From: a virus
DNA: 64,000 bases
IMG/VR virus record: IMGVR_UViG_3300037520_002383
Span: 1-64,000 of that record
Direction: 5' to 3' (one strand)
In this document: positions 1-64,000 of the stretch, piece by piece
Layout: every line of letters starts with the position of its first letter
How positions within the stretch are numbered: position 1 is the first letter of the stretch
Notes under the pieces: model-generated
Seen by the model: the letters and a program-made list of their open reading frames with translations, nothing else
Told to the model about the DNA's origin: nothing
Database searches by the model: none
Translations under genes and position numbers: made by a program

Positions 1-2422
1 CAGCAATCTCCGCATTACCAAAAAAGGCATTAAGGCCTGTAGTGGTGTTTGCCATTGTGACGTATCGGACGCCAAAATCAGTTGTCACGACTCGGCAGTT
101 TGCTGCGCTGCCCGAACTAACCATCACGGATCCAACGTAACAGCGGCTAGTAGTTCCGTCGTGGCCATTGCGATTAGGAGCAGTAGTTGAACCCAGCAGG
201 GTACCGGCAGTGGTCAGATAAATATATCTTTGTCCGTTACCTGTAAAGCCCATTCCGGAGATTGGGGCGGTAATAGTAGTGGAGTTTGAGTATACTGTAC
301 CATCGGCAAATCGGAACGAGCCACGCGATAGAGAAAAGGTAGCGCCATTGAAGAATAGGCCGCCACCGCCGATGACCTTAGAGGATTCTGCGCTCAAGGC
401 GCTATTGAGCCACAACTGTTGAGCGCGAACGATCTGTGCTCCGGCGGCCGTTATTTGAGCGTTACTGTCTCCGGCCAGGATCAATGCGTCTGCGCTGGCG
501 TCGTATTGCATACGATCTGTGAGAGCACCACCATCGTTCATGGTACTAAATCTCAGATCGATATCGTTGTCCGCAACCCTGTTGGTGCGGATCATCCATC
601 CGTCTGGCGGGTCGGCGGCGTCTGCATGTACCATGGATATTGCTACGTTGGTAGTGCCGACCGTCGTATTGCGCAGCTGCAGGGCCTCGCTGGATCCATC
701 TACCGCCGGAACCGCAGTGCCTGAGACCTGCACTCGCATGCCGCCGCCGGAACCGCCAACCGCCAAAAGCGCGGCCCCGGTGCCCGCCGTCGCCCTGACG
801 CCGACTCCCGTACCAAATCCCGTGCCCTGAACGCCATCGCTATTTCCGCCGCTGGCAACACCGATAACCCCAGCGCCACCCGAACCGCCCCCTTCACCGC
901 GGACGCCGTTACCGCTTGAGCTTCCAATACCCAAAACACCGTTGCCGGTTCCGACGCCACGCACACCCGTACCGGAGGCAGCTGAAATGGCCTGACCTAA
1001 AACGGATACCGGAGTTCCTGTCGTGGCATTGTTGAGGCCTTGAATGCCATACCCAGTAGCTGATGTCGTCACGCCATATACACCGGCAGTAGCGCCAGTG
1101 CCGCCGGTGCCCTGAACACCAACTCCCGTGCCGTCAGCCGTGCCCTCTAGTCCGTTGCCGTTACTGGCTGCAATCGCGGTATTTGAAATGGTGCCGGTCG
1201 TGTTGGCTCGCGGAGCCACTGTCGGTGTGCCGGCAACGGCATAGGACAACTGAACCGTACCCAACGAGGCGTTGGTAGCGGCGGCCACGAACGTGCGCCC
1301 GGCCTCATACTGCTTGTCGCGGAAGAAGACCTCGTTGCCGCGGCGCCAGGCGATAATGAAGCGACTGCCGGGAATCGCAGGTGCTCCCAACGTCGCCAGG
1401 TTCGCTACCTGCATCGTCAACGTCGCGGCGTTCGTGCTGCGATTGACGTCCACATACAGGCATTGATTGTCGGCCAGCGTCGCCGTGCCGTTGGTGATGG
1501 TGTTGTAGACGGCCGTGGAGTTGGCAAAGACGAGGTAGAGCGAAGTCCACTCGATGAGGCTGGTGCCAAGGGTCCAGCGGAAGTTGTCGCCATTCGGAAA
1601 GAGGCCGGTGCCGCCAAGGCACAGCTTGGTGTCGCGGTCGCTGTTGGCTGTGAACCAGCGCTCGCCGCCGCCGAGTTCCCAGAGGCGGGTCATCACGGCA
1701 TCTTGCCAATCCTTGCTGCTACCAATCGCCCGATCGCCGCCCGTGAACGCGGCATCGACGGTGCTGGCCTCAACGCTGCGCCCCTGCGGCCAAATAAAGG
1801 CATTCAGGTTATTGGCGTTAGAGCCACCAGAGGCCAATCGATATGCCATCTGTCGCGCATCGCTGATGCTTGTGACGCCACCGCTTGGGGTAACATTGAC
1901 GACCGCCAAGGGGCAGAGATGAGGGGTAGCGGCAAACTCCGTGCGCGAAATAACGAATCTGTACTTGAGGATGCGCGCCAGTGGCACCAAACGCGGGTTC
2001 TCCGTCCAGGATACGGTGTCCAAAAATGTAACGGTATCGGCCGTGGAGTCGTCGGCTTCGCGTCGCAGGTCGATGCCGACATAGTTATAGCCGGCACTGA
2101 AGCTACCCTCTACGTTGGCGTTGCTGGTAGATAGCGTTTCGTTGGGCGCGGAATCAGCGACTGTGAACACCGAACCGGCTTCGGTAGCCAGAGGATGAAT
2201 CAGCATACCACCGCCAACGACCACCTGCAGATTGGCTGCCGGCTGCCCCGTCATGCCCGACGACGCTATTGCAAAACCACGAATAACCAACGCCCGACTA
2301 CCCGCCAGAACACCACCGGCCAGGGCGTCAAAATCGGCGGCGACCGCCGACTCCAACATCCGTAGATGCGGCGCGTCAATGCGTTGTTGACCCAAAACAT
2401 TCAGTTGGCGCTTGACAGCCAT
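1..2422 (-). CDS. Tail fibre / appendage-like virion protein (3' end beyond window)
   Basis: The frame opens at an ATG (complement of 2420-2422) preceded by an AGGATGA Shine-Dalgarno. It stays open to base 1, giving at least 807 residues without a stop. The N-terminal part begins MAVKRQLNVLGQQRIDAPHL. The middle is rich in Gly, Thr, Ala and Ser and carries a glycine-rich run of short repeats around residues 400-560, with GVxG motifs such as VGVQGTGGTG, VRGVGTGNG and VRGEGG. This resembles the beta-helical stalks of phage fibres. It is the last gene of the minus-strand baseplate block, after the J and Kelch proteins, where fibres usually lie. The exact role is inferred from position and composition. 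It may be a baseplate-attached fibre or a receptor-binding protein. Confidence 0.7.
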   Translation of the reverse strand, partial: MAVKRQLNVLGQQRIDAPHLRMLESAVAADFDALAGGVLAGSRALVIRGFAIASSGMTGQPAANLQVVVGGGMLIHPLATEAGSVFTVADSAPNETLSTSNANVEGSFSAGYNYVGIDLRREADDSTADTVTFLDTVSWTENPRLVPLARILKYRFVISRTEFAATPHLCPLAVVNVTPSGGVTSISDARQMAYRLASGGSNANNLNAFIWPQGRSVEASTVDAAFTGGDRAIGSSKDWQDAVMTRLWELGGGERWFTANSDRDTKLCLGGTGLFPNGDNFRWTLGTSLIEWTSLYLVFANSTAVYNTITNGTATLADNQCLYVDVNRSTNAATLTMQVANLATLGAPAIPGSRFIIAWRRGNEVFFRDKQYEAGRTFVAAATNASLGTVQLSYAVAGTPTVAPRANTTGTISNTAIAASNGNGLEGTADGTGVGVQGTGGTGATAGVYGVTTSATGYGIQGLNNATTGTPVSVLGQAISAASGTGVRGVGTGNGVLGIGSSSGNGVRGEGGGSGGAGVIGVASGGNSDGVQGTGFGTGVGVRATAGTGAALLAVGGSGGGMRVQVSGTAVPAVDGSSEALQLRNTTVGTTNVAISMVHADAADPPDGWMIRTNRVADNDIDLRFSTMNDGGALTDRMQYDASADALILAGDSNAQITAAGAQIVRAQQLWLNSALSAESSKVIGGGGLFFNGATFSLSRGSFRFADGTVYSNSTTITAPISGMGFTGNGQRYIYLTTAGTLLGSTTAPNRNGHDGTTSRCYVGSVMVSSGSAANCRVVTTDFGVRYVTMANTTTGLNAFFGNAEIA

Positions 2423-2452
2423 GTGATCATCCTACTTTGACGGGGGAGTGAC

Positions 2453-2902
2453 TCAAAGATTGTTCGTGAATCCAGTAGCCTTCAGTTCAAGCTCGTTGTT
2501 CCAATGCAGGGCCGTGAAGGTGAAGGTGCCGGTCACCATGCCCCTGGATTCGGCGACAAACGACTGCTGTTGTACTGAACATTCGTCGGCTCGAAAAAAT
2601 ATAGTTTTGTCGCGGCGATTGAGAATCAACAAAGAAAAATAGCGCTCTTCTGGGATTTTTTCGGGCGGCGCAACAATACCACGACCCTCCAGACCACCTG
2701 TAGAGTGACGCCGCAGAAAGCCTACGGTACCCGAGATCTTCATGACCGTCGGCGCTAGTTCCTGCGCATGCATGACGTCAATAGCCATAACTTCGTCCCT
2801 CGGCGTTGCGGAGACAAAGTTGAAGGCCGTAACTTCGCCGAAAGGGTGTCCGTTTACGAAAACCAGCAGTTGAGCGCCGGTTATGTTTCTGGAGGCAGTC
2901 AT
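2453..2902 (-). CDS. Small tail-tube-like baseplate protein
   Basis: This is a 149-residue protein starting MTASRNITGAQLLVFVNGHP. Its ATG overlaps the stop of the upstream Kelch gene (ATGA), implying translational coupling. It has alternating beta-strand patterns, a central segment with VMKISGTVGFLRR and a C-terminal TGTFTFTALHWNNE. The size and strand pattern resemble the tail tube protein encoded at 52975-53454 (FVNG near the start, a long central loop, a final beta strand). I infer a tube-fold protein in the baseplate, such as a tube initiator or hub cap. The similarity is by eye only, and the gene could be an unrelated beta-sandwich structural protein. Confidence 0.55.
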   Translation of the reverse strand: MTASRNITGAQLLVFVNGHPFGEVTAFNFVSATPRDEVMAIDVMHAQELAPTVMKISGTVGFLRRHSTGGLEGRGIVAPPEKIPEERYFSLLILNRRDKTIFFRADECSVQQQSFVAESRGMVTGTFTFTALHWNNELELKATGFTNNL

Positions 2903-5900
2903 GTGATGTCATCCTCCTCTTGCGCCGCTGCGACTTCGGCCGTCAAGCCATCTCCACCCCAAACCCTTACGGCATCAGATAGCTTCTGCGAACCAGCCAT
3001 AGGATACCCGGCATTTCCCAGCCCCACATCGTCTGGATACAACACTTTTACATTCAGACCAGGACCGGCGGCGACGGCCGACCGCACGGCAGATTCAGCC
3101 GCAACGCGACCGGCATTGGAGTTCGTGACGTAAAAGGAGCCGCGGGTCTGCGCGTTTTCGGGGAAGCCGGGTGATTGCTGTGACAGCAATGTTACTTTGG
3201 CGCCTACGGCGTACGCATACGGCCAAATATACCGATTGTCGATAGCCAACTCCGTATTCGAAATCCGCCTCAGATAGGGTATAGGGTAGGCGGCGTCTTC
3301 GTAGCCGACCCGGATAGCCAACCAGCCGGGGGCATCGGGGAAGCTGGCGGCGTTAGCTAGCGCCAAGACACCGATCTGGGCATTCTTGGAGATGGCCGTG
3401 GTGATGGTCGACTCCGTTGACGTCAACAGGGGGCTGGCTTTGTCATCCCAAACATATGGACCGATGGCGCGGGCCTGCGCGCTAGCCGTCGTGGTCTTGT
3501 TCAATGTGATTGTGGCGCCGGGCGCCATCTCCGATCGCAGCACGTCCCCCGTTTCTAGACCCGATATCGTAAAGGACGTCGACGATGGAACCGACGTAAC
3601 GCGATGAACGCCATTGACGCGATGCGCCGGCGCAGCGTAATCGGAACCGGGTACGAAGACAGCCGTCACTGTTTGGGGCGTGAATGAAGTGCTGGTGAGA
3701 GAGCTGTTGCCGGTAGTGGCGTCTTCGCCACCGAAAAAGAAGCCGACGCCGCCGCTGACCACAGCTACGCCGTAGTCATAAGCAAATCCCGCCGTGGCAA
3801 ATCCTTCTGCGTTACTGAACGGAGCCAAGCTCCATTTGCCCGTTGGAATATCATAGACTTCAGTGGGGAAAATGGAGCTGGTAGCGAATGATCCTGCTTG
3901 ACGCATGCCGCCAATAACATAAACCTTAGTTCCGATTCGGAAGACCACCGGATTATATCGGCCATAGCGCAAACGCCCAGCCGGCGTCCAGGCGCCAGTG
4001 GCGACATCAAACATTTCCACCTCGTCTACCAGACGAGATACGGTTTCATTAGCTAATACGCGCCCAAACCCCCCAATCGCCAGTGCCCTACCACCGCCGA
4101 TGTCCACCACTCGATGCCGAAAGCGCGCTACGGCCATTCGTCCGGGGGTTGTCCAGGTGGGGGTAATGAGATTGCTGGCGAAGTTCGTGGAATCCAGTGG
4201 CGTCGTACCGAAACCACCACACCACAAGGCCGCAACGGGTTTTGTGGCATCGTCGATAGCCGACAAAGCACAGCCGGCATGTTCACTGCGGGCATCGGTG
4301 TCAGTGTTTGATAGGCCGACGGTAGACGCCGCGGCCACAGCCAGACCGTTCACGGCGGGATTGAAAACCGAGATGACGTTGGTGCGCGAAGAAACTGTGT
4401 CTTGGCCGCCAATAATCAATACTTGTTGACGCTGTGAGGCATCGAGAATCGTCAGCGCCAGAGGGAAGCGGCAGGCGGGGTGGGTGGTATTGGCGACAGT
4501 CAAGAAGCTGCCCACATTCGCGCCGCCAGTCGCCGACAAAAAGAGACGAGCGTTTTGTGTGAAAGTGGGGGTATTAGCGGTCTGGCCGCAGACAATAAAC
4601 GCGCCGATCCCTAGAGACCCTCTGTAGGATGAGGCACCTGAGTACGCGGCGGCATATCCGGTATCGGCGGTGGAATAGTGATTGTAAGAATAAACGGGAC
4701 GAGATGCCGCATCCAATGTGGTGCCCAGAAAGCGCATGACCTTGTAGGTAGAATAATAGGTCGCGGTGGTCCGACCGCCGTGAATGAAGATGTCGCCGTT
4801 ATTCAGCGCTACACCGGCGGCGCCGGTGCGAGCAACAAAGGAATCTAGCGAGCGTACGAAGCTAACGAAAGATTGACGGCTGGCGCCCGTGGTGCCCGTA
4901 GCGCCGGCGGCGCCATCGATGGGCACGGTCGTCAGGGGGTGGGTATATGAGGTCGGCCGAACATTATCCAGCGTAACGAAATCATTGGCCTGTAGGCCGT
5001 GAGCGACACCCGTAGTTACGGTTAGGGATCCGTTGGGGCCCAGGGTTGCCGAGAGATCGCCGAGAGCCGATGTCGTCTGTGCCGGCACATAAGCAGCCTT
5101 ATAGGCTTCTCGCGTTACGACTTTTGTAGTCGTTGGCAGATGCAGACGAATGGCGTTGCCGACGCCAGAGACCATGGCGCCGTTACTCGATGGCGCTGTG
5201 TAGGTAGCTCGATATACTTGCAGGTCATTGGCAGCCACCGACAAGGGACCGGCTTGCGTTACGGCCACGGGATTCACGATCGTCAGGGTCTGCAGATAAG
5301 CGCTTCCGGTCCACGTCACGGTAACGTCAGTGATTTCAAATGTTCCGCGATTGGCAACGTTCAGGTCGCTATCGCGTGCCAACAAATAATCACCAACACG
5401 CACATTCATCGCCGGAGTGCTGGTTGTGATGGCCACCGCCGCCTTATCGTTGCCTGGAAGCGAAATGGCATAAGTGCTGCCGGCGACAACGTTGGCTACC
5501 AACTCCGGAAAACGAAGTGGGTATTGAGCCAGGCCACCGACGACACGGATCTTAGAAGCCAACCCCAAGGTGGGAGAGTAAATCGAAACCCGATACAGTC
5601 CCGTGTCGGGGTTCAGGTTTGTCGCCGCCCAGGCCCTGCTGCCGAGCTGACGCAACTGACGGCTGATAGACGCCGCGACTTCGATGGCCTGAGCCTGACC
5701 AATAATAGCGAAATCGGCCGTAGAAAACACAATAGGATATATTGTGCCGTCTATATCAATCTGCAACTGCATCTGATCACTAAGCGCGTATGGTGCATCA
5801 ACTTGAGTTTGAATGACGGCCCTAACGGCGCTACTGCCATAGAATACTTCTAAAATCTCCCAGATCGCCTTGTAGGTGATTCTGTCTGATGACAGGCGAA

Positions 5901-6501
5901 TGGCGAGTTCACGGAAAACGTCGTCGCGCATCCCCACGGCCGCGGGGCGAGTCACGCCGAGTTCGCGCGCCAAACGATCCAGGTACTTGCCTTCGGCCGT
6001 ACTCAAAAACATCTGATCCCAGGCGCCGCGAGCCGTATCCTGTAGATGCTGGTCGCCACGAGACAGCGCATATACCAACGCATCCCAGCCCTCACCCACG
6101 AAAGCCGGCGACAAAAACTGCCGCAGCACGGTTTCGGGCGTGACATCCTCCGCCCCGCCATTTCTCAGATCCTGAGGCTGTGTCGATACGACACTAAAAA
6201 TAGCCACTCGCGAGGATGCATCTAAAGCCTCACCCGTCACCGCCGTAACGCCAGAAGTCAGCAGACTCCAGCTACCGGCAGCCAAGAGGTTGGATGCAAA
6301 CAGCGTAAACGCCCGAGGATCATCGGGAACAGCTACGACGCGAATGATCCGCGACGATCCGGGGCCCGACAACTGATAGTTGACGGGATTCAAGGCATCG
6401 TTGCTGTTGACATCAGAAACGGCCTGAGCGGCGGCGCTGAATACCACGCGGATGGCCGCGGGGCCAACCGATGATACCGTTTGAATCGCAAAAACAGTCA
6501 T
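2899..6501 (-). CDS. Large baseplate protein with internal Kelch-like propeller
   Basis: The ATG at 6501 is chosen because AAAGGG lies five bases upstream; a GTG two codons earlier sits too close to that site. The product is about 1200 residues. The first ~240 residues include GKYLDRLARELGVTRP, like the baseplate wedge family (LDxLGxxxGV-type segment), and an Ig-like beta start. Residues ~550-930 hold Kelch-type repeats: FIHGGRTT, VLIIGGQ, RALAIGGFGR, KVYVIGGM and SGGVGFFFGG, each preceded by hydrophobic strands and followed by W or Y about 20-30 residues on (GAWTPAGRLRYGR, GKWSLAPF). Such repeats normally build a six- or seven-bladed beta-propeller used for binding. The gene lies just downstream of J, so a wedge-to-fibre connector carrying a binding propeller is likely. 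Confidence 0.75.
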   Translation of the reverse strand: MTVFAIQTVSSVGPAAIRVVFSAAAQAVSDVNSNDALNPVNYQLSGPGSSRIIRVVAVPDDPRAFTLFASNLLAAGSWSLLTSGVTAVTGEALDASSRVAIFSVVSTQPQDLRNGGAEDVTPETVLRQFLSPAFVGEGWDALVYALSRGDQHLQDTARGAWDQMFLSTAEGKYLDRLARELGVTRPAAVGMRDDVFRELAIRLSSDRITYKAIWEILEVFYGSSAVRAVIQTQVDAPYALSDQMQLQIDIDGTIYPIVFSTADFAIIGQAQAIEVAASISRQLRQLGSRAWAATNLNPDTGLYRVSIYSPTLGLASKIRVVGGLAQYPLRFPELVANVVAGSTYAISLPGNDKAAVAITTSTPAMNVRVGDYLLARDSDLNVANRGTFEITDVTVTWTGSAYLQTLTIVNPVAVTQAGPLSVAANDLQVYRATYTAPSSNGAMVSGVGNAIRLHLPTTTKVVTREAYKAAYVPAQTTSALGDLSATLGPNGSLTVTTGVAHGLQANDFVTLDNVRPTSYTHPLTTVPIDGAAGATGTTGASRQSFVSFVRSLDSFVARTGAAGVALNNGDIFIHGGRTTATYYSTYKVMRFLGTTLDAASRPVYSYNHYSTADTGYAAAYSGASSYRGSLGIGAFIVCGQTANTPTFTQNARLFLSATGGANVGSFLTVANTTHPACRFPLALTILDASQRQQVLIIGGQDTVSSRTNVISVFNPAVNGLAVAAASTVGLSNTDTDARSEHAGCALSAIDDATKPVAALWCGGFGTTPLDSTNFASNLITPTWTTPGRMAVARFRHRVVDIGGGRALAIGGFGRVLANETVSRLVDEVEMFDVATGAWTPAGRLRYGRYNPVVFRIGTKVYVIGGMRQAGSFATSSIFPTEVYDIPTGKWSLAPFSNAEGFATAGFAYDYGVAVVSGGVGFFFGGEDATTGNSSLTSTSFTPQTVTAVFVPGSDYAAPAHRVNGVHRVTSVPSSTSFTISGLETGDVLRSEMAPGATITLNKTTTASAQARAIGPYVWDDKASPLLTSTESTITTAISKNAQIGVLALANAASFPDAPGWLAIRVGYEDAAYPIPYLRRISNTELAIDNRYIWPYAYAVGAKVTLLSQQSPGFPENAQTRGSFYVTNSNAGRVAAESAVRSAVAAGPGLNVKVLYPDDVGLGNAGYPMAGSQKLSDAVRVWGGDGLTAEVAAAQEEDDIT

Positions 6502-6510
6502 GGCCACCCT

Positions 6511-9500
6511 TTACTCGCCGATGATAGCAACTGTGATGTCTTGTTCGGCGTCCAAAACGAAGGCCTTTTCGTAGGGCTGTACGGCAATCAGATCGTTATC
6601 GCCGTTGTAGCTGGGGGAGACAATAGACACAGCCAAAACGCCATTCACACTGGCGGCAGCAGATACGATATCGCTGATTACCACTGACTTGCCGACGCCA
6701 AAGGTATTGATGGCGCCCGCCACTGCCGATCGCACATAAGCTATAGCATCCTGCGGCAACACGCCAAGTCGTAGGCGAATGGCGAGGGAGACCTGAATCC
6801 TCTTGACCAGGGGGCCGCTGATGGCGATGTTGGTACCCGCAGCCACAACTCCCGGATAGGCCTCTGGTTCGCGCAAATCCCCCATGACAACTCGATTGAC
6901 TTCAGCCAACAGGCCCGTATTATACCGGTAAGCATCGATTCCTGGAACGATGCTAGTATCAAAATCCAGTTTATCGAGTGAAGCCAAAACAGCGCCATAA
7001 ACATCGGAAATCTCGTAATCACCTGGGATTGAACGAGAGTATGTGATTGCGCCCGTGGTGTCCGTGTCATGCACCATGTCCATCTTTACATCCACCAACA
7101 AAGGGTTGGTGGCATGAGGAGAAATGGATTCGATTCGACCGATATGTCGGACTTTGCTGGCGGCAATGAATCGATACTTGGAGGCGTTGAGTCCGAGGGC
7201 AACGGTCGGCGTCGTTTGCGCCACCCACGCCCTTTCGGAGGTGTCAAGTTGAATGGATTGTGTAGTATAGCTAACGCTTTGAATGCGCCAAAGTCCTTTA
7301 TTTGCCACACCCCATTCTTCACCATCAATAGCAAAGTAATCACCAGCCATAGGACCACTGGTAACGTATCTAATGCTGACGGTCTTACCGTCTTCTTCGA
7401 TGGCATTGGGGTTTTCGAACCACACGGCGTATGCGCCGGCTGTATTGGAGACAGCCGAGGCGATTATCCTGAAAGTGCCGGTATTTGCGGTTGAGACAGG
7501 CGAAGATCCGCCTTGAGTGATATTGATCATTTTTTCGGTGGCGCTGGGGGGGGTCGTAAAGCCAGCCATCATCACGAAGCGCCCTTGTTTACGCACCTGG
7601 ATTGTAGTAAGGGAGGTCGTGGCCAGTAATCCAGCGCTGATAATGCTGGTGCCGCCAAACGTCAAGTTGCCGGCAGCGTCGTTTGCCGTCAGCGTATTAT
7701 CGATCGCCAGCGCGCGACTAGGCGCTGCGGCATTGGCGACTTCTGCCATCATACCGGCGCTAAAGCCCAGAGACTGATCGGCGGGGATGGACACGACTAC
7801 CGGCCCTGACGATGCATTGAGGGCCGTTAGGGAGCCAACGATTGACGCCGACGCCGCGTTTGCCGTTCCCCCCTGGATCTGCACGGATCCGCCGCTACCG
7901 GGTGTGACGCTAGCGATCTGAGGTGCGCGGCCGTTAGCGGCCAGCCCCACCTCTGCCACCTGCGCAAGGCCGGAAATACCCAGGGTATTGAGCCAGCGCA
8001 CAACGTCGATGGCCGTGACGGGGGCAATACGGATCTCTTCGTTGATCCAATCGCTGTTGCTGGCTAACGCCGCCGTGATCGGGGCCTTGAACGCCAACGT
8101 GTAGTTGCCGGCCAATGTGCCGGGGCTCGTGGTCGTAGAGACCCAGTTCACGCCATCGATAAGTGCTGCGTACTCTACAAGCTCATTGACGGTACCGGGG
8201 CTTTCGTCGCGCGACGACAGCGCGATTGTGCCTGAACCCGTGCCCGTAACTGTAGCGGTTACGGGGCACGTCGCGCCCAAGGCATTCACTGAGGCAGCAA
8301 TCGCCGTCGCCGTGTTCGCTGTTCCATCTATGGGGAAAATAGAGAGATTCGAAGCAGAACCAAGCGATTGATACGTCAATGTCGTACCGGGTGTCCCCAG
8401 ATTGTCATCGTAGTCGGCGTACCCTTGAATGTAGCGATCTCCGAGATTGTTGATGCGGAAGCTGCGATTGCGCCAGGCCAGTGGAATGAAAGTAGAGTCC
8501 GCGAGTCGAATGATGTCACCGACGATAACCGAACCGGTGTTCAGACGCCGCTCAACGGTGTCCGTCGAGACGCTGCCGATGTTGGCAATGGGCCCAGCCG
8601 CCGTCCCGGCTTCGGCATATGTAATGGTCGTTGCTCCGACAGTCGTGATGACTTTCAGACCCGAAGAAAAGCTGCCCGAAGTCGAAGCTAGATAGATGAC
8701 GTCACCGGCAACCAATCCGTGATTGCTTACATTATAGAGACCCATGGTTAGGCCGAGTGTCAATGTGACGTCAGTGGTAGTCCGTGAGGCGCTGGTCACG
8801 GGAAAGCCGCAACAGATGGTCAATACGTCGAGGCCGCCGACTGTATTGTATCCATAGCCGATTCGCGTTGAGTCCCTGGGAAGATAGGTGTCGTCGACTC
8901 GCGCCGCGCCAGAAGGCAGCCTCACCGATACGAGGTTGTAAGCACGCAAGGCGGCTTGGGTCGGGCGATTATCCACGGTTACCTGAAGCGGCTGCGACGC
9001 TGCCAGAGGATATGCGTAACGCAATCGCGCCCAGTCGCCATCTGCACCAAATCGCTTCCAGCGCCAGAGAATACGCTTGTTGGCGTCGGCGCTGTGCGTC
9101 AACAGACGCGACTTCATGTACACCGCAAAATCATTGAAACTATAACCAAGACCGAAAGCGCCGGTAAGGCTTAGGTTGGAGTTGTCGGCATCCACCATGT
9201 CATTCGATGCACCATAGGTGGCGGTGGTGGGCTTCAATCGTCGATACATCGGCACAACAAAACGTTTGGAATCGATATCGCCGTCGATTACCGTCGTCAT
9301 CGTATCGTTGGGGCCAATCGCGTAGGCGCTGGCAAGATAAAGGGCATCGGACTGCGCCCAGAAGCGAGGGGCAGATGAGCGCAGCGTCAGGTCGGTATTG
9401 GTGACCGTGGTGATGCCCGTGATCATTGAATGAAAATCAGAGTTGTTGCCCCAACGCGGAGTTGTGCCAACAAAGTTTGGTGTTTTTTCGCCGACAACAA

Positions 9501-12153
9501 ACTTATTCCATGATCTAGCAACTTCCGAGCTACTGAAGACCTCAACGTTATTCAGGGCCGTGCTCGCACTGCTGGTGATACGATGAACGAAATCAATAGT
9601 GCCGATCTCGGTATTCCCAGCGACCACCGACGCTAAATGGCCAGTCAGATTTTGGGTAGCAGAAGTGGTTTCGCTGAAGCCCAGCAACTGCGCTTCAAGA
9701 TCCTGAGCCACCAGAGCAATGTCGCCATCCAACCCGAACGAGTTGGTTTTGACGCGGACGCGCGTCGTGCGATATACCGAAGCCGTAGCTCCCGCCAGCT
9801 GATTATTGATGATGGTAGCCAAAGACGATGCCGTATAGGTTCCGGCCACCACCTGCACATTCACGGGCTCATGTGACGAACGGATAACACGCAAGTCACC
9901 GACGGCAAAGGTAAATGAAGCGGTATCAGCCACGCCCGTGGCGATGGTGTCAAAGGCCAATGTGGCACCGGATGCCAATACCGTAGCCACGCGCCAGACC
10001 CCGCGAAGTCCGGCATTGACAGCCGTATCCCAGAGCACCAACCAGTCGCCGGAAACGACATTGGCAAATGGCGTGCCGGTTGCTGCCGTCAAGTGCCAGC
10101 GTTCGCCCCAGGCGCCGGTGGCGTTTTTCGTCAAACCGAAAGAAGTCAGGGTATCAACTGAAATCGTGACGCGACTGGCTCCTCCATCCACAACCCACCA
10201 CATATTGCCGGTAGTAGCGGTGGTGACTGTCGACAACGCCGCGCTCTGAACAAACCCACGGGTATTGAAAGTGCCGACTGTCAGGGAATCGCCCAGGCTC
10301 AAGGGAGTTGCCAGACGCAACTCGCCCGTGTTGCGATTCAGAGTGTAGTCTGCGTCGCGTCCCGTTGCCGTTTTGATAGCAAACATGCCCTTGTCGGTCA
10401 GGGTGCCGCCGGTGATGGCGATGCTGGCGCGGCTGCTACGATCGGCGTTCGAAATCAGCTGAATAGCCGATCCAACGGCGCTGGCCGTGATGCCGGGTAT
10501 CGTATAGTTCAACACCTTGACCCAGGCCTCAACGGTATTTTGACCAAAAGTGCTATAACCCGTTCCGGCGTTGACGAAGCTAGCGGCATTGAATGTATAC
10601 GTCACGGCTGGCGTACCATCAACTGACACGATCAGGGTCTCAGACGTTGAGCTAAACGGCAGCCAGCTGGACTTGATGGCGCTAATGATTGCGGCTTCGC
10701 GGCCATCTTTGCTCAGCAATACGTCGTTCTTGTACAAGCGAATGGTTTCGATTTTGGTAACGCCGAAGGCTAGAGCTGAGTTGGCATCAGAGCCAGTCGT
10801 CGCCGTCATCACCTGGATGTCTTCGTTGCTTTCTTCTTTGGCGAAGATGGCTACGCCCGTGCCGCCGTTGATGGTGCGCGCCGAGAAAGGAAGGGTGCTG
10901 TTGCGATTGATTGAGGCCGCAATCTCATAGGCGGTTGCCGCAACGACAGTGCGGAAATCTTGTGGATCAAAATAGTGATCATACTCAAAACCGCCAACAG
11001 CCACAGCTAAATGGCTATCGGTAGCCAAGACATAGGGGGCGGTGTTTTGGGTCGCTACATAAGCCTTGGCGACTGGTCGCAGACTCAGCTGGAAGAACTC
11101 TTCGCCGCCAGTGGCTGAATCCACTAGCGCTTCGATCGCCACAGAGCCATCGCTTTCTTCGAAGCCCGTGCCATCATCGATATACAGCGTCGTGGGCTGA
11201 TTTTCACGCCGCACTATCGCGGCCGACACGACGCTCTTGCTATCGATGTCACTTGAGACGCCCAGCGCCGCGTTTTGAACCGCCAGATCTGTTCCGCGAC
11301 TACGAGTGGATCGAGTAGCGATGATGCGGTCTCGGTAGTCGGCATCGGATTCAGAGTCACGACCAGAGACGAGCGCCGATGGATTGCTGACGGCAGCGCC
11401 AACAAAGGGGGTCGTATTGAGGCTGCTAATGGCCCCAGCAGCCACATTGCCTACTGTGCCCGGAGTCTGGCAGGCCACAAAGACGCCCTCGATGGAGGTC
11501 TCGCCATCCAAGATAGTAGCGGAAAAAATGGTATTGAATGATACGGGCTGTGTCGTCAGTCCACGGATCGTTGATGCCTGAGTGCCAGCTGGAATCTGAC
11601 GATTGCCACCCTGTGCCAAAATCACCGACTCGCCTTGTTGATGAAAGCGAGTGGTGGCGGTGCTGAGAGTCATCTGCCAGAAGCCGCCTCCGGTCGCAGA
11701 AAGGGCACTGTAGGCAACAGGGCCTTCGTAGTTTGCGGTGCCGCGGCCGATATAGACAGAACCTGTGGCGGGCCAGCCCGTGGCATCGGTGATGTAGATG
11801 GTTGTGGAGCCGGCTGTGGGCGCGGGTTTGGCGCTTGACAACGGAGTTGACTTCTTGGTGAAGCTGGTGTCGGTGATCGTCACCAGGCCCGTGGCCGCTC
11901 GCTGACTACGCCTCGACACTCCCTCGCCTGCGCCAATCCGATCCAAGGTCGATCCAGAACTGCGCTCCAGACTCACGGCGTTCATGGCCGCAAATACGTC
12001 TTGAGTCGATCGCAGGTCGCTTTGCGCCGCGGCCTCCAAAATAGACAAAATGGGCGAGGCCGGCTTCAGTTTTGGGACGCGCTTCCGCGCCAAGAAACCG
12101 GCGACCATGTCGCCCAGGATTGCATTGTAGGAGCGGGCTTGAGGCTGTGCCAT
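6511..12153 (-). CDS. Baseplate J-like protein, very large (1880 aa)
   Basis: Residues 1-310 resemble the baseplate J / gp47 family. An N-terminal helical region is followed by LDRIGAGEGVSRR, an IPAGTQ motif and the typical SGRDSESDADYRDRI segment near residue 270. The last ~110 residues return to the family: LRLGVLPQDAIAYVRSAV, then an alpha/beta section with VGKSVVISDIVSAA and VNGVLAVSIVSP. Between them lie more than 1200 residues of Thr/Ser/Ala-rich beta-type sequence. Ordinary J proteins have about 300-500 residues, so the middle is a large insertion. J proteins connect the wedge ring around the hub. The start is ATG with only a weak upstream purine run. The Kelch gene follows after a short gap. 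Confidence 0.85.
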   Translation of the reverse strand: MAQPQARSYNAILGDMVAGFLARKRVPKLKPASPILSILEAAAQSDLRSTQDVFAAMNAVSLERSSGSTLDRIGAGEGVSRRSQRAATGLVTITDTSFTKKSTPLSSAKPAPTAGSTTIYITDATGWPATGSVYIGRGTANYEGPVAYSALSATGGGFWQMTLSTATTRFHQQGESVILAQGGNRQIPAGTQASTIRGLTTQPVSFNTIFSATILDGETSIEGVFVACQTPGTVGNVAAGAISSLNTTPFVGAAVSNPSALVSGRDSESDADYRDRIIATRSTRSRGTDLAVQNAALGVSSDIDSKSVVSAAIVRRENQPTTLYIDDGTGFEESDGSVAIEALVDSATGGEEFFQLSLRPVAKAYVATQNTAPYVLATDSHLAVAVGGFEYDHYFDPQDFRTVVAATAYEIAASINRNSTLPFSARTINGGTGVAIFAKEESNEDIQVMTATTGSDANSALAFGVTKIETIRLYKNDVLLSKDGREAAIISAIKSSWLPFSSTSETLIVSVDGTPAVTYTFNAASFVNAGTGYSTFGQNTVEAWVKVLNYTIPGITASAVGSAIQLISNADRSSRASIAITGGTLTDKGMFAIKTATGRDADYTLNRNTGELRLATPLSLGDSLTVGTFNTRGFVQSAALSTVTTATTGNMWWVVDGGASRVTISVDTLTSFGLTKNATGAWGERWHLTAATGTPFANVVSGDWLVLWDTAVNAGLRGVWRVATVLASGATLAFDTIATGVADTASFTFAVGDLRVIRSSHEPVNVQVVAGTYTASSLATIINNQLAGATASVYRTTRVRVKTNSFGLDGDIALVAQDLEAQLLGFSETTSATQNLTGHLASVVAGNTEIGTIDFVHRITSSASTALNNVEVFSSSEVARSWNKFVVGEKTPNFVGTTPRWGNNSDFHSMITGITTVTNTDLTLRSSAPRFWAQSDALYLASAYAIGPNDTMTTVIDGDIDSKRFVVPMYRRLKPTTATYGASNDMVDADNSNLSLTGAFGLGYSFNDFAVYMKSRLLTHSADANKRILWRWKRFGADGDWARLRYAYPLAASQPLQVTVDNRPTQAALRAYNLVSVRLPSGAARVDDTYLPRDSTRIGYGYNTVGGLDVLTICCGFPVTSASRTTTDVTLTLGLTMGLYNVSNHGLVAGDVIYLASTSGSFSSGLKVITTVGATTITYAEAGTAAGPIANIGSVSTDTVERRLNTGSVIVGDIIRLADSTFIPLAWRNRSFRINNLGDRYIQGYADYDDNLGTPGTTLTYQSLGSASNLSIFPIDGTANTATAIAASVNALGATCPVTATVTGTGSGTIALSSRDESPGTVNELVEYAALIDGVNWVSTTTSPGTLAGNYTLAFKAPITAALASNSDWINEEIRIAPVTAIDVVRWLNTLGISGLAQVAEVGLAANGRAPQIASVTPGSGGSVQIQGGTANAASASIVGSLTALNASSGPVVVSIPADQSLGFSAGMMAEVANAAAPSRALAIDNTLTANDAAGNLTFGGTSIISAGLLATTSLTTIQVRKQGRFVMMAGFTTPPSATEKMINITQGGSSPVSTANTGTFRIIASAVSNTAGAYAVWFENPNAIEEDGKTVSIRYVTSGPMAGDYFAIDGEEWGVANKGLWRIQSVSYTTQSIQLDTSERAWVAQTTPTVALGLNASKYRFIAASKVRHIGRIESISPHATNPLLVDVKMDMVHDTDTTGAITYSRSIPGDYEISDVYGAVLASLDKLDFDTSIVPGIDAYRYNTGLLAEVNRVVMGDLREPEAYPGVVAAGTNIAISGPLVKRIQVSLAIRLRLGVLPQDAIAYVRSAVAGAINTFGVGKSVVISDIVSAAASVNGVLAVSIVSPSYNGDNDLIAVQPYEKAFVLDAEQDITVAIIGE

Positions 12154-12242
12154 GATCTATACTCTTGGAGGAAATGGGGCGGGTCGCAACCAGCCCGAGC
12201 CAAAGATTCGATCTGTGTCTCACGCCAATCGATAGCCTAAGG

Positions 12243-14834
12243 CTACCTAACGACATCAAACGACACGGGAATAAGCTGTTCTACGCCATTGACGCCAACG
12301 TGAATGATCTGACGAGCAACGGGGCCAACCTTTTGTACGGCAGCAAACTCAACTCGCGCAAAATCGCTGTCTTGTGACAACAACCCGCGAGTTGCTTCAA
12401 GCAGCTGTTCGGCGTCCAAATCAGCGGTGCTGATGCCCACCGGCACCTCGATGCCCACCGAGGGATGCTGAAGCAGGCTGCCACGAGGCGTTGACACCAG
12501 AATCCTCAGCCGCTGCAGGATGTTGTTGAGGCCCACGGCCCAGGGCGTGTCGCCATCTGCCGTTACGATGATATCGTTCGCAGAGGTAAGGGCCAAATCA
12601 ATGCCACCGGCATCCAAAAGCGTCTGAAAGCTAGGCACCCCCGGCACATCTCGATTGACGAGACTGGGGTCGACGGCTTGCGGGCTAGGAATAAAGATCT
12701 GTTGAGTGCTATTGACTGTATCCGGAAGATAAGTATGAAGATACGCGCCGGCCGTTGTGGTGTACAATGACATATCATTATTGCCGTCTACGTTGATATA
12801 ATAAAAGCCATCGCTGATCTTTTCGATAGATGTGATGCGGCGAGTGGTTTGCGTGATTGTACGACTTCCAATCTGAATCATCTGACCGACATAAAGATTG
12901 CTGGCGTCGCTGATAGCCAGAGTATTTCCGTTGCCATTGACGAGAAGGGACAACTCAAACCCCGTTTCATCGACATACGGCGCCCGCAAGCCATTCAACA
13001 CCGCAATCTCGTGCCAGCGGTTGGCATCGCCCAGGTATTGACGCGCTAGGGATTCGAGCGTCCCACCATAAGGAAAGGGGACGGCAAACTTCGACACCGG
13101 TTGCTGGAAGGCGACGCCGTTTCCGCGCGCCAGACCAGCTACATATGACAAAGCAATATTGGTATTGCTCTGATCCTCTTGACGCAGGATCAGCTTATCG
13201 AAAGCCATAACGGTGTTATTCAAGGCCCACAATATCTCAAAGTCGGCGTCAGTGGCCTCGCGAGTCTGCGGCTTTGGTACTCGGTCGGTCGTGGCGTCAA
13301 ATGTTGCCGAGCCCTGCCCAACTGCATCTGCAAAGTCCTGCATGATTTCACGCACAGCCATCTGTCGTTCCAACAAGTCACTGCGCCGCAGTCCGCGAAC
13401 GCGATTGACTTCATCTCGAATCTGACTGGCGATGTTGGGTGCGAAGTTGACGCGCCGTACGTCAACGGCGCTAAAGGCGGCGTGGGCCGACAAAGGGTTA
13501 TCGAAGAGCTTTTGAATAGCGAGTGGGCTTCGGGAATCGCCGGGCACGGATTCAAGGGTCTTGGAGCCGCCCTTGGTCATCGCCTGTTCAGCAGTCGATT
13601 GTCCTTCTTGAATCTGTTTGCCTTGTGACGACGAATCCTTGAACGTCAAGGCGTCTTGGGATCTTTTTAGGGCAGCAGTCGTCTGTTGGCGAGCCTCTAT
13701 GAGATTGGGGCCCAAGCCATCCCAGCTCTTTGTGATTGAGCCGGCCCCGGCTTTGATGACGTTGGCCGGAAGGTCGGCGACTGACACCGACAGGCCCGCC
13801 AAGTCTTTCACCAACAAAACGGTTTCGCGGAATATGGAAAAGAGTGCATTGTTGGCGGCATCGCCGCGTATGCCCGCCAGTAGATCCTTGCTTCTGATCA
13901 CGGTGTCTCTGGCTGCAGCCAATACTTCTAGGGTTTTGGTCAAGTTTCCAAGTCCGCCGGTGTCGATCTCCAGGGGATGAATGGGTCCGGGACCACTCAA
14001 CTCAATGCGTCGCCAGGCCTTGGCGGAAATACGATAGTTGTAACGCAGGGGCGACGCCGCCGAACGCTGAACCTCAAAAGACTGCGGCGTAATGAGATAT
14101 ACCGATTGATCTTTCCACATCGCCAAAGCCAAACGCATATTACGGCCAGTAGCCGTCATCTTGACGCGAGCGTATCGCTCAAAGAACTGCTGCAGCAGTC
14201 GCATCTGGTAATATCCGCTGCCGCGACTAATCGATCCAATCTCGTCCCTACCAAACTCCGTCGGCGTCATGAGATTGGCGCGGGGTACGAGTCGCGTGGC
14301 CGTCTCCGCCACAGCCAGAGTCGACAATACAGTGCCGCCGGCTAGCGCCAAAAGCTCTGGATTCAAGGCATCTGGACGCCCCTTAGTTGCTGAAGAGCGT
14401 AGAGGTACGACTCCCGTGGTGCCGGCGATGTTGATGAGGCGAAACGGCGCTCCGCCATGTTCCTCGACGATACCCTCTAGTGTCGCGCGGGTGTCGATGG
14501 CAAAGGGCGTGCTGATGGTCAGAGACTCAGGCGGAATCGGCAACGTAAAAGACCATTGACCATCAGGTAGCTGCACGGGTTCGTATCTTCCGTTCGCGTA
14601 TTGGACGACAATGAACTGATAAGGATATAGTTTGTTCCAGCGAACGGGGTCGATTGTATTATACGCTGGCTCCCATGCCGCATCGATCGCCGCCTCCATG
14701 CTCCATGGGCCACTGCGAACGGGAACGGCATTGGTGCGCGACGCTAGCTGGGCCATGGAGCTAATGGTGCCGGCACCCTGGAGGGCTCCGGCGGCGTTAG
14801 CGACTGCACCTTGAGTTCCCGCGACTGCACTCAT
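12243..14834 (-). CDS. Baseplate protein with LysM-like and C-terminal gp25-like domains
   Basis: I start it at the ATG 14834 (MSAVAGTQGAV), giving 863 residues. A TTG at 14879 would add 15. A LysM-like segment occurs near residue 585 (GTLESLARQYLGDANRWHEI, then AVLNGLRAPY), as in the T4 gp53-type proteins that clamp neighbouring wedges. The last ~100 residues (GLNNILQRLRILVSTPRGSL, HPSVGIEVPVG, then FARVEFAAVQ) match the gp25/W-like wedge fold. The two functions are usually separate genes, so this looks like a fusion. It is the first gene of the left minus-strand block. A TATACA hexamer lies 10 bases before the ATG. Confidence 0.8.
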   Translation of the reverse strand: MSAVAGTQGAVANAAGALQGAGTISSMAQLASRTNAVPVRSGPWSMEAAIDAAWEPAYNTIDPVRWNKLYPYQFIVVQYANGRYEPVQLPDGQWSFTLPIPPESLTISTPFAIDTRATLEGIVEEHGGAPFRLINIAGTTGVVPLRSSATKGRPDALNPELLALAGGTVLSTLAVAETATRLVPRANLMTPTEFGRDEIGSISRGSGYYQMRLLQQFFERYARVKMTATGRNMRLALAMWKDQSVYLITPQSFEVQRSAASPLRYNYRISAKAWRRIELSGPGPIHPLEIDTGGLGNLTKTLEVLAAARDTVIRSKDLLAGIRGDAANNALFSIFRETVLLVKDLAGLSVSVADLPANVIKAGAGSITKSWDGLGPNLIEARQQTTAALKRSQDALTFKDSSSQGKQIQEGQSTAEQAMTKGGSKTLESVPGDSRSPLAIQKLFDNPLSAHAAFSAVDVRRVNFAPNIASQIRDEVNRVRGLRRSDLLERQMAVREIMQDFADAVGQGSATFDATTDRVPKPQTREATDADFEILWALNNTVMAFDKLILRQEDQSNTNIALSYVAGLARGNGVAFQQPVSKFAVPFPYGGTLESLARQYLGDANRWHEIAVLNGLRAPYVDETGFELSLLVNGNGNTLAISDASNLYVGQMIQIGSRTITQTTRRITSIEKISDGFYYINVDGNNDMSLYTTTAGAYLHTYLPDTVNSTQQIFIPSPQAVDPSLVNRDVPGVPSFQTLLDAGGIDLALTSANDIIVTADGDTPWAVGLNNILQRLRILVSTPRGSLLQHPSVGIEVPVGISTADLDAEQLLEATRGLLSQDSDFARVEFAAVQKVGPVARQIIHVGVNGVEQLIPVSFDVVR

Positions 14835-14947
14835 GAGCACAACCTGTATAGGAGGGGGAAGTAGGTGGCGCTCGTTCAAGCGGCGCCACCGGTCACAGCT
14901 CCCAAGATTGCGCTGACGACATGATAATCAAACGAGAGGCAGAGGAA

Positions 14948-15484
14948 ATGAGCAACATCCAACGACTGCTCTTGATCAACGCACTGTTTGTTTTGACGAT
15001 CTTGCCTCCGAGGTGTGCGTCATGGGGATTAGAAATCCACGACTGTAGTCTGGGCTTGGAGGCCATCGACGACGTCATAGACGCCGCCGCCGAAAAATGG
15101 CCGGAAGTTCACGACATCAGCCAGCGACTGGACATCATCTGCCTGCCGCCAGGCATTCGAGGCATCGCCAACTATAACAACTGCCAACAGGATGTCCTCG
15201 CATGCAGCCGACGCCCAGGATCAGATACCATGCGAGCCATTATCTTAGTTGCAAACGATGTGCCAGTTGATATCGTCTTGGGGCATGAGTTGTTGCATCT
15301 AGTAGCGATGCAACGCGGTGTAGTGGGCGGTTGCTATCGTCACAAGCCGGAGTGCTGGGATTGGAACGCCGTGGAAGAACTCCAGCAACTGGCCATGGAT
15401 GTCGGTGATTGTGTGCGTGGAGAGTGTGTATGTGTTGCCGAGGATGGTTCAAAGGATTTTGCCACAGAATGTGCCTCGCCGTGA
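14948..15484 (+). CDS. Predicted secreted zinc metalloprotease-like protein
   Basis: Start ATG 14948 has GAGAGG with an 8-base spacer; the ATG at 14921 has no ribosome site. The product is 178 residues. An N-terminal hydrophobic stretch (LLLINALFVLTILPP) looks like a signal peptide or anchor. GHELLHLVAMQRG near residue 113 contains the HExxH zinc motif. Nine or more cysteines follow the signal, many near the C-terminus (CYRHKPECWDW, CVRGECVCV), suggesting disulphides outside the cytoplasm. An envelope-acting peptidase, for lysis or entry, is inferred. The third zinc ligand is not assigned. It is the first gene of a plus-strand island inserted between virion genes. Confidence 0.6.
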   Translation: MSNIQRLLLINALFVLTILPPRCASWGLEIHDCSLGLEAIDDVIDAAAEKWPEVHDISQRLDIICLPPGIRGIANYNNCQQDVLACSRRPGSDTMRAIILVANDVPVDIVLGHELLHLVAMQRGVVGGCYRHKPECWDWNAVEELQQLAMDVGDCVRGECVCVAEDGSKDFATECASP

Positions 15485-15571
15485 TCACGCCGCCGATGCT
15501 TCTGGCTCTGGCGATAATCGTCATGGTTCATGGCGCCGGGAGACGTTTGAGGTAGACCTTAGGAGGATGCT

Positions 15572-15772
15572 ATGTCCGATATCCGCTTCGTCGTCGCGTC
15601 CATAACCATCGCCTTCTTCCTCGTGTCTCTGGTTTTGAGTCTACCCGGAACCCACCACCGCTTCCACTTCATTCGCGAGGCCTGCGATGCCGTCGTAGGC
15701 CTCGGCATCTTTCTCGTCTGCAGTCTATGGCTGCTGTCGTTTTTGATTGACGGAGCCCAGTCCATGATCTAG
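15572..15772 (+). CDS. Small two-helix membrane protein
   Basis: This is a 66-residue protein with an excellent AGGAGG site and a short spacer before the ATG. Two hydrophobic helices are visible: VVASITIAFFLVSLVLSL near residues 7-24 and VVGLGIFLVCSLWLLSFLI near 41-59. The loop between them is charged and His-rich. Size and topology are holin-like, and the gene follows a predicted secreted protease, so a lysis-related role is possible. No family signature supports it, and many phage islands carry membrane peptides of unknown role. Confidence 0.65.
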   Translation: MSDIRFVVASITIAFFLVSLVLSLPGTHHRFHFIREACDAVVGLGIFLVCSLWLLSFLIDGAQSMI

Positions 15773-15798
15773 TCTGCCCAAAGACGGAGGCAGACATC

Positions 15799-16206
15799 AT
15801 GCAATCGCGGTTTTTTGAGGTTGGGGATCTGGTAACCCCCAAAACCACCATCGACGAGATTTTAGTCGCCGGCAAAGTCTTTACGGTCGAGAATCGCCTG
15901 TGCGATGGCTTCGTCATCACGCTCAAGGAAGTGGGCGGAACCTGGAGTCATTCTCGATTCGAGGCACTGAAGCTCAGTGATGGCCAAGAGACTCGGCGCG
16001 TGCGAATCGACGACCTGCTCTCGGCCAACAATCGCTATCTAGAAGAAGCTCGTGCGGCGCGTCGGGAAACCGAAAGCCTGCGATTGACGCTTGCGGCCGT
16101 CGAGGCGCAACGCGATCACTTGGCCGCCGTAGTTGCCCTCGCGGCATCGGGCAATCTCAAAGAGATCGTAAATCATCTCATCTCAACGAATAAGGATAAC
16201 AAATGA
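15799..16206 (+). CDS. Hypothetical protein with C-terminal coiled coil
   Basis: This 135-residue protein has a GGAGG site upstream (acggaggcagacatc). The first ~70 residues look like a small beta barrel (FFEVGDLVTPKTT, VITLKEVGGTW), comparable to SH3-like modules. The rest, from NNRYLEEARAARRETESLRL, is a heptad-patterned coiled coil. The stop overlaps the next gene's ATG (ATGA), so the two are co-translated. I do not recognise the family. Confidence 0.7.
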   Translation: MQSRFFEVGDLVTPKTTIDEILVAGKVFTVENRLCDGFVITLKEVGGTWSHSRFEALKLSDGQETRRVRIDDLLSANNRYLEEARAARRETESLRLTLAAVEAQRDHLAAVVALAASGNLKEIVNHLISTNKDNK

Positions 16207-16619
16207 AGTTAGATAAGTCAGCCATTCTCCAGGCGATTGATGTTTTGGAGGCGGAGATCGTTCTCGCTAAGCTAGGATGTCGGCGTCGCGGACTGCAGTC
16301 GTTGATGACGCCTTCCGAAGGCGTACACTGGATTCTCAAACAGCCCCATCATCAACGCAGCATAATGGACTTGAAGCAAGCCATTCACCCACTGTACGCG
16401 GCTTTGGCTCATGCCCGTGGTCGCATCCATGCAGCCGATAACAATCCACAGCTGCAGCCCAAGATCGACCAAGCAACACGTCGCCATCTACCCCTGCACC
16501 AACAAACACCCGAGTTTTGCCGTGCTTGGATGGCACAGGAATGTTATGTGCAGAAGATGGCTGCTAGCTTCATGCCAACACAAACGGTACGGGAATCGGA
16601 ATCGGTCCAGGTTGCGTAA
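16203..16619 (+). CDS. Hypothetical helical protein
   Basis: This 138-residue protein is coupled to the preceding gene by a 4-base overlap. It is mostly helical, with many His and Gln residues, and has no motif I recognise. Its last 50 bases overlap the 3' end of the convergent virion gene at 16570-17661. The two transcription units therefore meet tail-to-tail without a terminator. Confidence 0.6.
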   Translation: MKLDKSAILQAIDVLEAEIVLAKLGCRRRGLQSLMTPSEGVHWILKQPHHQRSIMDLKQAIHPLYAALAHARGRIHAADNNPQLQPKIDQATRRHLPLHQQTPEFCRAWMAQECYVQKMAASFMPTQTVRESESVQVA

Positions 16620-17661
16620 TGATCAGGGCGCCAACCGAAACTGCGGCAATGGCGCTCGCCATCAGCGTCACATCCGCCTGAGACCGCAAAGAACTCCATC
16701 CAGCTCCCGGACCAACTGTTGGCACTAGGACGGTTGGTGCCATCGTGGCCATGATGATGGGGCCGGCGGCAAAGACGCCGGGCGGCGGCGCGGCGGTAGT
16801 GGCGGTAAGCGTCGGCCAGATGGTAGCCGCCGAGGCCGTCACTACACCCCAAAAAGCCAAAAGTCCCGCCGTCAGAGCCACAGCGCCCATGCCGGGCACA
16901 GCCGACATGCCGTCCATCGTCGTCTTCATTGCCTGCATTGCGGCGTCGTAGGATCCAGGCAGTGGAGCAGGCAAGCCCGCACCGAAGTAGGCGCCATATG
17001 CCGTACTCCAGGCTCCGCCGACTGTGAAGTCCGCGGCAGAGGGCGTGGGGCGAGGTGGCGTGACCAGATATCCACAACCAGCGGGGATTAGACTACTAAA
17101 GCGACGAAACTTGATGGTGATTTCATGTCCGACGGCAACTGCCGGAGTCATGGCGCCGATGCCAATAGATCCCATGGCTAGGTTGTGTCCCGGCACCGAG
17201 ACGTCTACCGCGCCGTCGCTCGCTGGCGATATGCGCTGAACAGACGTCACGAGGCTGACATTAGACGCATCTACCGAAAAAAGCCGTTGGTCTGCAGCCG
17301 TGGCTACGACCGTGACCGTCTGTTCGCCACTGCCGTCTTCTGCTGGCTGAGACAAGACGATTTGTGTCGGCGTACTTGAGGCAACAACAACACCCGTAGC
17401 CAACATCGTGGGGGGTGTGGCGCTAGATCCGGGAATGGTGGCATCGGCAGAGATACTGACCGTGCCGCCGGCCAAAGAACCACTGAAGCCCGAACCCACC
17501 AGGGTCGTGTTGCCGCTGCTGCCGGCAAGAGACAGTCCGGTTATAGACGCCGGCGGCCGATAACCCTCATCGGGCCAGCCCAGAGACGGGTCTTCCTGGC
17601 CAGTGGGGCCCACGGGCACCATGAACTTTGTCATTTCATCAATCAAAGCCGCAACCGTCAT
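16570..17661 (-). CDS. Virion-associated protein of unknown function
   Basis: This 363-residue protein has an AAAGGGG site before the ATG. The N-terminal half is Gly/Ser/Thr/Val-rich beta sequence (ITGLSLAGSSGNTTLVGSGF), like Ig-type or pilus-type domains. The C-terminal half has Ala/Pro-rich hydrophobic stretches (VALTAGLLAFWGVVTASAA and SAIAAVSVGALIITQP) that could be buried hairpins or membrane-interacting. It follows the spike gene by 12 bases on the same strand, so it is probably made with the baseplate. I do not recognise a family. Confidence 0.65.
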   Translation of the reverse strand: MTVAALIDEMTKFMVPVGPTGQEDPSLGWPDEGYRPPASITGLSLAGSSGNTTLVGSGFSGSLAGGTVSISADATIPGSSATPPTMLATGVVVASSTPTQIVLSQPAEDGSGEQTVTVVATAADQRLFSVDASNVSLVTSVQRISPASDGAVDVSVPGHNLAMGSIGIGAMTPAVAVGHEITIKFRRFSSLIPAGCGYLVTPPRPTPSAADFTVGGAWSTAYGAYFGAGLPAPLPGSYDAAMQAMKTTMDGMSAVPGMGAVALTAGLLAFWGVVTASAATIWPTLTATTAAPPPGVFAAGPIIMATMAPTVLVPTVGPGAGWSSLRSQADVTLMASAIAAVSVGALIITQPGPIPIPVPFVLA

Positions 17662-17673
17662 CTCAATCCCCTT

Positions 17674-18741
17674 TTAGCCGTTTGGAATCGAGACCTTGTT
17701 GCTCTTGATGGCTGGATCCCATGCCGGGGCCATGATCGTCGGCGCCGGTGGACCCGTTGGCCCCATGGCGCTGGGATGGATGTGGGCATCGAACAGATCC
17801 AGCTTCGCCTTCAGCTGATTATACAACACCTCTAGCGCCTCAACAATAGCAACATGCCTGGTGCCATCCCCTACCGTCATTTTTGTGTCGCCGTCCTTGC
17901 CGACGACCGCCAGTGTGGCGCCATCCTGCAATCTCACTGTCAGCTCGCCGTTGTTCATCGTCAACTGAAACTTGGGCGTTTCTCCGTCGGCATCTAGACC
18001 CGTAACTTCCAGGGCCGTATTCGCGCGCACCGAGATTTTGTTGTTTGTGTGATCGAGATGGATCGACTGTTGACCGTCCTTGGTCTGGAACCTAATCGAT
18101 CCATCTTTAGTTAGTGCCATTTGACTGCCGCTGGCATTGGCGTCCGCGGAATCCCGCAGCTGATCGTCGGCATCGGTGGCGCCACGAAACGATAGCAGAA
18201 ACTGGCCAGCGTCATCGACGTGCATCGTCACGCCATTGAAGCGACGAATCCAGTAGTGACCAGCATCGGCGGTCTCGGGCATCGACCGAAGGCCCTCGGG
18301 ATCCTTAGTTGCTTCGGTATGCGGTAGGCCGCCGACGATGATGCCGTATCGAGCGTTACCGGAGAGACACAGAACCAACACCTGACTGCCGGCCTCCAGC
18401 TTCTGAGAAGGCGATTTATCCTTGGGATTCAGGGCCATGGGGTCCTTGGCCGCCGGCCGCGGCGTCCAAGTCTCAAAATCTGCGACGCCACCAAACATTG
18501 ACGCGACGCGACAGCGATATATCAAAGTCGTGGACCTGATGCCACTACCGCGATTTTCATACTCAATCGCTACGTCGTATTCAATGTATTTTTTGTTGGC
18601 ATTTGTGTCTTGGTCAGGATAATGAACTGACCGAACCCTACCGACATAAAGAGTCGGAAAATCTAAAGGATTGCTGCGTGTGCCGCTGTCGGAAACTAGG
18701 CTGCTGGGAAGCACGGTCCCGTTGAACTCATAGACATTCAT
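17674..18741 (-). CDS. Baseplate spike protein (gpV/gp5-like)
   Basis: ATG 18741 is preceded by AGGGGC with an 8-base spacer; the longer open frame upstream has no site. The product is 355 residues. Residues 1-160 read as an OB-fold (LYVGRVRSVHYP, then EAGSQVLVLCLSGNARYGII). A glycine/aspartate-rich beta-strand repeat region follows, typical of a spike beta-helix (DGSIRFQTKDGQQSIHLD, QFLLSFRGA). Near the end, FDAHIHPSAMGPTGPP matches the HxH tip region of P2 gpV-type spikes, where histidines bind iron. This protein punctures the host envelope and sits under the hub. Its 5' end faces the plus-strand gene at 18790. Confidence 0.85.
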   Translation of the reverse strand: MNVYEFNGTVLPSSLVSDSGTRSNPLDFPTLYVGRVRSVHYPDQDTNANKKYIEYDVAIEYENRGSGIRSTTLIYRCRVASMFGGVADFETWTPRPAAKDPMALNPKDKSPSQKLEAGSQVLVLCLSGNARYGIIVGGLPHTEATKDPEGLRSMPETADAGHYWIRRFNGVTMHVDDAGQFLLSFRGATDADDQLRDSADANASGSQMALTKDGSIRFQTKDGQQSIHLDHTNNKISVRANTALEVTGLDADGETPKFQLTMNNGELTVRLQDGATLAVVGKDGDTKMTVGDGTRHVAIVEALEVLYNQLKAKLDLFDAHIHPSAMGPTGPPAPTIMAPAWDPAIKSNKVSIPNG

Positions 18742-18753
18742 GAAAATCGCCCC

Positions 18754-18782
18754 TTGACGATGGCCTGGGACTATGCTACCAA
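18754..18782 (+). promoter_or_regulatory. Putative leaderless promoter for 18790 gene
   Basis: TTGACG at 18754-18759, then a 17-base spacer and TACCAA at 18777-18782. The ATG at 18790 begins 7 bases later. The layout matches the window's other compact promoters, but the -10 is weaker because it lacks the final T. Confidence 0.4.
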
Positions 18783-18789
18783 GATTGCC

Positions 18790-19152
18790 ATGACCACAGA
18801 AATCTACCTTAGCACGTTCAACCGCTACATGCGGGGGCGTATGGCCGATATTGCTCAACAGCTGCAGGTCGACCATGACATTGCGGAAGTCAATCGATGC
18901 ATCAAGGCATTCTTTCCGCCGCTGTCTGGCGGCCGCCGCAATATGGCCACGGGATGTTGGGTGATTGCGCAGCCGCGCCTCAACCGCCATCCGCATGATC
19001 AAAACACGGGGATGGCGATCGCCATTCGTTTGCCCGAAAACTACCTGTCATTGGAAGAAGCCACGCAACAGGCGACGTTGCTTGTACGTCTACAGCCACT
19101 ACTGTTGCAGATCGTCAACGACTACCAAGATTTTCGAATCAAGGACGACTAA
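18790..19152 (+). CDS. Hypothetical protein
   Basis: The promoter geometry places the mRNA start at ATG 18790 (MTTEIYLSTFNRY, 120 residues). An in-frame ATG at 18760 would add ten residues but would lie inside the promoter spacer. No Shine-Dalgarno is visible for either. The protein is mostly helical, with a conserved-looking central GCWVIAQPRLNRHPHDQ and LPENYLSLEEATQQ. The stop TAA overlaps the next ATG (TAATG), so translation is coupled to the aminotransferase. The function is unknown, but the tight linkage suggests a partner of that enzyme. Confidence 0.6.
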   Translation: MTTEIYLSTFNRYMRGRMADIAQQLQVDHDIAEVNRCIKAFFPPLSGGRRNMATGCWVIAQPRLNRHPHDQNTGMAIAIRLPENYLSLEEATQQATLLVRLQPLLLQIVNDYQDFRIKDD

Positions 19153-20129
19153 TGAAAACCGACATGCTCCTGGCCAAAAGCGATGAACCGGGGGTCATCA
19201 ATCTCGCCGTCGGCGAACCCGGCTGTCTTCAAGACGCATTCAGCCTCTACGGACTATACGAATCCACCGACTTTATGCCAAAACAGTCATATCCGCCGTT
19301 GGCCGGTACACAGCCTCTGCTGGAGGAGTTACGCCAACTGCACCCCCGAAGCCATATTGTAGTAGCCGTTGGCGCAAAACACGCCCTTCTCGCCGCCATC
19401 TACGCCTATCGCCTGATCAGGGCCTCCGGCAACAGCCACATGACCGTTGTCCATCGCGCCCCCTACTGGCCCAGCCACAAGACGCTGGCGGAGTTCGTTG
19501 GCTGCTCCTTTGTCGCCAGCAGACCAGGCGCCGTCAACGAGATCCGCGTCAACACCAGCCCCAACAACCCCGACGGATCCATCGACCACACGCCCTGTGA
19601 CATCTGGGATGCTGCCTATGCCCACGAAGTATACGGCTTTGACGCCAAGGACACGCCACTGCATGAAACCGCCGTCTACAGCGCCGCAAAGCTGTTTGGT
19701 ATGTCCGGCGATCGCGTCGGCTGGCTGGTTACATCCAATCCCGAAGTCGCCAGGATTGCCGCCGCCTATGTCGAGTCAACCACCAGCGGCGTCTCGATCT
19801 ACAGTCAGCAGCGCGTTGCCGATGTTCTGTGGCGGATCCATGAACACCCCCAGACGGCACAGGCGGCATACGAATACGCTAGTGGGCGTATGCGAGAAAA
19901 CGCCTTGGATCTTGAGAATGTTTTGGATCAGGTGATCTTCTTCAACCGCGGCATGTTTGCGTGGCTCAAGGTCGACGAGGCCCTGCGTCGTCGCTTCGCC
20001 GCCGCCAAGGTCCGCTACCTGCCCGGCGAGGCCTGCGGCAAGCGGGGGTGGGCGCGCATCAACCTCGGCGCCAGCGATTTTATCTTCGATGCCGCTATCG
20101 TGAAGTTGACCAAGACACAAATGGCTTGA
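19152..20129 (+). CDS. PLP-dependent aminotransferase, fold type I (class I/II)
   Basis: This 325-residue protein has the order of motifs expected of the family. There is an N-terminal INLAVGEPG, and PPLAGTQPLLEEL as in YPxxxGxxxLR. VAVGAKHALLAAIY is the cofactor phosphate turn. VNTSPNNPDGS gives the NPxG motif. DIWDAAYAHEVYG carries the Asp that pairs with the pyridine nitrogen and the following Tyr. SAAKLFGMSGDRVGWLV places the Schiff-base Lys near residue 180. WARINLGA carries the substrate-carboxylate Arg. It is shorter than usual (~390) but no catalytic element is missing. The STTSGVS segment is reminiscent of the alliinase/tryptophan-aminotransferase branch. The substrate is unknown. 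Amino-acid or nucleotide-modification chemistry, or altering host metabolism, are possibilities. Confidence 0.85.
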   Translation: MKTDMLLAKSDEPGVINLAVGEPGCLQDAFSLYGLYESTDFMPKQSYPPLAGTQPLLEELRQLHPRSHIVVAVGAKHALLAAIYAYRLIRASGNSHMTVVHRAPYWPSHKTLAEFVGCSFVASRPGAVNEIRVNTSPNNPDGSIDHTPCDIWDAAYAHEVYGFDAKDTPLHETAVYSAAKLFGMSGDRVGWLVTSNPEVARIAAAYVESTTSGVSIYSQQRVADVLWRIHEHPQTAQAAYEYASGRMRENALDLENVLDQVIFFNRGMFAWLKVDEALRRRFAAAKVRYLPGEACGKRGWARINLGASDFIFDAAIVKLTKTQMA

Positions 20130-20154
20130 CGACCGCCGCAGTCTCCTGTAGGCT
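20126..20154 (+). promoter_or_regulatory. Leaderless promoter (TTGACG-17-TAGGCT)
   Basis: TTGACG 20126-20131 and TAGGCT 20149-20154 are 17 bases apart. The ATG of the next gene begins at 20162, 7 bases after the -10, so transcription should start at the ATG. It overlaps the aminotransferase stop codon. Confidence 0.7.
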
Positions 20155-20161
20155 GCGTGAC

Positions 20162-20410
20162 ATGAACACCACCAAGACCCTCGCCATCACCCAGTTCATT
20201 AGCGGCATCAAGGCCGAGGCCGTCCGTCGCATCCACGACGGCGCCATCGCCCTCATCGTCACGCGCCCCGCCGGCAACGGCATGGTTGACATTCATCAGG
20301 TGCCGTTCATGTCCGCCGACAGGGGAATGCAGGCCTACTACGATCTCGTCCAGTCCATCCGCAAGATGGAAGACGAGTTGATGCTGAGCAAGCGTCCGGA
20401 GGTTGTGTGA
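20162..20410 (+). CDS. Hypothetical protein, 82 aa
   Basis: The start is set by the compact promoter just upstream, and there is no Shine-Dalgarno. The sequence begins MNTTKTLAITQFISGIKAEA and has the look of a small alpha/beta protein ending in a charged helix (DLVQSIRKMEDELMLSK). The stop overlaps the next gene's GTG. I do not recognise a family. Confidence 0.65.
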   Translation: MNTTKTLAITQFISGIKAEAVRRIHDGAIALIVTRPAGNGMVDIHQVPFMSADRGMQAYYDLVQSIRKMEDELMLSKRPEVV

Positions 20411-20649
20411 AGAGAGTCGGCCACTGCTTCATTGACAGCCGTGACGGCATCCGTCGCAACGAATACGAAATCCTGCGCGGAATCTACGGAGGGCTCTTCA
20501 TTCGCTACATCGGCTACCGCCAAGGCGATCTGATTGTTGGGTTGCCACTCGCCGGCCCCAACGCCGCCCATATGCAGGTATTGCTTCATTATGAAGAACA
20601 CCGCGGTCTGTTGTCTGATATCACATTTTTCGAAGAGGAAAAGCCATGA
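20407..20649 (+). CDS. Hypothetical protein, 80 aa
   Basis: It starts with GTG in a GTGA overlap with the preceding stop, so it depends on translational coupling. The small beta-rich sequence (CFIDSRDGIRRNEYEILRG, GDLIVGLPLAG) has no recognised motif. Its stop overlaps the following ATG. Confidence 0.6.
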   Translation: MKRVGHCFIDSRDGIRRNEYEILRGIYGGLFIRYIGYRQGDLIVGLPLAGPNAAHMQVLLHYEEHRGLLSDITFFEEEKP

Positions 20650-21113
20650 CGCAAGCGCAAGTTGATACTTTCAAGATCATCAAGGATGAAATCAATCTGC
20701 AGTCGGTTATTGCCGTCGTAGATCGATATCCAGAGGGTATTACACAGCGACAGGTTTTTGAAGTCATCTATCGAGGGCGGCCGTTGATGGCCACAGAGAT
20801 CGGCGCCCTGTACCAGCTGGTGTCTCGCAATCTCTCGCTGGCGGCCAAAGAAGGGTTCTTGGACGACAGCGAGAGTATCCGCGTTGGCCGTGGGCGGCGC
20901 ACTCTTTATCGTGTACCGGCTCAGCCGCTGCCGCCGCGAAAGACGAAGACGCAGAAGCTGCGGGAAGAAAACCTGAGACTTCAGCTCATCATTCAGCAGA
21001 TGCGAGAGGATCAAGAAAAACAGCTGCTGAATCTCAAGGCAACGGCTGTAGAACTCGAATCCCTGTCCCGCAGCCTCAACACCATCAACTTCAACACCGC
21101 CTACGACGGATGA
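20646..21113 (+). CDS. Predicted winged-helix protein with coiled-coil tail
   Basis: This is a 155-residue protein. Residues ~18-90 pattern as a winged helix-turn-helix: three helices (SVIAVVDRYP, GITQRQVFEVIY, MATEIGALYQLVSRNL) followed by a wing (SIRVGRGRRTLYRVP). After a proline hinge, residues ~100-150 form a heptad-rich coiled coil (LREENLRLQLIIQQMREDQ). A DNA-binding regulator that dimerises through the coil is likely, but the target is unknown. It is coupled on both sides by 4-base overlaps. Confidence 0.65.
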   Translation: MTQAQVDTFKIIKDEINLQSVIAVVDRYPEGITQRQVFEVIYRGRPLMATEIGALYQLVSRNLSLAAKEGFLDDSESIRVGRGRRTLYRVPAQPLPPRKTKTQKLREENLRLQLIIQQMREDQEKQLLNLKATAVELESLSRSLNTINFNTAYDG

Positions 21114-21301
21114 GGCACGCCATGTTTCTGAATCCCGATCTCTGCGAGATTCTTCGACCCTTCACTTTCACTGACGTCTTCGCGGGTTGCCGCGAACTGA
21201 CGCAAATGACCGAAGCCTATGACGTTGAAACGGGCCTGGGCGATGCCATTATAAATGGCGCCGCTGCCGTCATCTGCCCCGAAGACGTCTGCCCGGCTTG
21301 A
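21110..21301 (+). CDS. Hypothetical protein, 63 aa
   Basis: It starts in an ATGA overlap with the upstream gene and is the last gene of this operon, directly before a strong terminator. It is acidic, with cysteines at both ends (LCEIL, CPEDVCPA), and has no recognisable family. An internal ATG at 21122 is an alternative start. Confidence 0.55.
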   Translation: MRHAMFLNPDLCEILRPFTFTDVFAGCRELTQMTEAYDVETGLGDAIINGAAAVICPEDVCPA

Positions 21302-21309
21302 GTTTCACT

Positions 21310-21352
21310 AAATGCGGCAGTTGCACACTACAGTCAACTGCCGCATTTTATT
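21310..21352 (+). terminator. Rho-independent terminator
   Basis: A perfect 14-base-pair stem (21310-21323 with 21335-21348) has an 11-base loop. Its 3' arm ends in TTT and TATT follows. It closes the operon that begins near 18790. Confidence 0.85.
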
Positions 21353-21364
21353 CAACTCGCCCTC

Positions 21365-21394
21365 TTGACAGCCGCCTACGTCGCGTTTTAGGAT
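21365..21394 (+). promoter_or_regulatory. Promoter (TTGACA-18-TAGGAT) with short leader
   Basis: TTGACA 21365-21370 and TAGGAT 21389-21394 have an 18-base spacer. The predicted start leaves a leader of about 13 bases with AAGGAG at 21402-21407 before ATG 21414. It is therefore a leadered version of the window's promoter type. Confidence 0.7.
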
Positions 21395-21413
21395 GACGAG
21401 CAAGGAGACGACC

Positions 21414-21836
21414 ATGAACAAGATCACTACCTGCCTGCCTCTGAACGACAACAACGGCAATAGCGTCATCAACGCCGTCAATACCGTTACCGATACCTTT
21501 GGCGCCATTGCGCAACAACTGACGGGCTTGCCGGGGAATGGGCTGTGGCGGAATCAAGCAGGGGTCGTGTTCAGTGACCCCGTGTTGGTGCTTACCGCCG
21601 TATTGCCCGAGGCAGCTGATGTCAATCAAGCCCGAGCCTTGGCGGAGGCCGCACTTCTTCGCTATAAGGCAGAAGCGGCTCAGGAATCGGTAGTCATGGC
21701 CATCAACGACGATGGCATCTCCGGTGCCGTCGATGATTTACTGGCGGCGCACGGAGGCTGCACGCAGGTGACCATGGATGCAGAAGGCAATGACGTCGAC
21801 ATCGCCTTCTCCTTCAGCGCCCCCATTTTCCTCTAG
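21414..21836 (+). CDS. Hypothetical protein, 140 aa
   Basis: ATG 21414 follows AAGGAG by six bases; an upstream in-frame ATG at 21393 lies within the -10 region. The product MNKITTCLPLNDNNGNSVIN is helical in the middle (QARALAEAALLRYKAEAAQE) and ends in beta strands (VTMDAEGNDVDIAFSFSA). It is a monocistronic unit between a terminator and the convergent hub gene, which it overlaps by four bases. The function is unknown. Confidence 0.65.
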   Translation: MNKITTCLPLNDNNGNSVINAVNTVTDTFGAIAQQLTGLPGNGLWRNQAGVVFSDPVLVLTAVLPEAADVNQARALAEAALLRYKAEAAQESVVMAINDDGISGAVDDLLAAHGGCTQVTMDAEGNDVDIAFSFSAPIFL

Positions 21837-23821
21837 TCTTCGTTTCTTTCGACGGTCACGCCGTCATACACCCTGAAGCCAACGGCGTCGGCATCCTCCG
21901 GCGCCTTGTCTTTGGGCTCTTCGTGTTGCGGACCACCGCTAGCCAGATATGTATCGCTGCCCATGCCAAACTTCCAGCCCGGCCTATCGTCCTCTAAAAT
22001 CACTTCGGGAGTATCAATCATATACACATTGTCGTAGCTACCGACGTCATCAGACGCCGTGCTGATGCCGCTCGATACCAATAGCTCAGTGGTAAATGAT
22101 CTCATTCCAACGCCCTGAATGCCACCTGAGTGATTGATCTGTTCGATGTGATAGATGCCGCCATCATACTCAATATTTGACCCCACACAGATGGGTTCTT
22201 GGATTCCCGTGAGCGTCAGGGATCCACTGAATCGTAGGTGTTGGGTTGTCACGAGATCGGCCATCAATGCAGTATAGTAGCCGGCTGGAGAATGGTCCAA
22301 CCTAGCGAAGTTGGCGACATTCATGTTCGTGCTCAGGCCCTTAGTGTATACGCTCAGGCCGTTGCGTTCAATGTCCTTGCGATCGACAAACGGCGGCGCC
22401 AAAACATACAGGGCGTTTTCATTCATGTATGCGGAGTTGGAGGCTAAGGTAATGTCGGTTGCCGGCAAATGAATGTAGTTGAAGCGCACGGCGTCGCTTG
22501 ATCCCAGGTTTTCCGTCTCCACAAGTTTCGGAGAAATCACCCATCGCGGCAAATCGACGAAAGCCGTCTGTCCGGTCTTGATGTTGGTGCCGGCAGTGGA
22601 GTTGTGATTGTCAAAGTATCGGCTGCTGAAGGGGGACTGTCGTGCAACGATCGTGGGGCGCACACAGCCATCAGACCCAACGTGCAAAGTCGTGTAAATC
22701 TCATTGATGGGCGCATTGAGATAGGTGCCGAGTATCCGCCAGATCGGGGCCTCATTGAAGTCCAGCGCCTGAGGCACATAGAGCCCCTCCAGGAAGTTGT
22801 CGTCGCCGACCACCGGCACCAGCCCGCTTTCAGCCGGCACTACACCGGCTTGGCGCCGTACTACATTGTCGTTTGCGTAACTCTGCAGGCCAATGAAGGC
22901 ATGGGAGATGTCGCTGAAGTTGTAGCCCTCGGGCGACTTGACGCCATTCAGCAAAACGCCGACCGTCTGCGGCACGGCTACGCGCACGCCGCCCGTGGGG
23001 CTGGCTGTGGCGATTTGGTTTTCGGTGGGGGTGCTGGGTCGTAGACCAAACGTCCACTTCTCTCCCAACCCCCGCCCCAAACAGGCATTGAGCAGTGTCG
23101 CCACGGCCTTACCGGCGGGGATCGCTCCCTGACCGCCGGCCAAAATAAAATCATTGACCCCAGAAGCATCTAGGATGAACTGCAGGTCGTTCTGACCATA
23201 GGCGCCGCGGAAGGCGGGATTGAAATGCACCTTGTAGGCAACTTCCCGGAAGGAAATGGCCGAGATCGCGTATTGGCTGGTGACGATGCCGCTATCGGGA
23301 CGGCGCGATCGATATCGGCGAACCGACGCAACGCGGCCCACAAACTTCAAACCGTCGTGAAAGGAGTTGCAGGCGTTCTTTTGCTTATTCAAGCCATCAA
23401 AAGACATGGCATCATTCAGCACCGCATCTCGATCCTTGACTTGACGCAGAATACTGCGAATGCGAATGTAGTCTTCGCGGTTATCGAAGGCCCAAAACAT
23501 AATCCAATCGCCACCCGCGACCTTGCGGCGCCAATCTATGCCGGTATTGGATAACGACATCGTCAGGGTACCCTGAGGATTGGTTTTGGAGTGCGACGTC
23601 GACCACTGAAAGATTTCATGCTCCCAAAGTATCTTGGGGCCTTCTCTCATACCATCGATCGATGGCAATGAAATATCCTGCTTGTAGGCACTGTTCTGGT
23701 CCAGAATCCGCATGCGGTCTGCCGTGACGCGATAAAAGAAGGGGACCACCAGAGCCAGCCAATAGGGGGTGATCTGATGGCTGTCGCCGGAGTTGGGTTC
23801 GAGGACGTAACGGAAGGCCAT
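21833..23821 (-). CDS. Baseplate hub protein (gp27/gpD-like)
   Basis: I place the start at ATG 23821 (MAFRYVLEPNSGDSHQITPY, 662 residues), which leaves the opposite-strand promoter region free. In-frame starts at 23950 or beyond are possible, and none has a clear ribosome site. Features fit a myovirus hub: an early beta domain with LTMSLSNTGIDWRRKVAGGD, a middle domain around FGLRPSTPTENQ, and a late beta barrel (SLTLTGIQEPICVGSNIEYD, then GIYHIEQINH, ending TTELLVSSG). The hub is a trimer that joins the tube to the spike. Here it is isolated from the spike and tape-measure genes by plus-strand islands. Identification is by pattern and context. Confidence 0.7.
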   Translation of the reverse strand: MAFRYVLEPNSGDSHQITPYWLALVVPFFYRVTADRMRILDQNSAYKQDISLPSIDGMREGPKILWEHEIFQWSTSHSKTNPQGTLTMSLSNTGIDWRRKVAGGDWIMFWAFDNREDYIRIRSILRQVKDRDAVLNDAMSFDGLNKQKNACNSFHDGLKFVGRVASVRRYRSRRPDSGIVTSQYAISAISFREVAYKVHFNPAFRGAYGQNDLQFILDASGVNDFILAGGQGAIPAGKAVATLLNACLGRGLGEKWTFGLRPSTPTENQIATASPTGGVRVAVPQTVGVLLNGVKSPEGYNFSDISHAFIGLQSYANDNVVRRQAGVVPAESGLVPVVGDDNFLEGLYVPQALDFNEAPIWRILGTYLNAPINEIYTTLHVGSDGCVRPTIVARQSPFSSRYFDNHNSTAGTNIKTGQTAFVDLPRWVISPKLVETENLGSSDAVRFNYIHLPATDITLASNSAYMNENALYVLAPPFVDRKDIERNGLSVYTKGLSTNMNVANFARLDHSPAGYYTALMADLVTTQHLRFSGSLTLTGIQEPICVGSNIEYDGGIYHIEQINHSGGIQGVGMRSFTTELLVSSGISTASDDVGSYDNVYMIDTPEVILEDDRPGWKFGMGSDTYLASGGPQHEEPKDKAPEDADAVGFRVYDGVTVERNED

Positions 23822-23873
23822 TGGCGGACTCGCGGCAAGAGAAAAAGGAGCTGGGTTGAGAAGGTTTTGCCCC

Positions 23874-23902
23874 TTGACCTCATAGCCGGGGCCTGCTACA
23901 AG
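23874..23902 (+). promoter_or_regulatory. Possible promoter for 23949 operon
   Basis: TTGACC 23874-23879, then a 17-base spacer and TACAAG 23897-23902. It leaves a leader of about 40 bases with GAGGGAG before ATG 23949. The -10 lacks the terminal T of the main family. Confidence 0.35.
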
Positions 23903-23948
23903 ATTGCAGGTCGCGGGTCTTCTGCTACCAATCGAGGGAGTGAGTATC

Positions 23949-24347
23949 ATGACAAACACGAAACCGCATGTGACTGACATCTGGTTCACGCAGCATTGCC
24001 AAGAACGACTGCGTAGCCGCTATCCGCGCGCCGGCATCCGCGGTGCCCAGTCGATTTACGAGGAGGGGCTGGTGCTGAGCGCCGAGCAGGCCCACACGCT
24101 GATGGTACGACACCCTGCGTCAATGGAAGGACGCCAAATCAAGTATGTAATCGATGCCGGACTCACGGGTGTCTTTGTTCTCGTAGCAAAATACGGAGAG
24201 CTGGAGGGCATGCTGCCCTATAGTGCCGTTACCTTCAAGCGCCTGACCGTGGATCAGAGCCAGCTGGCTAGTCAGATTTTGGGAGTAGAGCCGCGGCAAC
24301 CGCGTGTTGGTCGCCAGACCTCAGCCTACGAACAACACGTTGCCTGA
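23949..24347 (+). CDS. Hypothetical protein, 132 aa
   Basis: GAGGGAG lies eight bases before the ATG. The N-terminus (IWFTQHCQERLRSRYP) resembles the strand-helix opening of RelE/DUF4258-type small proteins, followed by a strand pair (IKYVIDAGLTGVFVLVAKYG). That resemblance is weak, and I do not assign a function. It opens the long plus-strand island. Confidence 0.6.
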   Translation: MTNTKPHVTDIWFTQHCQERLRSRYPRAGIRGAQSIYEEGLVLSAEQAHTLMVRHPASMEGRQIKYVIDAGLTGVFVLVAKYGELEGMLPYSAVTFKRLTVDQSQLASQILGVEPRQPRVGRQTSAYEQHVA

Positions 24348-24356
24348 GGAGCCGCC

Positions 24357-24872
24357 ATGCCCCAACCGCGTCCCCGACGTCGCCGCAAGGGCGAGGAAAC
24401 CTACTACCTGACCGTTACCAGAAAGCAGGCGCAGGTCATCCAGCAGGCCTGCGAGGTCATCATGCGGTTGGGGCTGGGTCAGCTGGACTACATCACTGAT
24501 CACATCCACCACCTGCCGCGGCTGAAGACGCCGAAGCAGCCGCATGACGAGGCACAGATGCAGGAGTGGTATGCGGCTAACCGCCGCGTCCGCGACCTGT
24601 TGGATGCCGTAACCTTTGCCGCCAGTGGATGGCAACCCGGCACCAGTTACGGCATCGGCAGCCCCGAACTGCCACCTGAAGCCACCATCGCCGCCGACAT
24701 CCGCGACGTCATCCGCCACCGACTGGCACACGACCGACTGCAGCCGGGCGAGAAACGTGGCTGGACGGTCGATTTCGATGACCCCATGCACTGGGGCGTC
24801 GAGCCGCTACTTGACATCCGCAGACCCAAGACGAGGAAAAAGACCAGTGAAGAAAAAACAAAGCCATCGTGA
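24357..24872 (+). CDS. Conserved phage-type hypothetical protein
   Basis: This 171-residue protein begins with a basic tail (PQPRPRRRRKG). The segment LTVTRKQAQVIQQACEVIMR then LGLGQLDYI matches a pattern I know from many phage hypothetical proteins (Lt..Qa.vI..A...R..lGQ). The basic N-terminus suggests nucleic-acid contact. GGAG lies upstream of the ATG. It overlaps the next gene's GTG by 26 bases. Confidence 0.7.
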   Translation: MPQPRPRRRRKGEETYYLTVTRKQAQVIQQACEVIMRLGLGQLDYITDHIHHLPRLKTPKQPHDEAQMQEWYAANRRVRDLLDAVTFAASGWQPGTSYGIGSPELPPEATIAADIRDVIRHRLAHDRLQPGEKRGWTVDFDDPMHWGVEPLLDIRRPKTRKKTSEEKTKPS

Positions 24873-25071
24873 AAAGTGTTTGGAAGCCGCTCAGGTCATC
24901 CGCGCCAAGAGGTATCCGGGAGTGCTGGACTTTGAGGCCCTTGAGGGGCTGAGCGCCGCCCGCACCCTCATCGCCCTCCTCGGCGTCATCGAGAAGCAGG
25001 GCGTTGAGATCAAGCGCCTGCAGCGTCAAATGGCGTCGATGGACAATCGCAAAAAGGCCAAGAAGACATGA
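24847..25071 (+). CDS. Hypothetical basic coiled-coil protein, 74 aa
   Basis: I choose GTG 24847 because it follows a GAGG site and keeps a short overlap with the preceding gene. An upstream extension would overlap that gene extensively. The protein is Lys/Arg-rich at both ends with a helix GVEIKRLQRQMASMDNRKK. Its stop overlaps the following ATG. The family is not recognised. Confidence 0.55.
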   Translation: MKKKQSHREKCLEAAQVIRAKRYPGVLDFEALEGLSAARTLIALLGVIEKQGVEIKRLQRQMASMDNRKKAKKT

Positions 25072-25472
25072 GTGGCATCCCTGACCCCTACCTCGTCCAT
25101 CTTACGTTATCCGTTGTTCGCGTAGACCTACGCGGCATAACGCCGCAGGGCCTAGAAGCCTTTCTGAAGAGCCACGACTGGAAAGCCGAGGAACCAGAAC
25201 GGAGGCTGTGGTGGGGTCTTGACGGCTCCCCCACCGGTGCCTTCCGTGTCTGGACCAAGGGCCAATGGGAGGTCATGGTGCCGCTGCGGTCATCTCATAC
25301 CGACTATTGCCGCCGTGTCCATGAGGTGCTGTTACGCATAGCTCAGGCCATGAATGTGACCGCAGGGCAAGTTTACTTTGACACGCTGATACAGCACATG
25401 AGCGACACGGCAAAGGAAGATGACTATGAATCACCGATGGTGGGAACTAATGGAAGCAATCAAAGACACTGA
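25068..25472 (+). CDS. Hypothetical protein, 134 aa
   Basis: It starts in an ATGA overlap. The product is a mixed alpha/beta protein with several Trp residues (DWKAEEPERRLWWGLDG, FRVWTKGQWEVMVPL) and a helical C-terminal part. No family is recognised. Its 3' end overlaps the next gene by about 47 bases, longer than the usual 4-base overlaps here. Confidence 0.6.
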   Translation: MSGIPDPYLVHLTLSVVRVDLRGITPQGLEAFLKSHDWKAEEPERRLWWGLDGSPTGAFRVWTKGQWEVMVPLRSSHTDYCRRVHEVLLRIAQAMNVTAGQVYFDTLIQHMSDTAKEDDYESPMVGTNGSNQRH

Positions 25473-25794
25473 ACTGCCTCATGGCGCACTGGCATCGGCG
25501 ACGGTTTATCGGCCGCAAAAGAAAGCCATCAATCGTGAGTCAGTAGCCCTCATCGCCTATGTGGCGGCGAAGGCGGCGGGGGAAGCGGGGCTGACGCGCA
25601 CCGAGTTCATCGATCTCTGTAATGACGAGTTCAGCAAGGCCGTTCCGCCGCCACCGCCGCCGAAGCCGTCTGAAGACAAGGATTTCAGCGAGGCCGACAT
25701 CGTCAAGGCTCTCAGCGGCATGATGGCGCCGGCCGTAGCCAAGGCCGTCGTGTCGCGCCTGAAGAACAAAGAGGCGAAGGGAGCCGACAAGTGA
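25426..25794 (+). CDS. Hypothetical protein, 122 aa
   Basis: ATG 25426 is preferred over the ATG two codons earlier because AAAGGA lies eight bases upstream. The N-terminal half is helical. Residues ~78-88 form a proline run (AVPPPPPPKP) acting as a linker. The C-terminal half (FSEADIVKALSGMMAPAVAK) is a helical domain. The function is unknown. Confidence 0.6.
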   Translation: MNHRWWELMEAIKDTELPHGALASATVYRPQKKAINRESVALIAYVAAKAAGEAGLTRTEFIDLCNDEFSKAVPPPPPPKPSEDKDFSEADIVKALSGMMAPAVAKAVVSRLKNKEAKGADK

Positions 25795-26081
25795 CGTACC
25801 CCGTCGACACCGAGGCGCCCTTGGATAAGACGCTGGAGCTGGAGGCAATCGCCAAGGACCACGCCAATGCCCTTGCCCTTTGCCCTCCGGGGCTGCTGAA
25901 GGCCTACGGCGCCTCGGTGTCGCCGCTTTCTGATGCCGTGGCGGCCATGGCCGAGGTCCACAGACACCACCGGGAGTGGTCGGTGAATAAAGAACGCCGC
26001 CACGCCGCTGAGAAGCAGCTGCTGCGGGAAGAGATCGCGGTGCTGAAGAAGATGCTTGACGAAGCCAGTGGTGGCCGATAG
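25791..26081 (+). CDS. Hypothetical helical protein, 96 aa
   Basis: It starts with GTG in a GTGA overlap. It is strongly helical, with a coiled-coil end (NKERRHAAEKQLLREEIAVL). It is the last gene of this operon segment, and the next gene has its own promoter inside this gene's 3' end. Confidence 0.6.
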   Translation: MTYPVDTEAPLDKTLELEAIAKDHANALALCPPGLLKAYGASVSPLSDAVAAMAEVHRHHREWSVNKERRHAAEKQLLREEIAVLKKMLDEASGGR

Positions 26082-26084
26082 AGT
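26056..26084 (+). promoter_or_regulatory. Leaderless promoter (TTGACG-17-TAGAGT)
   Basis: TTGACG 26056-26061 and TAGAGT 26079-26084, with ATG 26091 six bases later. The -35 lies inside the preceding coding sequence. Confidence 0.65.
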
Positions 26085-26090
26085 GGGCGC

Positions 26091-26501
26091 ATGAACAACA
26101 CCGCCGCCAAGAAAGTCGCCGTCACCGTCGTCACCAAGGGCATGTTCGGCATCCGCGTCACCGAGGGCTGGCTGCTGGACCACGGCACCCGCAAGTGGGC
26201 GCAGTACGACGCCGCGCCGTTCGTGATCTTCGTCCCCAAGGGCAAGCGCAAGGCCGTTAGCTTCATCGAAGGCTATAACCCCTACATCGTGATCCTCGCC
26301 GGCCACAACCTCGGCCTTCAGAAGGCCGTTGACGACCAGTTCGTGACTGAAGCCGGCGCCACTGCTGGTGTCGTTGTCAGCCGTAGCCGCTACCTGTCTT
26401 GTGACCCCCGCTATTCGACCGACTTCAACGCCGCCTTGGCGGCTCGCAGCGACCTGACGGTCATCGCCGACTACCGCCGAGAGAAGCGGCTGGCGGCCTG
26501 A
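26091..26501 (+). CDS. Hypothetical protein, 136 aa
   Basis: It is expressed from a leaderless promoter with no ribosome site. The protein (MNNTAAKKVAVTVVTKGMFG) is beta-rich at first (GIRVTEGWLLDH, FVIFVPKGKRKAV), with a helical end containing two CxxxR-like basic patches. No family is recognised. It appears monocistronic and is followed by a hairpin. Confidence 0.65.
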   Translation: MNNTAAKKVAVTVVTKGMFGIRVTEGWLLDHGTRKWAQYDAAPFVIFVPKGKRKAVSFIEGYNPYIVILAGHNLGLQKAVDDQFVTEAGATAGVVVSRSRYLSCDPRYSTDFNAALAARSDLTVIADYRREKRLAA

Positions 26502-26520
26502 CTCTCAACTTAGCCCCCTA

Positions 26521-26555
26521 CGGCAGCCGCTTGTTTAGGCGGCGAGCGGCTGCCG
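26521..26555 (+). other. Perfect 10-bp inverted repeat
   Basis: CGGCAGCCGC at 26521-26530 pairs with GCGGCTGCCG at 26546-26555 around a 15-base loop. No T run follows, so it is not a standard terminator. It could stabilise the upstream mRNA 3' end or pause polymerase. Confidence 0.5.
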
Positions 26556-26588
26556 AGAATCCCCATACCGCCACTAGGAAGATGATCC

Positions 26589-26837
26589 ATGTCCAAGAAG
26601 AAGCTTGCTGTCGCCATTTTTGTTGTCTCCTCTGCCCTCGTCGCCCTCTTGTTCGCCTCCAAGGCCACGGAGCCTCAGGCGGCGGAGGCGGCCCCGGCAA
26701 CGGCAGCCGTGACGCCAGTGGTCGACGGCGGCCCGGCGATTGTCGCCGAGGGCGAAGGTGACCCGAAGCCCATGGAGGCTGCGGCTACTACGGCCGCGGC
26801 AACAGAGGCTGCGGCTACGACGAATACACAAAAGTAA
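26589..26837 (+). CDS. Ala/Thr-rich protein with signal peptide or anchor
   Basis: This 82-residue protein has an AGGAAG site before its ATG. Residues 2-24 form a classical signal or single-pass anchor (KKK, then LAVAIFVVSSALVALLFAS). The rest is a low-complexity Ala/Thr/Glu/Pro tail (MEAAATTAAATEAAATT) encoded partly by a repeated gaggctgcggctac unit. It is probably exported or membrane-tethered, with a flexible tail outside. Two adjacent hairpins follow. Confidence 0.65.
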   Translation: MSKKKLAVAIFVVSSALVALLFASKATEPQAAEAAPATAAVTPVVDGGPAIVAEGEGDPKPMEAAATTAAATEAAATTNTQK

Positions 26838-26858
26838 ACTCTAAGTTTACTTTTGTGT
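26826..26858. terminator. Bidirectional hairpin, 14-bp perfect stem
   Basis: 26826-26839 pairs with 26845-26858 around a 5-base loop. The arms carry A4/T4 runs, so either strand could terminate here. It overlaps the last codons of the upstream gene. Confidence 0.6.
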
Positions 26859-26867
26859 AAGCAATCG

Positions 26868-26897
26868 GGGGCGCCGCAAGTCGGCGCCCCTTATTTT
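26868..26897 (+). terminator. Rho-independent terminator
   Basis: A GC-rich 9-base-pair stem (26868-26876 with 26882-26890) with loop CAAGT, followed by TTATTTTA. It stands directly before the next promoter. Confidence 0.85.
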
Positions 26898-26901
26898 ACC
26901 C

Positions 26902-26931
26902 TTGACACAGGCACCGGTTTCTGACTAGGAT
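26902..26931 (+). promoter_or_regulatory. Leaderless promoter (TTGACA-18-TAGGAT)
   Basis: TTGACA 26902-26907 and TAGGAT 26926-26931; ATG 26939 is 7 bases downstream. It is preceded by a terminator. Confidence 0.7.
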
Positions 26932-26938
26932 GACGCCC

Positions 26939-27328
26939 ATGAATCCTCCGTTGTTTGTCAATCATCCCCAGCCCCTGACGCGCCTGCAGTATGCAGCCTG
27001 GCGTCGAGTCATCGATGGCCTCAAAGACATCCCCTGTCTCCTGATTCAGAGCAGCATGGGGGCTTATGGGCGACTGTACATCAGCGTTGCCGTTGGGCAA
27101 GACGCAGTTCACGTTCCTGACTTCAACACCAACGAGAGCCTGCAGGAGGGTACCGGCGTCTATCTCTTCTGGATCGGGCCGCGGGGCGCCGTCGAAAGCA
27201 ACCGCTGGGGCTTTTTATTGGATGACGCCCTGGGTCTGAAGGCCGAGGAGTATTTCTGCGCCTGCTTAGATGACATCGCGCAGACGGCCACGGAACTGTA
27301 TCATCGACTCAAGGAGATTGCACAATGA
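26939..27328 (+). CDS. Hypothetical protein, 129 aa
   Basis: The leaderless start is set by the promoter. The product MNPPLFVNHPQPLTRLQYAA has a compact alpha/beta look, with strands LYISVAVGQDAVHVPDF and VYLFWIGP and a helical C-terminus. No family is recognised. It is coupled to the next gene by a 4-base overlap. Confidence 0.65.
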   Translation: MNPPLFVNHPQPLTRLQYAAWRRVIDGLKDIPCLLIQSSMGAYGRLYISVAVGQDAVHVPDFNTNESLQEGTGVYLFWIGPRGAVESNRWGFLLDDALGLKAEEYFCACLDDIAQTATELYHRLKEIAQ

Positions 27329-27642
27329 CTAAGGCTGCAAATATCTGGACAGAAGCATATGAATCGGCGCGATCCGTGATGACTATCGATCGCGCTCTGG
27401 AGCGCGCAGACGCCGTCCTGTTGCATCGCCTCAATCTGAGTCTGCAGTTCAGGGAGGAAAGCGGCTGTAGACTGCTAGTGACGCTGCGTCTACCCGATGA
27501 CCGCATCATCACCCACGCCTGCGTTGGCTATCTGACGCCCACGATTCGCGTGCGAGTCACCAAGGCTATTTTGAGGCTAGTAACGCCAGCGGTTTTGGCT
27601 GCCGCAATCCCTACAGCCAGCGAAACGGGGAGTGGGGAATGA
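27325..27642 (+). CDS. Hypothetical protein, 105 aa
   Basis: AAGGAG precedes the ATG, which overlaps the upstream stop. A helix (NIWTEAYESARSVMTIDRAL) is followed by strands (CRLLVTLRLPDDRIITHACV). It is of unknown function and overlaps the next gene by four bases. Confidence 0.6.
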   Translation: MTKAANIWTEAYESARSVMTIDRALERADAVLLHRLNLSLQFREESGCRLLVTLRLPDDRIITHACVGYLTPTIRVRVTKAILRLVTPAVLAAAIPTASETGSGE

Positions 27643-28238
27643 CCAACTCAAAGCCTCTGAGATTGATGATTTACGATGCCACCGATCGCAAGGGCCTTAC
27701 TCAGGCCTGGTTCTTGGGCGGCGCCTTGTATGAGGCCCTTCGGCGACTCGATACCTGCGCTGGCTTTGCGCGATGGGAAGACGCCCTGTCTTGGATCAAT
27801 ACGCAGGCCGAGCAAACGGGCCGTAAGATTGGTCAAATCCAATACTGGGGACACGGTAATCGGGGACTGGTGGCCATGAACGGCGCCGGCCTCAACGCCC
27901 ATGCCTGCAGCCATCCCTACTGGGGCGGCTTCTTTCGCGACATCAAACGCCATCTCACCCCAGACTCCCTGCTATGGTTTCGCACCTGTGCGACGTTTGG
28001 CGGCGCCGCGGGCCAGCGGTTTGCCCGCAACTGGAGCAACGCTTTGGGCTGTCGCGTTGCCGGCCACACCCACATCATCGGCCCCCTACAGTCGGGCCTG
28101 CACTCCCTGGCCCCCGGTGACGACTTCAGCTGGAGTCAGCAAGAGGGCTTAGATGGCCGGGACGGAGTCGCCGCCAGCAGCCCCTGGGCTCCCAACACCA
28201 TCACCTGCCTGCATGGAAGCGTTCCCGCCGGCTGGTGA
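27639..28238 (+). CDS. Candidate caspase-like-fold protein (DUF4347-like pattern)
   Basis: This 199-residue protein opens with a strand-helix unit (LRLMIYDATDRKGL). QIQYWGHGNRGLVAMNG has a His near residue 72 after a beta strand. LLWFRTCATFGGAAGQRFAR has a Cys near residue 117 followed by a glycine loop, and GCRVAGHTHIIGPL comes after. This His-then-Cys arrangement (GHG, strand, C...G..G.RFA...A) resembles DUF4347 and other caspase-hemoglobinase-fold proteins. I infer a His/Cys dyad, but no activity is established. It is the last gene of a three-gene operon. Confidence 0.55.
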   Translation: MTNSKPLRLMIYDATDRKGLTQAWFLGGALYEALRRLDTCAGFARWEDALSWINTQAEQTGRKIGQIQYWGHGNRGLVAMNGAGLNAHACSHPYWGGFFRDIKRHLTPDSLLWFRTCATFGGAAGQRFARNWSNALGCRVAGHTHIIGPLQSGLHSLAPGDDFSWSQQEGLDGRDGVAASSPWAPNTITCLHGSVPAGW

Positions 28239-28262
28239 CGCGACGAAGACTAAGGAGAATCT

Positions 28263-28493
28263 ATGCCCTTCAAGAGTACGCTTGCGATCGAAAAACAGGT
28301 CATTGCCAGGGTGACGATTCGTGACTCAGATCCCCGCAAGGACTTATTGGCGGAAATCAACGATCTCGTGACTTCGTCGACATTCACCATCGAAGACTTG
28401 ACATATGTCCTGGCCTGTGTCGTGGCCGTGAGCGAGAACGTCAACGAAAAGGACGTAAAAGTCAAGATCAAAACCGATGACCTACCATTTTGA
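28263..28493 (+). CDS. Hypothetical protein, 76 aa
   Basis: AAGGAG lies just upstream of the ATG. The small protein has a helix (RKDLLAEINDLV) and strands (TYVLACVVAVSE, VKVKIKTDDLPF). No family is recognised. Confidence 0.6.
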   Translation: MPFKSTLAIEKQVIARVTIRDSDPRKDLLAEINDLVTSSTFTIEDLTYVLACVVAVSENVNEKDVKVKIKTDDLPF

Positions 28494-28525
28494 GCCGCCC
28501 ACCCCAGTCGTCTTCGGTTTTTTAG

Positions 28526-28554
28526 TTGACGACCGGCGGCGGAGCCTGTAGGCT
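28526..28554 (+). promoter_or_regulatory. Leaderless promoter (TTGACG-17-TAGGCT)
   Basis: TTGACG 28526-28531 and TAGGCT 28549-28554, six bases before ATG 28561. The -10 forms a small inverted repeat with the spacer (AGCCT GT AGGCT). Confidence 0.75.
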
Positions 28555-28560
28555 GTAGGC

Positions 28561-28902
28561 ATGAACTACTACGCCTCCTCCGCCGCCTTCAAGACCTTTT
28601 ACCGCCGCGACCGCCGTCTCCGCAGCGAGTGGCTTGCGGGCGTCCGCTACGGAACCTTCCGCGTCCGCATGGGCGACGACGTCAATGACATGGACACCGT
28701 CTACCGCCTGACGCTGGTCCACGGCGTCGTCCGCGAGCAGGTTGCGGAGGCCATGGGCGTCTACAGCGCCAACCTCATCGGCAAGACCGTCGAAGAACTG
28801 CGTGAGATGATGCAGGCGGAGTCGGAGCCGCCCTACTGCTTCGGCTACGACCTTGTCAACCGCCACCGCGACTACGGCAACGGCCACGTCGTTGTCGACT
28901 GA
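28561..28902 (+). CDS. Hypothetical protein, 113 aa
   Basis: It is translated from a leaderless mRNA. The sequence MNYYASSAAFKTFYRRDRRL has a basic N-terminal part and an acidic central helix (EQVAEAMGVYSAN, VEELREMMQ). No family is recognised. The following gene's ribosome site overlaps the stop. Confidence 0.65.
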   Translation: MNYYASSAAFKTFYRRDRRLRSEWLAGVRYGTFRVRMGDDVNDMDTVYRLTLVHGVVREQVAEAMGVYSANLIGKTVEELREMMQAESEPPYCFGYDLVNRHRDYGNGHVVVD

Positions 28903-28909
28903 GGAGAGC

Positions 28910-29179
28910 ATGAACATCTTTGCCCGATTCATCCACCTGCTTGCTTCCTTCTTCGACGCCGATGGCCGCGAACTCTGGCGGCTGCGGCAGGAGGTCAAGC
29001 GCCTGCAGAAGCGCAACCGCCGGCAGCAGGCCATCATCGAAGACAGCCACCGCAACAACGCCCTTCTGCGGAGGGAGGTAGCGGCTCAGGGCAAGGCGCT
29101 GCGGCGCCTGAAGGCCGGAAAAAGGAAGCAGCCGACGCTGCTGGTCGTTCGCTACGACAACGCCGGAGGTCGCCAGTGA
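28910..29179 (+). CDS. Basic coiled-coil protein, 89 aa
   Basis: ATG 28910 follows GAGGAG closely. Residues 1-15 are amphipathic or hydrophobic (MNIFARFIHLLASFF). From residue 20 a long basic coiled coil follows (LWRLRQEVKRLQKRNRRQQ, ALLRREVAAQGKALRRLK). It could be membrane-peripheral or nucleic-acid-binding. It overlaps the next gene's GTG. Confidence 0.6.
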   Translation: MNIFARFIHLLASFFDADGRELWRLRQEVKRLQKRNRRQQAIIEDSHRNNALLRREVAAQGKALRRLKAGKRKQPTLLVVRYDNAGGRQ

Positions 29180-29820
29180 CGCCCGAGGAGAAGCGCGAGG
29201 TCTGGCGGCGCGAAGTCGGCTACCTGCTGCCGTCGTACGATGCCGCGCTAGATCCTCAGGATGTCATTGACGCCGCCCAGCGACTGCTGGGTGTGGCTCA
29301 TGCGTTGGCCGGCGTTGGCTGCCGGCGCTGTGACGGCCGCGGCTACCGCGCCTATGGCAGCAGCTCAACGTGGCGCGGCGGCGCGGGTGGTCAGGCCATC
29401 ACCAGCGACGTCTGCGACCAGTGCTGGGGCAGCGGCCGCAGCGACAAGCCCCACGGCAGCCTCCGGCGCATTCTGCAGGCCGACGCCGCAGCCAAGGCGA
29501 TGTTGGACCAGCTGCGTGAAGACACCCGGCGTTGGCGTGACAGCGGCCTGTCGCTGGAGGCCATCCGCGACCTCGTCAACCGCTGGCAGTCGGAGGACAT
29601 CAGCTTCGGCAAGCTGGTGGAGGAACTGCGACTGGCGGCATCGGCGGCCGCCGCCGATCAGGCGCAGTCGGTGCTCGATGGCATCAGTCGGTCGCTGGTG
29701 GCTGCTGTCAAGGGTCACGAGCACTATGACGCGCCGCCCCTGCACTGGAGTCAGGCGTTGAAGCTGGCCTGCGATGAGATCGAGGATCTGCGGCGTCAGA
29801 TCAAGACGCGCCGGCGCTGA
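29176..29820 (+). CDS. Zinc-finger protein with DnaJ-type CxxCxGxG motifs
   Basis: This 214-residue protein starts with GTG (GTGA overlap). Two CxxCxGxG motifs, CRRCDGRG (residues 49-56) and CDQCWGSG (80-87), can bind one zinc as in the DnaJ cysteine-rich domain. No J domain is present. The rest is helical (NRWQSEDISFGKLVEELRL and a basic end LRRQIKTRRR). Such isolated motifs occur in many small phage proteins, so a protein- or RNA-binding adaptor is inferred. Confidence 0.7.
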   Translation: MTPEEKREVWRREVGYLLPSYDAALDPQDVIDAAQRLLGVAHALAGVGCRRCDGRGYRAYGSSSTWRGGAGGQAITSDVCDQCWGSGRSDKPHGSLRRILQADAAAKAMLDQLREDTRRWRDSGLSLEAIRDLVNRWQSEDISFGKLVEELRLAASAAAADQAQSVLDGISRSLVAAVKGHEHYDAPPLHWSQALKLACDEIEDLRRQIKTRRR

Positions 29821-29828
29821 TATTGCTG

Positions 29829-29856
29829 TTGCATTCCCCGGCAGACGTGGTACAAG
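29829..29856 (+). promoter_or_regulatory. Weak promoter-like sequence
   Basis: TTGCAT 29829-29834, a 16-base spacer and TACAAG 29851-29856. A leader with AAGGAG precedes ATG 29883. The same TACAAG element appears before the 23949 operon. Confidence 0.3.
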
Positions 29857-29882
29857 CGACACGGCCCAACCAAGGAGAAGAT

Positions 29883-30206
29883 ATGACGACTAAGAAGAAG
29901 CTGAAAGCCGGCGACTGGTACACCGACACCCTCAGCCAGCCCTGCGTGATGGTGGCCGACGGAACGGGTTACGGCAAGACGCTGGCTGTCGTTATTGGTA
30001 AAGACGAGCAGGCTATGGCTGATGCCCGGCTGATGGCGGAGGCGCCCAAACTCCTTGAAGCCCTCGTTCGTGTCCTCATGTGGCAGCCGCAGTCGACGGA
30101 AGCCGCCTGCGAACAGGACTACGCCTTCGCCCGCAAGGTGGTGATGAGGGCGCGCAAGGGGACTGGCTCCTTTGCCGCCGTCACTGGTGATAAGGAAAAG
30201 ACATGA
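29883..30206 (+). CDS. Small phage protein with an (A)EAPKLLEAL motif
   Basis: This 107-residue protein has an AAGGAG site. The N-terminal half is strand-like (AGDWYTDTLSQPCVMV, TLAVVIGKDEQAMAD). ARLMAEAPKLLEALVRVL matches the AAPxLLEAL helix common in HTPGPW-type phage proteins, and three such proteins follow in this island. The function is unknown. It overlaps the next gene by four bases. Confidence 0.65.
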   Translation: MTTKKKLKAGDWYTDTLSQPCVMVADGTGYGKTLAVVIGKDEQAMADARLMAEAPKLLEALVRVLMWQPQSTEAACEQDYAFARKVVMRARKGTGSFAAVTGDKEKT

Positions 30207-30478
30207 GCAATCATACACCCGGCCCATGGCTATTGACTGACTGTGGCAAGCATCGCCCCGGCGAAAAAGCATGGAAAAGCTGCGCCCACATCGCGACAAT
30301 CGATGGCCCACTACCAGTGACACTCGCCAATATGCAGCTGAAGGCTGCTGCGCCATTGCTTTTGGCTGCCTGCGAACAGGCTCTGCGGGAAAGCGGCTGC
30401 GATGGCGACTTGTGTTGTCATGAGTGGCATGATGTGGTGCGCAAAGCCATCGCCGTAGCCAAAGGAGAAGCCGAGTGA
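30203..30478 (+). CDS. HTPGPW-family phage protein (paralogue 1)
   Basis: This 91-residue protein begins MSNHTPGPWLL, the signature start of a widespread phage family. The usual AAAPLLLAACEQAL helix is in the middle and HDVVRKAIAVAKG at the end. It has four cysteines (SGCDGDLCCHEW). The family occurs in early accessory regions of many phages with no known function. Two more copies lie at 32806 and 33159. Confidence 0.8.
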   Translation: MSNHTPGPWLLTDCGKHRPGEKAWKSCAHIATIDGPLPVTLANMQLKAAAPLLLAACEQALRESGCDGDLCCHEWHDVVRKAIAVAKGEAE

Positions 30479-30642
30479 AGCCCCATGCCATCCCCTTCCA
30501 GAGCCTCGGCATTGACGCCGCCATCGGCAGCGCGCCCTTGGAGCAGCACACGATCCAGCGACGTCTCCAAGCGAAGATGCTTCACGCCGTCGCCACCGCT
30601 TTCGAGGAACCCCGACACCTCTCGACCCACGGAGACAAGTGA
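30475..30642 (+). CDS. Hypothetical small protein, 55 aa
   Basis: The GTG at 30475 overlaps the previous stop (GTGA) and AAAGGAG lies nine bases upstream. The frame runs MKPHAIPFQSLGIDAAIGSA and ends THGDK before TGA 30640-30642, which itself overlaps the next ATG. The protein is helical with Gln/Arg (EQHTIQRRLQAKMLHAVATA). Tight coupling on both sides supports a real gene. Confidence 0.6.
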   Translation: MKPHAIPFQSLGIDAAIGSAPLEQHTIQRRLQAKMLHAVATAFEEPRHLSTHGDK

Positions 30643-31001
30643 TGCCACGCTACAGCGTAACCGGGGCCGTCCATGCCTCGACCTACATCGGCGAGTACGA
30701 CGCCAACACGCCCGAGGAAGCCATCGAGCGAGCCTACCGCGATGCAGGCGTCAGCCTGTGCCACGAGTGCGCCCGCGAAGTGAGCGATCCCGAAGTCTGC
30801 GAGCTGGTCGCCGAGGACGTGGAGACGGGCGACGCGACCAGCGAGGCGACGACGAACGATCAGATCGTGGAACAGGCTGCCGAGATCAAGCGCCTGCGCC
30901 GCGCCCTCACGCACATCGCGGATACCTGCGTGCAAGACCCCGACACCGCGCAGTTCGCCGCGCGCGTGCTCGACGGGAGCGCCGACGTGGGGGAGCCATG
31001 A
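30642..31001 (+). CDS. Hypothetical acidic protein, 119 aa
   Basis: ATG 30642 overlaps the preceding TGA. The sequence begins MPRYSVTGAVHASTYIGEYD, has CHECAREVSDPEVCELVAED in the middle (possible metal site) and a helical end (AEIKRLRRALTHIADTC). From here to about 32370 the codon choice shifts toward GAC, GAG, CGC and TCG, and the DNA looks richer in GC and CG dinucleotides than its neighbours. That suggests a separate origin. No family is recognised. Confidence 0.6.
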   Translation: MPRYSVTGAVHASTYIGEYDANTPEEAIERAYRDAGVSLCHECAREVSDPEVCELVAEDVETGDATSEATTNDQIVEQAAEIKRLRRALTHIADTCVQDPDTAQFAARVLDGSADVGEP

Positions 31002-31279
31002 AGCAAGCCGCCCCCGTCCGAGCGAAGCCGCCCAGCTCGCGCGCGGTCCTCGACTGCCCCGAGTGCTCGACGCCGCTCATCCCGGCGCACGGGCGCGGCA
31101 GGCACGACCAAGACGGCAACTACGTCGAGCACCGGGACGGCTGTCGCTGCCCGTGGTGTGACTGGGCGTGGTTCGACGACGCCGACCCCGTGACGTGCGC
31201 CTGCGGGGCCGTCGTCGGCGTGAAGTGCGACGAGGAGTACGCCTACGCGACCGTGATCGAGAAGAAAGGAACCCCATGA
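30998..31279 (+). CDS. Cysteine-rich zinc-binding-type protein, 93 aa
   Basis: ATG overlaps the previous stop. Eight cysteines plus His give CPEC, CRCPWCDW and CACG motifs, compatible with two zinc sites of a rubredoxin or zinc-ribbon kind (LDCPECSTPLIPAHGRG, DGCRCPWCDWAWF, VTCACGAVVGVKCDEE). Zinc ribbons commonly contact nucleic acids or act as structural adaptors. No specific family is recognised. Confidence 0.6.
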   Translation: MKQAAPVRAKPPSSRAVLDCPECSTPLIPAHGRGRHDQDGNYVEHRDGCRCPWCDWAWFDDADPVTCACGAVVGVKCDEEYAYATVIEKKGTP

Positions 31280-31506
31280 CCGCAGCATCGACGACCAGCT
31301 CCGCGCCCGAGCCTCGCCGTCTTTGGTGCCGCTGCCGCAGGAACACCGCTTGGCGAACCTCGCGGGGCTGGGTGCTCCGCTACCGCTGCGTGAACGGCGT
31401 GTGGGGCGGCGGCGGGGGCTACGGCAACGGCGCGAGCTTGAAAGAGGCGTACCGCTGGTGCGCTTCGTGTCGAGAGTGCCGCGACGCGGCGAAAGGAACG
31501 CCATGA
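31276..31506 (+). CDS. Hypothetical basic Cys/Trp/Gly-rich protein, 76 aa
   Basis: AAAGGA precedes the ATG, which overlaps the upstream stop. The sequence is short, Arg/Trp-rich (RRLWCRCRRNTAWRTSRGW) with a glycine run (GVWGGGGGYGNG) and CASCRECRD near the end. It is a probable zinc-binding miniprotein in the compositionally distinct segment. The function is unknown. Confidence 0.55.
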   Translation: MTAASTTSSAPEPRRLWCRCRRNTAWRTSRGWVLRYRCVNGVWGGGGGYGNGASLKEAYRWCASCRECRDAAKGTP

Positions 31507-32144
31507 CCGAGTGGAATATCGAAACGGCGCTCAACCACCACGCCGGATGCAGCGTGTACGACGACGGTGCCTGCACCTGCGGCCTGCGGGCGCGGCGCGA
31601 GCAGATCGAACGCTCGCCGCTGGCCCCCGGCGAGGGGACGTGGAGTGTGTTCGCCCAGAAGGTCGTCGAGGAACGGGACGCGCTCAAGGAGGTCGTGCAG
31701 ACCCTCAAGGCGCGGCTCGTCGACGCGGAGCAAAAGCTGCTCGACGCCGAGTGCGAGCGTGACGCGAGCCGAGGCATGGAGAAGGCAGCCGAAATACGCG
31801 CTGAACGCCTCTACAGAGAGCGGGAGCGCCTGACCGAGTGCAACGAAGCCATGCGTGAGCCGATGCGAAGGCTGCGGGATGCGATGGGTATGCCCGCGCA
31901 AGGCGAAGGCTACGTCGTCGACTCGATCATCAAAGAACGCGACGAAGCCCTGCGCCTGTTGGCGACCCGCGTCGAGGCAAAGCGACTGGACGAGGCGCAA
32001 GAGGAGATCGAACGTCTGCGTGAAGCCGCGAAGCAGGCGCGGGAGGCGTTGCGAGACTGCTTGCGTTCGGCGTCGACCAATCGACTTGTCGACGTCATCG
32101 GTGACGCGATGACGGCGCTTGAACAGGCGGGGGTGAAGCCATGA
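31503..32144 (+). CDS. Long coiled-coil protein, 213 aa
   Basis: It is coupled to the previous gene by a 4-base overlap. A short N-terminal part with CSVYDDGACTCGLRAR may bind metal. The remaining ~150 residues are a nearly continuous charged coiled coil (EERDALKEVVQTLKARL, DAEQKLLDAECERD, RLDEAQEEIERLREAAKQ). Homo-oligomerisation or scaffolding is likely. No enzyme motif is seen. Confidence 0.6.
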   Translation: MTEWNIETALNHHAGCSVYDDGACTCGLRARREQIERSPLAPGEGTWSVFAQKVVEERDALKEVVQTLKARLVDAEQKLLDAECERDASRGMEKAAEIRAERLYRERERLTECNEAMREPMRRLRDAMGMPAQGEGYVVDSIIKERDEALRLLATRVEAKRLDEAQEEIERLREAAKQAREALRDCLRSASTNRLVDVIGDAMTALEQAGVKP

Positions 32145-32371
32145 ACACCAACAGCGCGACCACGCTCCCCTGCGCCGGATGCAGCCGCTACCTCGGCGAC
32201 GTCATGCAGCCGCTCGTCGTCGACTTCGACGGCTTTCGCTACCGGGTCTGCGGGCGTGGTTGCCTCGTCAGGCTCATGGCGCGGCTCTCGCAGTCGTCGA
32301 CGACCTCGACGAGCGCCACGAACGACACGGTGAACTACTACCTGCTGGACGGGTACAAGAGGTTTCCATGA
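32141..32371 (+). CDS. Small CxxC protein, 76 aa
   Basis: This 76-residue protein is coupled on both sides. CAGCSRYLG and VCGRGCLVRLM form a probable four-cysteine zinc site. A Ser/Thr-rich linker (SQSSTTSTSATND) precedes a short tail. It resembles zinc-ribbon minimal domains and has no further identity. Confidence 0.6.
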   Translation: MNTNSATTLPCAGCSRYLGDVMQPLVVDFDGFRYRVCGRGCLVRLMARLSQSSTTSTSATNDTVNYYLLDGYKRFP

Positions 32372-32796
32372 CCGACGAACGCCTCGACGAGATCAAGACC
32401 AAGTGGAACATCCCCGTGACGCTGCCCATGAGCGTGCCGTGGGGCAAGGACGACGTCGTGTGGCTGGTGCAGGAGGTCGAGCGCCTGCGCGAAGACCTGA
32501 AGAAGGCTCAGGAGAAGGCGGCCATCTACGAAAGAGACTGGTATGAGGCCAAGTCAGAGTTCGGGACCGCCATCGCCAAGCTGAAGGCCGACATCGCCCA
32601 AGAGCGCCTGAAGTGGGAAGCCACCCGTAGGTCGATGCTGCAGACGCGCGATGTCGCCGTGAAGGCTCGCGACGAAGTCTACGATCTCCTCCGCGGCCTC
32701 GGCTGGGAAAGCCACCTGCTGCAGGAAACGGCAGTGGAGTTCATCCAGCGGCTGCTGGCTTCAAACACTGTTGACAGACGTTGGGACTTGCCATAG
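32368..32796 (+). CDS. Coiled-coil protein, 142 aa
   Basis: It starts in an ATGA overlap. The N-terminus (RLDEIKTKWNIPVTLPMSVP) is followed by a long heptad coil (EVERLREDLKKAQEKAAI, AIAKLKADIAQERLKWE). It is the last gene of the operon that spans the composition shift. The next gene has its own promoter inside this gene's last codons. Confidence 0.6.
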   Translation: MTDERLDEIKTKWNIPVTLPMSVPWGKDDVVWLVQEVERLREDLKKAQEKAAIYERDWYEAKSEFGTAIAKLKADIAQERLKWEATRRSMLQTRDVAVKARDEVYDLLRGLGWESHLLQETAVEFIQRLLASNTVDRRWDLP

Positions 32797-32799
32797 CCT
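32771..32799 (+). promoter_or_regulatory. Leaderless promoter (TTGACA-17-TAGCCT)
   Basis: TTGACA 32771-32776 and TAGCCT 32794-32799, six bases before ATG 32806. It overlaps the end of the upstream coding sequence. Confidence 0.65.
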
Positions 32800-32805
32800 A
32801 TGGGG

Positions 32806-33162
32806 ATGAACATGACGCACACACCGGGGCCGTGGTTGTTCAGGGGCAAATCCAGCAGCGTGCATGCGCCGCCGCAGAACGGGCCGGGGCAGAACTACCA
32901 ATACGGCGATCAACTCTTCCGCTTTCGAGACGATGACGATGACGCAGCGAGCATCAGCGACGAGAATCTGGCGCTTGTCCTTGCTGCACCCGATCTACTG
33001 CAGGGGCTGGAGGACATGATCGGCCACTGTCAGGGCTGTAATGGCAGAGGGCGGTTCTACGGCCCCGTCCCCGGCAGCCCCGGCAGCTATGCGTCGAATC
33101 AGCCCTGCCAAGACTGCAACGACGCCCGCGCCGCCATCAAGAAGGCACGAGGAGAGCCATGA
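32806..33162 (+). CDS. HTPGPW-family phage protein (paralogue 2) with zinc-type cysteines
   Basis: ATG 32806 is set by the leaderless promoter. The 118-residue product starts MNMTHTPGPWLF. It carries LVLAAPDLLQGLEDMI, the family helix, then CQGCNGRGRF and CQDCNDARAAI, forming a DnaJ-type zinc pair inside the C-terminal half. The combination of the HTPGPW head and a CxxCxGxG pair is common in phage small proteins, and the role is unknown. Confidence 0.8.
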   Translation: MNMTHTPGPWLFRGKSSSVHAPPQNGPGQNYQYGDQLFRFRDDDDDAASISDENLALVLAAPDLLQGLEDMIGHCQGCNGRGRFYGPVPGSPGSYASNQPCQDCNDARAAIKKARGEP

Positions 33163-33566
33163 CCGAGCACACACCCGGCCCATGGCGTTGGGAACTGAAC
33201 GTCAAGCATCATGGGCTAGAGCTATGCGGCGGCCGGCCACGATACGACCTGACGGTGCTTGACTTCAAGCGCTGGGGTATGTCGTCGGCCATCGCCCGCT
33301 TCCGCACAGACGCCCATGGTCCAAACACCCTGCAGAAGGCCACCGACTTCGCCCGCCCCATCCCCGGTCGCGAACACCACAGCAGCTGGCTGCAGGCCGT
33401 CGATCACCCGGATGCGCACTTGATTGCGGCAGCGCCTGACCTGCTGGAGATGCTGGAGGAGATGGCGGCTCAGCACCACTGCGGCTGCCGTCACCCGGCG
33501 TGCAAGCGCTGCAAAGACGATGATGCCTGCGCGGCCGTTATCGCCAAGGCAAGGGGTCGACGATGA
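33159..33566 (+). CDS. HTPGPW-family phage protein (paralogue 3)
   Basis: This 135-residue protein begins MTEHTPGPWRWELN, has a DAHLIAAAPDLLEMLEEM helix and ends with a Cys/His cluster (HHCGCRHPACKRCKDDDACA). It overlaps paralogue 2 by four bases. The tandem duplication, with diverged middles, points to an expanded local family. Confidence 0.8.
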   Translation: MTEHTPGPWRWELNVKHHGLELCGGRPRYDLTVLDFKRWGMSSAIARFRTDAHGPNTLQKATDFARPIPGREHHSSWLQAVDHPDAHLIAAAPDLLEMLEEMAAQHHCGCRHPACKRCKDDDACAAVIAKARGRR

Positions 33567-33826
33567 TTCAGTTCAAGCCCGAGGACTTCGCCCGAGACTA
33601 CGTCTATGCCCCGACGACGGAAGACGAGCGACGCCGCAACGCAGACCTCGTCAAGGCGCTGGTGGCGGAGGTGAAGCGCCTCGGCGGCCTGACGACGCTG
33701 GAAGGCGGCAAGCTGCTGGCCGTCGCCATCAACCACCCCGCCTACTGCCCCATCTACGACGGCCAGCGCTGCACCTGCGGCTACGGGCGCAGCGCTGGCG
33801 CCTACTGGCCGGCTTCAGACTATTGA
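33563..33826 (+). CDS. Hypothetical protein, 87 aa
   Basis: It starts in an ATGA overlap. The helical N-terminal region (RRRNADLVKALVAEVKRLGG) precedes a Cys pair (CPIYDGQRCTCGYG). It closes the operon with the two HTPGPW paralogues. No family is recognised. Confidence 0.6.
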   Translation: MIQFKPEDFARDYVYAPTTEDERRRNADLVKALVAEVKRLGGLTTLEGGKLLAVAINHPAYCPIYDGQRCTCGYGRSAGAYWPASDY

Positions 33827-33851
33827 CAGGCGCTGATGCCGCTGCTAGGAT
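33823..33851 (+). promoter_or_regulatory. Leaderless promoter (TTGACA-17-TAGGAT)
   Basis: TTGACA 33823-33828 and TAGGAT 33846-33851, six bases before ATG 33858. The -35 overlaps the preceding stop codon. Confidence 0.75.
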
Positions 33852-33857
33852 CGAGGC

Positions 33858-34121
33858 ATGAATACCCTCATCCCCCAGAAGCAGGTCCAAGTCGCAGTCG
33901 AATCCGACGACCTGAGGCGCGACAAATACATGGTCGTCATACGCGACTCCGATGGCAGCCTCATCGGCATCCCCCTGCGTGGCGTTGAGCTGCGTGACGC
34001 CCAATATGCAGCGGCGCCGTTGATGTATGCATTTGAATATGGCATGAGCTTTGCTCAGACCCATTTTCGGCGGCTGTTTTTAGCCAGCCACTTCAAGACA
34101 ACACAAAAGATTGAACCCTGA
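33858..34121 (+). CDS. Hypothetical protein, 87 aa
   Basis: Leaderless start; the product is MNTLIPQKQVQVAVESDDLR and has strands (YMVVIRDSDGSLIGIPL) and a helical end. It appears to be a single-gene unit between two promoters. The function is unknown. Confidence 0.65.
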   Translation: MNTLIPQKQVQVAVESDDLRRDKYMVVIRDSDGSLIGIPLRGVELRDAQYAAAPLMYAFEYGMSFAQTHFRRLFLASHFKTTQKIEP

Positions 34122-34136
34122 GGCAGAAGAAGGGGC

Positions 34137-34166
34137 TTGACGGCGGCCGTGAATCAATGCTAGGCT
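34137..34166 (+). promoter_or_regulatory. Leaderless promoter (TTGACG-18-TAGGCT)
   Basis: TTGACG 34137-34142 and TAGGCT 34161-34166, seven bases before ATG 34174. Confidence 0.75.
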
Positions 34167-34173
34167 ACGGAGC

Positions 34174-34419
34174 ATGAATACACCCAGCCTCCGGATGCCG
34201 CCGCACAACCCCTTCTCAATGATCATTCAGTCTTCAAGCAACGACAAGCTGCATCACGTCAAGGTCAGTGACGGCACAAAAACCATCGCTGAGTTTCTGC
34301 TGAAGGGCCAGCGGGTGCAGTCTTCTGTCGTCGCCGAGCCCCAGCGCATGCCGCGTTTCAAGCGGGCGGCGTTGAGCCTCATTGAGATGGGGGCTTGCGG
34401 CGGCAACTTCGACTTTTGA
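34174..34419 (+). CDS. Hypothetical protein, 81 aa
   Basis: It is translated from a leaderless mRNA. The sequence MNTPSLRMPPHNPFSMIIQS has beta-like strands (HVKVSDGTKTIAEFLLKG) and a basic patch. No family is recognised. The stop overlaps the GAGGAG site of the next gene. Confidence 0.6.
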   Translation: MNTPSLRMPPHNPFSMIIQSSSNDKLHHVKVSDGTKTIAEFLLKGQRVQSSVVAEPQRMPRFKRAALSLIEMGACGGNFDF

Positions 34420-34433
34420 GGAGAAAACATACA

Positions 34434-34607
34434 GTGCGCGACCTCAAGATCGTTCCCGATTCATCGTGGTTCCAGGTATGGGAGGAGTCACGACACATCG
34501 CCACGTTCTACAACCAAGAAGACGCCTTGGCGTTTGTAGACGGCTTCGTATTGGTGGAAATGGTAAAAAGGTATCTGAAGTCGGATAAGGAAGGAGGCAG
34601 CCGATGA
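34434..34607 (+). CDS. Hypothetical protein, 57 aa
   Basis: GTG 34434 lies ten bases after GAGGAG. An earlier in-frame TTG would overlap the previous gene with a basic, unlikely peptide. The product (MRDLKIVPDSSWFQVWEESR, then ALAFVDGFVLVEM) is a small alpha/beta protein. It is coupled to the next gene. Confidence 0.55.
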   Translation: MRDLKIVPDSSWFQVWEESRHIATFYNQEDALAFVDGFVLVEMVKRYLKSDKEGGSR

Positions 34608-34921
34608 TCACCCTCAACTTCTATACCATCGCCGAACGACGACCAAGGCATGGCCAGGAGCTGGTGTATCTGCGACGCGGCGACAGCTTTGGTTTCGTTG
34701 CATTCGAGCCAGTGGAGGGCACGGCAGAATACTGCTGGTTTGGCATGGACGAATATGGCGACTTTGACGGCAACCAACTAATATACGAAGATGATGGGCA
34801 GCCGCCACCACCCGGCTACCGGCTGGAGATCATGTTTGGAAACCGTGTGATCGACGAAGAGAACTACTGGTGGTGCCCCATGGACGAGTACGACGCCGCC
34901 TTTCCCCAGCAACGGGAATGA
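34604..34921 (+). CDS. DUF551-like small protein
   Basis: This 105-residue protein overlaps the preceding stop. ERRPRHGQELVYLRR followed by GFVAFEP and a final YWWCPMDEYDAAF resemble the DUF551-type fold found in phage accessory regions (W/P near the start, gqeVLvy strand). No function is known for that family. A terminator follows. Confidence 0.6.
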   Translation: MITLNFYTIAERRPRHGQELVYLRRGDSFGFVAFEPVEGTAEYCWFGMDEYGDFDGNQLIYEDDGQPPPPGYRLEIMFGNRVIDEENYWWCPMDEYDAAFPQQRE

Positions 34922-34924
34922 AGC

Positions 34925-34952
34925 AGACCCTGGAGCAATCCGGGGTCTTTCA
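34925..34952 (+). terminator. Rho-independent terminator
   Basis: AGACCCTGGA (34925-34934) pairs with TCCGGGGTCT (34939-34948) with one T-G wobble and a 4-base loop, followed by TTCATT. It separates the 34174 unit from the next promoter. Confidence 0.75.
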
Positions 34953-34962
34953 TTGATAGATG

Positions 34963-34991
34963 TTGACAACTACCGAGGCTTCAGGTATCTA
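34963..34991 (+). promoter_or_regulatory. Promoter, near-leaderless (TTGACA-17-TATCTA)
   Basis: TTGACA 34963-34968 and TATCTA 34986-34991. ATG 35000 is eight bases downstream; the ATG at 34991 lies within the -10. Confidence 0.5.
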
Positions 34992-34999
34992 TGCAGACC

Positions 35000-35188
35000 A
35001 TGAACGACACCATCACCATACCCGCTCGCGCCCTATCCGTTGGCCACATCCTCTGCACCCACGACGGCCGCCGGCTGTCGATCACGGGCGTCATCGTCGG
35101 CGCCATCGTGCAAGCCCAGGCCCATCACGGCAACAGCCGCCACACCTTTTTCTTCCCCATCACCGCCTCTGTCACGGTGGCGGCATGA
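35000..35188 (+). CDS. Hypothetical protein, 62 aa
   Basis: The start is chosen from promoter position. A small beta-rich protein (MNDTITIPARALSVGHILCT, RLSITGVIVGAIVQAQA) that could be an SH3-like barrel. Its stop overlaps the next ATG (ATGA). Confidence 0.6.
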   Translation: MNDTITIPARALSVGHILCTHDGRRLSITGVIVGAIVQAQAHHGNSRHTFFFPITASVTVAA

Positions 35189-35661
35189 ATATCTTCATCC
35201 TCGACAGCGACCCGGTGGCGGCGGCGTGGGCGACGGTCGACAAGCATGCCGTCAAGATGCCGCTGGAGACGGCGCAGATGGCCTGCACCATCGCCCGCAG
35301 TCTCGGCGTCGACGACGTCGCCTACCGCAGCACCCATGCAAGTCACCCCTGCACCCTCTGGGCGGCGGCCAGCGATGAGTCATGGCAGTGGCTGATGGCC
35401 CACGGCCTTGCCCTCTGCGAGACCTACAGCGCCCGCTACGGCCGCCAGCATGCGTCTGAGGCCATCCTGCGTCACGTCGCCGCCCTGAAGCTGCCGCTGC
35501 CTCGCCGCAGCATGCCCGCCTTCGCTCAAGCCATGCCCGACGCCTACAGGCGGCCTGACGCCGTCGCCGCCTACCGCGCCTACTACCGCGGCGACAAGGC
35601 GCGCTTCGCCGCTTGGCGACAGCCGGCTCAGACCCCCGATTGGTGGCAAGAGACTACTTGA
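35185..35661 (+). CDS. Conserved phage protein with DKHAVKMPLETAQ motif
   Basis: This 158-residue protein starts MNIFILDSDPVAAAWATV. The motifs are DKHAVKMPLETAQMACT, then HPCTLWAAASDESWQWL, LCETYSARYG, AMPDAYR and AYRAYYRGDKARFAAWR. This order is shared by a widespread phage family in which the His and Glu of the KHxVKMxxExAQ segment are invariant. The function is not established, though the conserved polar residues suggest an enzyme. It is downstream of the 62-residue gene in one operon. Confidence 0.7.
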   Translation: MNIFILDSDPVAAAWATVDKHAVKMPLETAQMACTIARSLGVDDVAYRSTHASHPCTLWAAASDESWQWLMAHGLALCETYSARYGRQHASEAILRHVAALKLPLPRRSMPAFAQAMPDAYRRPDAVAAYRAYYRGDKARFAAWRQPAQTPDWWQETT

Positions 35662-35687
35662 CAGCCGCCTTTGACTTCGTATAGGCT
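35658..35687 (+). promoter_or_regulatory. Leaderless promoter (TTGACA-18-TAGGCT)
   Basis: TTGACA 35658-35663 and TAGGCT 35682-35687, six bases before ATG 35694. The -35 overlaps the preceding stop codon. Confidence 0.75.
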
Positions 35688-35693
35688 GACGAC

Positions 35694-35885
35694 ATGATTT
35701 ACTACGCCTTCAATGACGACGATCGAGCCAATATCATGGGTAGATTCGAAGACGAAACTGAAGACGATTGTTATCGAGATGGCAGCCAAGATATTAGCCA
35801 CGATATCATTTATCCAAATGACACCGAAGAGGCGCTGACCCCGCAGCAGGCTCAGGACGAGATGCCTGACCTGCTGCCTTTCTGA
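35694..35885 (+). CDS. Hypothetical acidic protein, 63 aa
   Basis: Leaderless start. The product is strongly acidic (DDDRANIMGRFEDETEDDCY, EEALTPQQAQDEMPD). Small acidic phage proteins often mimic DNA or bind basic host proteins, but nothing here proves that. It lies just upstream of PIN-PhoH, whose AAAGGAG site serves separate initiation. Confidence 0.6.
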   Translation: MIYYAFNDDDRANIMGRFEDETEDDCYRDGSQDISHDIIYPNDTEEALTPQQAQDEMPDLLPF

Positions 35886-35944
35886 GAGACTAAGCCAACC
35901 TTCTACGGGAGCCGGCAACGGCAGCCAGCAACCAAAGGAGCCCT

Positions 35945-37294
35945 ATGCCCCGCAAGCCCCGTTCGAAGGTCGCCCATCGCAAGATCTTTGTGCTCGATAC
36001 CAATGTATTGTTGCATGATCCAAGAGCCATATTCTCTTTTGGCGACAATGATGTAGTCATCCCCATCTATGTTGTCGAGGAAATCGATACATTCAAGAAG
36101 GATGCCAGCGAGCTGGGGCGGAATGCGCGGGAAGTTAGCCGCCACCTCGATGAACTGCGGGCCGCGGGCTCTCTGGCCAGAGGCGTGCCGTTGCCCAAGG
36201 GCGGCAGCCTGCGGGTGGCCACGACGCACCTTGAGCTGCCCGAAGAGGTGACCACCGACCGCGGCCAAGACAGCAAGATCATGGCCGTGGCGTTAGACCT
36301 CAGCAGCTGCAGCGACCAGAAGGTCGTCTTCATCACCAAGGATACGAACCTGCGTATCCGCGCCGACGCCGTCGGCATCTATACCGAGGACTTTGAGCCC
36401 GAGCAGGTGGTTGCCATCGATGACCTCTATCACGGCTGGCAGGAGATCGATGTCGCCGAGGAAGTCATCCACGACTTCTACACCGCCGGCGCCTGCCGCC
36501 TGCCTGATGCCGTCTACGGCCCCAACCAGTACCTGTGCCTGAAGGCGCGTGGCAACCCCGGCTACAGCGCCATCGGCCGCGTCAAGCCGGCTGAGGGCGG
36601 TGGTTGGCTGCTGGCGCCCTTGGCTGCACACCCCGGCGGCGTCTGGGGCCTGAAGCCCAAGAACCGGGAGCAGTCGTTTGCCCTCGATGCGCTGATGGAC
36701 GACGACATCAAACTGGTGACGCTCGTCGGCAAGGCGGGCTGCGGCAAGACGCTGATGGCCATCGCCGCCGGCCTCGCCAAGGTCACTGACAGCCACAGCT
36801 TCCAGAAGCTGCTGGTATCGCGCCCCGTCTTCCCGCTGGGCCGCGACATCGGCTACCTGCCGGGGACGGTGGAGGAGAAGCTGAACCCCTGGATGCAGCC
36901 GATCTTCGACAACGTCGAGTTCCTGATGGGGCTGACGACGAAGGAGAAGAAGAAGGGCCGCAGCCATAAGGAGTTGATTGATCTGGGTCTGGTGCAGATT
37001 GAGCCCCTGACATACATCCGCGGCCGCAGCATTCCGCAGCAGTACATGATCGTCGACGAGGCGCAGAACCTGACGCCGCATGAAGTCAAGACCATCATCA
37101 GCCGCGCCGGCGAGGGCACCAAGATCGTGTTGACGGGCGACCCCTACCAGATCGACAACCCCTACGTCGATCAGACCAACAACGGCCTCGTCCACGTCGT
37201 CAACCGCTTCCGCGGCGAGAAGATCGCGGCGCACGTCATGCTGACGAAGGGCGAGCGGTCGCCGCTGGCTGAGATCGCCACCAACCTGCTGTAG
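35945..37294 (+). CDS. PIN-PhoH family RNase/ATPase (PhoH2-like)
   Basis: This 449-residue protein has an AAAGGAG site. Residues ~12-140 are a PIN nuclease domain: FVLDTNVLLHD with the first acidic residue, the conserved VVEEID and GQDSKIMAVA, and FITKDTNLRIRA. Residues ~225-449 are the PhoH ATPase: Walker A GKAGCGKT near residue 261, the RPVFPLGRDIGYLPG segment, and Walker B YMIVDEAQN near 368 with VLTGDPYQID. In bacteria PIN-PhoH proteins are ATP-dependent RNA-cleaving and unwinding enzymes. Most phage PhoH proteins lack the PIN part, so the full form is notable. Phage-driven RNA turnover is a plausible role. Confidence 0.92.
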   Translation: MPRKPRSKVAHRKIFVLDTNVLLHDPRAIFSFGDNDVVIPIYVVEEIDTFKKDASELGRNAREVSRHLDELRAAGSLARGVPLPKGGSLRVATTHLELPEEVTTDRGQDSKIMAVALDLSSCSDQKVVFITKDTNLRIRADAVGIYTEDFEPEQVVAIDDLYHGWQEIDVAEEVIHDFYTAGACRLPDAVYGPNQYLCLKARGNPGYSAIGRVKPAEGGGWLLAPLAAHPGGVWGLKPKNREQSFALDALMDDDIKLVTLVGKAGCGKTLMAIAAGLAKVTDSHSFQKLLVSRPVFPLGRDIGYLPGTVEEKLNPWMQPIFDNVEFLMGLTTKEKKKGRSHKELIDLGLVQIEPLTYIRGRSIPQQYMIVDEAQNLTPHEVKTIISRAGEGTKIVLTGDPYQIDNPYVDQTNNGLVHVVNRFRGEKIAAHVMLTKGERSPLAEIATNLL

Positions 37295-37301
37295 AAACTG
37301 G

Positions 37302-37330
37302 TTGACGGCCGCCCCAGCCTCTTGTAGGCT
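37302..37330 (+). promoter_or_regulatory. Leaderless promoter overlapped by perfect palindrome
   Basis: TTGACG 37302-37307 and TAGGCT 37325-37330, six bases before ATG 37337. CCCCAGCCT (37312-37320) and AGGCTGGGG (37326-37334) form a 9-bp inverted repeat with a 5-base centre covering the spacer and -10. It could be an operator or a terminator of the phoH transcript. Confidence 0.75.
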
Positions 37331-37336
37331 GGGGCC

Positions 37337-37471
37337 ATGACGTATCTGCTGGCTGAACTCAAACATCTCAAGACCCATTGGTTTTCGTGCCTGATATCGT
37401 GTTTGGCCGCGCATATGGCCATGGAGGCGGCGGAATGGCTATTGGAAGTCATTCTTGGGGCAAAGATGTAG
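37337..37471 (+). CDS. Small hydrophobic protein, 44 aa
   Basis: Leaderless ATG 37337 to TAG 37469-37471. The product is MTYLLAELKHLKTHWFSCLI followed by a hydrophobic SCLAAHMAMEAAEWLLEVIL. It may insert in a membrane. It is supported by the strong promoter at the expected distance, and there is no homology information. Confidence 0.6.
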   Translation: MTYLLAELKHLKTHWFSCLISCLAAHMAMEAAEWLLEVILGAKM

Positions 37472-37479
37472 TGGATCAC

Positions 37480-37508
37480 TTGACTTTTCTTGTTGACCCC
37501 CATACACT
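37480..37508 (+). promoter_or_regulatory. Leaderless promoter (TTGACT-17-TACACT)
   Basis: TTGACT 37480-37485 and TACACT 37503-37508, six bases before ATG 37515. A second TTGACC at 37493 is too close to the -10 to serve. Confidence 0.65.
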
Positions 37509-37514
37509 CATCAC

Positions 37515-37769
37515 ATGACCAACATCATAACACTCGACGCCGACGCCGTTCACATCCTGCACATGATCGCCGGCGGTCTGCGTCATGAAAATACCCTACG
37601 CCAATATCTACAGGATGACGCCGAGGGTCGCGAGATCCTGGCTCGCGACCTCCGCGCCCCCGGACGTCAAATCGATGAACTGCAGCGTCGGGGACTCATT
37701 GAAGTTGACGACAATGAGGCAATCACGGTTGCGGATATCGTCAAATCTCTTATCATCATCGTTGAATAA
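37515..37769 (+). CDS. Hypothetical helical protein, 84 aa
   Basis: Leaderless start. The sequence MTNIITLDADAVHILHMIAG has a helix-turn-helix-like middle (RHENTLRQYLQD, RQIDELQRRGLIEVDD) resembling a small winged-helix with a DDNEAITV wing. A DNA-binding role is possible but unproven. Confidence 0.6.
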   Translation: MTNIITLDADAVHILHMIAGGLRHENTLRQYLQDDAEGREILARDLRAPGRQIDELQRRGLIEVDDNEAITVADIVKSLIIIVE

Positions 37770-37791
37770 ACCTAAGCCCCAGGAACCCGCA

Positions 37792-38031
37792 ATGATTGAT
37801 ACCAATGAAATCCAACAGAAAGTGCAGTCGATCTGCGACGCCCACAGTGGTCCGCATCTGTTCGAGGGCGGCTACGGCCTATCTTGCTTCGTATCGGTGT
37901 GCGTTGATGCAGATGGCGAAAAGGTGACGGTACGCAACGCCGCCTACGGCAATGGCCTGCAGCTGGGCGCAGCCTTTTCTGATGCGATGAAGGCGGCCGG
38001 GTTCAACGAGTTCGATGTAGTTTTGGATTGA
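37792..38031 (+). CDS. Hypothetical protein, 79 aa
   Basis: ATG 37792 follows AGGA; an earlier in-frame start overlaps the previous gene and is unlikely. The protein (MIDTNEIQQKVQSICDAHSG) has alternating strands (LSCFVSVCVDADGEKVTVRN) and a helix. It is of unknown function. Confidence 0.6.
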   Translation: MIDTNEIQQKVQSICDAHSGPHLFEGGYGLSCFVSVCVDADGEKVTVRNAAYGNGLQLGAAFSDAMKAAGFNEFDVVLD

Positions 38032-38033
38032 GC

Positions 38034-38061
38034 TTGACTTTTGTGGTTTTTTCTCTAGGAT
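38034..38061 (+). promoter_or_regulatory. Leaderless promoter (TTGACT-16-TAGGAT)
   Basis: TTGACT 38034-38039 and TAGGAT 38056-38061, seven bases before ATG 38069. The spacer is T-rich, unlike the GC-rich spacers of most copies. Confidence 0.65.
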
Positions 38062-38068
38062 GCTTGTC

Positions 38069-38770
38069 ATGACCCAAACAATCACTGCCGAAACTCGCCA
38101 GAGACTCACCGAAATCGTCAACGCCGGCCTCGTCAGTGGGCTCGGCGAAGCCAAGGCTGGAAGCCTTTGCATCGAGGCTGCGATCTGCCTCGCCATGGGT
38201 GAGCCGCACTCCGATCGCCCATCGTGCGTTGCGGAGCCGGATAGGGAGTTTGCGATCAGGATCAATGACGCGAAGTGGTCGTCGAAGGAGGCGAGAACGC
38301 AAGCACTGCTGCCGCTCGCCCTCGCTCAGCTAGGCACGGCTGGCAGCGATCGCACGGCTTGGGTGCAGCGAGTAGCCGAGGGGACGATCCGCCGAATCCT
38401 GCCGATTGCGCTGCGCGCTGCGGCAAGCATGCATCCCCACGAGCGACACCGTGCAGCACTGGAGGATGCCGCGCTGCGATGCGAGCAAGAGGGCACGAGG
38501 ACCGCCGCCGCCTCCGCCGCCTCCGCCACCTACGCCGCCGCCTCCGCCGCCTCCTACGCCGCCCGCGCCGACGCCGCCTACGCCGCCGCCGCCCGCGCCG
38601 CCGCCTACGCCGCCTACGCCTACGCCGACGCCTACGCCGACGCCTACGCCGACGCCGCCGCCGACGCCGCCGACGCCGCCGCCGCCGCCTACGCCTCCTA
38701 CGCCGCCGACGACGTACTGCGACTTGCGGTGCAGATCGCGCTCGATGCCTATGCGGCTGAGGTGGAGTGA
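38069..38770 (+). CDS. Protein with Ala/Tyr/Asp low-complexity repeat
   Basis: ATG 38069 is placed by the promoter; an in-frame ATG at 38060 lies inside the -10. The N-terminal ~145 residues are a folded-looking helical part (RQRLTEIVNAGLVSG, EGTIRRILPIALRAA). Residues ~145-215 are nearly all Ala, Tyr, Asp and Ser (AAYAAYAYADAYADAYADAA), encoded by GCC/TAC/GAC triplets. A normal helical end follows (DDVLRLAVQIALDAYA). Similar Ala-rich repeats occur in other phage proteins. The tract may vary in length by replication slippage. Confidence 0.7.
   Translation: MTQTITAETRQRLTEIVNAGLVSGLGEAKAGSLCIEAAICLAMGEPHSDRPSCVAEPDREFAIRINDAKWSSKEARTQALLPLALAQLGTAGSDRTAWVQRVAEGTIRRILPIALRAAASMHPHERHRAALEDAALRCEQEGTRTAAASAASATYAAASAASYAARADAAYAAAARAAAYAAYAYADAYADAYADAAADAADAAAAAYASYAADDVLRLAVQIALDAYAAEVE
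38501..38713 (+). repeat. Triplet-repeat tract (gcc/tac/gac)
   Basis: About 210 bases of GCC-based triplets with TAC, GAC, TCC and CGC interruptions, in frame with the host gene. The complementary strand reads as a long arginine run, which is an artefact. Confidence 0.9.
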
Positions 38771-39051
38771 TGGCTAAAAGGTCACCCGTCGACAAAGATA
38801 CATGGATCGAGTACGCGAGAGGCGGGCATTGTGGCCTGTGCGGAAACAGCGGCCTCATCAGCATGAGTGGCTTGACGACCCCTGCCGGTACATTATTGGC
38901 GGCGCTTGAGAAGGTTCCCTGCATCTGTCCGAACGGCAGGACCATCAAGTACGCAAGGGACAAGGCGGCGCCGCCGGCTTCAGCGACTTCGACATCACCC
39001 TTGACTGAGGGCTTGACGGCGGCGGCGGAAGGCTGTAGGCTGGGGGCATGA
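38770..39051 (+). CDS. Hypothetical protein with CxxC pair, 93 aa
   Basis: ATG 38770 overlaps the previous TGA and follows GAGGTGGAG. CGLCGNSGLI and CICPNGRTIKYARD form a possible zinc site. The C-terminal ~25 residues (AAPPASATSTSPLTEGL) are low complexity. The end overlaps the next leaderless promoter and ATG, so the last codons may be under dual constraint. Confidence 0.6.
   Translation: MAKRSPVDKDTWIEYARGGHCGLCGNSGLISMSGLTTPAGTLLAALEKVPCICPNGRTIKYARDKAAPPASATSTSPLTEGLTAAAEGCRLGA
39013..39041 (+). promoter_or_regulatory. Leaderless promoter (TTGACG-17-TAGGCT)
   Basis: TTGACG 39013-39018 and TAGGCT 39036-39041, six bases before ATG 39048. It lies inside the end of the previous gene. Confidence 0.75.
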
Positions 39052-39197
39052 ACCGCAACAGCACCTCCCCAAACTTCTTCACCATCGCCTTCCTCGCCGC
39101 CCGCAGCCTCATCAGGCACCCGCGGTCGCAGTTCGCCGCCAACTGGCGCCGCGACCTCGCCTACGGCCTTGAAGGCTTCGACTGCCTGAAGGCGTAG
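39048..39197 (+). CDS. Hypothetical protein, 49 aa
   Basis: Leaderless start, ending at TAG 39195-39197. The product MNRNSTSPNFFTIAFLAARS is basic and aromatic (RHPRSQFAANWRRDLAYGL). The strong promoter at fixed distance supports it. Confidence 0.6.
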   Translation: MNRNSTSPNFFTIAFLAARSLIRHPRSQFAANWRRDLAYGLEGFDCLKA

Positions 39198-39204
39198 CCA
39201 CGTC

Positions 39205-39269
39205 CCGGCTATCTGGCGACAATCATCGCCACTCAAGCCGGTGTCTGGCGACAATAACCCGCACCATAG
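39205..39269 (+). repeat. Tandem 32-33 bp repeat
   Basis: Two imperfect units (39205-39237 and 39238-39269) each begin CCGG and contain the identical 12-mer TCTGGCGACAAT (39212-39223 and 39244-39255). A third CCGG starts at 39270. The 12-mers are 32 bases apart, about three helical turns, which fits a protein-binding site or local origin-type iteron. Confidence 0.6.
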
Positions 39270-39278
39270 CCGGGGGCC

Positions 39279-39299
39279 GAGGCCTCCGGCGCCTCTTTT
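39279..39299 (+). terminator. Weak terminator-like hairpin
   Basis: GAGGC 39279-39283 pairs with GCCTC 39291-39295 around a 7-base loop, followed by TTTT. It lies just downstream of the tandem repeat. Confidence 0.4.
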
Positions 39300-39309
39300 G
39301 GAGACCAAG

Positions 39310-39564
39310 ATGACTGCCAGAGAACGCCTGCGACTGAAGGGGCCGGGGATTGCCCTGAGCCTCCGCGTGCCCGAAAACACCGTCCCCAGCTACGACCACG
39401 CCCTTGTCTCGACCCTCGACGGCCGCGCCGAGGCCCGCTACTACATGGCCATCGATGAGGGCCTGCTGGTGGCCGGCGGCGCCGAAGTCGATCTGACGCC
39501 GCGGCAGCTTTTGTGGCTGCTGGCTCAGGGGCGGGTGCTGGATAACGCCATTGAAAGTGCTTGA
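39310..39564 (+). CDS. Hypothetical protein, 84 aa
   Basis: ATG 39310 follows GGAG by eight bases. The product MTARERLRLKGPGIALSLRV has strand-like segments and a helical end (TPRQLLWLLAQGRVLDN). No family is recognised. The stop overlaps the next promoter's -35. Confidence 0.6.
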   Translation: MTARERLRLKGPGIALSLRVPENTVPSYDHALVSTLDGRAEARYYMAIDEGLLVAGGAEVDLTPRQLLWLLAQGRVLDNAIESA

Positions 39565-39589
39565 CGGCTTGCGACGTAGCTGGTAGGCT
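39561..39589 (+). promoter_or_regulatory. Promoter (TTGACG-17-TAGGCT) with short leader
   Basis: TTGACG 39561-39566 and TAGGCT 39584-39589. ATG 39612 is further away, leaving a leader of about 15 bases that includes AGGAG. Confidence 0.75.
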
Positions 39590-39611
39590 GCGACGCCATA
39601 GGAGTAGGCAT

Positions 39612-40169
39612 ATGCAAATCAACGAAGTCGTCGGTGACAAAAACACACGCACCTTCAGTATCGTCATCCGGCCCCAAGTGGGGGAGCGCCAGCGCCTACG
39701 CCACATCCGACTCAGCGAATCACTAGCCGACGACGACAGCCGCTGGGTCGTTTCCCGTTTCTGCAATGCACAGGATGCCGCATTCCGATGGCATACCCAT
39801 GGCCTTGAACAGACGTCTTTCAACAATGAAGAGGAGGCGATGGCGCTGTTCCAGTCTCTGGTGGCTGAGGCACAGGGCGGCAGCCAGCCGCGACTGGAGG
39901 TCATGCGCCGCCCCGTGGGAGTCGCCGATGATCGCGACATTGCCGCCTACATCCGCTGCCACCTGCAGCTGCTGGCGATGCGCGAAACCAAGCACTACCG
40001 CTGCCTCACCGTCACCGACGCCGTCTACCGGCGCCTTGATCGGCAGCCGCTGACGGAGACCGACATCAGGGTGCTGCGGGGCCTGCGATGGGGCCAAATC
40101 CACAACGTAGGCGTCGCCGCCGACGGCCTGAAGGCCAACGTCCACAGCCAGTGCGACTCCGGCGACTGA
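39612..40169 (+). CDS. Hypothetical protein, 185 aa
   Basis: ATG 39612 follows AGGAG at about seven bases. The sequence begins MQINEVVGDKNTRTFSIVIR. Helical parts include EEEAMALFQSLVAEAQ and DIAAYIRCHLQLLAMRE. The region RLDRQPLTETDIRVLRGLRW could contact DNA or RNA. No family is recognised. Confidence 0.6.
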   Translation: MQINEVVGDKNTRTFSIVIRPQVGERQRLRHIRLSESLADDDSRWVVSRFCNAQDAAFRWHTHGLEQTSFNNEEEAMALFQSLVAEAQGGSQPRLEVMRRPVGVADDRDIAAYIRCHLQLLAMRETKHYRCLTVTDAVYRRLDRQPLTETDIRVLRGLRWGQIHNVGVAADGLKANVHSQCDSGD

Positions 40170-40182
40170 TGCAGAACGATAC

Positions 40183-40211
40183 TTGACAACCGGCGACTCA
40201 GCCCATAGACT
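40183..40211 (+). promoter_or_regulatory. Leaderless promoter (TTGACA-17-TAGACT)
   Basis: TTGACA 40183-40188 and TAGACT 40206-40211, six bases before ATG 40218. Confidence 0.7.
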
Positions 40212-40217
40212 TTGGTC

Positions 40218-40448
40218 ATGAACAAAAACATCGTCCTCGCCATCGGCACCAAGATCCACTACACGGGCGACATCGCCAATGACGCCGGTGAAGGCGAGAT
40301 CACGGCCATTCACGCCAGCAAGTGGTATGGTCATGTCTTTGACGTAACACTCAATGACGGCCGGGTCTGTGCGGGTCTCACCGCCGGTTCCTTTGGGCCG
40401 CTGCGCCCCGGCAACTGCAGCGACCGCTTTCAGGTTATTGATACTTGA
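40218..40448 (+). CDS. Hypothetical small beta-barrel-like protein, 76 aa
   Basis: Leaderless start, product MNKNIVLAIGTKIHYTGDIA. Strands HYTGDIAND, GEITAIHASKWYGHVFDV and RVCAGLTAG suggest an SH3-like or KOW-like barrel. The function is unknown. Confidence 0.6.
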   Translation: MNKNIVLAIGTKIHYTGDIANDAGEGEITAIHASKWYGHVFDVTLNDGRVCAGLTAGSFGPLRPGNCSDRFQVIDT

Positions 40449-40472
40449 CATCCAGCTCGTATTCACTATACA
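40445..40472 (+). promoter_or_regulatory. Promoter (TTGACA-16-TATACA) with short leader
   Basis: TTGACA 40445-40450 and TATACA 40467-40472, close to the classical sigma-70 consensus. A leader of about 15 bases carries GAGGAG before ATG 40494. It overlaps the preceding stop codon. Confidence 0.75.
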
Positions 40473-40493
40473 TCAAGCAAGAGGAGCAAACAC

Positions 40494-40853
40494 ATGAAGA
40501 CGACCATCAAGATGACCATCGGCCTTAGCGAAGTTGCCAGCCAGCGCCTCAGTGGAAGGCGCTTCAGCATGAGCACGCCCTCAGGCGACGATGCCGTCCG
40601 CGAGGCCCTGAAGCGGGTCTTGGCTGAAGGCGCTATGGTGACCATCGGCGCCAGCGGCTTCCACAGCGGTAACCTCGCCGAGGCCATGGCCAGTGGCGTC
40701 TGCGGGGTCGTGGAGCCTATTCACTCCGAGGTCTGGGATACGGACGTGCGTGACGGCATTCGCGGCTTCATCGAGGGGCTGCTGGATGGCCGCATGGAGA
40801 AGCCGCTGGGTGACAACCAGTGCCTGCAGCCGGGGCAGGCGGTCGTCATCTGA
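40494..40853 (+). CDS. Hypothetical protein, 119 aa
   Basis: GAGGAG lies seven bases before the ATG. The protein MKTTIKMTIGLSEVASQRLS contains a Gly-rich segment (AMVTIGASGFHSGNLAEAMA) and an acidic helix (GIRGFIEGLLDG). No family is recognised. Confidence 0.6.
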   Translation: MKTTIKMTIGLSEVASQRLSGRRFSMSTPSGDDAVREALKRVLAEGAMVTIGASGFHSGNLAEAMASGVCGVVEPIHSEVWDTDVRDGIRGFIEGLLDGRMEKPLGDNQCLQPGQAVVI

Positions 40854-40895
40854 ACCCAGGGGGAATCTGTATGGGGAGCGCGCCGGGAGGTATTC

Positions 40896-41054
40896 ATGTT
40901 CCCCATCATTCCCCTTATCTTCGCCCTCCTCTTCAGCAGCCCCGTGGAAAGCGTCGCCTTTGCCCTCGCTGACTGCAAGATCCTGGTGACGCCCATCGAG
41001 GGGCCCATGGCTACGCCCAGGCCCGCGTCGGCCGTCAAATGGGTCTGTGACTAA
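40896..41054 (+). CDS. Small secreted or anchored protein, 52 aa
   Basis: ATG 40896 follows GGGAGG. It starts MFPIIPLIFALLFSSPVESV, a clear signal or anchor, and continues with a short region containing two cysteines (CKILV and WVCD). It may be exported. It ends the long plus-strand island. Confidence 0.55.
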   Translation: MFPIIPLIFALLFSSPVESVAFALADCKILVTPIEGPMATPRPASAVKWVCD

Positions 41055-41145
41055 TGCGCCGCCGTTTCGTCTGCGCCCTTCAGCCCCCCACAATAAACCA
41101 CTTGACGGCCGCCGCCAATGCCCAAAAGACGACGATGCCGCGGCT

Positions 41146-41706
41146 CTAGTCGCTGGCCATCAGGCTCTCGATTTCCGGCGGCACCTTCCCCAGCTGCTGC
41201 ATGGTGATAAGGCGCCGGGGACCGACGATACCCGAGCCGATGATGTCGGGCCAACGACCAAGGCGTCGTGCCATCTCGTATTTCCAGAGGTAGGCGTTGG
41301 CGCGGCTAATGTAGAGGTCGGCGTCTCCTAGGCCCAGGGCCTTCACTAGCCTCAAACCGCTGCGTTCGGCATCCAGTTCACAGCGCTGAATGTAGCGGAC
41401 GGCCGTCAGCAGTCGCCGAGCCGATACCCTCAGGCCCCCTAGCCAGCCCTGAAAGGTATCCCAATGCTGGCTATCGCAGAAGTCACCGCGCAGGGTCTGT
41501 TCAACGTGTCCAATCTCATGCGCCAGTATCTGGGCCCAATCGCGGTGGTCCATGGCCACGCGCAGCGTCATCTCCGCCTCATCCCACTCTCCGAGGTTGC
41601 TGCCCTCGTCGTCAACATAGTCATCGGGCACCAGCTGTAGGCTGGCGCCCAGTGGCTGCAGGCGACTTAGGGCGTGCTCGATCAGCTGGCTCTCGGCTGG
41701 CGTCAT
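41146..41706 (-). CDS. HExxH-motif protein, predicted zinc metallopeptidase-like
   Basis: This 186-residue protein has GGAGG upstream of the ATG. LAHEIGHVEQTLRG carries HExxH at residues 63-67. About 45 residues later, CELDAERSGLRL supplies an ExDAE element like the third-ligand helix of M48 or ImmA-type enzymes. There is no signal peptide, so it would act inside the cell or in the virion. It is the last minus gene before the plus-strand island and follows the propeller-like protein, so it may be part of the tail. Enzyme activity is inferred. Confidence 0.55.
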   Translation of the reverse strand: MTPAESQLIEHALSRLQPLGASLQLVPDDYVDDEGSNLGEWDEAEMTLRVAMDHRDWAQILAHEIGHVEQTLRGDFCDSQHWDTFQGWLGGLRVSARRLLTAVRYIQRCELDAERSGLRLVKALGLGDADLYISRANAYLWKYEMARRLGRWPDIIGSGIVGPRRLITMQQLGKVPPEIESLMASD

Positions 41707-41830
41707 CGGGGCCTCCGGGGCACACCACTAAGGTACGGTGGCCCCTTCGGCTGCGAAATCTTCCGCAGACCAGTTCCCCAAACGGCTTCCTGAAGCCATT
41801 GCTTTGTCGTCAACTTTAGCGGCGGCGCCG

Positions 41831-42631
41831 TCAGTCAATAGAGTATTGGATGATGGCATCAATCGTCGAGTTGATGATCCAGATTCTTCGCCCGTCTGGA
41901 CGCACAAAGACGTTGTTGTTGTTGGAGCCGATGGCAAGCTTTCGGTCATCATATGCCTGATTGCCGCCGCTGGTAAAGACATAGGGCGTAGACAAATAGA
42001 GCGAAGCCAGGCTACCAACGGTGGTATAAAATAGTCTCCGCCCTTCATCGGCCACAAACTGGCCACCCATATTGTATCCGGATATAGAAGTCCCCGCAGA
42101 GGCAGAGGATAAGTCAAAGGGGCGGCTCATGACGACGGTGCGCAGCAGGTTGCTGCCATTCGCCGCCACAGTCATCAGCCTTCCGTCTTCATGCAGCCAA
42201 AGACCGCCGTTATTGGAGCCCGTGCTGTAGATGTTAGTGGGCGTAGCGGTGAGGGTCGTGACATCCCAGCGCGTCGTCAGGAGATGCTGAGTGACGTAGC
42301 CGCCGGTGGAAAACGACAAAAAGGCCCATGTGCCGGTGGGATCGAAGGCCACACTGCGGGCGCTACCGTAGCCGGTGATGACGGGCGAAGAAGCGCCGAT
42401 GGAACCCGTCGATAGATCCCAGGGCGTGGTGCAGGTAACCGTCCAGACCCTATTGCTGGCGGCGCCGGTATAGTAGAGACGCAGGCCATCAGCACGCCAC
42501 CACAAACCCGTCGGATTTGTTTCTTGGCCCGCCGGTGAGACATCGAAGAAGGTTGCAGCGGCGGTGTATCGCGAGGGATACCAGATGCCGGCGGGGGTAG
42601 CTGCGTATGCGGCAGAGAGTTGTTGCGGCAT
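41831..42631 (-). CDS. Beta-propeller-like virion protein
   Basis: This 266-residue protein has about five repeats of strand pairs with aromatic turns (GLWWRADGLRLYYTG, SVAFDPTGTWAFLSF, GGLWLHEDGRLMTVA, GQFVADEGRRLFYTT, VFVRPDGRRIWIINS). These resemble NHL or YVTN-type propeller blades (xDPdGxxlyv). It follows the tape measure on the same strand and is separated from the next gene, so an adhesin or tail-surface protein is likely. Confidence 0.65.
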   Translation of the reverse strand: MPQQLSAAYAATPAGIWYPSRYTAAATFFDVSPAGQETNPTGLWWRADGLRLYYTGAASNRVWTVTCTTPWDLSTGSIGASSPVITGYGSARSVAFDPTGTWAFLSFSTGGYVTQHLLTTRWDVTTLTATPTNIYSTGSNNGGLWLHEDGRLMTVAANGSNLLRTVVMSRPFDLSSASAGTSISGYNMGGQFVADEGRRLFYTTVGSLASLYLSTPYVFTSGGNQAYDDRKLAIGSNNNNVFVRPDGRRIWIINSTIDAIIQYSID

Positions 42632-42648
42632 TGTCGTATCCTAATCCC

Positions 42649-45189
42649 CTACTTGGTGTTGACTTCAGATATCGGCCTGCCCTTTTGCAGGGGGCCCGAC
42701 ATCACCTGCACCACATACTGGTTGCCGGGCTGAAACTCGCCAGTGGCCATAGGCACGTTCTGCATGAACTTCTCTAGGCCCTTCTCAAAGCCGCCTTCTT
42801 TTTGGACTTGCCGATAAAGTTCCCTGATGTCTTCTTCGCCGCCCTTGCCCAGGAACCGGAGGATGGCCTTGGCCTGATTACCGACTAGTGACTCGGCGAA
42901 GTCGCCGTATTGCATCTTCTTGATTTCTTCCGGATTCAGCTCCCTGGCCTTTGTAAAGACGCCGGCTTTGTTGAACTCCAGCATCGCCACCATCTGCCGA
43001 GAGACGTCCATCGAGTAGCCGGTGTTGGCAGTAATCGCCGCCGCCTTCTGCTCCAGGGACATCTGGCCGCCACCGCGGGCATAGGTGCTGAGGATGCCGC
43101 CGGCGGTATTTTGGAGCGTCTCCATGCGCTGCTGGCTGGTAACGCCGGCTGCCGTCAGGAACTCATTGCCACCCAAGAGATCTGACATAGACGACATCTG
43201 CAGGGCGCGGGCCGCCAAGCCACTGCCTCCGGGCCCCAGGGCCTTCATCGCCGAGGCCGTTTGCAGCATATTGATGTAGGGGTTCTGTTGCGTCAGCTGA
43301 TTGAGAGCACCCTGGGCCTGCGCGGCATTCTGGACATCGCGCATCGTCGCCTCTCGGCCCAAGGCATTGAAGCCGAGGCCCGAGGTGTAGGCTTCCAGGC
43401 GCTGACCGAAGCCGCCGACGGCACCGCCGACGCCAAAGGCGCTTTCGTTCATGCCCTTGGCAATGGCTTCGCTAAATAGCGCCAGGGTCTTTTCGCTCTG
43501 AAAGCCCTTCTCCGTGCCACGGGCGAAGACCTCCATCAGCTGACGATAGGCGACCGAGGGCGCTGTTTCGCCTTTTTGAATGCCACCCGACATGATAGCG
43601 GCTTCACCTAAGCCCGTCAATGAGCCAATGGCTGCACTCTGGCTGAAGCCCATGCGCATGAGTCGATTGGCGTAATCCATGTAGCCGGATTGAGCCTTTT
43701 GGGTCTGGACTCTCTCCATTTCCACCGGCTTCTTTGGAAAGGTGGTGCTGAACATCTCCGTCGCCTTTTCGGGACTGAAGATCGATGCTCCGGCGCCAGC
43801 CGCAATGGCCTGACCAAAGGCCTGCATTTGCATGACATCGTATCCGGAGTAGCCACCGGTGCCGGGCTTAGCGCGTTGTCCGAACTTAGCTCCGACGCCA
43901 AACGTCGCTTCCAGGTTACCGGTGGCTCTGAGGATCGATTCCGCCTGCGATACGGATTGACCGAAGTCAAGGCCATAGCCGGCGCCGATGCCCATGGCTC
44001 GAAATGCGCGACCCTGCAGAGCCTTTGCGCCGTGAATGCGTGTGCCGGCATGGGCCATGAGGCTCTGCATGGCCATGGTGCGGCCGGGACTGAACTGATT
44101 CTCCAACTGCAGTGCGGCTTCAATCTGTGCCGCTTTCGCCGCGTCGATTGTACCCGCATCAACTGCGCCATATAGAGCATCGGCGCCATTTATGGCACCG
44201 GGTACCGCACCAACCACGCCGCCGACGACGGCCCCCGGTACACCGCCGACGGCGCCGCCCACAGCGGCTCCCGTGACCGCGCCCTGCAGGGTCTGACCGG
44301 CGGCGCTCAATACCCTCTGCCCCGTCTGCAGGCCCGCTGGTACCCCCGTGCCGTAGCGGCCGAGAATGCGTTGGGCATTAGGCGTATACAGCTGCAGGAG
44401 GCCGCTGTAGTCGCCTTGCGCCATTTGGCCCAGGATGCGGTTGCCCGTCATCATGGTCGTGGCTGTGCTGATATCGGCTCCGCGCATAACCGTCGTGGCT
44501 AGCCCCGCGCCGGCACCCGCGATGCGACTCAGGCCCTGAGCAACGCCGGCGGCAATCATCGCTACATCAGCGGCGTTTGGACCACCAAGTCGGCGCTCAG
44601 TGCGCTCCAAGTCAGCAATAGTCGCGCGCTGCTGTCCGGCCTCACCCAGGCGCTGGGTCAGCTGACCGAGGGTGCGTGCCTCGTATCTGCTCGCCAAATC
44701 CGCACGAGCACTTGCCTCGGGGTCACCGCCGACGGCCGCGGCACGAAGCCTTGCTGCTTCGCGTGCCATATTATTATATCTTTTAGCTAGATCATCAATA
44801 TCCTTGCCTGCATTACTCAGTTCCCGGCGCTGGTCCGCCAGGGCCATTTTGGTCACATTGACCATGGCCTTCATGGCATCTTTGGATCCCGAAGAGATGG
44901 CGGTTAGTGCCATCTGTTGACTGCGCAGGTTCTGAATGATGCCACCGCCGAGACCGGCGGCCGCACCTAAACCCGCTGCGGGAGCCGATGGGCGTCCGAA
45001 GCCGCCACCGCCACCGCCCATTGAACCCGGAAAGAAAACTTGATTGCCGCCGACGCCCGACATCTGCTGTAGGGCCCGCGCCAGCTCTTTGACCTTGGGA
45101 ATCAGGGACGAAAATGCGCCATCGACTTGACGAAATGATGCCTGGTCAAGCCCCGCGCTAAATCGTATTTCCTTGTTTCCGTTGGCCAT
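42649..45189 (-). CDS. Tape-measure protein
   Basis: This is an 846-residue protein from ATG 45189 (MANGNKEIRFSAGLDQASFR). It is long, Ala/Gly/Met/Gln-rich and mostly helical. It has a glycine loop (MGGGGGGFGRP) near residue 55 and hydrophobic glycine-rich segments near residues 300-330 (GAVTGAAVGGAVGGVPGAVV, GGVVGAVPGAI), typical of tape-measure membrane-interacting regions. It lies between the chaperone-like pair and downstream tail genes as in other tailed phages. It sets tail length and is ejected ahead of DNA. A second upstream start at 45258 lacks support. Confidence 0.85.
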   Translation of the reverse strand: MANGNKEIRFSAGLDQASFRQVDGAFSSLIPKVKELARALQQMSGVGGNQVFFPGSMGGGGGGFGRPSAPAAGLGAAAGLGGGIIQNLRSQQMALTAISSGSKDAMKAMVNVTKMALADQRRELSNAGKDIDDLAKRYNNMAREAARLRAAAVGGDPEASARADLASRYEARTLGQLTQRLGEAGQQRATIADLERTERRLGGPNAADVAMIAAGVAQGLSRIAGAGAGLATTVMRGADISTATTMMTGNRILGQMAQGDYSGLLQLYTPNAQRILGRYGTGVPAGLQTGQRVLSAAGQTLQGAVTGAAVGGAVGGVPGAVVGGVVGAVPGAINGADALYGAVDAGTIDAAKAAQIEAALQLENQFSPGRTMAMQSLMAHAGTRIHGAKALQGRAFRAMGIGAGYGLDFGQSVSQAESILRATGNLEATFGVGAKFGQRAKPGTGGYSGYDVMQMQAFGQAIAAGAGASIFSPEKATEMFSTTFPKKPVEMERVQTQKAQSGYMDYANRLMRMGFSQSAAIGSLTGLGEAAIMSGGIQKGETAPSVAYRQLMEVFARGTEKGFQSEKTLALFSEAIAKGMNESAFGVGGAVGGFGQRLEAYTSGLGFNALGREATMRDVQNAAQAQGALNQLTQQNPYINMLQTASAMKALGPGGSGLAARALQMSSMSDLLGGNEFLTAAGVTSQQRMETLQNTAGGILSTYARGGGQMSLEQKAAAITANTGYSMDVSRQMVAMLEFNKAGVFTKARELNPEEIKKMQYGDFAESLVGNQAKAILRFLGKGGEEDIRELYRQVQKEGGFEKGLEKFMQNVPMATGEFQPGNQYVVQVMSGPLQKGRPISEVNTK

Positions 45190-45310
45190 CGCCTTTTCTT
45201 TCCCCTTCGTGATTCTCAAAGAATCATGGGCAGAGGCTCCGATTGACAACCTAGTCAACGCAGGAGCCTAGAGGCGCCAGCAAGCACCTCCGGCAGGCGG
45301 AAGATTGGCA

Positions 45311-45339
45311 TTGACCACTGTCCCCTTGCCTGATAGCCT
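45311..45339 (+). promoter_or_regulatory. Leaderless promoter (TTGACC-17-TAGCCT)
   Basis: TTGACC 45311-45316 and TAGCCT 45334-45339, seven bases before ATG 45347. Confidence 0.65.
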
Positions 45340-45346
45340 TAGTCGC

Positions 45347-45670
45347 ATGTCGATGCCAAGTATCCTAGCCACCAAGTACCTGACGGCTTTTGACGTCATT
45401 ACCCTCATGTCCCTGCCCTCGGGGCGCGATCTTATCGGCCTACAAACCGACTACGGTTTTGACACAGCCTATGGCTTCATGTTGTATTCCGTTGCCGGCA
45501 TCAGGTTATATTGGGTGTCGGGTGCGGCAACGGATGCGTTTGTGGTTGTACGTCACCACCTGGGCGTCGACGTACAGCTAGCCACGGCATCGACGGCCGC
45601 AGATGCCGCAGATGCCTTCAATGTCGCCGTACAGGCGGCGAGTAGTGCCACGGCCGCCTACGACTTCTGA
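45347..45670 (+). CDS. Hypothetical protein, 107 aa
   Basis: The leaderless ATG 45347 is chosen over an upstream in-frame start at 45305 that precedes the -35. The product MSMPSILATKYLTAFDVITL is beta-rich in the middle (GFMLYSVAGIRLYWVSGAA) and ends in an Ala-rich helix. The function is unknown. It forms a two-gene island within the tail block. Confidence 0.6.
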   Translation: MSMPSILATKYLTAFDVITLMSLPSGRDLIGLQTDYGFDTAYGFMLYSVAGIRLYWVSGAATDAFVVVRHHLGVDVQLATASTAADAADAFNVAVQAASSATAAYDF

Positions 45671-45688
45671 TAGGGGAGAGTGAGATCC

Positions 45689-45994
45689 ATGAAGACCAGC
45701 GATGAACCATTTGTCATCTTTTTGCCCCGCTACGGCTTTGCCATTAGTAAGCGGCGGAAGTTCGTGTACACAACCGATGTCAGTGAAGCCAGTATGTGGA
45801 TCGATGCGCGGCTAGCGACTTTGGCTCTCGGCGACATCCGCCCCGAGGCCACTGACGAGCGGCGGGCGGTGGCTGAGGCGCGGGTGCTGCCTCTCTCCCA
45901 GGCCGTGGCGGCCTACGGCGAGTGGCGGCGACAGCTGGAGCTGATGCGCCGCGGCGCCCCGATTTCCTACCGCGACCGTGTCGAGGGCAGTTGA
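45689..45994 (+). CDS. Hypothetical protein, 101 aa
   Basis: ATG 45689 follows GGGGAG at about ten bases. The sequence MKTSDEPFVIFLPRYGFAIS has a beta start and a helical end (DERRAVAEARVLPLSQAVA). No family is recognised. Its 3' end stops four bases before the convergent chaperone-like gene's stop. Confidence 0.6.
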   Translation: MKTSDEPFVIFLPRYGFAISKRRKFVYTTDVSEASMWIDARLATLALGDIRPEATDERRAVAEARVLPLSQAVAAYGEWRRQLELMRRGAPISYRDRVEGS

Positions 45995-45998
45995 CAGG

Positions 45999-46541
45999 CT
46001 AGCCCTCGTCCCACTTCTTCATCAGATCCTCGATCTCCTTTGGATCGTTGACGAAGTTGACGGTGAAGCCCTCGATGGGTTTGTTGCTGGATGGCGGTAG
46101 GTCGCCAGCCTGAGGCGGAGGCTTGACAGCGGGTTTGGCGACCGGCGTTTCTTCTTTCTTCGCCAGCCGCTCCTTTTCCTGCTGCTCAACGCGCCTCAAC
46201 CAAGCCTCATCGGCATCGGCATCGGCTGCATTCTTCATCTCACGCAGTGCGCGCTCTTCTTCGGTCTCCACGAGACGCTTGATGACGTGCTCGCGTTCAT
46301 CCGCCTCCATGTCCTCGTATTGACTCTCCCAGTAGTGAGTCAATACGTCTTCAAGAGGCAGTTCATACACCTCATGTAGCGGCGTAGCGAAGTTTTTGCT
46401 ATACCATCTAAATATGCGCCGTAGGTGATAATCGCCGTCGATGTCCAGTTTGCCATCAAACTCTGGCTGCGAAGCGGCGACGGCGCGCATGGCCGACACC
46501 TGCAGGCCGCGAAACCAGCCGATGTCGCTTCGCCGCTTCAT
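45999..46541 (-). CDS. Tail assembly chaperone-like protein (second of pair)
   Basis: This 180-residue protein has AAGG upstream of the ATG. The N-terminal part contains GDYHLRRIFRWYSKNFATPL and an acidic helix (DVLTHYWESQYEDMEADERE). The C-terminal half is charged and Pro-rich. Its place directly upstream of the tape measure, after the 135-residue gene, matches the gpG/gpGT chaperone position. It is in the -1 frame relative to the first gene, but that frame is interrupted by a TAG (46584-46586), so it is made from its own start. Confidence 0.6.
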   Translation of the reverse strand: MKRRSDIGWFRGLQVSAMRAVAASQPEFDGKLDIDGDYHLRRIFRWYSKNFATPLHEVYELPLEDVLTHYWESQYEDMEADEREHVIKRLVETEEERALREMKNAADADADEAWLRRVEQQEKERLAKKEETPVAKPAVKPPPQAGDLPPSSNKPIEGFTVNFVNDPKEIEDLMKKWDEG

Positions 46542-46552
46542 AACATGCGCCT

Positions 46553-46960
46553 TCAGGTTTGGTCGTCGCCCAGGGTTCCGAGGCTACGCAAGTCGTCTTG
46601 CGCCTGCTGGGTCTTGGCTTTGTTTTTGGCTTCCGCCTTTTTGTCCATGTCAACGACTACTTCATAGAGAGCCTTCAGGGGCGTCATGTCCTCCAGATCC
46701 TGGCCATTACTCTTAGCCGTCCACCAGTCGGGAGCCTTCAGGATCCTCACCCGCAGCTGAGAAAGGACCTCGGCGATCTCGATGACGCGCTGTGACGCAT
46801 ATTGAGGATTGGATTCACCAATATAGAAGCGAAAGTAGTTATCCAGCTTCAAGCGATCCATCATCGACAGGCGCGTTTTGAAAACAAAGTCGCCGGTCCA
46901 TGTTTCGCCCGTGACGTCGCCAATGGCATGCAGGTGAAACGGAAGGGTATCGGGGGTCAT
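46553..46960 (-). CDS. Tail assembly chaperone-like protein (first of pair)
   Basis: This 135-residue protein has a GGAG site. It starts MTPDTLPFHLHAIGDVTGET, then MMDRLKLDNYFRFYIG, and is helical with a charged C-terminus (DMDKKAEAKNKAKTQQAQD). The beta-to-helix arrangement and position fit the smaller gpG-like tail chaperone that binds the tape measure. The start codon is divergent from the plus-strand promoter at 47007. Confidence 0.6.
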   Translation of the reverse strand: MTPDTLPFHLHAIGDVTGETWTGDFVFKTRLSMMDRLKLDNYFRFYIGESNPQYASQRVIEIAEVLSQLRVRILKAPDWWTAKSNGQDLEDMTPLKALYEVVVDMDKKAEAKNKAKTQQAQDDLRSLGTLGDDQT

Positions 46961-47006
46961 TGCTGCTCCATTCTGAGGTACTTAGGCTGACGATAGCATT
47001 TTGCGC

Positions 47007-47035
47007 TTGACGCTCGTAAAAACTTCCAGTAGACT
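47007..47035 (+). promoter_or_regulatory. Leaderless promoter before a 9-codon mini-ORF
   Basis: TTGACG 47007-47012 and TAGACT 47030-47035, six bases before ATG 47042. That ATG opens a 9-codon frame (47042-47071) ahead of the GTG gene at 47096. Confidence 0.65.
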
Positions 47036-47041
47036 AGGCGC

Positions 47042-47071
47042 ATGAATCAAACGCGAGCGGTTCTGTGCTAA
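47042..47071 (+). CDS. Possible leader peptide MNQTRAVLC
   Basis: A nine-codon frame begins exactly where the leaderless promoter places the mRNA start and ends in TAA. The following gene has its own AGGAGG, so this could be an attenuator or uORF controlling it. An extended -10-like TGCTAAGAT overlaps its end, which is an alternative explanation. Confidence 0.35.
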   Translation: MNQTRAVLC

Positions 47072-47095
47072 GATGGTTGTCAGGAGGACAGTACC

Positions 47096-47332
47096 GTGAC
47101 ACTGAAGAGCTTTGAAGGCGATGACGCCGAGACTAACCGCCGCCGACAGCGAGTAGCCGGCAAGCGGCAGCTGCACAACCTGCTTGAGGACCAAGAAGAG
47201 GAAGAGACTCCGGAGGAACGAGAGTATCGCCTCGAACAGGAAGAACTGCGGCGCCTCGATACTGACCTCAAACGCCTGCAATGGGTCGAAGCCGCCGTCG
47301 ACATCTTAGCCCACGATGAAGAGGCGGCCTGA
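47096..47332 (+). CDS. Charged helical protein, 78 aa
   Basis: GTG start preceded by AGGAGG. The protein is Glu/Arg-rich (RVAGKRQLHNLLEDQEEEET, REYRLEQEELRRLDTDLKRL) and almost certainly a coiled coil. The function is unknown. A terminator follows. Confidence 0.6.
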   Translation: MTLKSFEGDDAETNRRRQRVAGKRQLHNLLEDQEEEETPEEREYRLEQEELRRLDTDLKRLQWVEAAVDILAHDEEAA

Positions 47333-47370
47333 AGATAATCAAGGGAACTTACTTTTCCCGGCAGGGAAAT

Positions 47371-47400
47371 AAAGGGGGCTTTACTAGCCTCCTTTTCCTT
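47371..47400 (+). terminator. Rho-independent terminator
   Basis: AAAGGGGGCT (47371-47380) pairs with AGCCTCCTTT (47386-47395) with one mismatch and a 5-base loop, then TCCTT. It separates the 47096 gene from the next promoter. Confidence 0.75.
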
Positions 47401-47424
47401 TTCGGGAAAACGCAAAGATGGTGC

Positions 47425-47453
47425 TTGACGGTTGCCGCCGATTCTTGTAGGCT
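47425..47453 (+). promoter_or_regulatory. Leaderless promoter (TTGACG-17-TAGGCT)
   Basis: TTGACG 47425-47430 and TAGGCT 47448-47453, six bases before ATG 47460. Confidence 0.8.
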
Positions 47454-47459
47454 GAGGGC

Positions 47460-48140
47460 ATGAACAACACCAACGCCGTCGCTGAAACCACCACCGCCAC
47501 CTTCTCCGTGCCCGAGAGCCGCCTTGAATGGCTGAAGGCCGAGCTTGCCAAGCTGGCAAAGCGCGCCAACAAGATCGGCTGCATCGCTCCGACGATGGTC
47601 GTCGGCGACAGCACACTGGTGAAACACGCCAACGGCGACGGCGACGGCGAGAGCGTTGCCACCTTCATCCGCCATTTTGCCGTCACCGTCACCGGTCAGG
47701 CGCCGCGCATCAACGGCTGGACATTCGTGGCCACCCTCGACCACGCCGACGGCGAGGTGGTCCTGCGCACGCACCCCAGTTTTGAGGGCCAGCTGCCGCC
47801 GCGCTTCCGCTGCGCCGACCCTCGCAACTGCGACCACTGCCACATGGTGCGTCAGCGCACCGAGACCTTTGTGCTGCGCAACGACGCCACCGGCGACTTT
47901 CAGCAAATCGGCCGCCAGTGCCTGCGCGACTTCCTTGGCCACGAGAACCCGATGTCGGTGGCCGCCACGGCCGAACTCCTCTGGGACCTGTGCGAGACCG
48001 CCGAGGCTTCGGAGCACGAGGCCGGCGGGAGTCACGCTGGCAACTACGTCGACGCCGTCGAGTTCCTGTCCTTTGTCGCCGCCGCCATTCGCATGGAAGG
48101 CTGGACCAGCCGCAAGGCGGCGCGCGAAGCCACCTTCTGA
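47460..48140 (+). CDS. Zinc-binding treble-clef-type phage protein
   Basis: This 226-residue protein has a leaderless start. Cys118, Cys124 and Cys127 (CADPRNCDHCHMVRQRTETF) plus Cys154 (QQIGRQCLRDFLG) form a zinc site in the pattern RxCxxCxxxRxRxxTFxL...QxGRxCLxDF. I know this from many phages, where it usually sits next to an OB-fold protein as here. It may act in nucleic-acid handling. The N-terminal 100 residues are a separate beta domain. Confidence 0.7.
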   Translation: MNNTNAVAETTTATFSVPESRLEWLKAELAKLAKRANKIGCIAPTMVVGDSTLVKHANGDGDGESVATFIRHFAVTVTGQAPRINGWTFVATLDHADGEVVLRTHPSFEGQLPPRFRCADPRNCDHCHMVRQRTETFVLRNDATGDFQQIGRQCLRDFLGHENPMSVAATAELLWDLCETAEASEHEAGGSHAGNYVDAVEFLSFVAAAIRMEGWTSRKAAREATF

Positions 48141-48202
48141 GGTAGGCCCGGTCAATACCCGCAGGAAGTTACGCTGGGCGTGACTTTCGGCGGGCTTTGT
48201 GC

Positions 48203-48231
48203 TTGACAGCCTTGGCCGTCTCCTGTAGGCT
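48203..48231 (+). promoter_or_regulatory. Promoter (TTGACA-17-TAGGCT) with short leader
   Basis: TTGACA 48203-48208 and TAGGCT 48226-48231. The ATG at 48256 follows a leader of about 18 bases with CGGAG. Confidence 0.75.
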
Positions 48232-48255
48232 GCCTTCATCAACACGGAGTCGCAT

Positions 48256-48936
48256 ATGAAGACCGCCACCGCCGACCTCGCTATGACCGTCATGTTCAGC
48301 CGCAGCAAGGAGCGCCGCGAATGGCAGGAGGCCGGCTTCTTCCCCACCGACGACGACACCCAGATCGCCATCAAGGCGCTGGAGTGGGCGCGCGAGACCT
48401 TCGGCGCCAAGACCGCCGAGGAGCGCAGCGACTTTGAGCACAACATGTACGTCGCCAGCAAGGGCAACGTCATGAACCTCAAGAACAGCGGCCTCGCCGC
48501 CTACATCGTCGCCGGCTACCTCAAGGAGCAGGAGCGTCTGGCCCGCGCCAAGGCCTTCCGCGGCCGCGACATGACCGCCAGCCAGCACTTCGGCGTCGTC
48601 GGCGAGAAGCTGATGCTGCAGGCCGTGGTTGTGGGCGTCAAGAAGATCGAGGGCTTCTACGGCACGACGACGATCATCAAGCTGCTGACCGAAGACGGCA
48701 ACGTGGGCGTGTGGTTCGCCAGCAACGCCCCTGAGGCAATCGAGAAGGCTATGGAGACTGAGGAGCCGACGACCTTCACCCTCGTCGCCACCATCAAGGA
48801 CCATGATGCCTATCAAGGTATCAATCAGACCCAGCTGACGCGCTGCAAGCTGGTTGATGTCGCCGACATTGAGAAGGAAACCAAGAAGCTGGCCAAGGAG
48901 AAGGCGAAGAAGATGAAGGTGGCTAACGCCGCATAA
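48256..48936 (+). CDS. OB-fold-type phage protein, partner of zinc protein
   Basis: This 226-residue protein has helical and basic segments first. Then SQHFGVVGEKLMLQAVVVGV, IEGFYGTTTIIKLLTEDGNV and ATIKDHDAYQGINQTQLTRC give an OB-like strand order with a typical GTxKDHxxYxGxxQTxLTRCK motif. In related phage genomes this domain accompanies the treble-clef protein, sometimes fused to it. Single-stranded nucleic-acid binding is likely. A Lys-rich tail (KLAKEKAKKMKV) follows, and a terminator ends the unit. Confidence 0.7.
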   Translation: MKTATADLAMTVMFSRSKERREWQEAGFFPTDDDTQIAIKALEWARETFGAKTAEERSDFEHNMYVASKGNVMNLKNSGLAAYIVAGYLKEQERLARAKAFRGRDMTASQHFGVVGEKLMLQAVVVGVKKIEGFYGTTTIIKLLTEDGNVGVWFASNAPEAIEKAMETEEPTTFTLVATIKDHDAYQGINQTQLTRCKLVDVADIEKETKKLAKEKAKKMKVANAA

Positions 48937-48963
48937 TCCGCGAGACTCCCGCCAGCAGCAAAG

Positions 48964-48985
48964 AGCCGCCCGAGGGCGGCTTTTT
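48964..48985 (+). terminator. Rho-independent terminator
   Basis: AGCCGCCC (48964-48971) pairs with GGGCGGCT (48974-48981) and runs into TTTTT ending at 48985. A classical strong terminator. Confidence 0.85.
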
Positions 48986-48988
48986 ACT

Positions 48989-49017
48989 TTGTCTTCTGGC
49001 TATGGGCGTGCTATCAC
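48989..49017 (+). promoter_or_regulatory. Promoter (TTGTCT-17-TATCAC) with leader
   Basis: TTGTCT 48989-48994 and TATCAC(T) 49012-49018. A leader of about 27 bases with GGGGAGG precedes ATG 49052. Confidence 0.5.
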
Positions 49018-49051
49018 TAGAACAACAAAGCCGTCAAAGGGGAGGCAGGAC

Positions 49052-49651
49052 ATGAGTAAGAAAAAGACTTCCATCCGAAAGGTCATCATCGTCAAAGACC
49101 TTTCATTCAATCTCGTTGTAGCAATGGAACGTGAGTTGTTGTACTATAGCGATCAGATTTTATACAATGCCGCAAAGCTCGCCGCACTCCGCGAGGACCT
49201 TGAGACGAAGCTGATGGCCTGGGAGGAGCTGGCGGAGATGGCGATTCGACACCAGGCCCTGCATCAACAGATCCTCGGCAGCATGCACATGGTTCAGGAG
49301 GAGCAGAAGGAAGTCGACGAGAAGGATCGCGAGAGCGCCGACAGCCGCAGCCTCGTCTGCCAGTTTCCTACCGAATACTTTGATGTCATTGCCCGAGCCT
49401 TCAATAGCCCCTTTCTGGCTCTGGAATCCAGCGATCATGAAATGAGCTATTGGCGGCACCTCAGGGAATCCGACCAGGAGCGGCAGGCGATGGAGGAACA
49501 GCATCGCATTCTCGTGAAGTGTCTGAAGGAAGGAGTTCAAAGGCAAGTTGAGGTAGAGGAAGACGAAGAAGACGAAGAAGACGAAGAAGATGCCCCTGAT
49601 GCCTCGTTTGCCCGCCTCGCCACAATGCCCATGCCCAGAATCCGGCATTGA
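49052..49651 (+). CDS. Helical protein with acidic Glu/Asp tail, 199 aa
   Basis: GGGGAGG lies six bases upstream. The first ~40 residues are basic (MSKKKTSIRKVIIVKDLSFN), then long helices (DLETKLMAWEELAEMAIRHQ, QILGSMHMVQEEQKEVDEKD). Near residue 169 an acidic repeat of Glu and Asp (EVEEDEEDEEDEEDA) is encoded by a gaagacgaa repeat. The end is basic. Acidic tails of this kind often mimic nucleic acid or bind basic proteins. No family is recognised. Confidence 0.65.
   Translation: MSKKKTSIRKVIIVKDLSFNLVVAMERELLYYSDQILYNAAKLAALREDLETKLMAWEELAEMAIRHQALHQQILGSMHMVQEEQKEVDEKDRESADSRSLVCQFPTEYFDVIARAFNSPFLALESSDHEMSYWRHLRESDQERQAMEEQHRILVKCLKEGVQRQVEVEEDEEDEEDEEDAPDASFARLATMPMPRIRH
49556..49591 (+). 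repeat. Short tandem repeat gaagacgaa
   Basis: About four copies of a nine-base unit, in frame, encode the Glu/Asp tail of the gene at 49052. Slippage could alter tail length. Confidence 0.8.
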
Positions 49652-49677
49652 CAACAGGCGCATATTTGCTGTAGAAT
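49648..49677 (+). promoter_or_regulatory. Leaderless promoter (TTGACA-18-TAGAAT)
   Basis: TTGACA 49648-49653 and TAGAAT 49672-49677, six bases before ATG 49684. The -35 overlaps the preceding stop codon. Confidence 0.75.
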
Positions 49678-49683
49678 GCGGAC

Positions 49684-49998
49684 ATGAACACCAAGATAAT
49701 GCACACGGCGTTTGCAAACTCCATTGCCGGCTTCGCCATTCTCTTCCATCTACAGAAACATGGCCCCGATTCTCGAACCAATATCATCGATGCCGTATCG
49801 CGGCGGCTGGCGGGTATGGATCAGACGTCGATCGCCGATGTGACGCGCGTCACATCGGCGGCCATTCAGTTGGCTATCGACTGTCGCTACGTCGATGGCC
49901 TTAGTGGCTATCGCCTGAGGATCACAGAAGAAGGCGCGGCGATGTCAGAAAAACTGCAGTTTTTTTATGCTAGCATTTTGAAACCGACCCAACCTTGA
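49684..49998 (+). CDS. Hypothetical protein, possible winged helix, 104 aa
   Basis: Leaderless start. Helices TNIIDAVSRRLAG and TSIADVTRVTSAAIQLAI followed by a wing-like DGLSGYRLRITEEG resemble a winged helix-turn-helix. This is weak evidence for DNA binding. It overlaps nothing and is followed by the ClpP-like gene after a GGCGGC hairpin. Confidence 0.6.
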   Translation: MNTKIMHTAFANSIAGFAILFHLQKHGPDSRTNIIDAVSRRLAGMDQTSIADVTRVTSAAIQLAIDCRYVDGLSGYRLRITEEGAAMSEKLQFFYASILKPTQP

Positions 49999-50039
49999 AA
50001 ATATGGCGGCGTTTTGCCGCCGTGAAAGGGGTGGGTATC

Positions 50040-50756
50040 ATGCAGCGACTGTGGTTTGCTCTGTCACTTCTCTCGACATCTCCTTCCCTAGATCACGAAG
50101 TGCCTTTGGTTCCGCCGCAGGCTGCCGCAACGGCAGCCGCCGCCGCCGCGCCGCCGGTCATTGACGCGAGTCCGCAGCTGAAGTCTTTGGTAATCGTGGA
50201 TCGACCCACCAAGGTGGCTCAAGTCATCTTGGATGTTGCGCTGAATGACCGAACGACAGAGGCGCTGGAAAATACCTTGGAGTCGCTTCCCGCCGAAACT
50301 GAGTTTGTCGTGCTGGTGATTGACAGCCCCGGCGGTTTGTTGACGGCCAGTCGCGATATCTCTCGTATCATCGAAAGCAGCCACAAAAAAATCGTCTGTG
50401 TTGTGGATGGCCTGGGGGCTTCCGGCGCTTATTATCTGCTGCAGAGCTGTGGTCTACGATTGATGACGGCGCGCAGCAATCTCATGCTTCATGAGGCATT
50501 CGTTCCCAGCCCCCAGGAGCCGGAGGCCAACGAGGCGCTGGCACTTTCTGCCGTCAACTCGTCCATGGCCTGGCAGCAATGTCATCGCCTGCGCATCTCC
50601 ATTCCCGAATGCCATGCACAATACAGCAACGGACGGGAGTGGTGGCTGACGCCGCAAGAGGCCGTGGCCGTGGGTGCCGTCGATGGCATTGTCGAGACGC
50701 CGATGCAGGTGATGCTGGATATAAGCGGCATAAAGCCCGAGGCGACCAATAAATAA
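50040..50756 (+). CDS. Secreted or anchored ClpP/SppA-like serine protease
   Basis: ATG 50040 is preceded by AAAGGGG. The first 20 residues (MQRLWFALSLLSTSPS) resemble a signal peptide and are followed by a Pro/Ala linker. The core has VVLVIDSPGGLLTASRDISR near residue 95 and VCVVDGLGASGAYYLLQSCG with the candidate Ser near residue 128, and MLHEAF supplies the His. This matches the ClpP/crotonase fold, as in SppA and phage prohead-protease relatives. The signal, and placement away from capsid genes, suggest envelope or signal-peptide processing rather than head maturation. Confidence 0.75.
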   Translation: MQRLWFALSLLSTSPSLDHEVPLVPPQAAATAAAAAAPPVIDASPQLKSLVIVDRPTKVAQVILDVALNDRTTEALENTLESLPAETEFVVLVIDSPGGLLTASRDISRIIESSHKKIVCVVDGLGASGAYYLLQSCGLRLMTARSNLMLHEAFVPSPQEPEANEALALSAVNSSMAWQQCHRLRISIPECHAQYSNGREWWLTPQEAVAVGAVDGIVETPMQVMLDISGIKPEATNK

Positions 50757-50807
50757 GCCTTTGGCGGATGCTATTCAGCTACCTGACGGCAACACAGGAG
50801 GCCTTGC

Positions 50808-51140
50808 GTGGTGATGACTAGCATCTTTGGTTGGCTGACATTGAAGCTGCGGCAACTGAGACACCTGCTGTCTCCTCAGCTGCCGTCGCTCTTACCCGTG
50901 GCGGCCGTAGCACAGTTGCCGCTTGTGAAGTGGAATGAACGCTGTGAACGAGAGGGCGATGTCGTGCGTTCCTGCTCTGTTGTGGAGGCTGTGGCGCGAC
51001 AACGAGCCGCGGCGGCACGGCACGGTCACTGGTATGTCACAGATGAAGAGGCGCTGGAGGACTTTCTGGTGGTCCACTGGGCTTGGATAGAGAACCAGCT
51101 AGCGCCCTCAAAGCCTACCGACCCAATCCCTGGCCTCTAG
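50808..51140 (+). CDS. Hypothetical protein, 110 aa
   Basis: GTG 50808 follows AGGAGG by eight bases; another GTG and an ATG follow in frame. A hydrophobic N-terminal stretch (LTLKLRQLRHLLSPQL, LPSLLPVAAVAQLPL) could associate with membranes. Later WYVTDEEALEDFLVVHWAWI is amphipathic. It overlaps the 3' end of the convergent gene at 51108 by 33 bases. No family is recognised. Confidence 0.55.
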   Translation: MVMTSIFGWLTLKLRQLRHLLSPQLPSLLPVAAVAQLPLVKWNERCEREGDVVRSCSVVEAVARQRAAAARHGHWYVTDEEALEDFLVVHWAWIENQLAPSKPTDPIPGL

Positions 51141-51326
51141 CGTCGTATGGCAGTTGCCGACTTTTTCCCAGTAATCGTCGTTCCAGGCCGTGGCGGGCTT
51201 CATCTCCCAGCAAGTGAAGGAGCCGCCAAGGAATGAGCGAATGGCCATGCGCCGCCGCCCTTCGTCGCTGCACTGATGCACTTCAACTGCACTGAAGGCC
51301 ATTTCCATCATCTCGCGGTCACTCAT
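51108..51326 (-). CDS. Hypothetical protein, 72 aa
   Basis: ATG 51326 overlaps the upstream stop by eight bases. The product MSDREMMEMAFSAVEVHQCS has a basic patch (DEGRRRMAIRSF) and aromatic end (WEMKPATAWNDDYWEKVG). It is at the end of the possible lysis group. The function is unknown. Confidence 0.55.
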   Translation of the reverse strand: MSDREMMEMAFSAVEVHQCSDEGRRRMAIRSFLGGSFTCWEMKPATAWNDDYWEKVGNCHTTLEARDWVGRL

Positions 51327-51567
51327 CGTCTGCCGCCGCCTTCGACTGTCGCCGGCCGCCGACGAACTTGGCTCCAACATTCGATCCACTGTAAATCGCC
51401 AATGCCCCCAGTTGGCCGCCGACAAAGACTTCGTAGTTGGCGGCAAAGGCTGGGTAGTGAGCCGACAAGAGCCCGCCGCAGAGAATCAACACGGCTGTAC
51501 CGACGGCGAACCACATTTTGCGGCTTTTGACACCGCCATCAAACGCAGATGACTTGACGTTGGCCAT
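51319..51567 (-). CDS. Small membrane protein, holin candidate, 82 aa
   Basis: This protein starts MANVKSSAFDGGVKSRKMWF. A transmembrane helix (AVGTAVLILCGGLLSAHY) and a second hydrophobic segment (YEVFVGGQLGALAIYSGSN) are followed by a basic tail (FVGGRRQSKAAADDE). Size, two helices and a charged C-terminus fit small holins. The neighbouring gene (51585) also has a C-terminal membrane segment. No endolysin gene is seen nearby, so the assignment is tentative. Confidence 0.5.
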   Translation of the reverse strand: MANVKSSAFDGGVKSRKMWFAVGTAVLILCGGLLSAHYPAFAANYEVFVGGQLGALAIYSGSNVGAKFVGGRRQSKAAADDE

Positions 51568-51584
51568 GGCCGCACTCCATCGGA

Positions 51585-51992
51585 TTATTTGCTGATTGCC
51601 GCCCAGAGAGCGTCACCAAACTTAGACGAAAAGGTACCGACAACGCCGCCGACGATGAACACGATGCCGGCGATGACCTTACGCTTGAAGGCGGCGATTG
51701 CGTGATCGCTTTCTTCCTTGACTTTTTCCAGATCCGCAACGCGCGTCGTCAAGGCCCTCAGGCCGACGTCCACGGACGCGAAGCCTTCGCGCGTCTTGTC
51801 GCCCACGCCCGCAACCATCAACTTCAGTTGCTGCAGGTCACGATAGACTTCTTCCTGCGACTCCTGTACATGCTGCATGTCGCCTTGCAATCGCGACAAG
51901 ATGGCCTGCGTTTCCGTGCCCTGTGACTCCAGACTCTGAATCCGTGTCTCATGAGCCTCTAGGAAAGAAGCGGCAGTTACGTTAGGTGGCAT
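51585..51992 (-). CDS. Coiled-coil plus transmembrane protein (XhlA-like pattern)
   Basis: ATG 51992 follows GGGGGAT by a short spacer. The 135-residue product has a coiled coil from residue ~10 (HETRIQSLESQGTETQAIL, LTTRVADLEKVKEESDH). It ends in a single membrane helix (VIAGIVFIVGGVVGTFSS). That is the XhlA-type arrangement, where a coiled coil is displayed from the inner membrane with holin partners. Alternatively it is a tail-needle-like structural protein. Confidence 0.55.
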   Translation of the reverse strand: MPPNVTAASFLEAHETRIQSLESQGTETQAILSRLQGDMQHVQESQEEVYRDLQQLKLMVAGVGDKTREGFASVDVGLRALTTRVADLEKVKEESDHAIAAFKRKVIAGIVFIVGGVVGTFSSKFGDALWAAISK

Positions 51993-52033
51993 TGCTGATC
52001 CCCCAGCTGCTGATAGGCTACCCAAAGATTGTT

Positions 52034-52828
52034 TCAGCAGCCAACGCAGTCAACGCAGCTGTCCATGACGCGATCGGCGATCGGCATCAGACTTTGGCGT
52101 AGATCTTCTAGACTGCCAAGGTTGTCGATGACCGCGCCATTGCGGCTGCAGAAATCCAACATCTCTGGCGTCTGCTGATCCTTCTCCGAGGCATGGCTGG
52201 GGGTAGTAGAGACGAGACCGGGGCGGCGAATGAGGAGAGGGAAGCCACGGGACTTCTCGGCTTCGTTGAAGAAGCGAGCGTCCGAAAGCACGATGACGTC
52301 GAAGTCTGAATCCGCGACCTGACGCTTGAGGCAGTTGATCCAGACATCGGCATCGAGCGCACGGCCCCACTCAGTGCCGAGAGTCTGCAGGGCTCGACGA
52401 GCACTAAGCCCGCGTTGGCGTTGCAGCTGACGCCGGCAGTCGACCATCTCCCACGACCACGGCACCTCGGCCATCAGTTCGTTGAACCAATGGTCCAGCT
52501 CTCGACGCGCCCTGAGCCAGAACTCGGGTGTGGCGTCGGGCCAGCACTCGCCGACGAAGGCGCTGCCGCAGACCTTCAGATATTCGCGAGCCGACTCCCA
52601 GGCCTCCATGTTCAGATAGGTCGGCATTTCTTCTTCACGCGCCGATGACGGGCCATAAACATTCTCAAAGCTGAAACCAAAGACACCGCGACAAAAGCGC
52701 TTGATGGGCGTCGCGAAGGCGGCTTGAGTCACTCTCAGGCCGCGTTTGTCCAGCAACTCGCAGAAGATGTTGGCGGCCGTTGACTTGCCGGCACCGGCAG
52801 TACCAATCGGAACGATGAGAAGGGTCAT
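52034..52828 (-). CDS. Deoxynucleoside monophosphate kinase (T4 gp1-like)
   Basis: ATG 52828 gives 264 residues starting MTLLIVPIGTAGAGKST, with the P-loop GTAGAGKST at residues 9-17. The size and motifs (RALQTLGTEWGRALDADVWI, VIVLSDARFFNEAEK) match the phage dNMP kinases that convert dNMPs to dNDPs to supply dNTPs. A longer open frame upstream lacks a ribosome site. A consensus-like promoter (TTGCCT-17-TATCAT) lies upstream. It is unusual to find it inside the tail-gene block. Confidence 0.8.
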   Translation of the reverse strand: MTLLIVPIGTAGAGKSTAANIFCELLDKRGLRVTQAAFATPIKRFCRGVFGFSFENVYGPSSAREEEMPTYLNMEAWESAREYLKVCGSAFVGECWPDATPEFWLRARRELDHWFNELMAEVPWSWEMVDCRRQLQRQRGLSARRALQTLGTEWGRALDADVWINCLKRQVADSDFDVIVLSDARFFNEAEKSRGFPLLIRRPGLVSTTPSHASEKDQQTPEMLDFCSRNGAVIDNLGSLEDLRQSLMPIADRVMDSCVDCVGC

Positions 52829-52853
52829 GATAAGCGCAGCCTCCTTGCGGCCG

Positions 52854-52882
52854 ATGATAGCACACACATCGACAATAGGCAA
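52854..52882 (-). promoter_or_regulatory. Minus-strand promoter (TTGCCT-17-TATCAT) for dNMP kinase
   Basis: On the minus strand, TTGCCT (52882-52877) and TATCAT (52859-52854) are 17 bases apart. A leader of about 20 bases with AGGAGG precedes ATG 52828. The tail tube terminator lies just upstream of it. Confidence 0.6.
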
Positions 52883-52901
52883 CTATCACGCGCTTCTGCA
52901 G

Positions 52902-52936
52902 AAAAACAGCGGCCCTCCGGTGTAGGAAGGCCGCTG
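52902..52936 (-). terminator. Minus-strand terminator after tail tube
   Basis: On the minus strand CAGCGGCC (52936-52929) pairs with GGCCGCTG (52914-52907) around a loop that adds a short inner stem. TTTTT follows at 52906-52902. It ends the sheath-tube transcript. Confidence 0.8.
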
Positions 52937-52974
52937 CTCAAATGACGCTAAGCGTTAGGCTGCTGACGTAGACG

Positions 52975-53454
52975 TCAAGGCAATCGGCTTGCCGTGCCAT
53001 CTTCAGACAAGTCGTTATCGGCCGTCTCGTCGCTACAGAGGATGCCCATAAAGCTGAAGCTCTGCTCAGTCAACTGTCGGCTAGCAATCGGCGTCTGGTA
53101 GCTCGTGGGGCGAACGTTCGAAATCTTCGCAATCACCTTGTCGGGGTTCTGCCGATCGGTGATCACGAACTGCAGGTATTCATGGGTCAAAATCTCAGCC
53201 AGGGTCGGGAAAAGGGCCTGGACATGGGGCCCTTGATCGATGATACGCCAACCGCTGGCGCTGATGCTCACTGGCTCCTGAGCCGTGTACTCGATGTCAC
53301 GCGGCGCGTACGCCCCCAGAGTATATACGGGCGTAGCGTCATAGGCGACGCCATAGCTGATGGACGTGAAAATACCAACGGTCACTTTACGGCCATCATC
53401 GCTCGTGATCTCGACCTTCGCCCGCGCACCGGTTACGATCTTTGGAGGTGCCAT
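52975..53454 (-). CDS. Tail tube protein
   Basis: This 159-residue protein has an AAAGGGAG site. It starts MAPPKIVTGARAKVEITSDD and has the strand pattern of contractile-tail tube proteins: FTSISYGVAYDATPVYTLG, the APRDIEYTAQEPVSISASGW loop, and the QSFSFMGILCSDE end. It sits directly after the sheath and forms the hexameric inner tube through which DNA passes. Its smaller relative may be the gene at 2453. Confidence 0.8.
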   Translation of the reverse strand: MAPPKIVTGARAKVEITSDDGRKVTVGIFTSISYGVAYDATPVYTLGAYAPRDIEYTAQEPVSISASGWRIIDQGPHVQALFPTLAEILTHEYLQFVITDRQNPDKVIAKISNVRPTSYQTPIASRQLTEQSFSFMGILCSDETADNDLSEDGTASRLP

Positions 53455-53503
53455 GTTGATTTCTCCCTTTTATTGAATGCCCTTAGAATCTCGGGTGGCG
53501 GCA

Positions 53504-56050
53504 TCACGCCGACTGTTGAACCTGTGAGACGACGAAGCTGATGGGAATGAAGTAAATCGCACCCGCCAGCTTGATCTCAAGGCTAACGAGCATCACCGGT
53601 CCCGCAATCTGAACGACAGCATTCTTGTAACCCTTTGGGGCATCGCTGCTGGAGGCAATAAGCTTCAATCGCGAGAAGTCGGCCATGATGCTGTCCAGCG
53701 TCGCCTTCGCAATGGCCGCCGAGACATCGGCGGTCGATTGACCGAGGAAGGCGATCTCCATGCGCTGAGCCGTCGACAAGGCAATCAGATCCGCGGCATA
53801 CGTCGCCTGGATGCTGTTGTAGACGAAGTTGTTGTCACGGCTGTAGGTTGTCTGATCGCTGACCCAAGCGAATCCACCCGTGGACTTGCGGGCCATCACC
53901 AAGAGACCCGAAGTCAACGCCTGCTCAGTCGCCGTCAGGTCGCGATCGTCGAAGTCGCGCGCCGCCTGCAATACGCCACTGCAGTTGACGCCCTTGTTGA
54001 CAATCGCGCGATAGAAGCCGGCGGCCTGCATGCCGGCGGCCAACACCGAGGCCATCCAGGGCTGATACTGGGTGATGACGCCGGCGCCCGAAACCAACTT
54101 GACGTCTTGGAAGGCCAATGAGCAACGGTAGGCAGCCAGGTTGGCTGCCGACTCACGCGCCGCAGCAAAGGTCGTGCGCTTGCTCAGGAAGCCCTGGCGG
54201 TGGCGACGGCGCTTCAGCGTCGACATCTTATTGACATGCGTCTTGACCACGGCATTCAAGCCATCGATGGTGTACGTCGAAGTTGCTTCCGTAAGGCCAT
54301 CGGTGATGTCGGCGCCGACGGCATCGCGGCTGAAGAGGGGGACGATGAAGTTCGTCGACACTTTCTCCAGGGCGTCAATCGCCGACGTCAAGTTGGCCGA
54401 CGTCGTGCCGCCTTTAGTGCCACCGGCCAGGAAGCCGGCGGCTTGCGTCGCCGGCAATCCAGCGTTGGCGCGTACCACCGTTCCGCTGGTGTTCTGCAAC
54501 TGCACCAGAGCCGATTCCTCGCTGATCTTTTTGAAGAAATCGTAGGCGTCAACCTTGATGCGGCCGGCGCGCGTGCCATGCGTCGTGCAGATGCCAATCG
54601 TCGAAACGCGATCCAGCGCCGTAGAAGGCAACTGCCCGACAACCGCCGACTCGACGGAAGCAGAGTAGCCGGTTTGCGTATTGATATAAGCCGCCAAGTC
54701 TGCAACCGTAGCGAAGTCACTGAGGTTCAGGGTCAGGTTGGAGCCAGAACCACCAGACACCGTCGCCGTAAATACGCCGGCGCTGGAGATCGTCAGGAGG
54801 GCCAAGGTGCCGGTATAACCGACATTCAAGACCACGCGGCCGCCAGACACCAAATCCTCGGAGATACCATCGGACTGACGACTAAGCGACAGCTGGGCGA
54901 TGTACTCGGCAACCGATGTCAATCGAGCCGAGGCGGTGGACTTGGAAATCCAAGTCACTGGGGTGCTCGTGCCAAGCACATAGGCACAGCGCTCCAGCAA
55001 GTCCGTGCCGGTGGTCAACTGAGCAATCTCGATGACCTTGCCGACGCCGTCGATTGGGTTACCAGCCTCAAGTGTGATGACCGCCGGAGAGTACACAACC
55101 AAGTTATTGGCGGGAGTACCGCCGACGGCAACCGAAGCGACATCGACGCAGTTGACTGGTCCGCCAACAACAGCGCCGGTCTGACCCGCATCCGAAAGTT
55201 TGGTGGCCGAGATGCTGTTCGATGAGGCGGCGGTGACGACATACGCACCGACGTTGTCGCCCGAAGCACCGCCGGCGCCCGTGAGGACCGAAGATACGCC
55301 AATCACCAACGTATCTCCTGCCGTCGGCACAACAGGAAAAGTCGCGGTCGTAGTGATGGTGATGTTTCTGCTAGTGCCAGAACCGCCAACAACACCCAAC
55401 GCCAAGTTACCCGTCGTTGGGTGGGCTACGCGATCGACGCCACCGGTCGCCAAAGGCCCGGCGAGACCGTTGACTGTCGACACAAACGCCGTGGGTGTAG
55501 TGTTGGCAGTCAACGCCACCGAGATGGCGGCACCGCCATTGACGCGCACTTCAAAGTTCACCGTTCCCACGCCGGGAATATAAGTAAACGAGCCCGTCGT
55601 CGGCAGGCTCTCGGCCTGCGAGGCCAAAAGCTGGCTCTGGATGAGGTTACCCAAGCGGCCATACGACTTATCGGCAATCACGCCGTAGGTCGTAGCGGCA
55701 AAGTTCACCAGGTTGCGCGTGGCCTTCGTCGAGGCGTTGGTCTTGACGAGGATGACGCGCGACGGTCCGCCGCTGATGTTGATGTCGTTGGCCGGCGAGG
55801 CGATTGCGCGCATGGCATCGACCAAGTTGCCGCTGCGGTACTTGGCGACGACTGCCGCCACCTGATCGACACCGAAGGCGTTTGCCTCCAGGTCATCTTC
55901 CAATGACCAGTCGGGACCGGCATCGGCTTCGCCTACCAGCGTCACGACGCCATTGGCCGCCAAGCCGCTTGTCTCTGCCGCCACCTTGACGGTAGAATAG
56001 GCGCCGGGGATGATGAGAGTGCCTTCGGTGGTGGTGTAAGAGAGAGCCAT
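53504..56050 (-). CDS. Tail sheath protein, unusually long (848 aa)
   Basis: AAGGGG precedes the ATG. The N-terminal part (LIIPGAYSTVKVAAETSGLA) and C-terminal parts (NNFVYNSIQATYAADLIALS, then LGQSTADVSAAIAKATLDSI, and VSLEIKLAGAIYFIPISFVV) match contractile sheath proteins. The sheath contracts to drive the tube through the envelope. Most sheath proteins have about 350-650 residues. Here the middle (residues ~150-480) is a Gly/Thr/Val-rich insertion with many GGxG and VGG turns, perhaps a surface-exposed beta domain. Confidence 0.88.
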   Translation of the reverse strand: MALSYTTTEGTLIIPGAYSTVKVAAETSGLAANGVVTLVGEADAGPDWSLEDDLEANAFGVDQVAAVVAKYRSGNLVDAMRAIASPANDINISGGPSRVILVKTNASTKATRNLVNFAATTYGVIADKSYGRLGNLIQSQLLASQAESLPTTGSFTYIPGVGTVNFEVRVNGGAAISVALTANTTPTAFVSTVNGLAGPLATGGVDRVAHPTTGNLALGVVGGSGTSRNITITTTATFPVVPTAGDTLVIGVSSVLTGAGGASGDNVGAYVVTAASSNSISATKLSDAGQTGAVVGGPVNCVDVASVAVGGTPANNLVVYSPAVITLEAGNPIDGVGKVIEIAQLTTGTDLLERCAYVLGTSTPVTWISKSTASARLTSVAEYIAQLSLSRQSDGISEDLVSGGRVVLNVGYTGTLALLTISSAGVFTATVSGGSGSNLTLNLSDFATVADLAAYINTQTGYSASVESAVVGQLPSTALDRVSTIGICTTHGTRAGRIKVDAYDFFKKISEESALVQLQNTSGTVVRANAGLPATQAAGFLAGGTKGGTTSANLTSAIDALEKVSTNFIVPLFSRDAVGADITDGLTEATSTYTIDGLNAVVKTHVNKMSTLKRRRHRQGFLSKRTTFAAARESAANLAAYRCSLAFQDVKLVSGAGVITQYQPWMASVLAAGMQAAGFYRAIVNKGVNCSGVLQAARDFDDRDLTATEQALTSGLLVMARKSTGGFAWVSDQTTYSRDNNFVYNSIQATYAADLIALSTAQRMEIAFLGQSTADVSAAIAKATLDSIMADFSRLKLIASSSDAPKGYKNAVVQIAGPVMLVSLEIKLAGAIYFIPISFVVSQVQQSA

Positions 56051-56108
56051 TGTGTTTTGCCCCTTGCAAAGCCGTTACGGGTCCGAAGATTCAGTCACTT
56101 GTCGAAAG

Positions 56109-57437
56109 CTATTTCTTGTCTGCCGCACTAATCATTGCCGCCGACGACTTAGGCTTCAGTTCGCCTGCGGCCCCTCCCTGATTCTTCGGTTCTTCCGCCA
56201 CAGTCGCGGGAGTAAAAGCTGATTCAGCCGCCAAGGCGCGTGCGGCATCTTCCGGCGAGGTACCCTTCTTGGCTTTTGCTGCCATCGCCATAATCGTCTC
56301 CGCGATTCCGGCCTTCATCAACGACGGCGGCGAGATACGCTTCGGCGCGGCAGAAGGAAGAGACGCGCTGGGGCGCGACGATGCGGGCGGCGGCGTGGGC
56401 GGCTTGGGTTTGGCCGTCGATGGAGGTGCGGTCGGCTTCTTGCCGCTAGGCGGCTTGGCTTCCGAAACGCCGGCTTTTTGAAGCTCATCCTTGTTGACGG
56501 TCGCCCAGGCCCTCGACTCGGCTTCCTTCGGCGAGACGCCCTTGGACTCGTAGGACTCCTTGATGTGGGCAGCCTGCCGCTTTTCCTTCTCCGTGTGCGA
56601 GCCGGGCTTCTGCAGCTTCTCAGCCTTTTTGGTTTCAGACCAGGCAGCCTTACGGATTTCTTCCAGCTTACGGCTGTTGAGCTGACCGCCGCTGCCCGTC
56701 TTCTTGTCCGTCAGGTCTTTTGACTTCTTGTCGCTGGGCAACACGGAATCCTTGTCGGCGGCATCAGGCACCGCCTTTTGATCAGGGACGGTCTTGCGGT
56801 CCTTCAGAGGCGCCGGATTCATCTTCGGCTCCTCCTTCTTGACCTCAGACTTGCCGGCGGCCATCTCGCCACACTTCTCAAGCGGCTGATGCATGTCGCC
56901 GCATTTCTGGCAGGCCTCGGCCTTCGCCAGACCCTGGTCACCCTTCATGTGCTGAAGGGCATACTGCGAGTTACGCCACATAATCCAGTCCAGATGCTGA
57001 TTGAAGGCCTGGTGGGCGGGGCTTTGGCCCGATGATTCCATTTGTCGGCGCGACAAGGTTTCGATGTCTTTTCCATCGGATCCAATGTGGTGAACATCGA
57101 TGGTTTTGAACTTGTTGGGCTTCATATCGTGATTCACCATCAGCTTCTCACCCGCCTGCCGGGCTTGGGGAGAAAGAAGGTGGCTGTAATCGAATGACTC
57201 TTTGCCCTCGGCAGCCGGCATGGGTTTGCCAGAAATCGGTTCGGGACGCGCCGCTGCTTGTTCGGTATGAGCCATCAGCCGGCGATGCAGATCCGCGTAC
57301 GGATCGCCTTCGGCCTTGCGAAGTTCACGCTCACGCAGATCCGCATAGTGCCCTTCCAGATCTTCAATGGTCTTTTTGAGCAGTGGCACGAGCCCCTGGC
57401 GAAGCTGAACTACCAAGTCCTGAGGGTTTTTAGGCAT
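56109..57437 (-). CDS. Lysine/proline-rich virion-associated protein
   Basis: This 442-residue protein has a GGAGAGG site. The N-terminal ~190 residues are helical, and the region around residue 180 has a CQKCGDMHQPLEKCGE zinc-finger-like motif. Then a long Lys/Pro/Ser/Ala-rich part (KPPSGKKPTAPPSTAKPKPP) alternates with charged segments. A conserved-looking helix near residue 287 (KRQAAHIKESYESKGV then SPKEAESRAWATVNK) is a motif I know from small bacterial 'plasmid stabilisation'-type proteins. It sits just before the sheath, so it may be a head-tail joining or internal protein. Confidence 0.6.
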   Translation of the reverse strand: MPKNPQDLVVQLRQGLVPLLKKTIEDLEGHYADLRERELRKAEGDPYADLHRRLMAHTEQAAARPEPISGKPMPAAEGKESFDYSHLLSPQARQAGEKLMVNHDMKPNKFKTIDVHHIGSDGKDIETLSRRQMESSGQSPAHQAFNQHLDWIMWRNSQYALQHMKGDQGLAKAEACQKCGDMHQPLEKCGEMAAGKSEVKKEEPKMNPAPLKDRKTVPDQKAVPDAADKDSVLPSDKKSKDLTDKKTGSGGQLNSRKLEEIRKAAWSETKKAEKLQKPGSHTEKEKRQAAHIKESYESKGVSPKEAESRAWATVNKDELQKAGVSEAKPPSGKKPTAPPSTAKPKPPTPPPASSRPSASLPSAAPKRISPPSLMKAGIAETIMAMAAKAKKGTSPEDAARALAAESAFTPATVAEEPKNQGGAAGELKPKSSAAMISAADKK

Positions 57438-57510
57438 CGTACTACCTCTCCAAAAGCGATTTAGGGCAAAGATTCAGCAGCCGTCGTCTGATAGCTCATT
57501 GCAGCATGCA

Positions 57511-57531
57511 GAAACCGGGCTCGTCGCCCGG
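57511..57531 (-). terminator. Weak minus-strand terminator-like hairpin
   Basis: On the minus strand CCGGGC (57531-57526) pairs with GCCCGG (57520-57515) around a 5-base loop, followed by TTT. It stands between the GVWK gene and the 442-residue gene. Confidence 0.45.
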
Positions 57532-57564
57532 CAACTTGATTGCGCCTTATCTGTGGCCGGGCGC

Positions 57565-57729
57565 CTAGCCCTTCCAGATACCCGTTACCTTGAAATACAA
57601 GCGACAGGTCTTCCACGTCCCAGCGACTTTGAGCCAGACTACACACTGCTTCCACACTCCACCGACACGCAACCAGGTGACGACCGGCGGTGGCGCTGCG
57701 CCCTGATTGGATAAGAGAGTTAGAAGCAT
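57565..57729 (-). CDS. Small GVWK-repeat phage protein, 54 aa
   Basis: ATG 57729 to TAG 57565-57567 encodes MLLTLLSNQGAAPPPVVTWL followed by RVGGVWKQ, KVAGTWKT and KVTGIWKG, three repeats of a strand ending in G-x-W-K. This arrangement (PPPVVTWxRVGGVWK then repeats) is a hallmark of small structural genes in many phages, beside tail or head genes. Its function is not established. It follows the 54-residue gene at 57734 after four bases. Confidence 0.7.
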   Translation of the reverse strand: MLLTLLSNQGAAPPPVVTWLRVGGVWKQCVVWLKVAGTWKTCRLYFKVTGIWKG

Positions 57730-57733
57730 GGAG

Positions 57734-57898
57734 TTAGACTAATGTTCGCAGTTGATCGAGAGTCGTTTGAGTCAGGATGATCTGTCCGTCCAGAAACACG
57801 ATCTGATTCAGATCGCCGATGTTCGTAGCCGAAGTCCGCGCTACATTTAGCGTCGTCAACTTCCTTTCCATCAAAACAATCAGCTCTTCCACCGTCAT
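57734..57898 (-). CDS. Small structural-region protein, 54 aa
   Basis: ATG 57898 gives MTVEELIVLMERKLTTLNVA; a longer frame upstream has no ribosome site. It is helical, with an amphipathic end (ILTQTTLDQLRTLV). It lies just before the GVWK gene and after a strong terminator, so the two form a small unit. It resembles small helical structural-region proteins of other phages. The function is unknown. Confidence 0.6.
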   Translation of the reverse strand: MTVEELIVLMERKLTTLNVARTSATNIGDLNQIVFLDGQIILTQTTLDQLRTLV

Positions 57899-57949
57899 AC
57901 AGCCACCGCCGTTTCCTAAGCGGCTCCGACTAGCGAAGCCACAAAAGCT

Positions 57950-57989
57950 AAAAACCACTTCGACTGAGATGTCATCTCAGTCGAAGTGG
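57950..57989 (-). terminator. Strong minus-strand terminator, 16-bp stem
   Basis: A perfect 16-base-pair stem (57974-57989 with 57955-57970) has a 3-base loop. The minus strand continues into TTTTT (57954-57950). It ends the 58000-60034 fibre/structural transcript. Confidence 0.9.
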
Positions 57990-57999
57990 CCATCGATTA

Positions 58000-59607
58000 T
58001 TATACCAAAGGAATCAGTTCCTGCGAAATGGTTGACAAGTGCGATTGCAGCAGGACAATGCTATATTTATCGGTGCCGTCGATAGCACAATATGACGCCA
58101 TTCTCCCCCCCAAAGCCGCAGTACCAGCTTGGATGAAATCTGTTGGAGTATACGGCGAGAACACACGATGTTTTGCATCAAAGCGATAGATTTGATTGAT
58201 TTGAGAAGCAACGTACACATTGATATAAGTATATCGCCCTTCTTCACTAAACGGCGAACAACAGCCCGTTGTTCCAGCACCAAATGAGGTGACGTTACCG
58301 TCATATGCCACTGCGCCAGTCCAGAGCCCCGTGGTTCCGCCCGCGATGTCGAGAACATCCAACGTCACCGCACCGCCGCGGAAAAAGAAGTTGAAGCTGT
58401 GACGGGCGTTGCGTGACGGATCGGGCTGGATGCCAAAAGACGGTGCCCAAAGGCAGCCGGCGGCATTGGCGGCCGGCGCAGTACCAAAAAATGTCGTACT
58501 CCAGGCATCGGCGGCAATCGTATTCGTGCCGTTGTTGATGGAAGCGTCGGTGTAGTTGTAGGTGTAGGTAGTGGTGTTGGCGGTTGTACGCAAGATAATG
58601 ACATTGGGTTGTTCAATGACATATTTTGCGGTCGCCGATGGCTGTGTCGTCCACGCGGTGCCGAGTGTATAGACGGGCGAGGCACCAGCAGTGTGACTGG
58701 CGATGATCCTACGTTGTCCAACTGCCGCCGGAGTGCCGGTGTCTTGTACGATTCTGATCTGAAAGTTGCGGTATTCATTGACGGCAACTACAGCATCGCC
58801 CCCCGTCGCCTGACCCGTAAGCGAGGAAGCGCCAGTTGCCGTAGCCGTCAGGCTGTTGAGGCCCGTATCATAGAGGAATGACCCCTTTACCATACCCTCG
58901 CCCGGCGCATGGTTATAGGGCACATACAGCTCATCCAACACAAGCATCGCGGAATCGGTGCTCAGCGTCGCCGGCAAGCTGGTAGTGGTACGGTTGGCGA
59001 GTGTATTGCTGGCCGGCTCAAAGGTACGAAAAACGCCGGCGGCCACGGTACCCGAACCCAACATAAACAAGCGTCCGCACAGCAGCTCGTAACGGGCGCC
59101 GGTTGCGGGCGTAAATGTAAATGCAGCATCAACAGTAATAGTAGGCGTGGTGCCGGCAGTATTGCCAACAACCCAACGCTCTTCAACTTTGCCCGCCGTA
59201 GTATCGATGATACGGACTCGGAATCCAAGCTCTCCGCTGCCGCCGCGATTCGCCAACATATTCACACCGACGGCTGTCGGCAGGGCGGTGCTAAGCGTAA
59301 AAGTCGTTGTCGTGGCACCGGCGGCGATCGTACCCACGGCACCAAAGCTAGGAGCAAAGGCGATAGCGGCGCCGGCGCCGAAAGTGCCGGCCGTCAACGG
59401 GTTAGCAACAGCCAACTGCCATGACTTAGTAACGATATTGAATCGATTCAAGACCGCGTTGCTCACGAGAGTGTAAACGAAGGGATTCCGCGTCGAATCG
59501 TTACGCATATCTGCGCACATCTGCGTAGCCGCGGCATGGGCGTTGGGGGATGGTGCGATCTGAACCCACATCATCCTATCGATAACTTTTTTGAAGGTAT
59601 TGGCCAT
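58000..59607 (-). CDS. Virion structural protein, 535 aa
   Basis: GAGGATT precedes the ATG. It starts MANTFKKVIDRMMWVQIAPS. The bulk is Gly/Thr/Ala-rich beta sequence with many aromatic residues (IDTTAGKVEERWVVG, NNGTNTIAADAWSTTFFG). There is a C-terminal SEEGRYTYINVYVASQINQI region. The order resembles large phage head- or tail-associated structural proteins, but no single family is obvious. It is followed by a strong terminator, so it ends its transcription unit. Confidence 0.65.
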   Translation of the reverse strand: MANTFKKVIDRMMWVQIAPSPNAHAAATQMCADMRNDSTRNPFVYTLVSNAVLNRFNIVTKSWQLAVANPLTAGTFGAGAAIAFAPSFGAVGTIAAGATTTTFTLSTALPTAVGVNMLANRGGSGELGFRVRIIDTTAGKVEERWVVGNTAGTTPTITVDAAFTFTPATGARYELLCGRLFMLGSGTVAAGVFRTFEPASNTLANRTTTSLPATLSTDSAMLVLDELYVPYNHAPGEGMVKGSFLYDTGLNSLTATATGASSLTGQATGGDAVVAVNEYRNFQIRIVQDTGTPAAVGQRRIIASHTAGASPVYTLGTAWTTQPSATAKYVIEQPNVIILRTTANTTTYTYNYTDASINNGTNTIAADAWSTTFFGTAPAANAAGCLWAPSFGIQPDPSRNARHSFNFFFRGGAVTLDVLDIAGGTTGLWTGAVAYDGNVTSFGAGTTGCCSPFSEEGRYTYINVYVASQINQIYRFDAKHRVFSPYTPTDFIQAGTAALGGRMASYCAIDGTDKYSIVLLQSHLSTISQELIPLV

Positions 59608-59617
59608 CTTAGAATCC

Positions 59618-60034
59618 TCAGGTGATTCGAGCGCGATGACAATCTGCCCACGCGCTAATGTTGGTTTGATTTATTAGCATTGCGCCGGGGCGGCTATCGA
59701 TATTAGTCAATCCCGTGACTGTGGTGCACGTCGTAACGGTTGTAACAGTCGTAACAGCCGTAACGGTGCCAGATTCAACGATTACCGTACCCCTTTGACG
59801 ACCAAGAGAACGGTCAAAGCCCATGGGCGACATCAAGACCGACAAAATGCGATTGAGCAGCGACATTGCTCCGCTGCTTTCCTGCACCGGCAGTGGGTTC
59901 GTGCATGCGACGTCGCCTTCGTTGATTCCATCGGCTCCTTGTACCAACTTCACCCTTTGATATAGGACGCCGCCGATGTCATCGGCGGCAACGCTGGCTC
60001 CAGAACCAGGAGTGTAGCCTACGTTATCGGGCAT
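59618..60034 (-). CDS. Conserved virion protein with TVTTVT repeat
   Basis: This 138-residue protein has an AAGAGG site. It begins MPDNVGYTPGSGASVAADDI and reads GGVLYQRVKLVQGADGINEG, a pattern I know from conserved phage structural proteins (YTPGsGa.vAaDdigGvlyQRVK). Residues ~85-105 have a repeated TVTTVTTVT tract. It lies between the tail fibre and the 535-residue protein. Its role is uncertain. Confidence 0.7.
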   Translation of the reverse strand: MPDNVGYTPGSGASVAADDIGGVLYQRVKLVQGADGINEGDVACTNPLPVQESSGAMSLLNRILSVLMSPMGFDRSLGRQRGTVIVESGTVTAVTTVTTVTTCTTVTGLTNIDSRPGAMLINQTNISAWADCHRARIT

Positions 60035-60045
60035 ACAACGACCTC

Positions 60046-63030
60046 TTATGTGTATTGCAAGTAAATGTCGCCATCGTTGCCGCCGCTTGGCGCCGCGGTT
60101 CCACTCGTCACAAGATTAGACCAAGTACCGTCGGCGCGCAGGAATGCCGTGGTGCCGCCACCAGAGGCTGGGGCCAAACCCTTCAGGCTGCTGGTGAAGA
60201 CATCAAGGAGCGCCGTGGCCTGAGTTCCAGTCAAGTCCTCGGGTGAGCCGCTGCCGGCAGTCGTTCGCCCCTTGATTGTAGCCGTAGAAACATTAGCGAG
60301 TTTGGCATTGGTGACGACCGTGTTGTCGATTGTCCAGACGCTGCCGCTGGAGCTGACTGTGATATCACCCTTGTCGCCATCAGCAACGCTGGCGCTGGGG
60401 GCCGCCCAAGTGCCGTCAGCACGCAGGAAGTTGGCTGTGCCGCCACCAGAGGCTGGGGCCAGCCCCTTCAAGCTGCTACTAAAAACATCCAGAAGTGCCG
60501 TGGCTTGAGCACCAGTCAAGTCCTCAGGTGAGCCGCTGCCGGCAGTCGTTCGCCCCTTGATTGTAGCCGTAGCAACGTCAGCCAACTTGGCGTTGGTGAC
60601 GACCGTGTTGTCGATTGTCCAGACGCTGCCGCTGGAGCTGACTGTGATATCACCCTTGTCGCCATCGGCGATAGTAGCCGTAATCGTTTGCCAAGTTACT
60701 GATCCCGAGCCATTGGTTCGCAGAACTTGATTGGCTGTGCCATCGGTAAGTGGCAGGGTGAACGCACCAATAGTGAATCCCGTGCTCGTTACCAACAGGC
60801 GCTGCGCGCCGGCAGTAGCAATCGCCAACTGATCTGCGGCGGGTCGATATACACCAGTACCCACGCTATTGATAAAGGCCAGGGATGGATTGGCTGCCGT
60901 ACCGTCGGCTACCAGCGTCTGACTCAATCCATTGAGCCTCATGATATCGCCGGTATTATTGGTGACGCGGAAGGCGAATCTATCGGCTGCCGTACTTACG
61001 GGCGTTGAGACCAAAACCGACGTGCGATTGGCTGCCGCCGCCGCCGAACCCGTGATCGTGATGCCGTTGTCGGTTGATGTAGCAGTGGCGCTGGAAATAA
61101 AAAAGCCGCGGCTGCCGGCGCCACTGGCCGCAGAGATAAACAGGTCGTTTGCCGAGGCAGTAGTCAGGGTCGGCGCAGTAAGCGACGGCGTGGTCTTGTT
61201 GATAGTCAGGGTATTGGTCAGCGGTCCATTGCTTGTGTCGAGCTTGAGATACAGCAGATCGGCGGCGGCTTGCGTGAATGATCCAGGAGGCGCCGCCCAG
61301 GTGCCGTCAGCGCGCAGGTAGTTGGCGGTGCCGCCTCCTGATGAAGGCGCCAGCCCCTTGAGGGTACTGGTGAAGACGTCAAGGAGCGCCGTCGCCTGCG
61401 TACCCGTCAAGTCTTCGGGTGAACCACTGCCGGCAGTCGTACGACCCTTGAAGGTTGCTGTAGCAACGTTAGCTAACTTGGCGTTGGTGACGACGGTGTT
61501 GTCGATTGTCCAGACGCCACCACCGGAACTGACAGTGATATCACCCTTGTCCCCATCCGTGACGCCGCCGCCACCGGGTGGTACCGCCCAGGTGCCGTCA
61601 GCGCGCAGGTAGTTGGTGGTACCGCCTCCTGATGAAGGCGCTAGGCCCTTGAGTGTCGACGTAAAGACATCCAACAGCGCCGTCGCCTGAGCCGTAGTCA
61701 GGTCTTCGGGCGATCCCGTGCCGGCAGTCGTTCGCCCCTTGATCGTGGCCGTAGCGACGTTAGCCAACTTGGCGTTGGTCACTGCCGCGTTATCGATTGT
61801 CCAAGTGGCGCCGCTGGCCGAAACCGTAATATCGCCCTTGTCGCCATCCGTAACGGGAATGATGTTGTCTAGGGCGTCCAGGGCAGATTGTACGGTGGTA
61901 TTGGCCGACGACAGGATGTTATTGAAGTTAGTCGTAGAAGTATAGATGGCCGAAGCGGGGTGATCTAAGGCATCAAGATCCGAGAGATTGCTGTGGCTAG
62001 AAACCGACCCAAGGGGCAGCTCCCCCAGAGGCCGAAAATCCACATACGGCTGCCCCGTATCGGTGCTGCGAATGCGGGCATTGGGCACGTTGGTGTAGGA
62101 ATCGGTTTGAAATATGACCGATCCCAGAGGCACGAACTCGCTAAAAGGCAGCCCCGTAACTGAAGAAATCTCGGAAGACGCACCGGTTCTGGCGTCGCTA
62201 ATGCTGTTATATGAAGTAATGCCGTGGATGCCAACGATTGGCTCATTGATGTTGTTGGTGGCAAAGTAGTGCACCAAAACGTAGTTGAAGTTAGGCAACT
62301 CAGCAAGCGACCAAACGCCGCCGCTATTTTGATTGAATGGAAGTCGCCCATTGGGGCCCGTGTAACCGGCCGTGCCGCTATAGATCACGGGATAGGTATC
62401 AGCTGCTTTACGACGCCAAACGCCGGCTCCGCTGCCTGTTCGGTAGTAGATCGGAATCTGAGCTATCGGCGACAGGGTCTGCGGGGAGCCATTGACGGTG
62501 GTGTGCTGAAGATCTTCATCGTAAAACGTACCATTGGCGCATGACAACTGCGCATGCGACGCCAGACTCCCATTGTCGTCCACAGTAAAGTCGCCGAGCG
62601 CGTATCCCGAAAGATAAACGGCACCAATGCTGTTATGAAGATATGAATGCGTAGCGCCATCCATCGTCAGGCCATGGCGCTCTTCTGCAAAGTAGATGGC
62701 GGCGGCGTTAGTCGCATCCCAATAGAGTGCAGCCACAAACGCATATTCTCTGATGATTGCTGAGGTAAAAACATTTGTGGCCTGAAGCGTGCCCGTGTTG
62801 TCAAAATAAAAATACCACAACCCTTCGGTGTTGGTGATTACGACGCTTTGTGTGGTTGATTTGATGTATTTTACGCCTACGACAAAAAACTCAAAAAATG
62901 ATCCAGTCGGGGCGATGGAGAAAGTGCGCGAGCCGTTATTGAATGAAATGGTCGAATCAGTCCTATTGGGAAAGCCCGTGGGCTCCTTGGACATTCGACG
63001 TTCTTCGCGTAGAGTAGGATCGTATGTCAT
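60046..63030 (-). CDS. Tail fibre with four ~96-residue repeats
   Basis: This 994-residue protein has a GGGAG site. The N-terminal ~330 residues form a beta-rich head (MTYDPTLREERRMSKEPTGF, FFEFFVVGVKYIKST). Residues ~394 onward contain a repeated module with GDKGDITVSxxGxxWTIDN, TNAKLANVATATxKGRTTAG and LRADGTWAxP. Two copies (61848-61558 and 61557-61279) precede a beta insert and two more follow (60666-60382 and 60381-60121). Such modules are typical of trimeric tail fibre shafts. The short tail after the last copy may be a connector or trimerisation end. Confidence 0.8.
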   Translation of the reverse strand: MTYDPTLREERRMSKEPTGFPNRTDSTISFNNGSRTFSIAPTGSFFEFFVVGVKYIKSTTQSVVITNTEGLWYFYFDNTGTLQATNVFTSAIIREYAFVAALYWDATNAAAIYFAEERHGLTMDGATHSYLHNSIGAVYLSGYALGDFTVDDNGSLASHAQLSCANGTFYDEDLQHTTVNGSPQTLSPIAQIPIYYRTGSGAGVWRRKAADTYPVIYSGTAGYTGPNGRLPFNQNSGGVWSLAELPNFNYVLVHYFATNNINEPIVGIHGITSYNSISDARTGASSEISSVTGLPFSEFVPLGSVIFQTDSYTNVPNARIRSTDTGQPYVDFRPLGELPLGSVSSHSNLSDLDALDHPASAIYTSTTNFNNILSSANTTVQSALDALDNIIPVTDGDKGDITVSASGATWTIDNAAVTNAKLANVATATIKGRTTAGTGSPEDLTTAQATALLDVFTSTLKGLAPSSGGGTTNYLRADGTWAVPPGGGGVTDGDKGDITVSSGGGVWTIDNTVVTNAKLANVATATFKGRTTAGSGSPEDLTGTQATALLDVFTSTLKGLAPSSGGGTANYLRADGTWAAPPGSFTQAAADLLYLKLDTSNGPLTNTLTINKTTPSLTAPTLTTASANDLFISAASGAGSRGFFISSATATSTDNGITITGSAAAAANRTSVLVSTPVSTAADRFAFRVTNNTGDIMRLNGLSQTLVADGTAANPSLAFINSVGTGVYRPAADQLAIATAGAQRLLVTSTGFTIGAFTLPLTDGTANQVLRTNGSGSVTWQTITATIADGDKGDITVSSSGSVWTIDNTVVTNAKLADVATATIKGRTTAGSGSPEDLTGAQATALLDVFSSSLKGLAPASGGGTANFLRADGTWAAPSASVADGDKGDITVSSSGSVWTIDNTVVTNAKLANVSTATIKGRTTAGSGSPEDLTGTQATALLDVFTSSLKGLAPASGGGTTAFLRADGTWSNLVTSGTAAPSGGNDGDIYLQYT
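60121..61848 (-). repeat. Four imperfect ~290-bp repeats in tail fibre gene
   Basis: Units start (minus strand) at 61848, 61557, 60666 and 60381. The first pair and second pair are each tandem, with a ~610-bp insert between. The units are very similar at the nucleotide level, so recombination between copies could change fibre length. Confidence 0.85.
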
Positions 63031-63045
63031 CGCGCAGACTCCCGA

Positions 63046-64000
63046 TCAGATAATCCAGTATGCACTACCGTCGGACTGCACGCGAACGGCTTCGTGCTGA
63101 GAATATAGCACATAGTTAGTTGTACCATCGATGGTACCGGCGATCGTTACGGTATTGGAAGATGTATCGATTTTTTTGATGGTAAAATGATATTCATTCG
63201 CAGAAGCCGCCGACGGCAAAGTAATGGTTACGGCCCCGGAAGCGGCATTGACCAAGATTGTTCCATCGAATGTAGTGACGAGGTAGTTGGCGGTTTTGGT
63301 TGAGATGGGCGTCTTGAGGGCCTGAGGCACTACCCAAGAGAGGTTGCCAGAAGCATCATTTGATAGGACTTGGCCATTCACGCTGGCCTGAGACGCCGGC
63401 CAGCTATAGGCAATATTATTGATGCGCGTCAGATTGCCAGAAGAGCTGACGCGAAACTGCGACGATGAGCCGACGGAAAAGAAATCAGTGGGGTTGCTCG
63501 TGCCAATACCGACGCTACCGCCTGCCGTAATCCTCATGCGTTCGGTGGCGGCGCTGGCGGCGCTGGTGGTGCCGAACGCCAAGTCCGCGGAAAGAGTTGA
63601 AACTCCGTGATTGGTAAATACCCCCCACAATGCCGCGCCTTGAACCAAGGAGCCGCCAGTGCCGTTGGAGGCAAGCGTCAGCGTGTAGTAGTTGTTGTTC
63701 GTTGTGTCGGTATTTGCGAGCACCACGCCAGACGCATCGGCATTCAGCGTCGTGTTGCTTGACGCCTTTGTCGCGCGCAGGCCGTGAACGGTGTTGTCAC
63801 CGACAATATGCGCGGTGGCGGCGGGCGTGTTGGTATTGATACCCAGCCGTTGATTCTTCGTGTCGATGCCGAGGATCGTGGTGCCCGTCGCGTTCTGCAC
63901 CTGAAACGCGGTGGTGCTGTCTGATGTGTTTCTCGCCGTAACGTAACCGCCGTCGGCGATCGTGAAGGCGGCCGTGCCGTTGTCGCGGGCCAGGAAAATC
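63046..64000 (-). CDS. Tail fibre-like protein (5' end beyond window)
   Basis: The frame is open from 63046 to the right edge; a GTG at 63900 is internal. It has short repeating strand-turn motifs and typical phage-fibre segments (RMRITAGGSVGIGTSNPTD, NNIAYSWPASQ, QVLSNDASGNLSWVVP). The C-terminal part (ITLPSAASANEYHFTIKKID then TNYVLYSQHEAVRVQ) looks like a receptor-binding or tip domain. It is adjacent to the repeat-bearing fibre, so the two may form a fibre complex. Confidence 0.75.
   Translation of the reverse strand, partial: IFLARDNGTAAFTIADGGYVTARNTSDSTTAFQVQNATGTTILGIDTKNQRLGINTNTPAATAHIVGDNTVHGLRATKASSNTTLNADASGVVLANTDTTNNNYYTLTLASNGTGGSLVQGAALWGVFTNHGVSTLSADLAFGTTSAASAATERMRITAGGSVGIGTSNPTDFFSVGSSSQFRVSSSGNLTRINNIAYSWPASQASVNGQVLSNDASGNLSWVVPQALKTPISTKTANYLVTTFDGTILVNAASGAVTITLPSAASANEYHFTIKKIDTSSNTVTIAGTIDGTTNYVLYSQHEAVRVQSDGSAYWII

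Follow-up and report, generated by a model that had tools for sequence, protein, structure and literature searches.

A predicted Kelch propeller at the core junction of a probably wedge-like protein from a phage baseplate operon

A gene at positions 2899..6501 on the minus strand of a viral contig raises the question of how a protein encoded among baseplate genes comes to contain Kelch repeats, and what these repeats might do there. The stretch of DNA that was analysed (the window) comprises positions 1 to 64,000 of the IMG/VR record IMGVR_UViG_3300037520_002383, a viral contig of 82.9 kb. The gene encodes 1200 aa when read from an ATG (full-length relatives: L001, L009 and L037); an alternative start is the GTG at 6507, which gives an ORF of 2899-6507. 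All neighbours described here lie on the same strand. Upstream is the gene of a Baseplate_J-like protein of 1880 aa (6511..12153; PF04865, E = 1e-12; phrog_6 baseplate wedge subunit, E = 2e-23), which is itself preceded by a gene for a tail-tube-initiator / LysM-like baseplate protein of 878 aa (12243..14879), which matches a tail-tube initiator and contains a stretch resembling LysM. Downstream are a small protein of 149 aa (2453..2902) and a fibre-like ORF with GTGxGVxG repeats (2..2422), which is cut by the contig end and of which 807 aa are present. On the plus strand, the window also encodes a PhoH-like protein with a PIN domain (35945-37294; PhoH E = 1e-47).

A preliminary description of this DNA had placed Kelch blades between residues ~550 and 930 and had named profile searches for blade repeats and structure prediction as checks. 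Both recovered the propeller. In a Pfam search of the 1200-aa protein, Kelch_1 matched with E = 1.1e-13 (50.8 bits against a cut-off of 20.1), and Kelch_6 (2.5e-8) and Kelch_4 (4.5e-6) also exceeded their cut-offs; the matches sit at residues 559-585 and ~790-935. Across the complete 82.9-kb contig, Kelch_1 matches in two places only, both of them within this gene. The top PDB sequence match of the protein is the Kelch domain of human NS1-BP (E = 6e-9). A blade HMM built from the orthologue of Myxococcus phage Mx1 scored 28.1 bits on the insert, and the maximum among 500 shuffled sequences was 5.7.

The AlphaFold2 model, which was computed from an alignment of 18 rows and has a mean pLDDT of 67, shows strands in a propeller-like arrangement between residues ~535 and ~950, with a local pLDDT of about 45-87. 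Seven strands with a double or single glycine at their end were found near residues 576, 639, 699, 763, 811, 865 and 925; they are separated by 48-64 residues, and most are followed by a strand pair. When the model was compared with the PDB by Foldseek, all of the top 50 matches were propellers of the Kelch type; besides Kelch domains, they include galactose oxidases and the designed, Kelch-like SAKe proteins, and the best match had E = 4e-14 and a TM score of about 0.69 by target length. By prediction, the protein thus contains a toroid of four-stranded blades of the Kelch type. Seven HMM repeats were counted in L059 and L061, and six in Mx1 by a model that was built from those same six. The agreement between sequence and the modest-confidence model confirms a Kelch propeller of six or seven blades at residues ~535-950, and with it the blades that had been proposed.

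This propeller (residues ~534-950, 3652..4902) is embedded in a larger protein, all parts of which are again given on the minus strand. An Ig/Fn3-like all-beta domain forms the N-terminus (residues 1-105, 6187..6501; pLDDT 80-88 in the AlphaFold2 model) and is missing from the Mx1 orthologue and some relatives. It is followed by a conserved N-core with a helical start and an alpha/beta remainder (residues 122-333, 5503..6138), for which 18 relatives show a mean pairwise identity of 43% and near-constant length, and by a core middle that ends in the motif LP[AT]TTxxVxR (residues 334-470, 5092..5502). Beyond the propeller lies the conserved C-core with the signature GPYxxD ... YPxDVGLGNxGxP (residues 1012-1200, 2902..3468; 41% mean pairwise identity). 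Two further motifs, HGLxxGDxV on the N-terminal side (residues 478-520, 4942..5070) and NGxxxVxxVPSxTxFT on the C-terminal side (residues 955-1005, 3487..3639), bracket the propeller in most relatives. Judged from sequence, they look like the two halves of a single putative small beta domain that is split by the propeller. By eye, L071 has an apparently uninterrupted beta domain without a propeller, and similar uninterrupted stretches are seen elsewhere in L006 and in the Baseplate_J-like protein of the window; a regular-expression search for an unsplit copy returned just two look-alikes.

Among 50,697 phage records, the only match to the protein was that of Mx1 (WNM70275.1, in OR576727), which had been deposited as "kelch repeat protein". 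Mx1 is a Myxococcus phage with a long contractile tail (PMC10720576). The two proteins share gene order, both cores and the position of the propeller, but they are only 32% identical, and the Mx1 protein is shorter (982 aa), has no N-terminal Ig-like domain and has clearer blades (Kelch_1 E = 2e-32). In scans of IMG/VR, L001 (68-69%) was the single close relative, and about 55 others were distant, most of them with 21-40% identity; a search of GTDB genomes with two short patterns found no relatives. Kelch models were matched at E <= 0.001 by at least 38 of 40 long relatives checked, with each contig counted once. The best viral fold match, found in BFVD, is A0A6J5KZ41, annotated as "Kelch repeat type 1" from an uncultured Caudovirales phage. 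The alignment spans the model from end to end (E = 1e-89, 25% identity), but this protein is longer (1479 aa) and uncharacterised.

The propeller is not a constant part of the family. Using HMM anchors in the N-core (residues 122-333) and the C-core (1012-1190), we measured the distance between the cores, which is 572-690 aa in proteins with one propeller and 972-1127 aa in larger forms. In at least eight relatives without a propeller, the cores are ~150 aa apart compared with ~650 aa where it is present: 149-203 aa in L028, L029, L048, L049, L054, L055 and L072, and 69 aa in L062. Pfam gave no matches in L028, L062 and L072, and the blade HMM none in L048, L049, L054 and L055. The propeller-free L028 protein (538 aa) is encoded between a Baseplate_J-like gene and a small gene, the same position as in the window. 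In a tblastn comparison with the Mx1 Kelch gene, 96% of L028 was covered in two pieces over 2.8 kb, with the propeller between them. The family thus has a conserved two-part core with an optional propeller that is inserted at the core junction. On a tree of the core sequences, the label "Kelch" changes at least three times, where gain is not separable from loss (the tree is unrooted) and a few split genes received the label as a default, among them L075 and L071, the latter of which probably lacks Kelch. L048 and L054 are neighbours of the Kelch-bearing L063 on this tree. Inserts of about 260-300 aa, for which Pfam found no match, occur in L064, L065 and L070, a well-supported clade with cores 411-455 aa apart.

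The propeller is also under looser constraint than the cores. In 18 sequences, mean pairwise identity is 27% in the Kelch region as compared with 43% and 41% in the N- and C-core, and the Kelch region varies in length from 309 to 408 aa, whereas core lengths are near-constant. In a comparison of the window with L001, the Kelch region has a dN of 0.27 and the cores have 0.18-0.19; dS is saturated, which makes dN/dS unusable. Because the excess of dN in the propeller is also modest, these values do not demonstrate diversifying selection on it.

Whether the protein belongs to the baseplate was judged mainly from its surroundings. The order Baseplate_J gene, Kelch gene, small gene is kept in Mx1 and in distant relatives (a similar small gene also follows the family gene in L001, L020, L028, L038 and L071), PHROG matches to baseplate and wedge families were found but are weak, and the BFVD fold neighbours of the model include virion structural proteins. 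The genes of P2 gpI and Mu gp48 likewise come right after a Baseplate_J/gp6-like gene and ahead of the fibre. However, a small extra gene intervenes here, P2 gpI and Mu gp48 are about 180 aa long and free of inserts, and hhalign comparison of the N-core with either of them gave a probability below 1%. When the propeller-free alignment and the N-core were used as queries against PDB sequences, only CRP matches at chance level or nothing came back. A fold search with a model of the propeller-free L028 (pLDDT 63) gave weak matches to FliD and a tailspike with low TM scores, and was set aside. Because gene order and weak PHROG matches are accompanied by a negative comparison with gpI and gp48, we prefer "wedge-like" to "wedge protein". 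The "baseplate wedge-type protein" of the preliminary description is thus retained in a weaker form: the product is a baseplate-operon protein that is probably wedge-like. A core without significant match to solved baseplate proteins, together with the negative gpI and gp48 comparison, would also suit a protein that acts outside the virion or baseplate and whose neighbourhood is incidental. In view of the conserved gene order, the PHROG matches and the virion structural proteins among the BFVD neighbours, we regard this as improbable.

As to function, we lean towards a baseplate-region structural protein in which the conserved two-part core carries the inserted Kelch propeller as an accessory adhesin for the host surface; virion location, exposure of the propeller and ligand binding are the parts of this proposal that we infer. 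The propeller, inserted at the junction of the two-part core, would interrupt the putative small beta domain and so project from the scaffold. Several copies around the baseplate could then make low-affinity contacts with a glycan or protein of the host surface, and these contacts would assist adsorption beside the fibre encoded downstream, which may be the main receptor binder. A binding module on a conserved scaffold is favoured because the propeller is optional, loosely constrained, accompanied by surface-type modules and devoid of conserved catalytic residues, and binding of a host-surface ligand is its most likely role. Kelch propellers are, however, often docking modules between proteins, and the one described here might act as a structural clamp that holds adjacent subunits of the baseplate or provides a dock for the fibre encoded downstream, without host contact. 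The small gene and the fibre-like gene come next after the Kelch gene, and most long relatives have Kelch, as would be expected of such a clamp. We nevertheless consider it rather unlikely, since L028 is a propeller-free orthologue in the same gene position and seven more relatives also do without, the propeller diverges faster and is more variable in length than the cores, and unrelated ORFs can interrupt the gene in or beside the propeller region. A relative of galactose oxidase, glyoxal oxidase or sialic-acid mutarotase that works as an enzyme on a surface polysaccharide could be suspected from the Glyoxal_oxid_N and NANM matches of some relatives and from the galactose oxidases among the fold matches. 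Nearly all of these Pfam matches are below the curated cut-offs and lie over Kelch blades. In 24 relatives, the near-invariant propeller residues are the ones that Kelch blades would be expected to have (GG, R, E, W, with a few others), and no Cys, Tyr or His is found in the invariant or near-invariant columns. With no conserved Cys, Tyr or His to serve as catalytic ligands, the enzyme was dropped as a very improbable explanation.

Propellers have been described in other phages. The receptor-binding protein Gp45 of the Staphylococcus phage phi11 presents a five-bladed propeller at the baseplate and has been proposed to hold a sugar, the propeller of PhiKZ gp131C is located at the baseplate periphery, and a role in receptor binding has been proposed for both and for PRD1 P2 (PMC4901313). 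Gp45 resembles the protein of the window in presenting a beta-propeller at the baseplate, a likeness for which we claim no homology; it has five blades, forms a trimer and has a coiled-coil stem. Among jumbo phages, mass spectrometry identified the Kelch protein CBB_552 as part of the virion (PMC5259590), and BFVD entries of PhiPA3, Noxifer and Phabio are fold matches; these proteins share a Kelch-type propeller with ours. Kelch propellers had initially been called unusual in phage wedge-type proteins, which is only partly right, as the Mx1 orthologue already bore the name and jumbo-phage Kelch proteins exist (PMC5259590). As far as the literature searched shows, it is the insertion pattern across the family that is new. 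If the adhesin proposal is right, Mx1-like phages have an extra recognition module within the baseplate scaffold, and proteins catalogued merely as "kelch repeat protein" gain a possible role. Since Mx1 has been isolated and infects a model bacterium, the proposal can be tested. Relatives with and without the propeller provide natural before-and-after pairs for how a baseplate protein gains a binding fold of 400-500 aa and yet assembles.

Other modules are also found at this site. In L006, Laminin_G_3 is located between Kelch matches, and L083 combines Kelch with laminin-G. Several family genes consist of two ORFs instead of one; in L060, the N-core is followed by a pectate-lyase-type ORF (PF12708, E = 3e-11) and then by an ORF that resumes the core and contains Kelch. 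It is conceivable, though speculative, that the core junction is a general docking site, at which a loop of the small beta domain accepts Kelch, with laminin-G inside the propeller and tailspike-like ORFs beside it. Host recognition in this large, mostly uncultured phage group would then be re-tooled by nested insertion into the baseplate and not by swaps of fibre tips.

Further interruptions of the gene were noted. Between the cores of L017, L052, L056, L082, L083 and L084 there are two or three ORFs, sometimes overlapping, which may reflect gene fission or assembly errors. In L034 (6274-7104; contig shared with L004 and L011), an upstream ORF ends with the Ig-like start, which is thus separated from the core ORF, and a similar layout occurs in L046 and L047. 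The gap in L034 contains, by eye, an HNH-endonuclease-like frame; an Rfam search of L034 and L046 for introns gave no known intron. The split N- and C-cores of L071 are separated by a 311-aa ORF (3506-4441) with a repeated S-x-D-G-x-x-W and no Pfam match, which is possibly another type of propeller. The gene is split after the N-core in L020 (6539-10202) and also in L021 and L026, and in L020 three ORFs of 450, 243 and 523 aa precede the Kelch/C-core ORF; the 243-aa ORF, which has no Pfam match, appears lectin-like by eye. In L038 (8486-10207), two ORFs interrupt the Kelch-bearing gene ahead of the C-core ORF, the second of which encodes a methyltransferase (PF13578, E = 9e-15).
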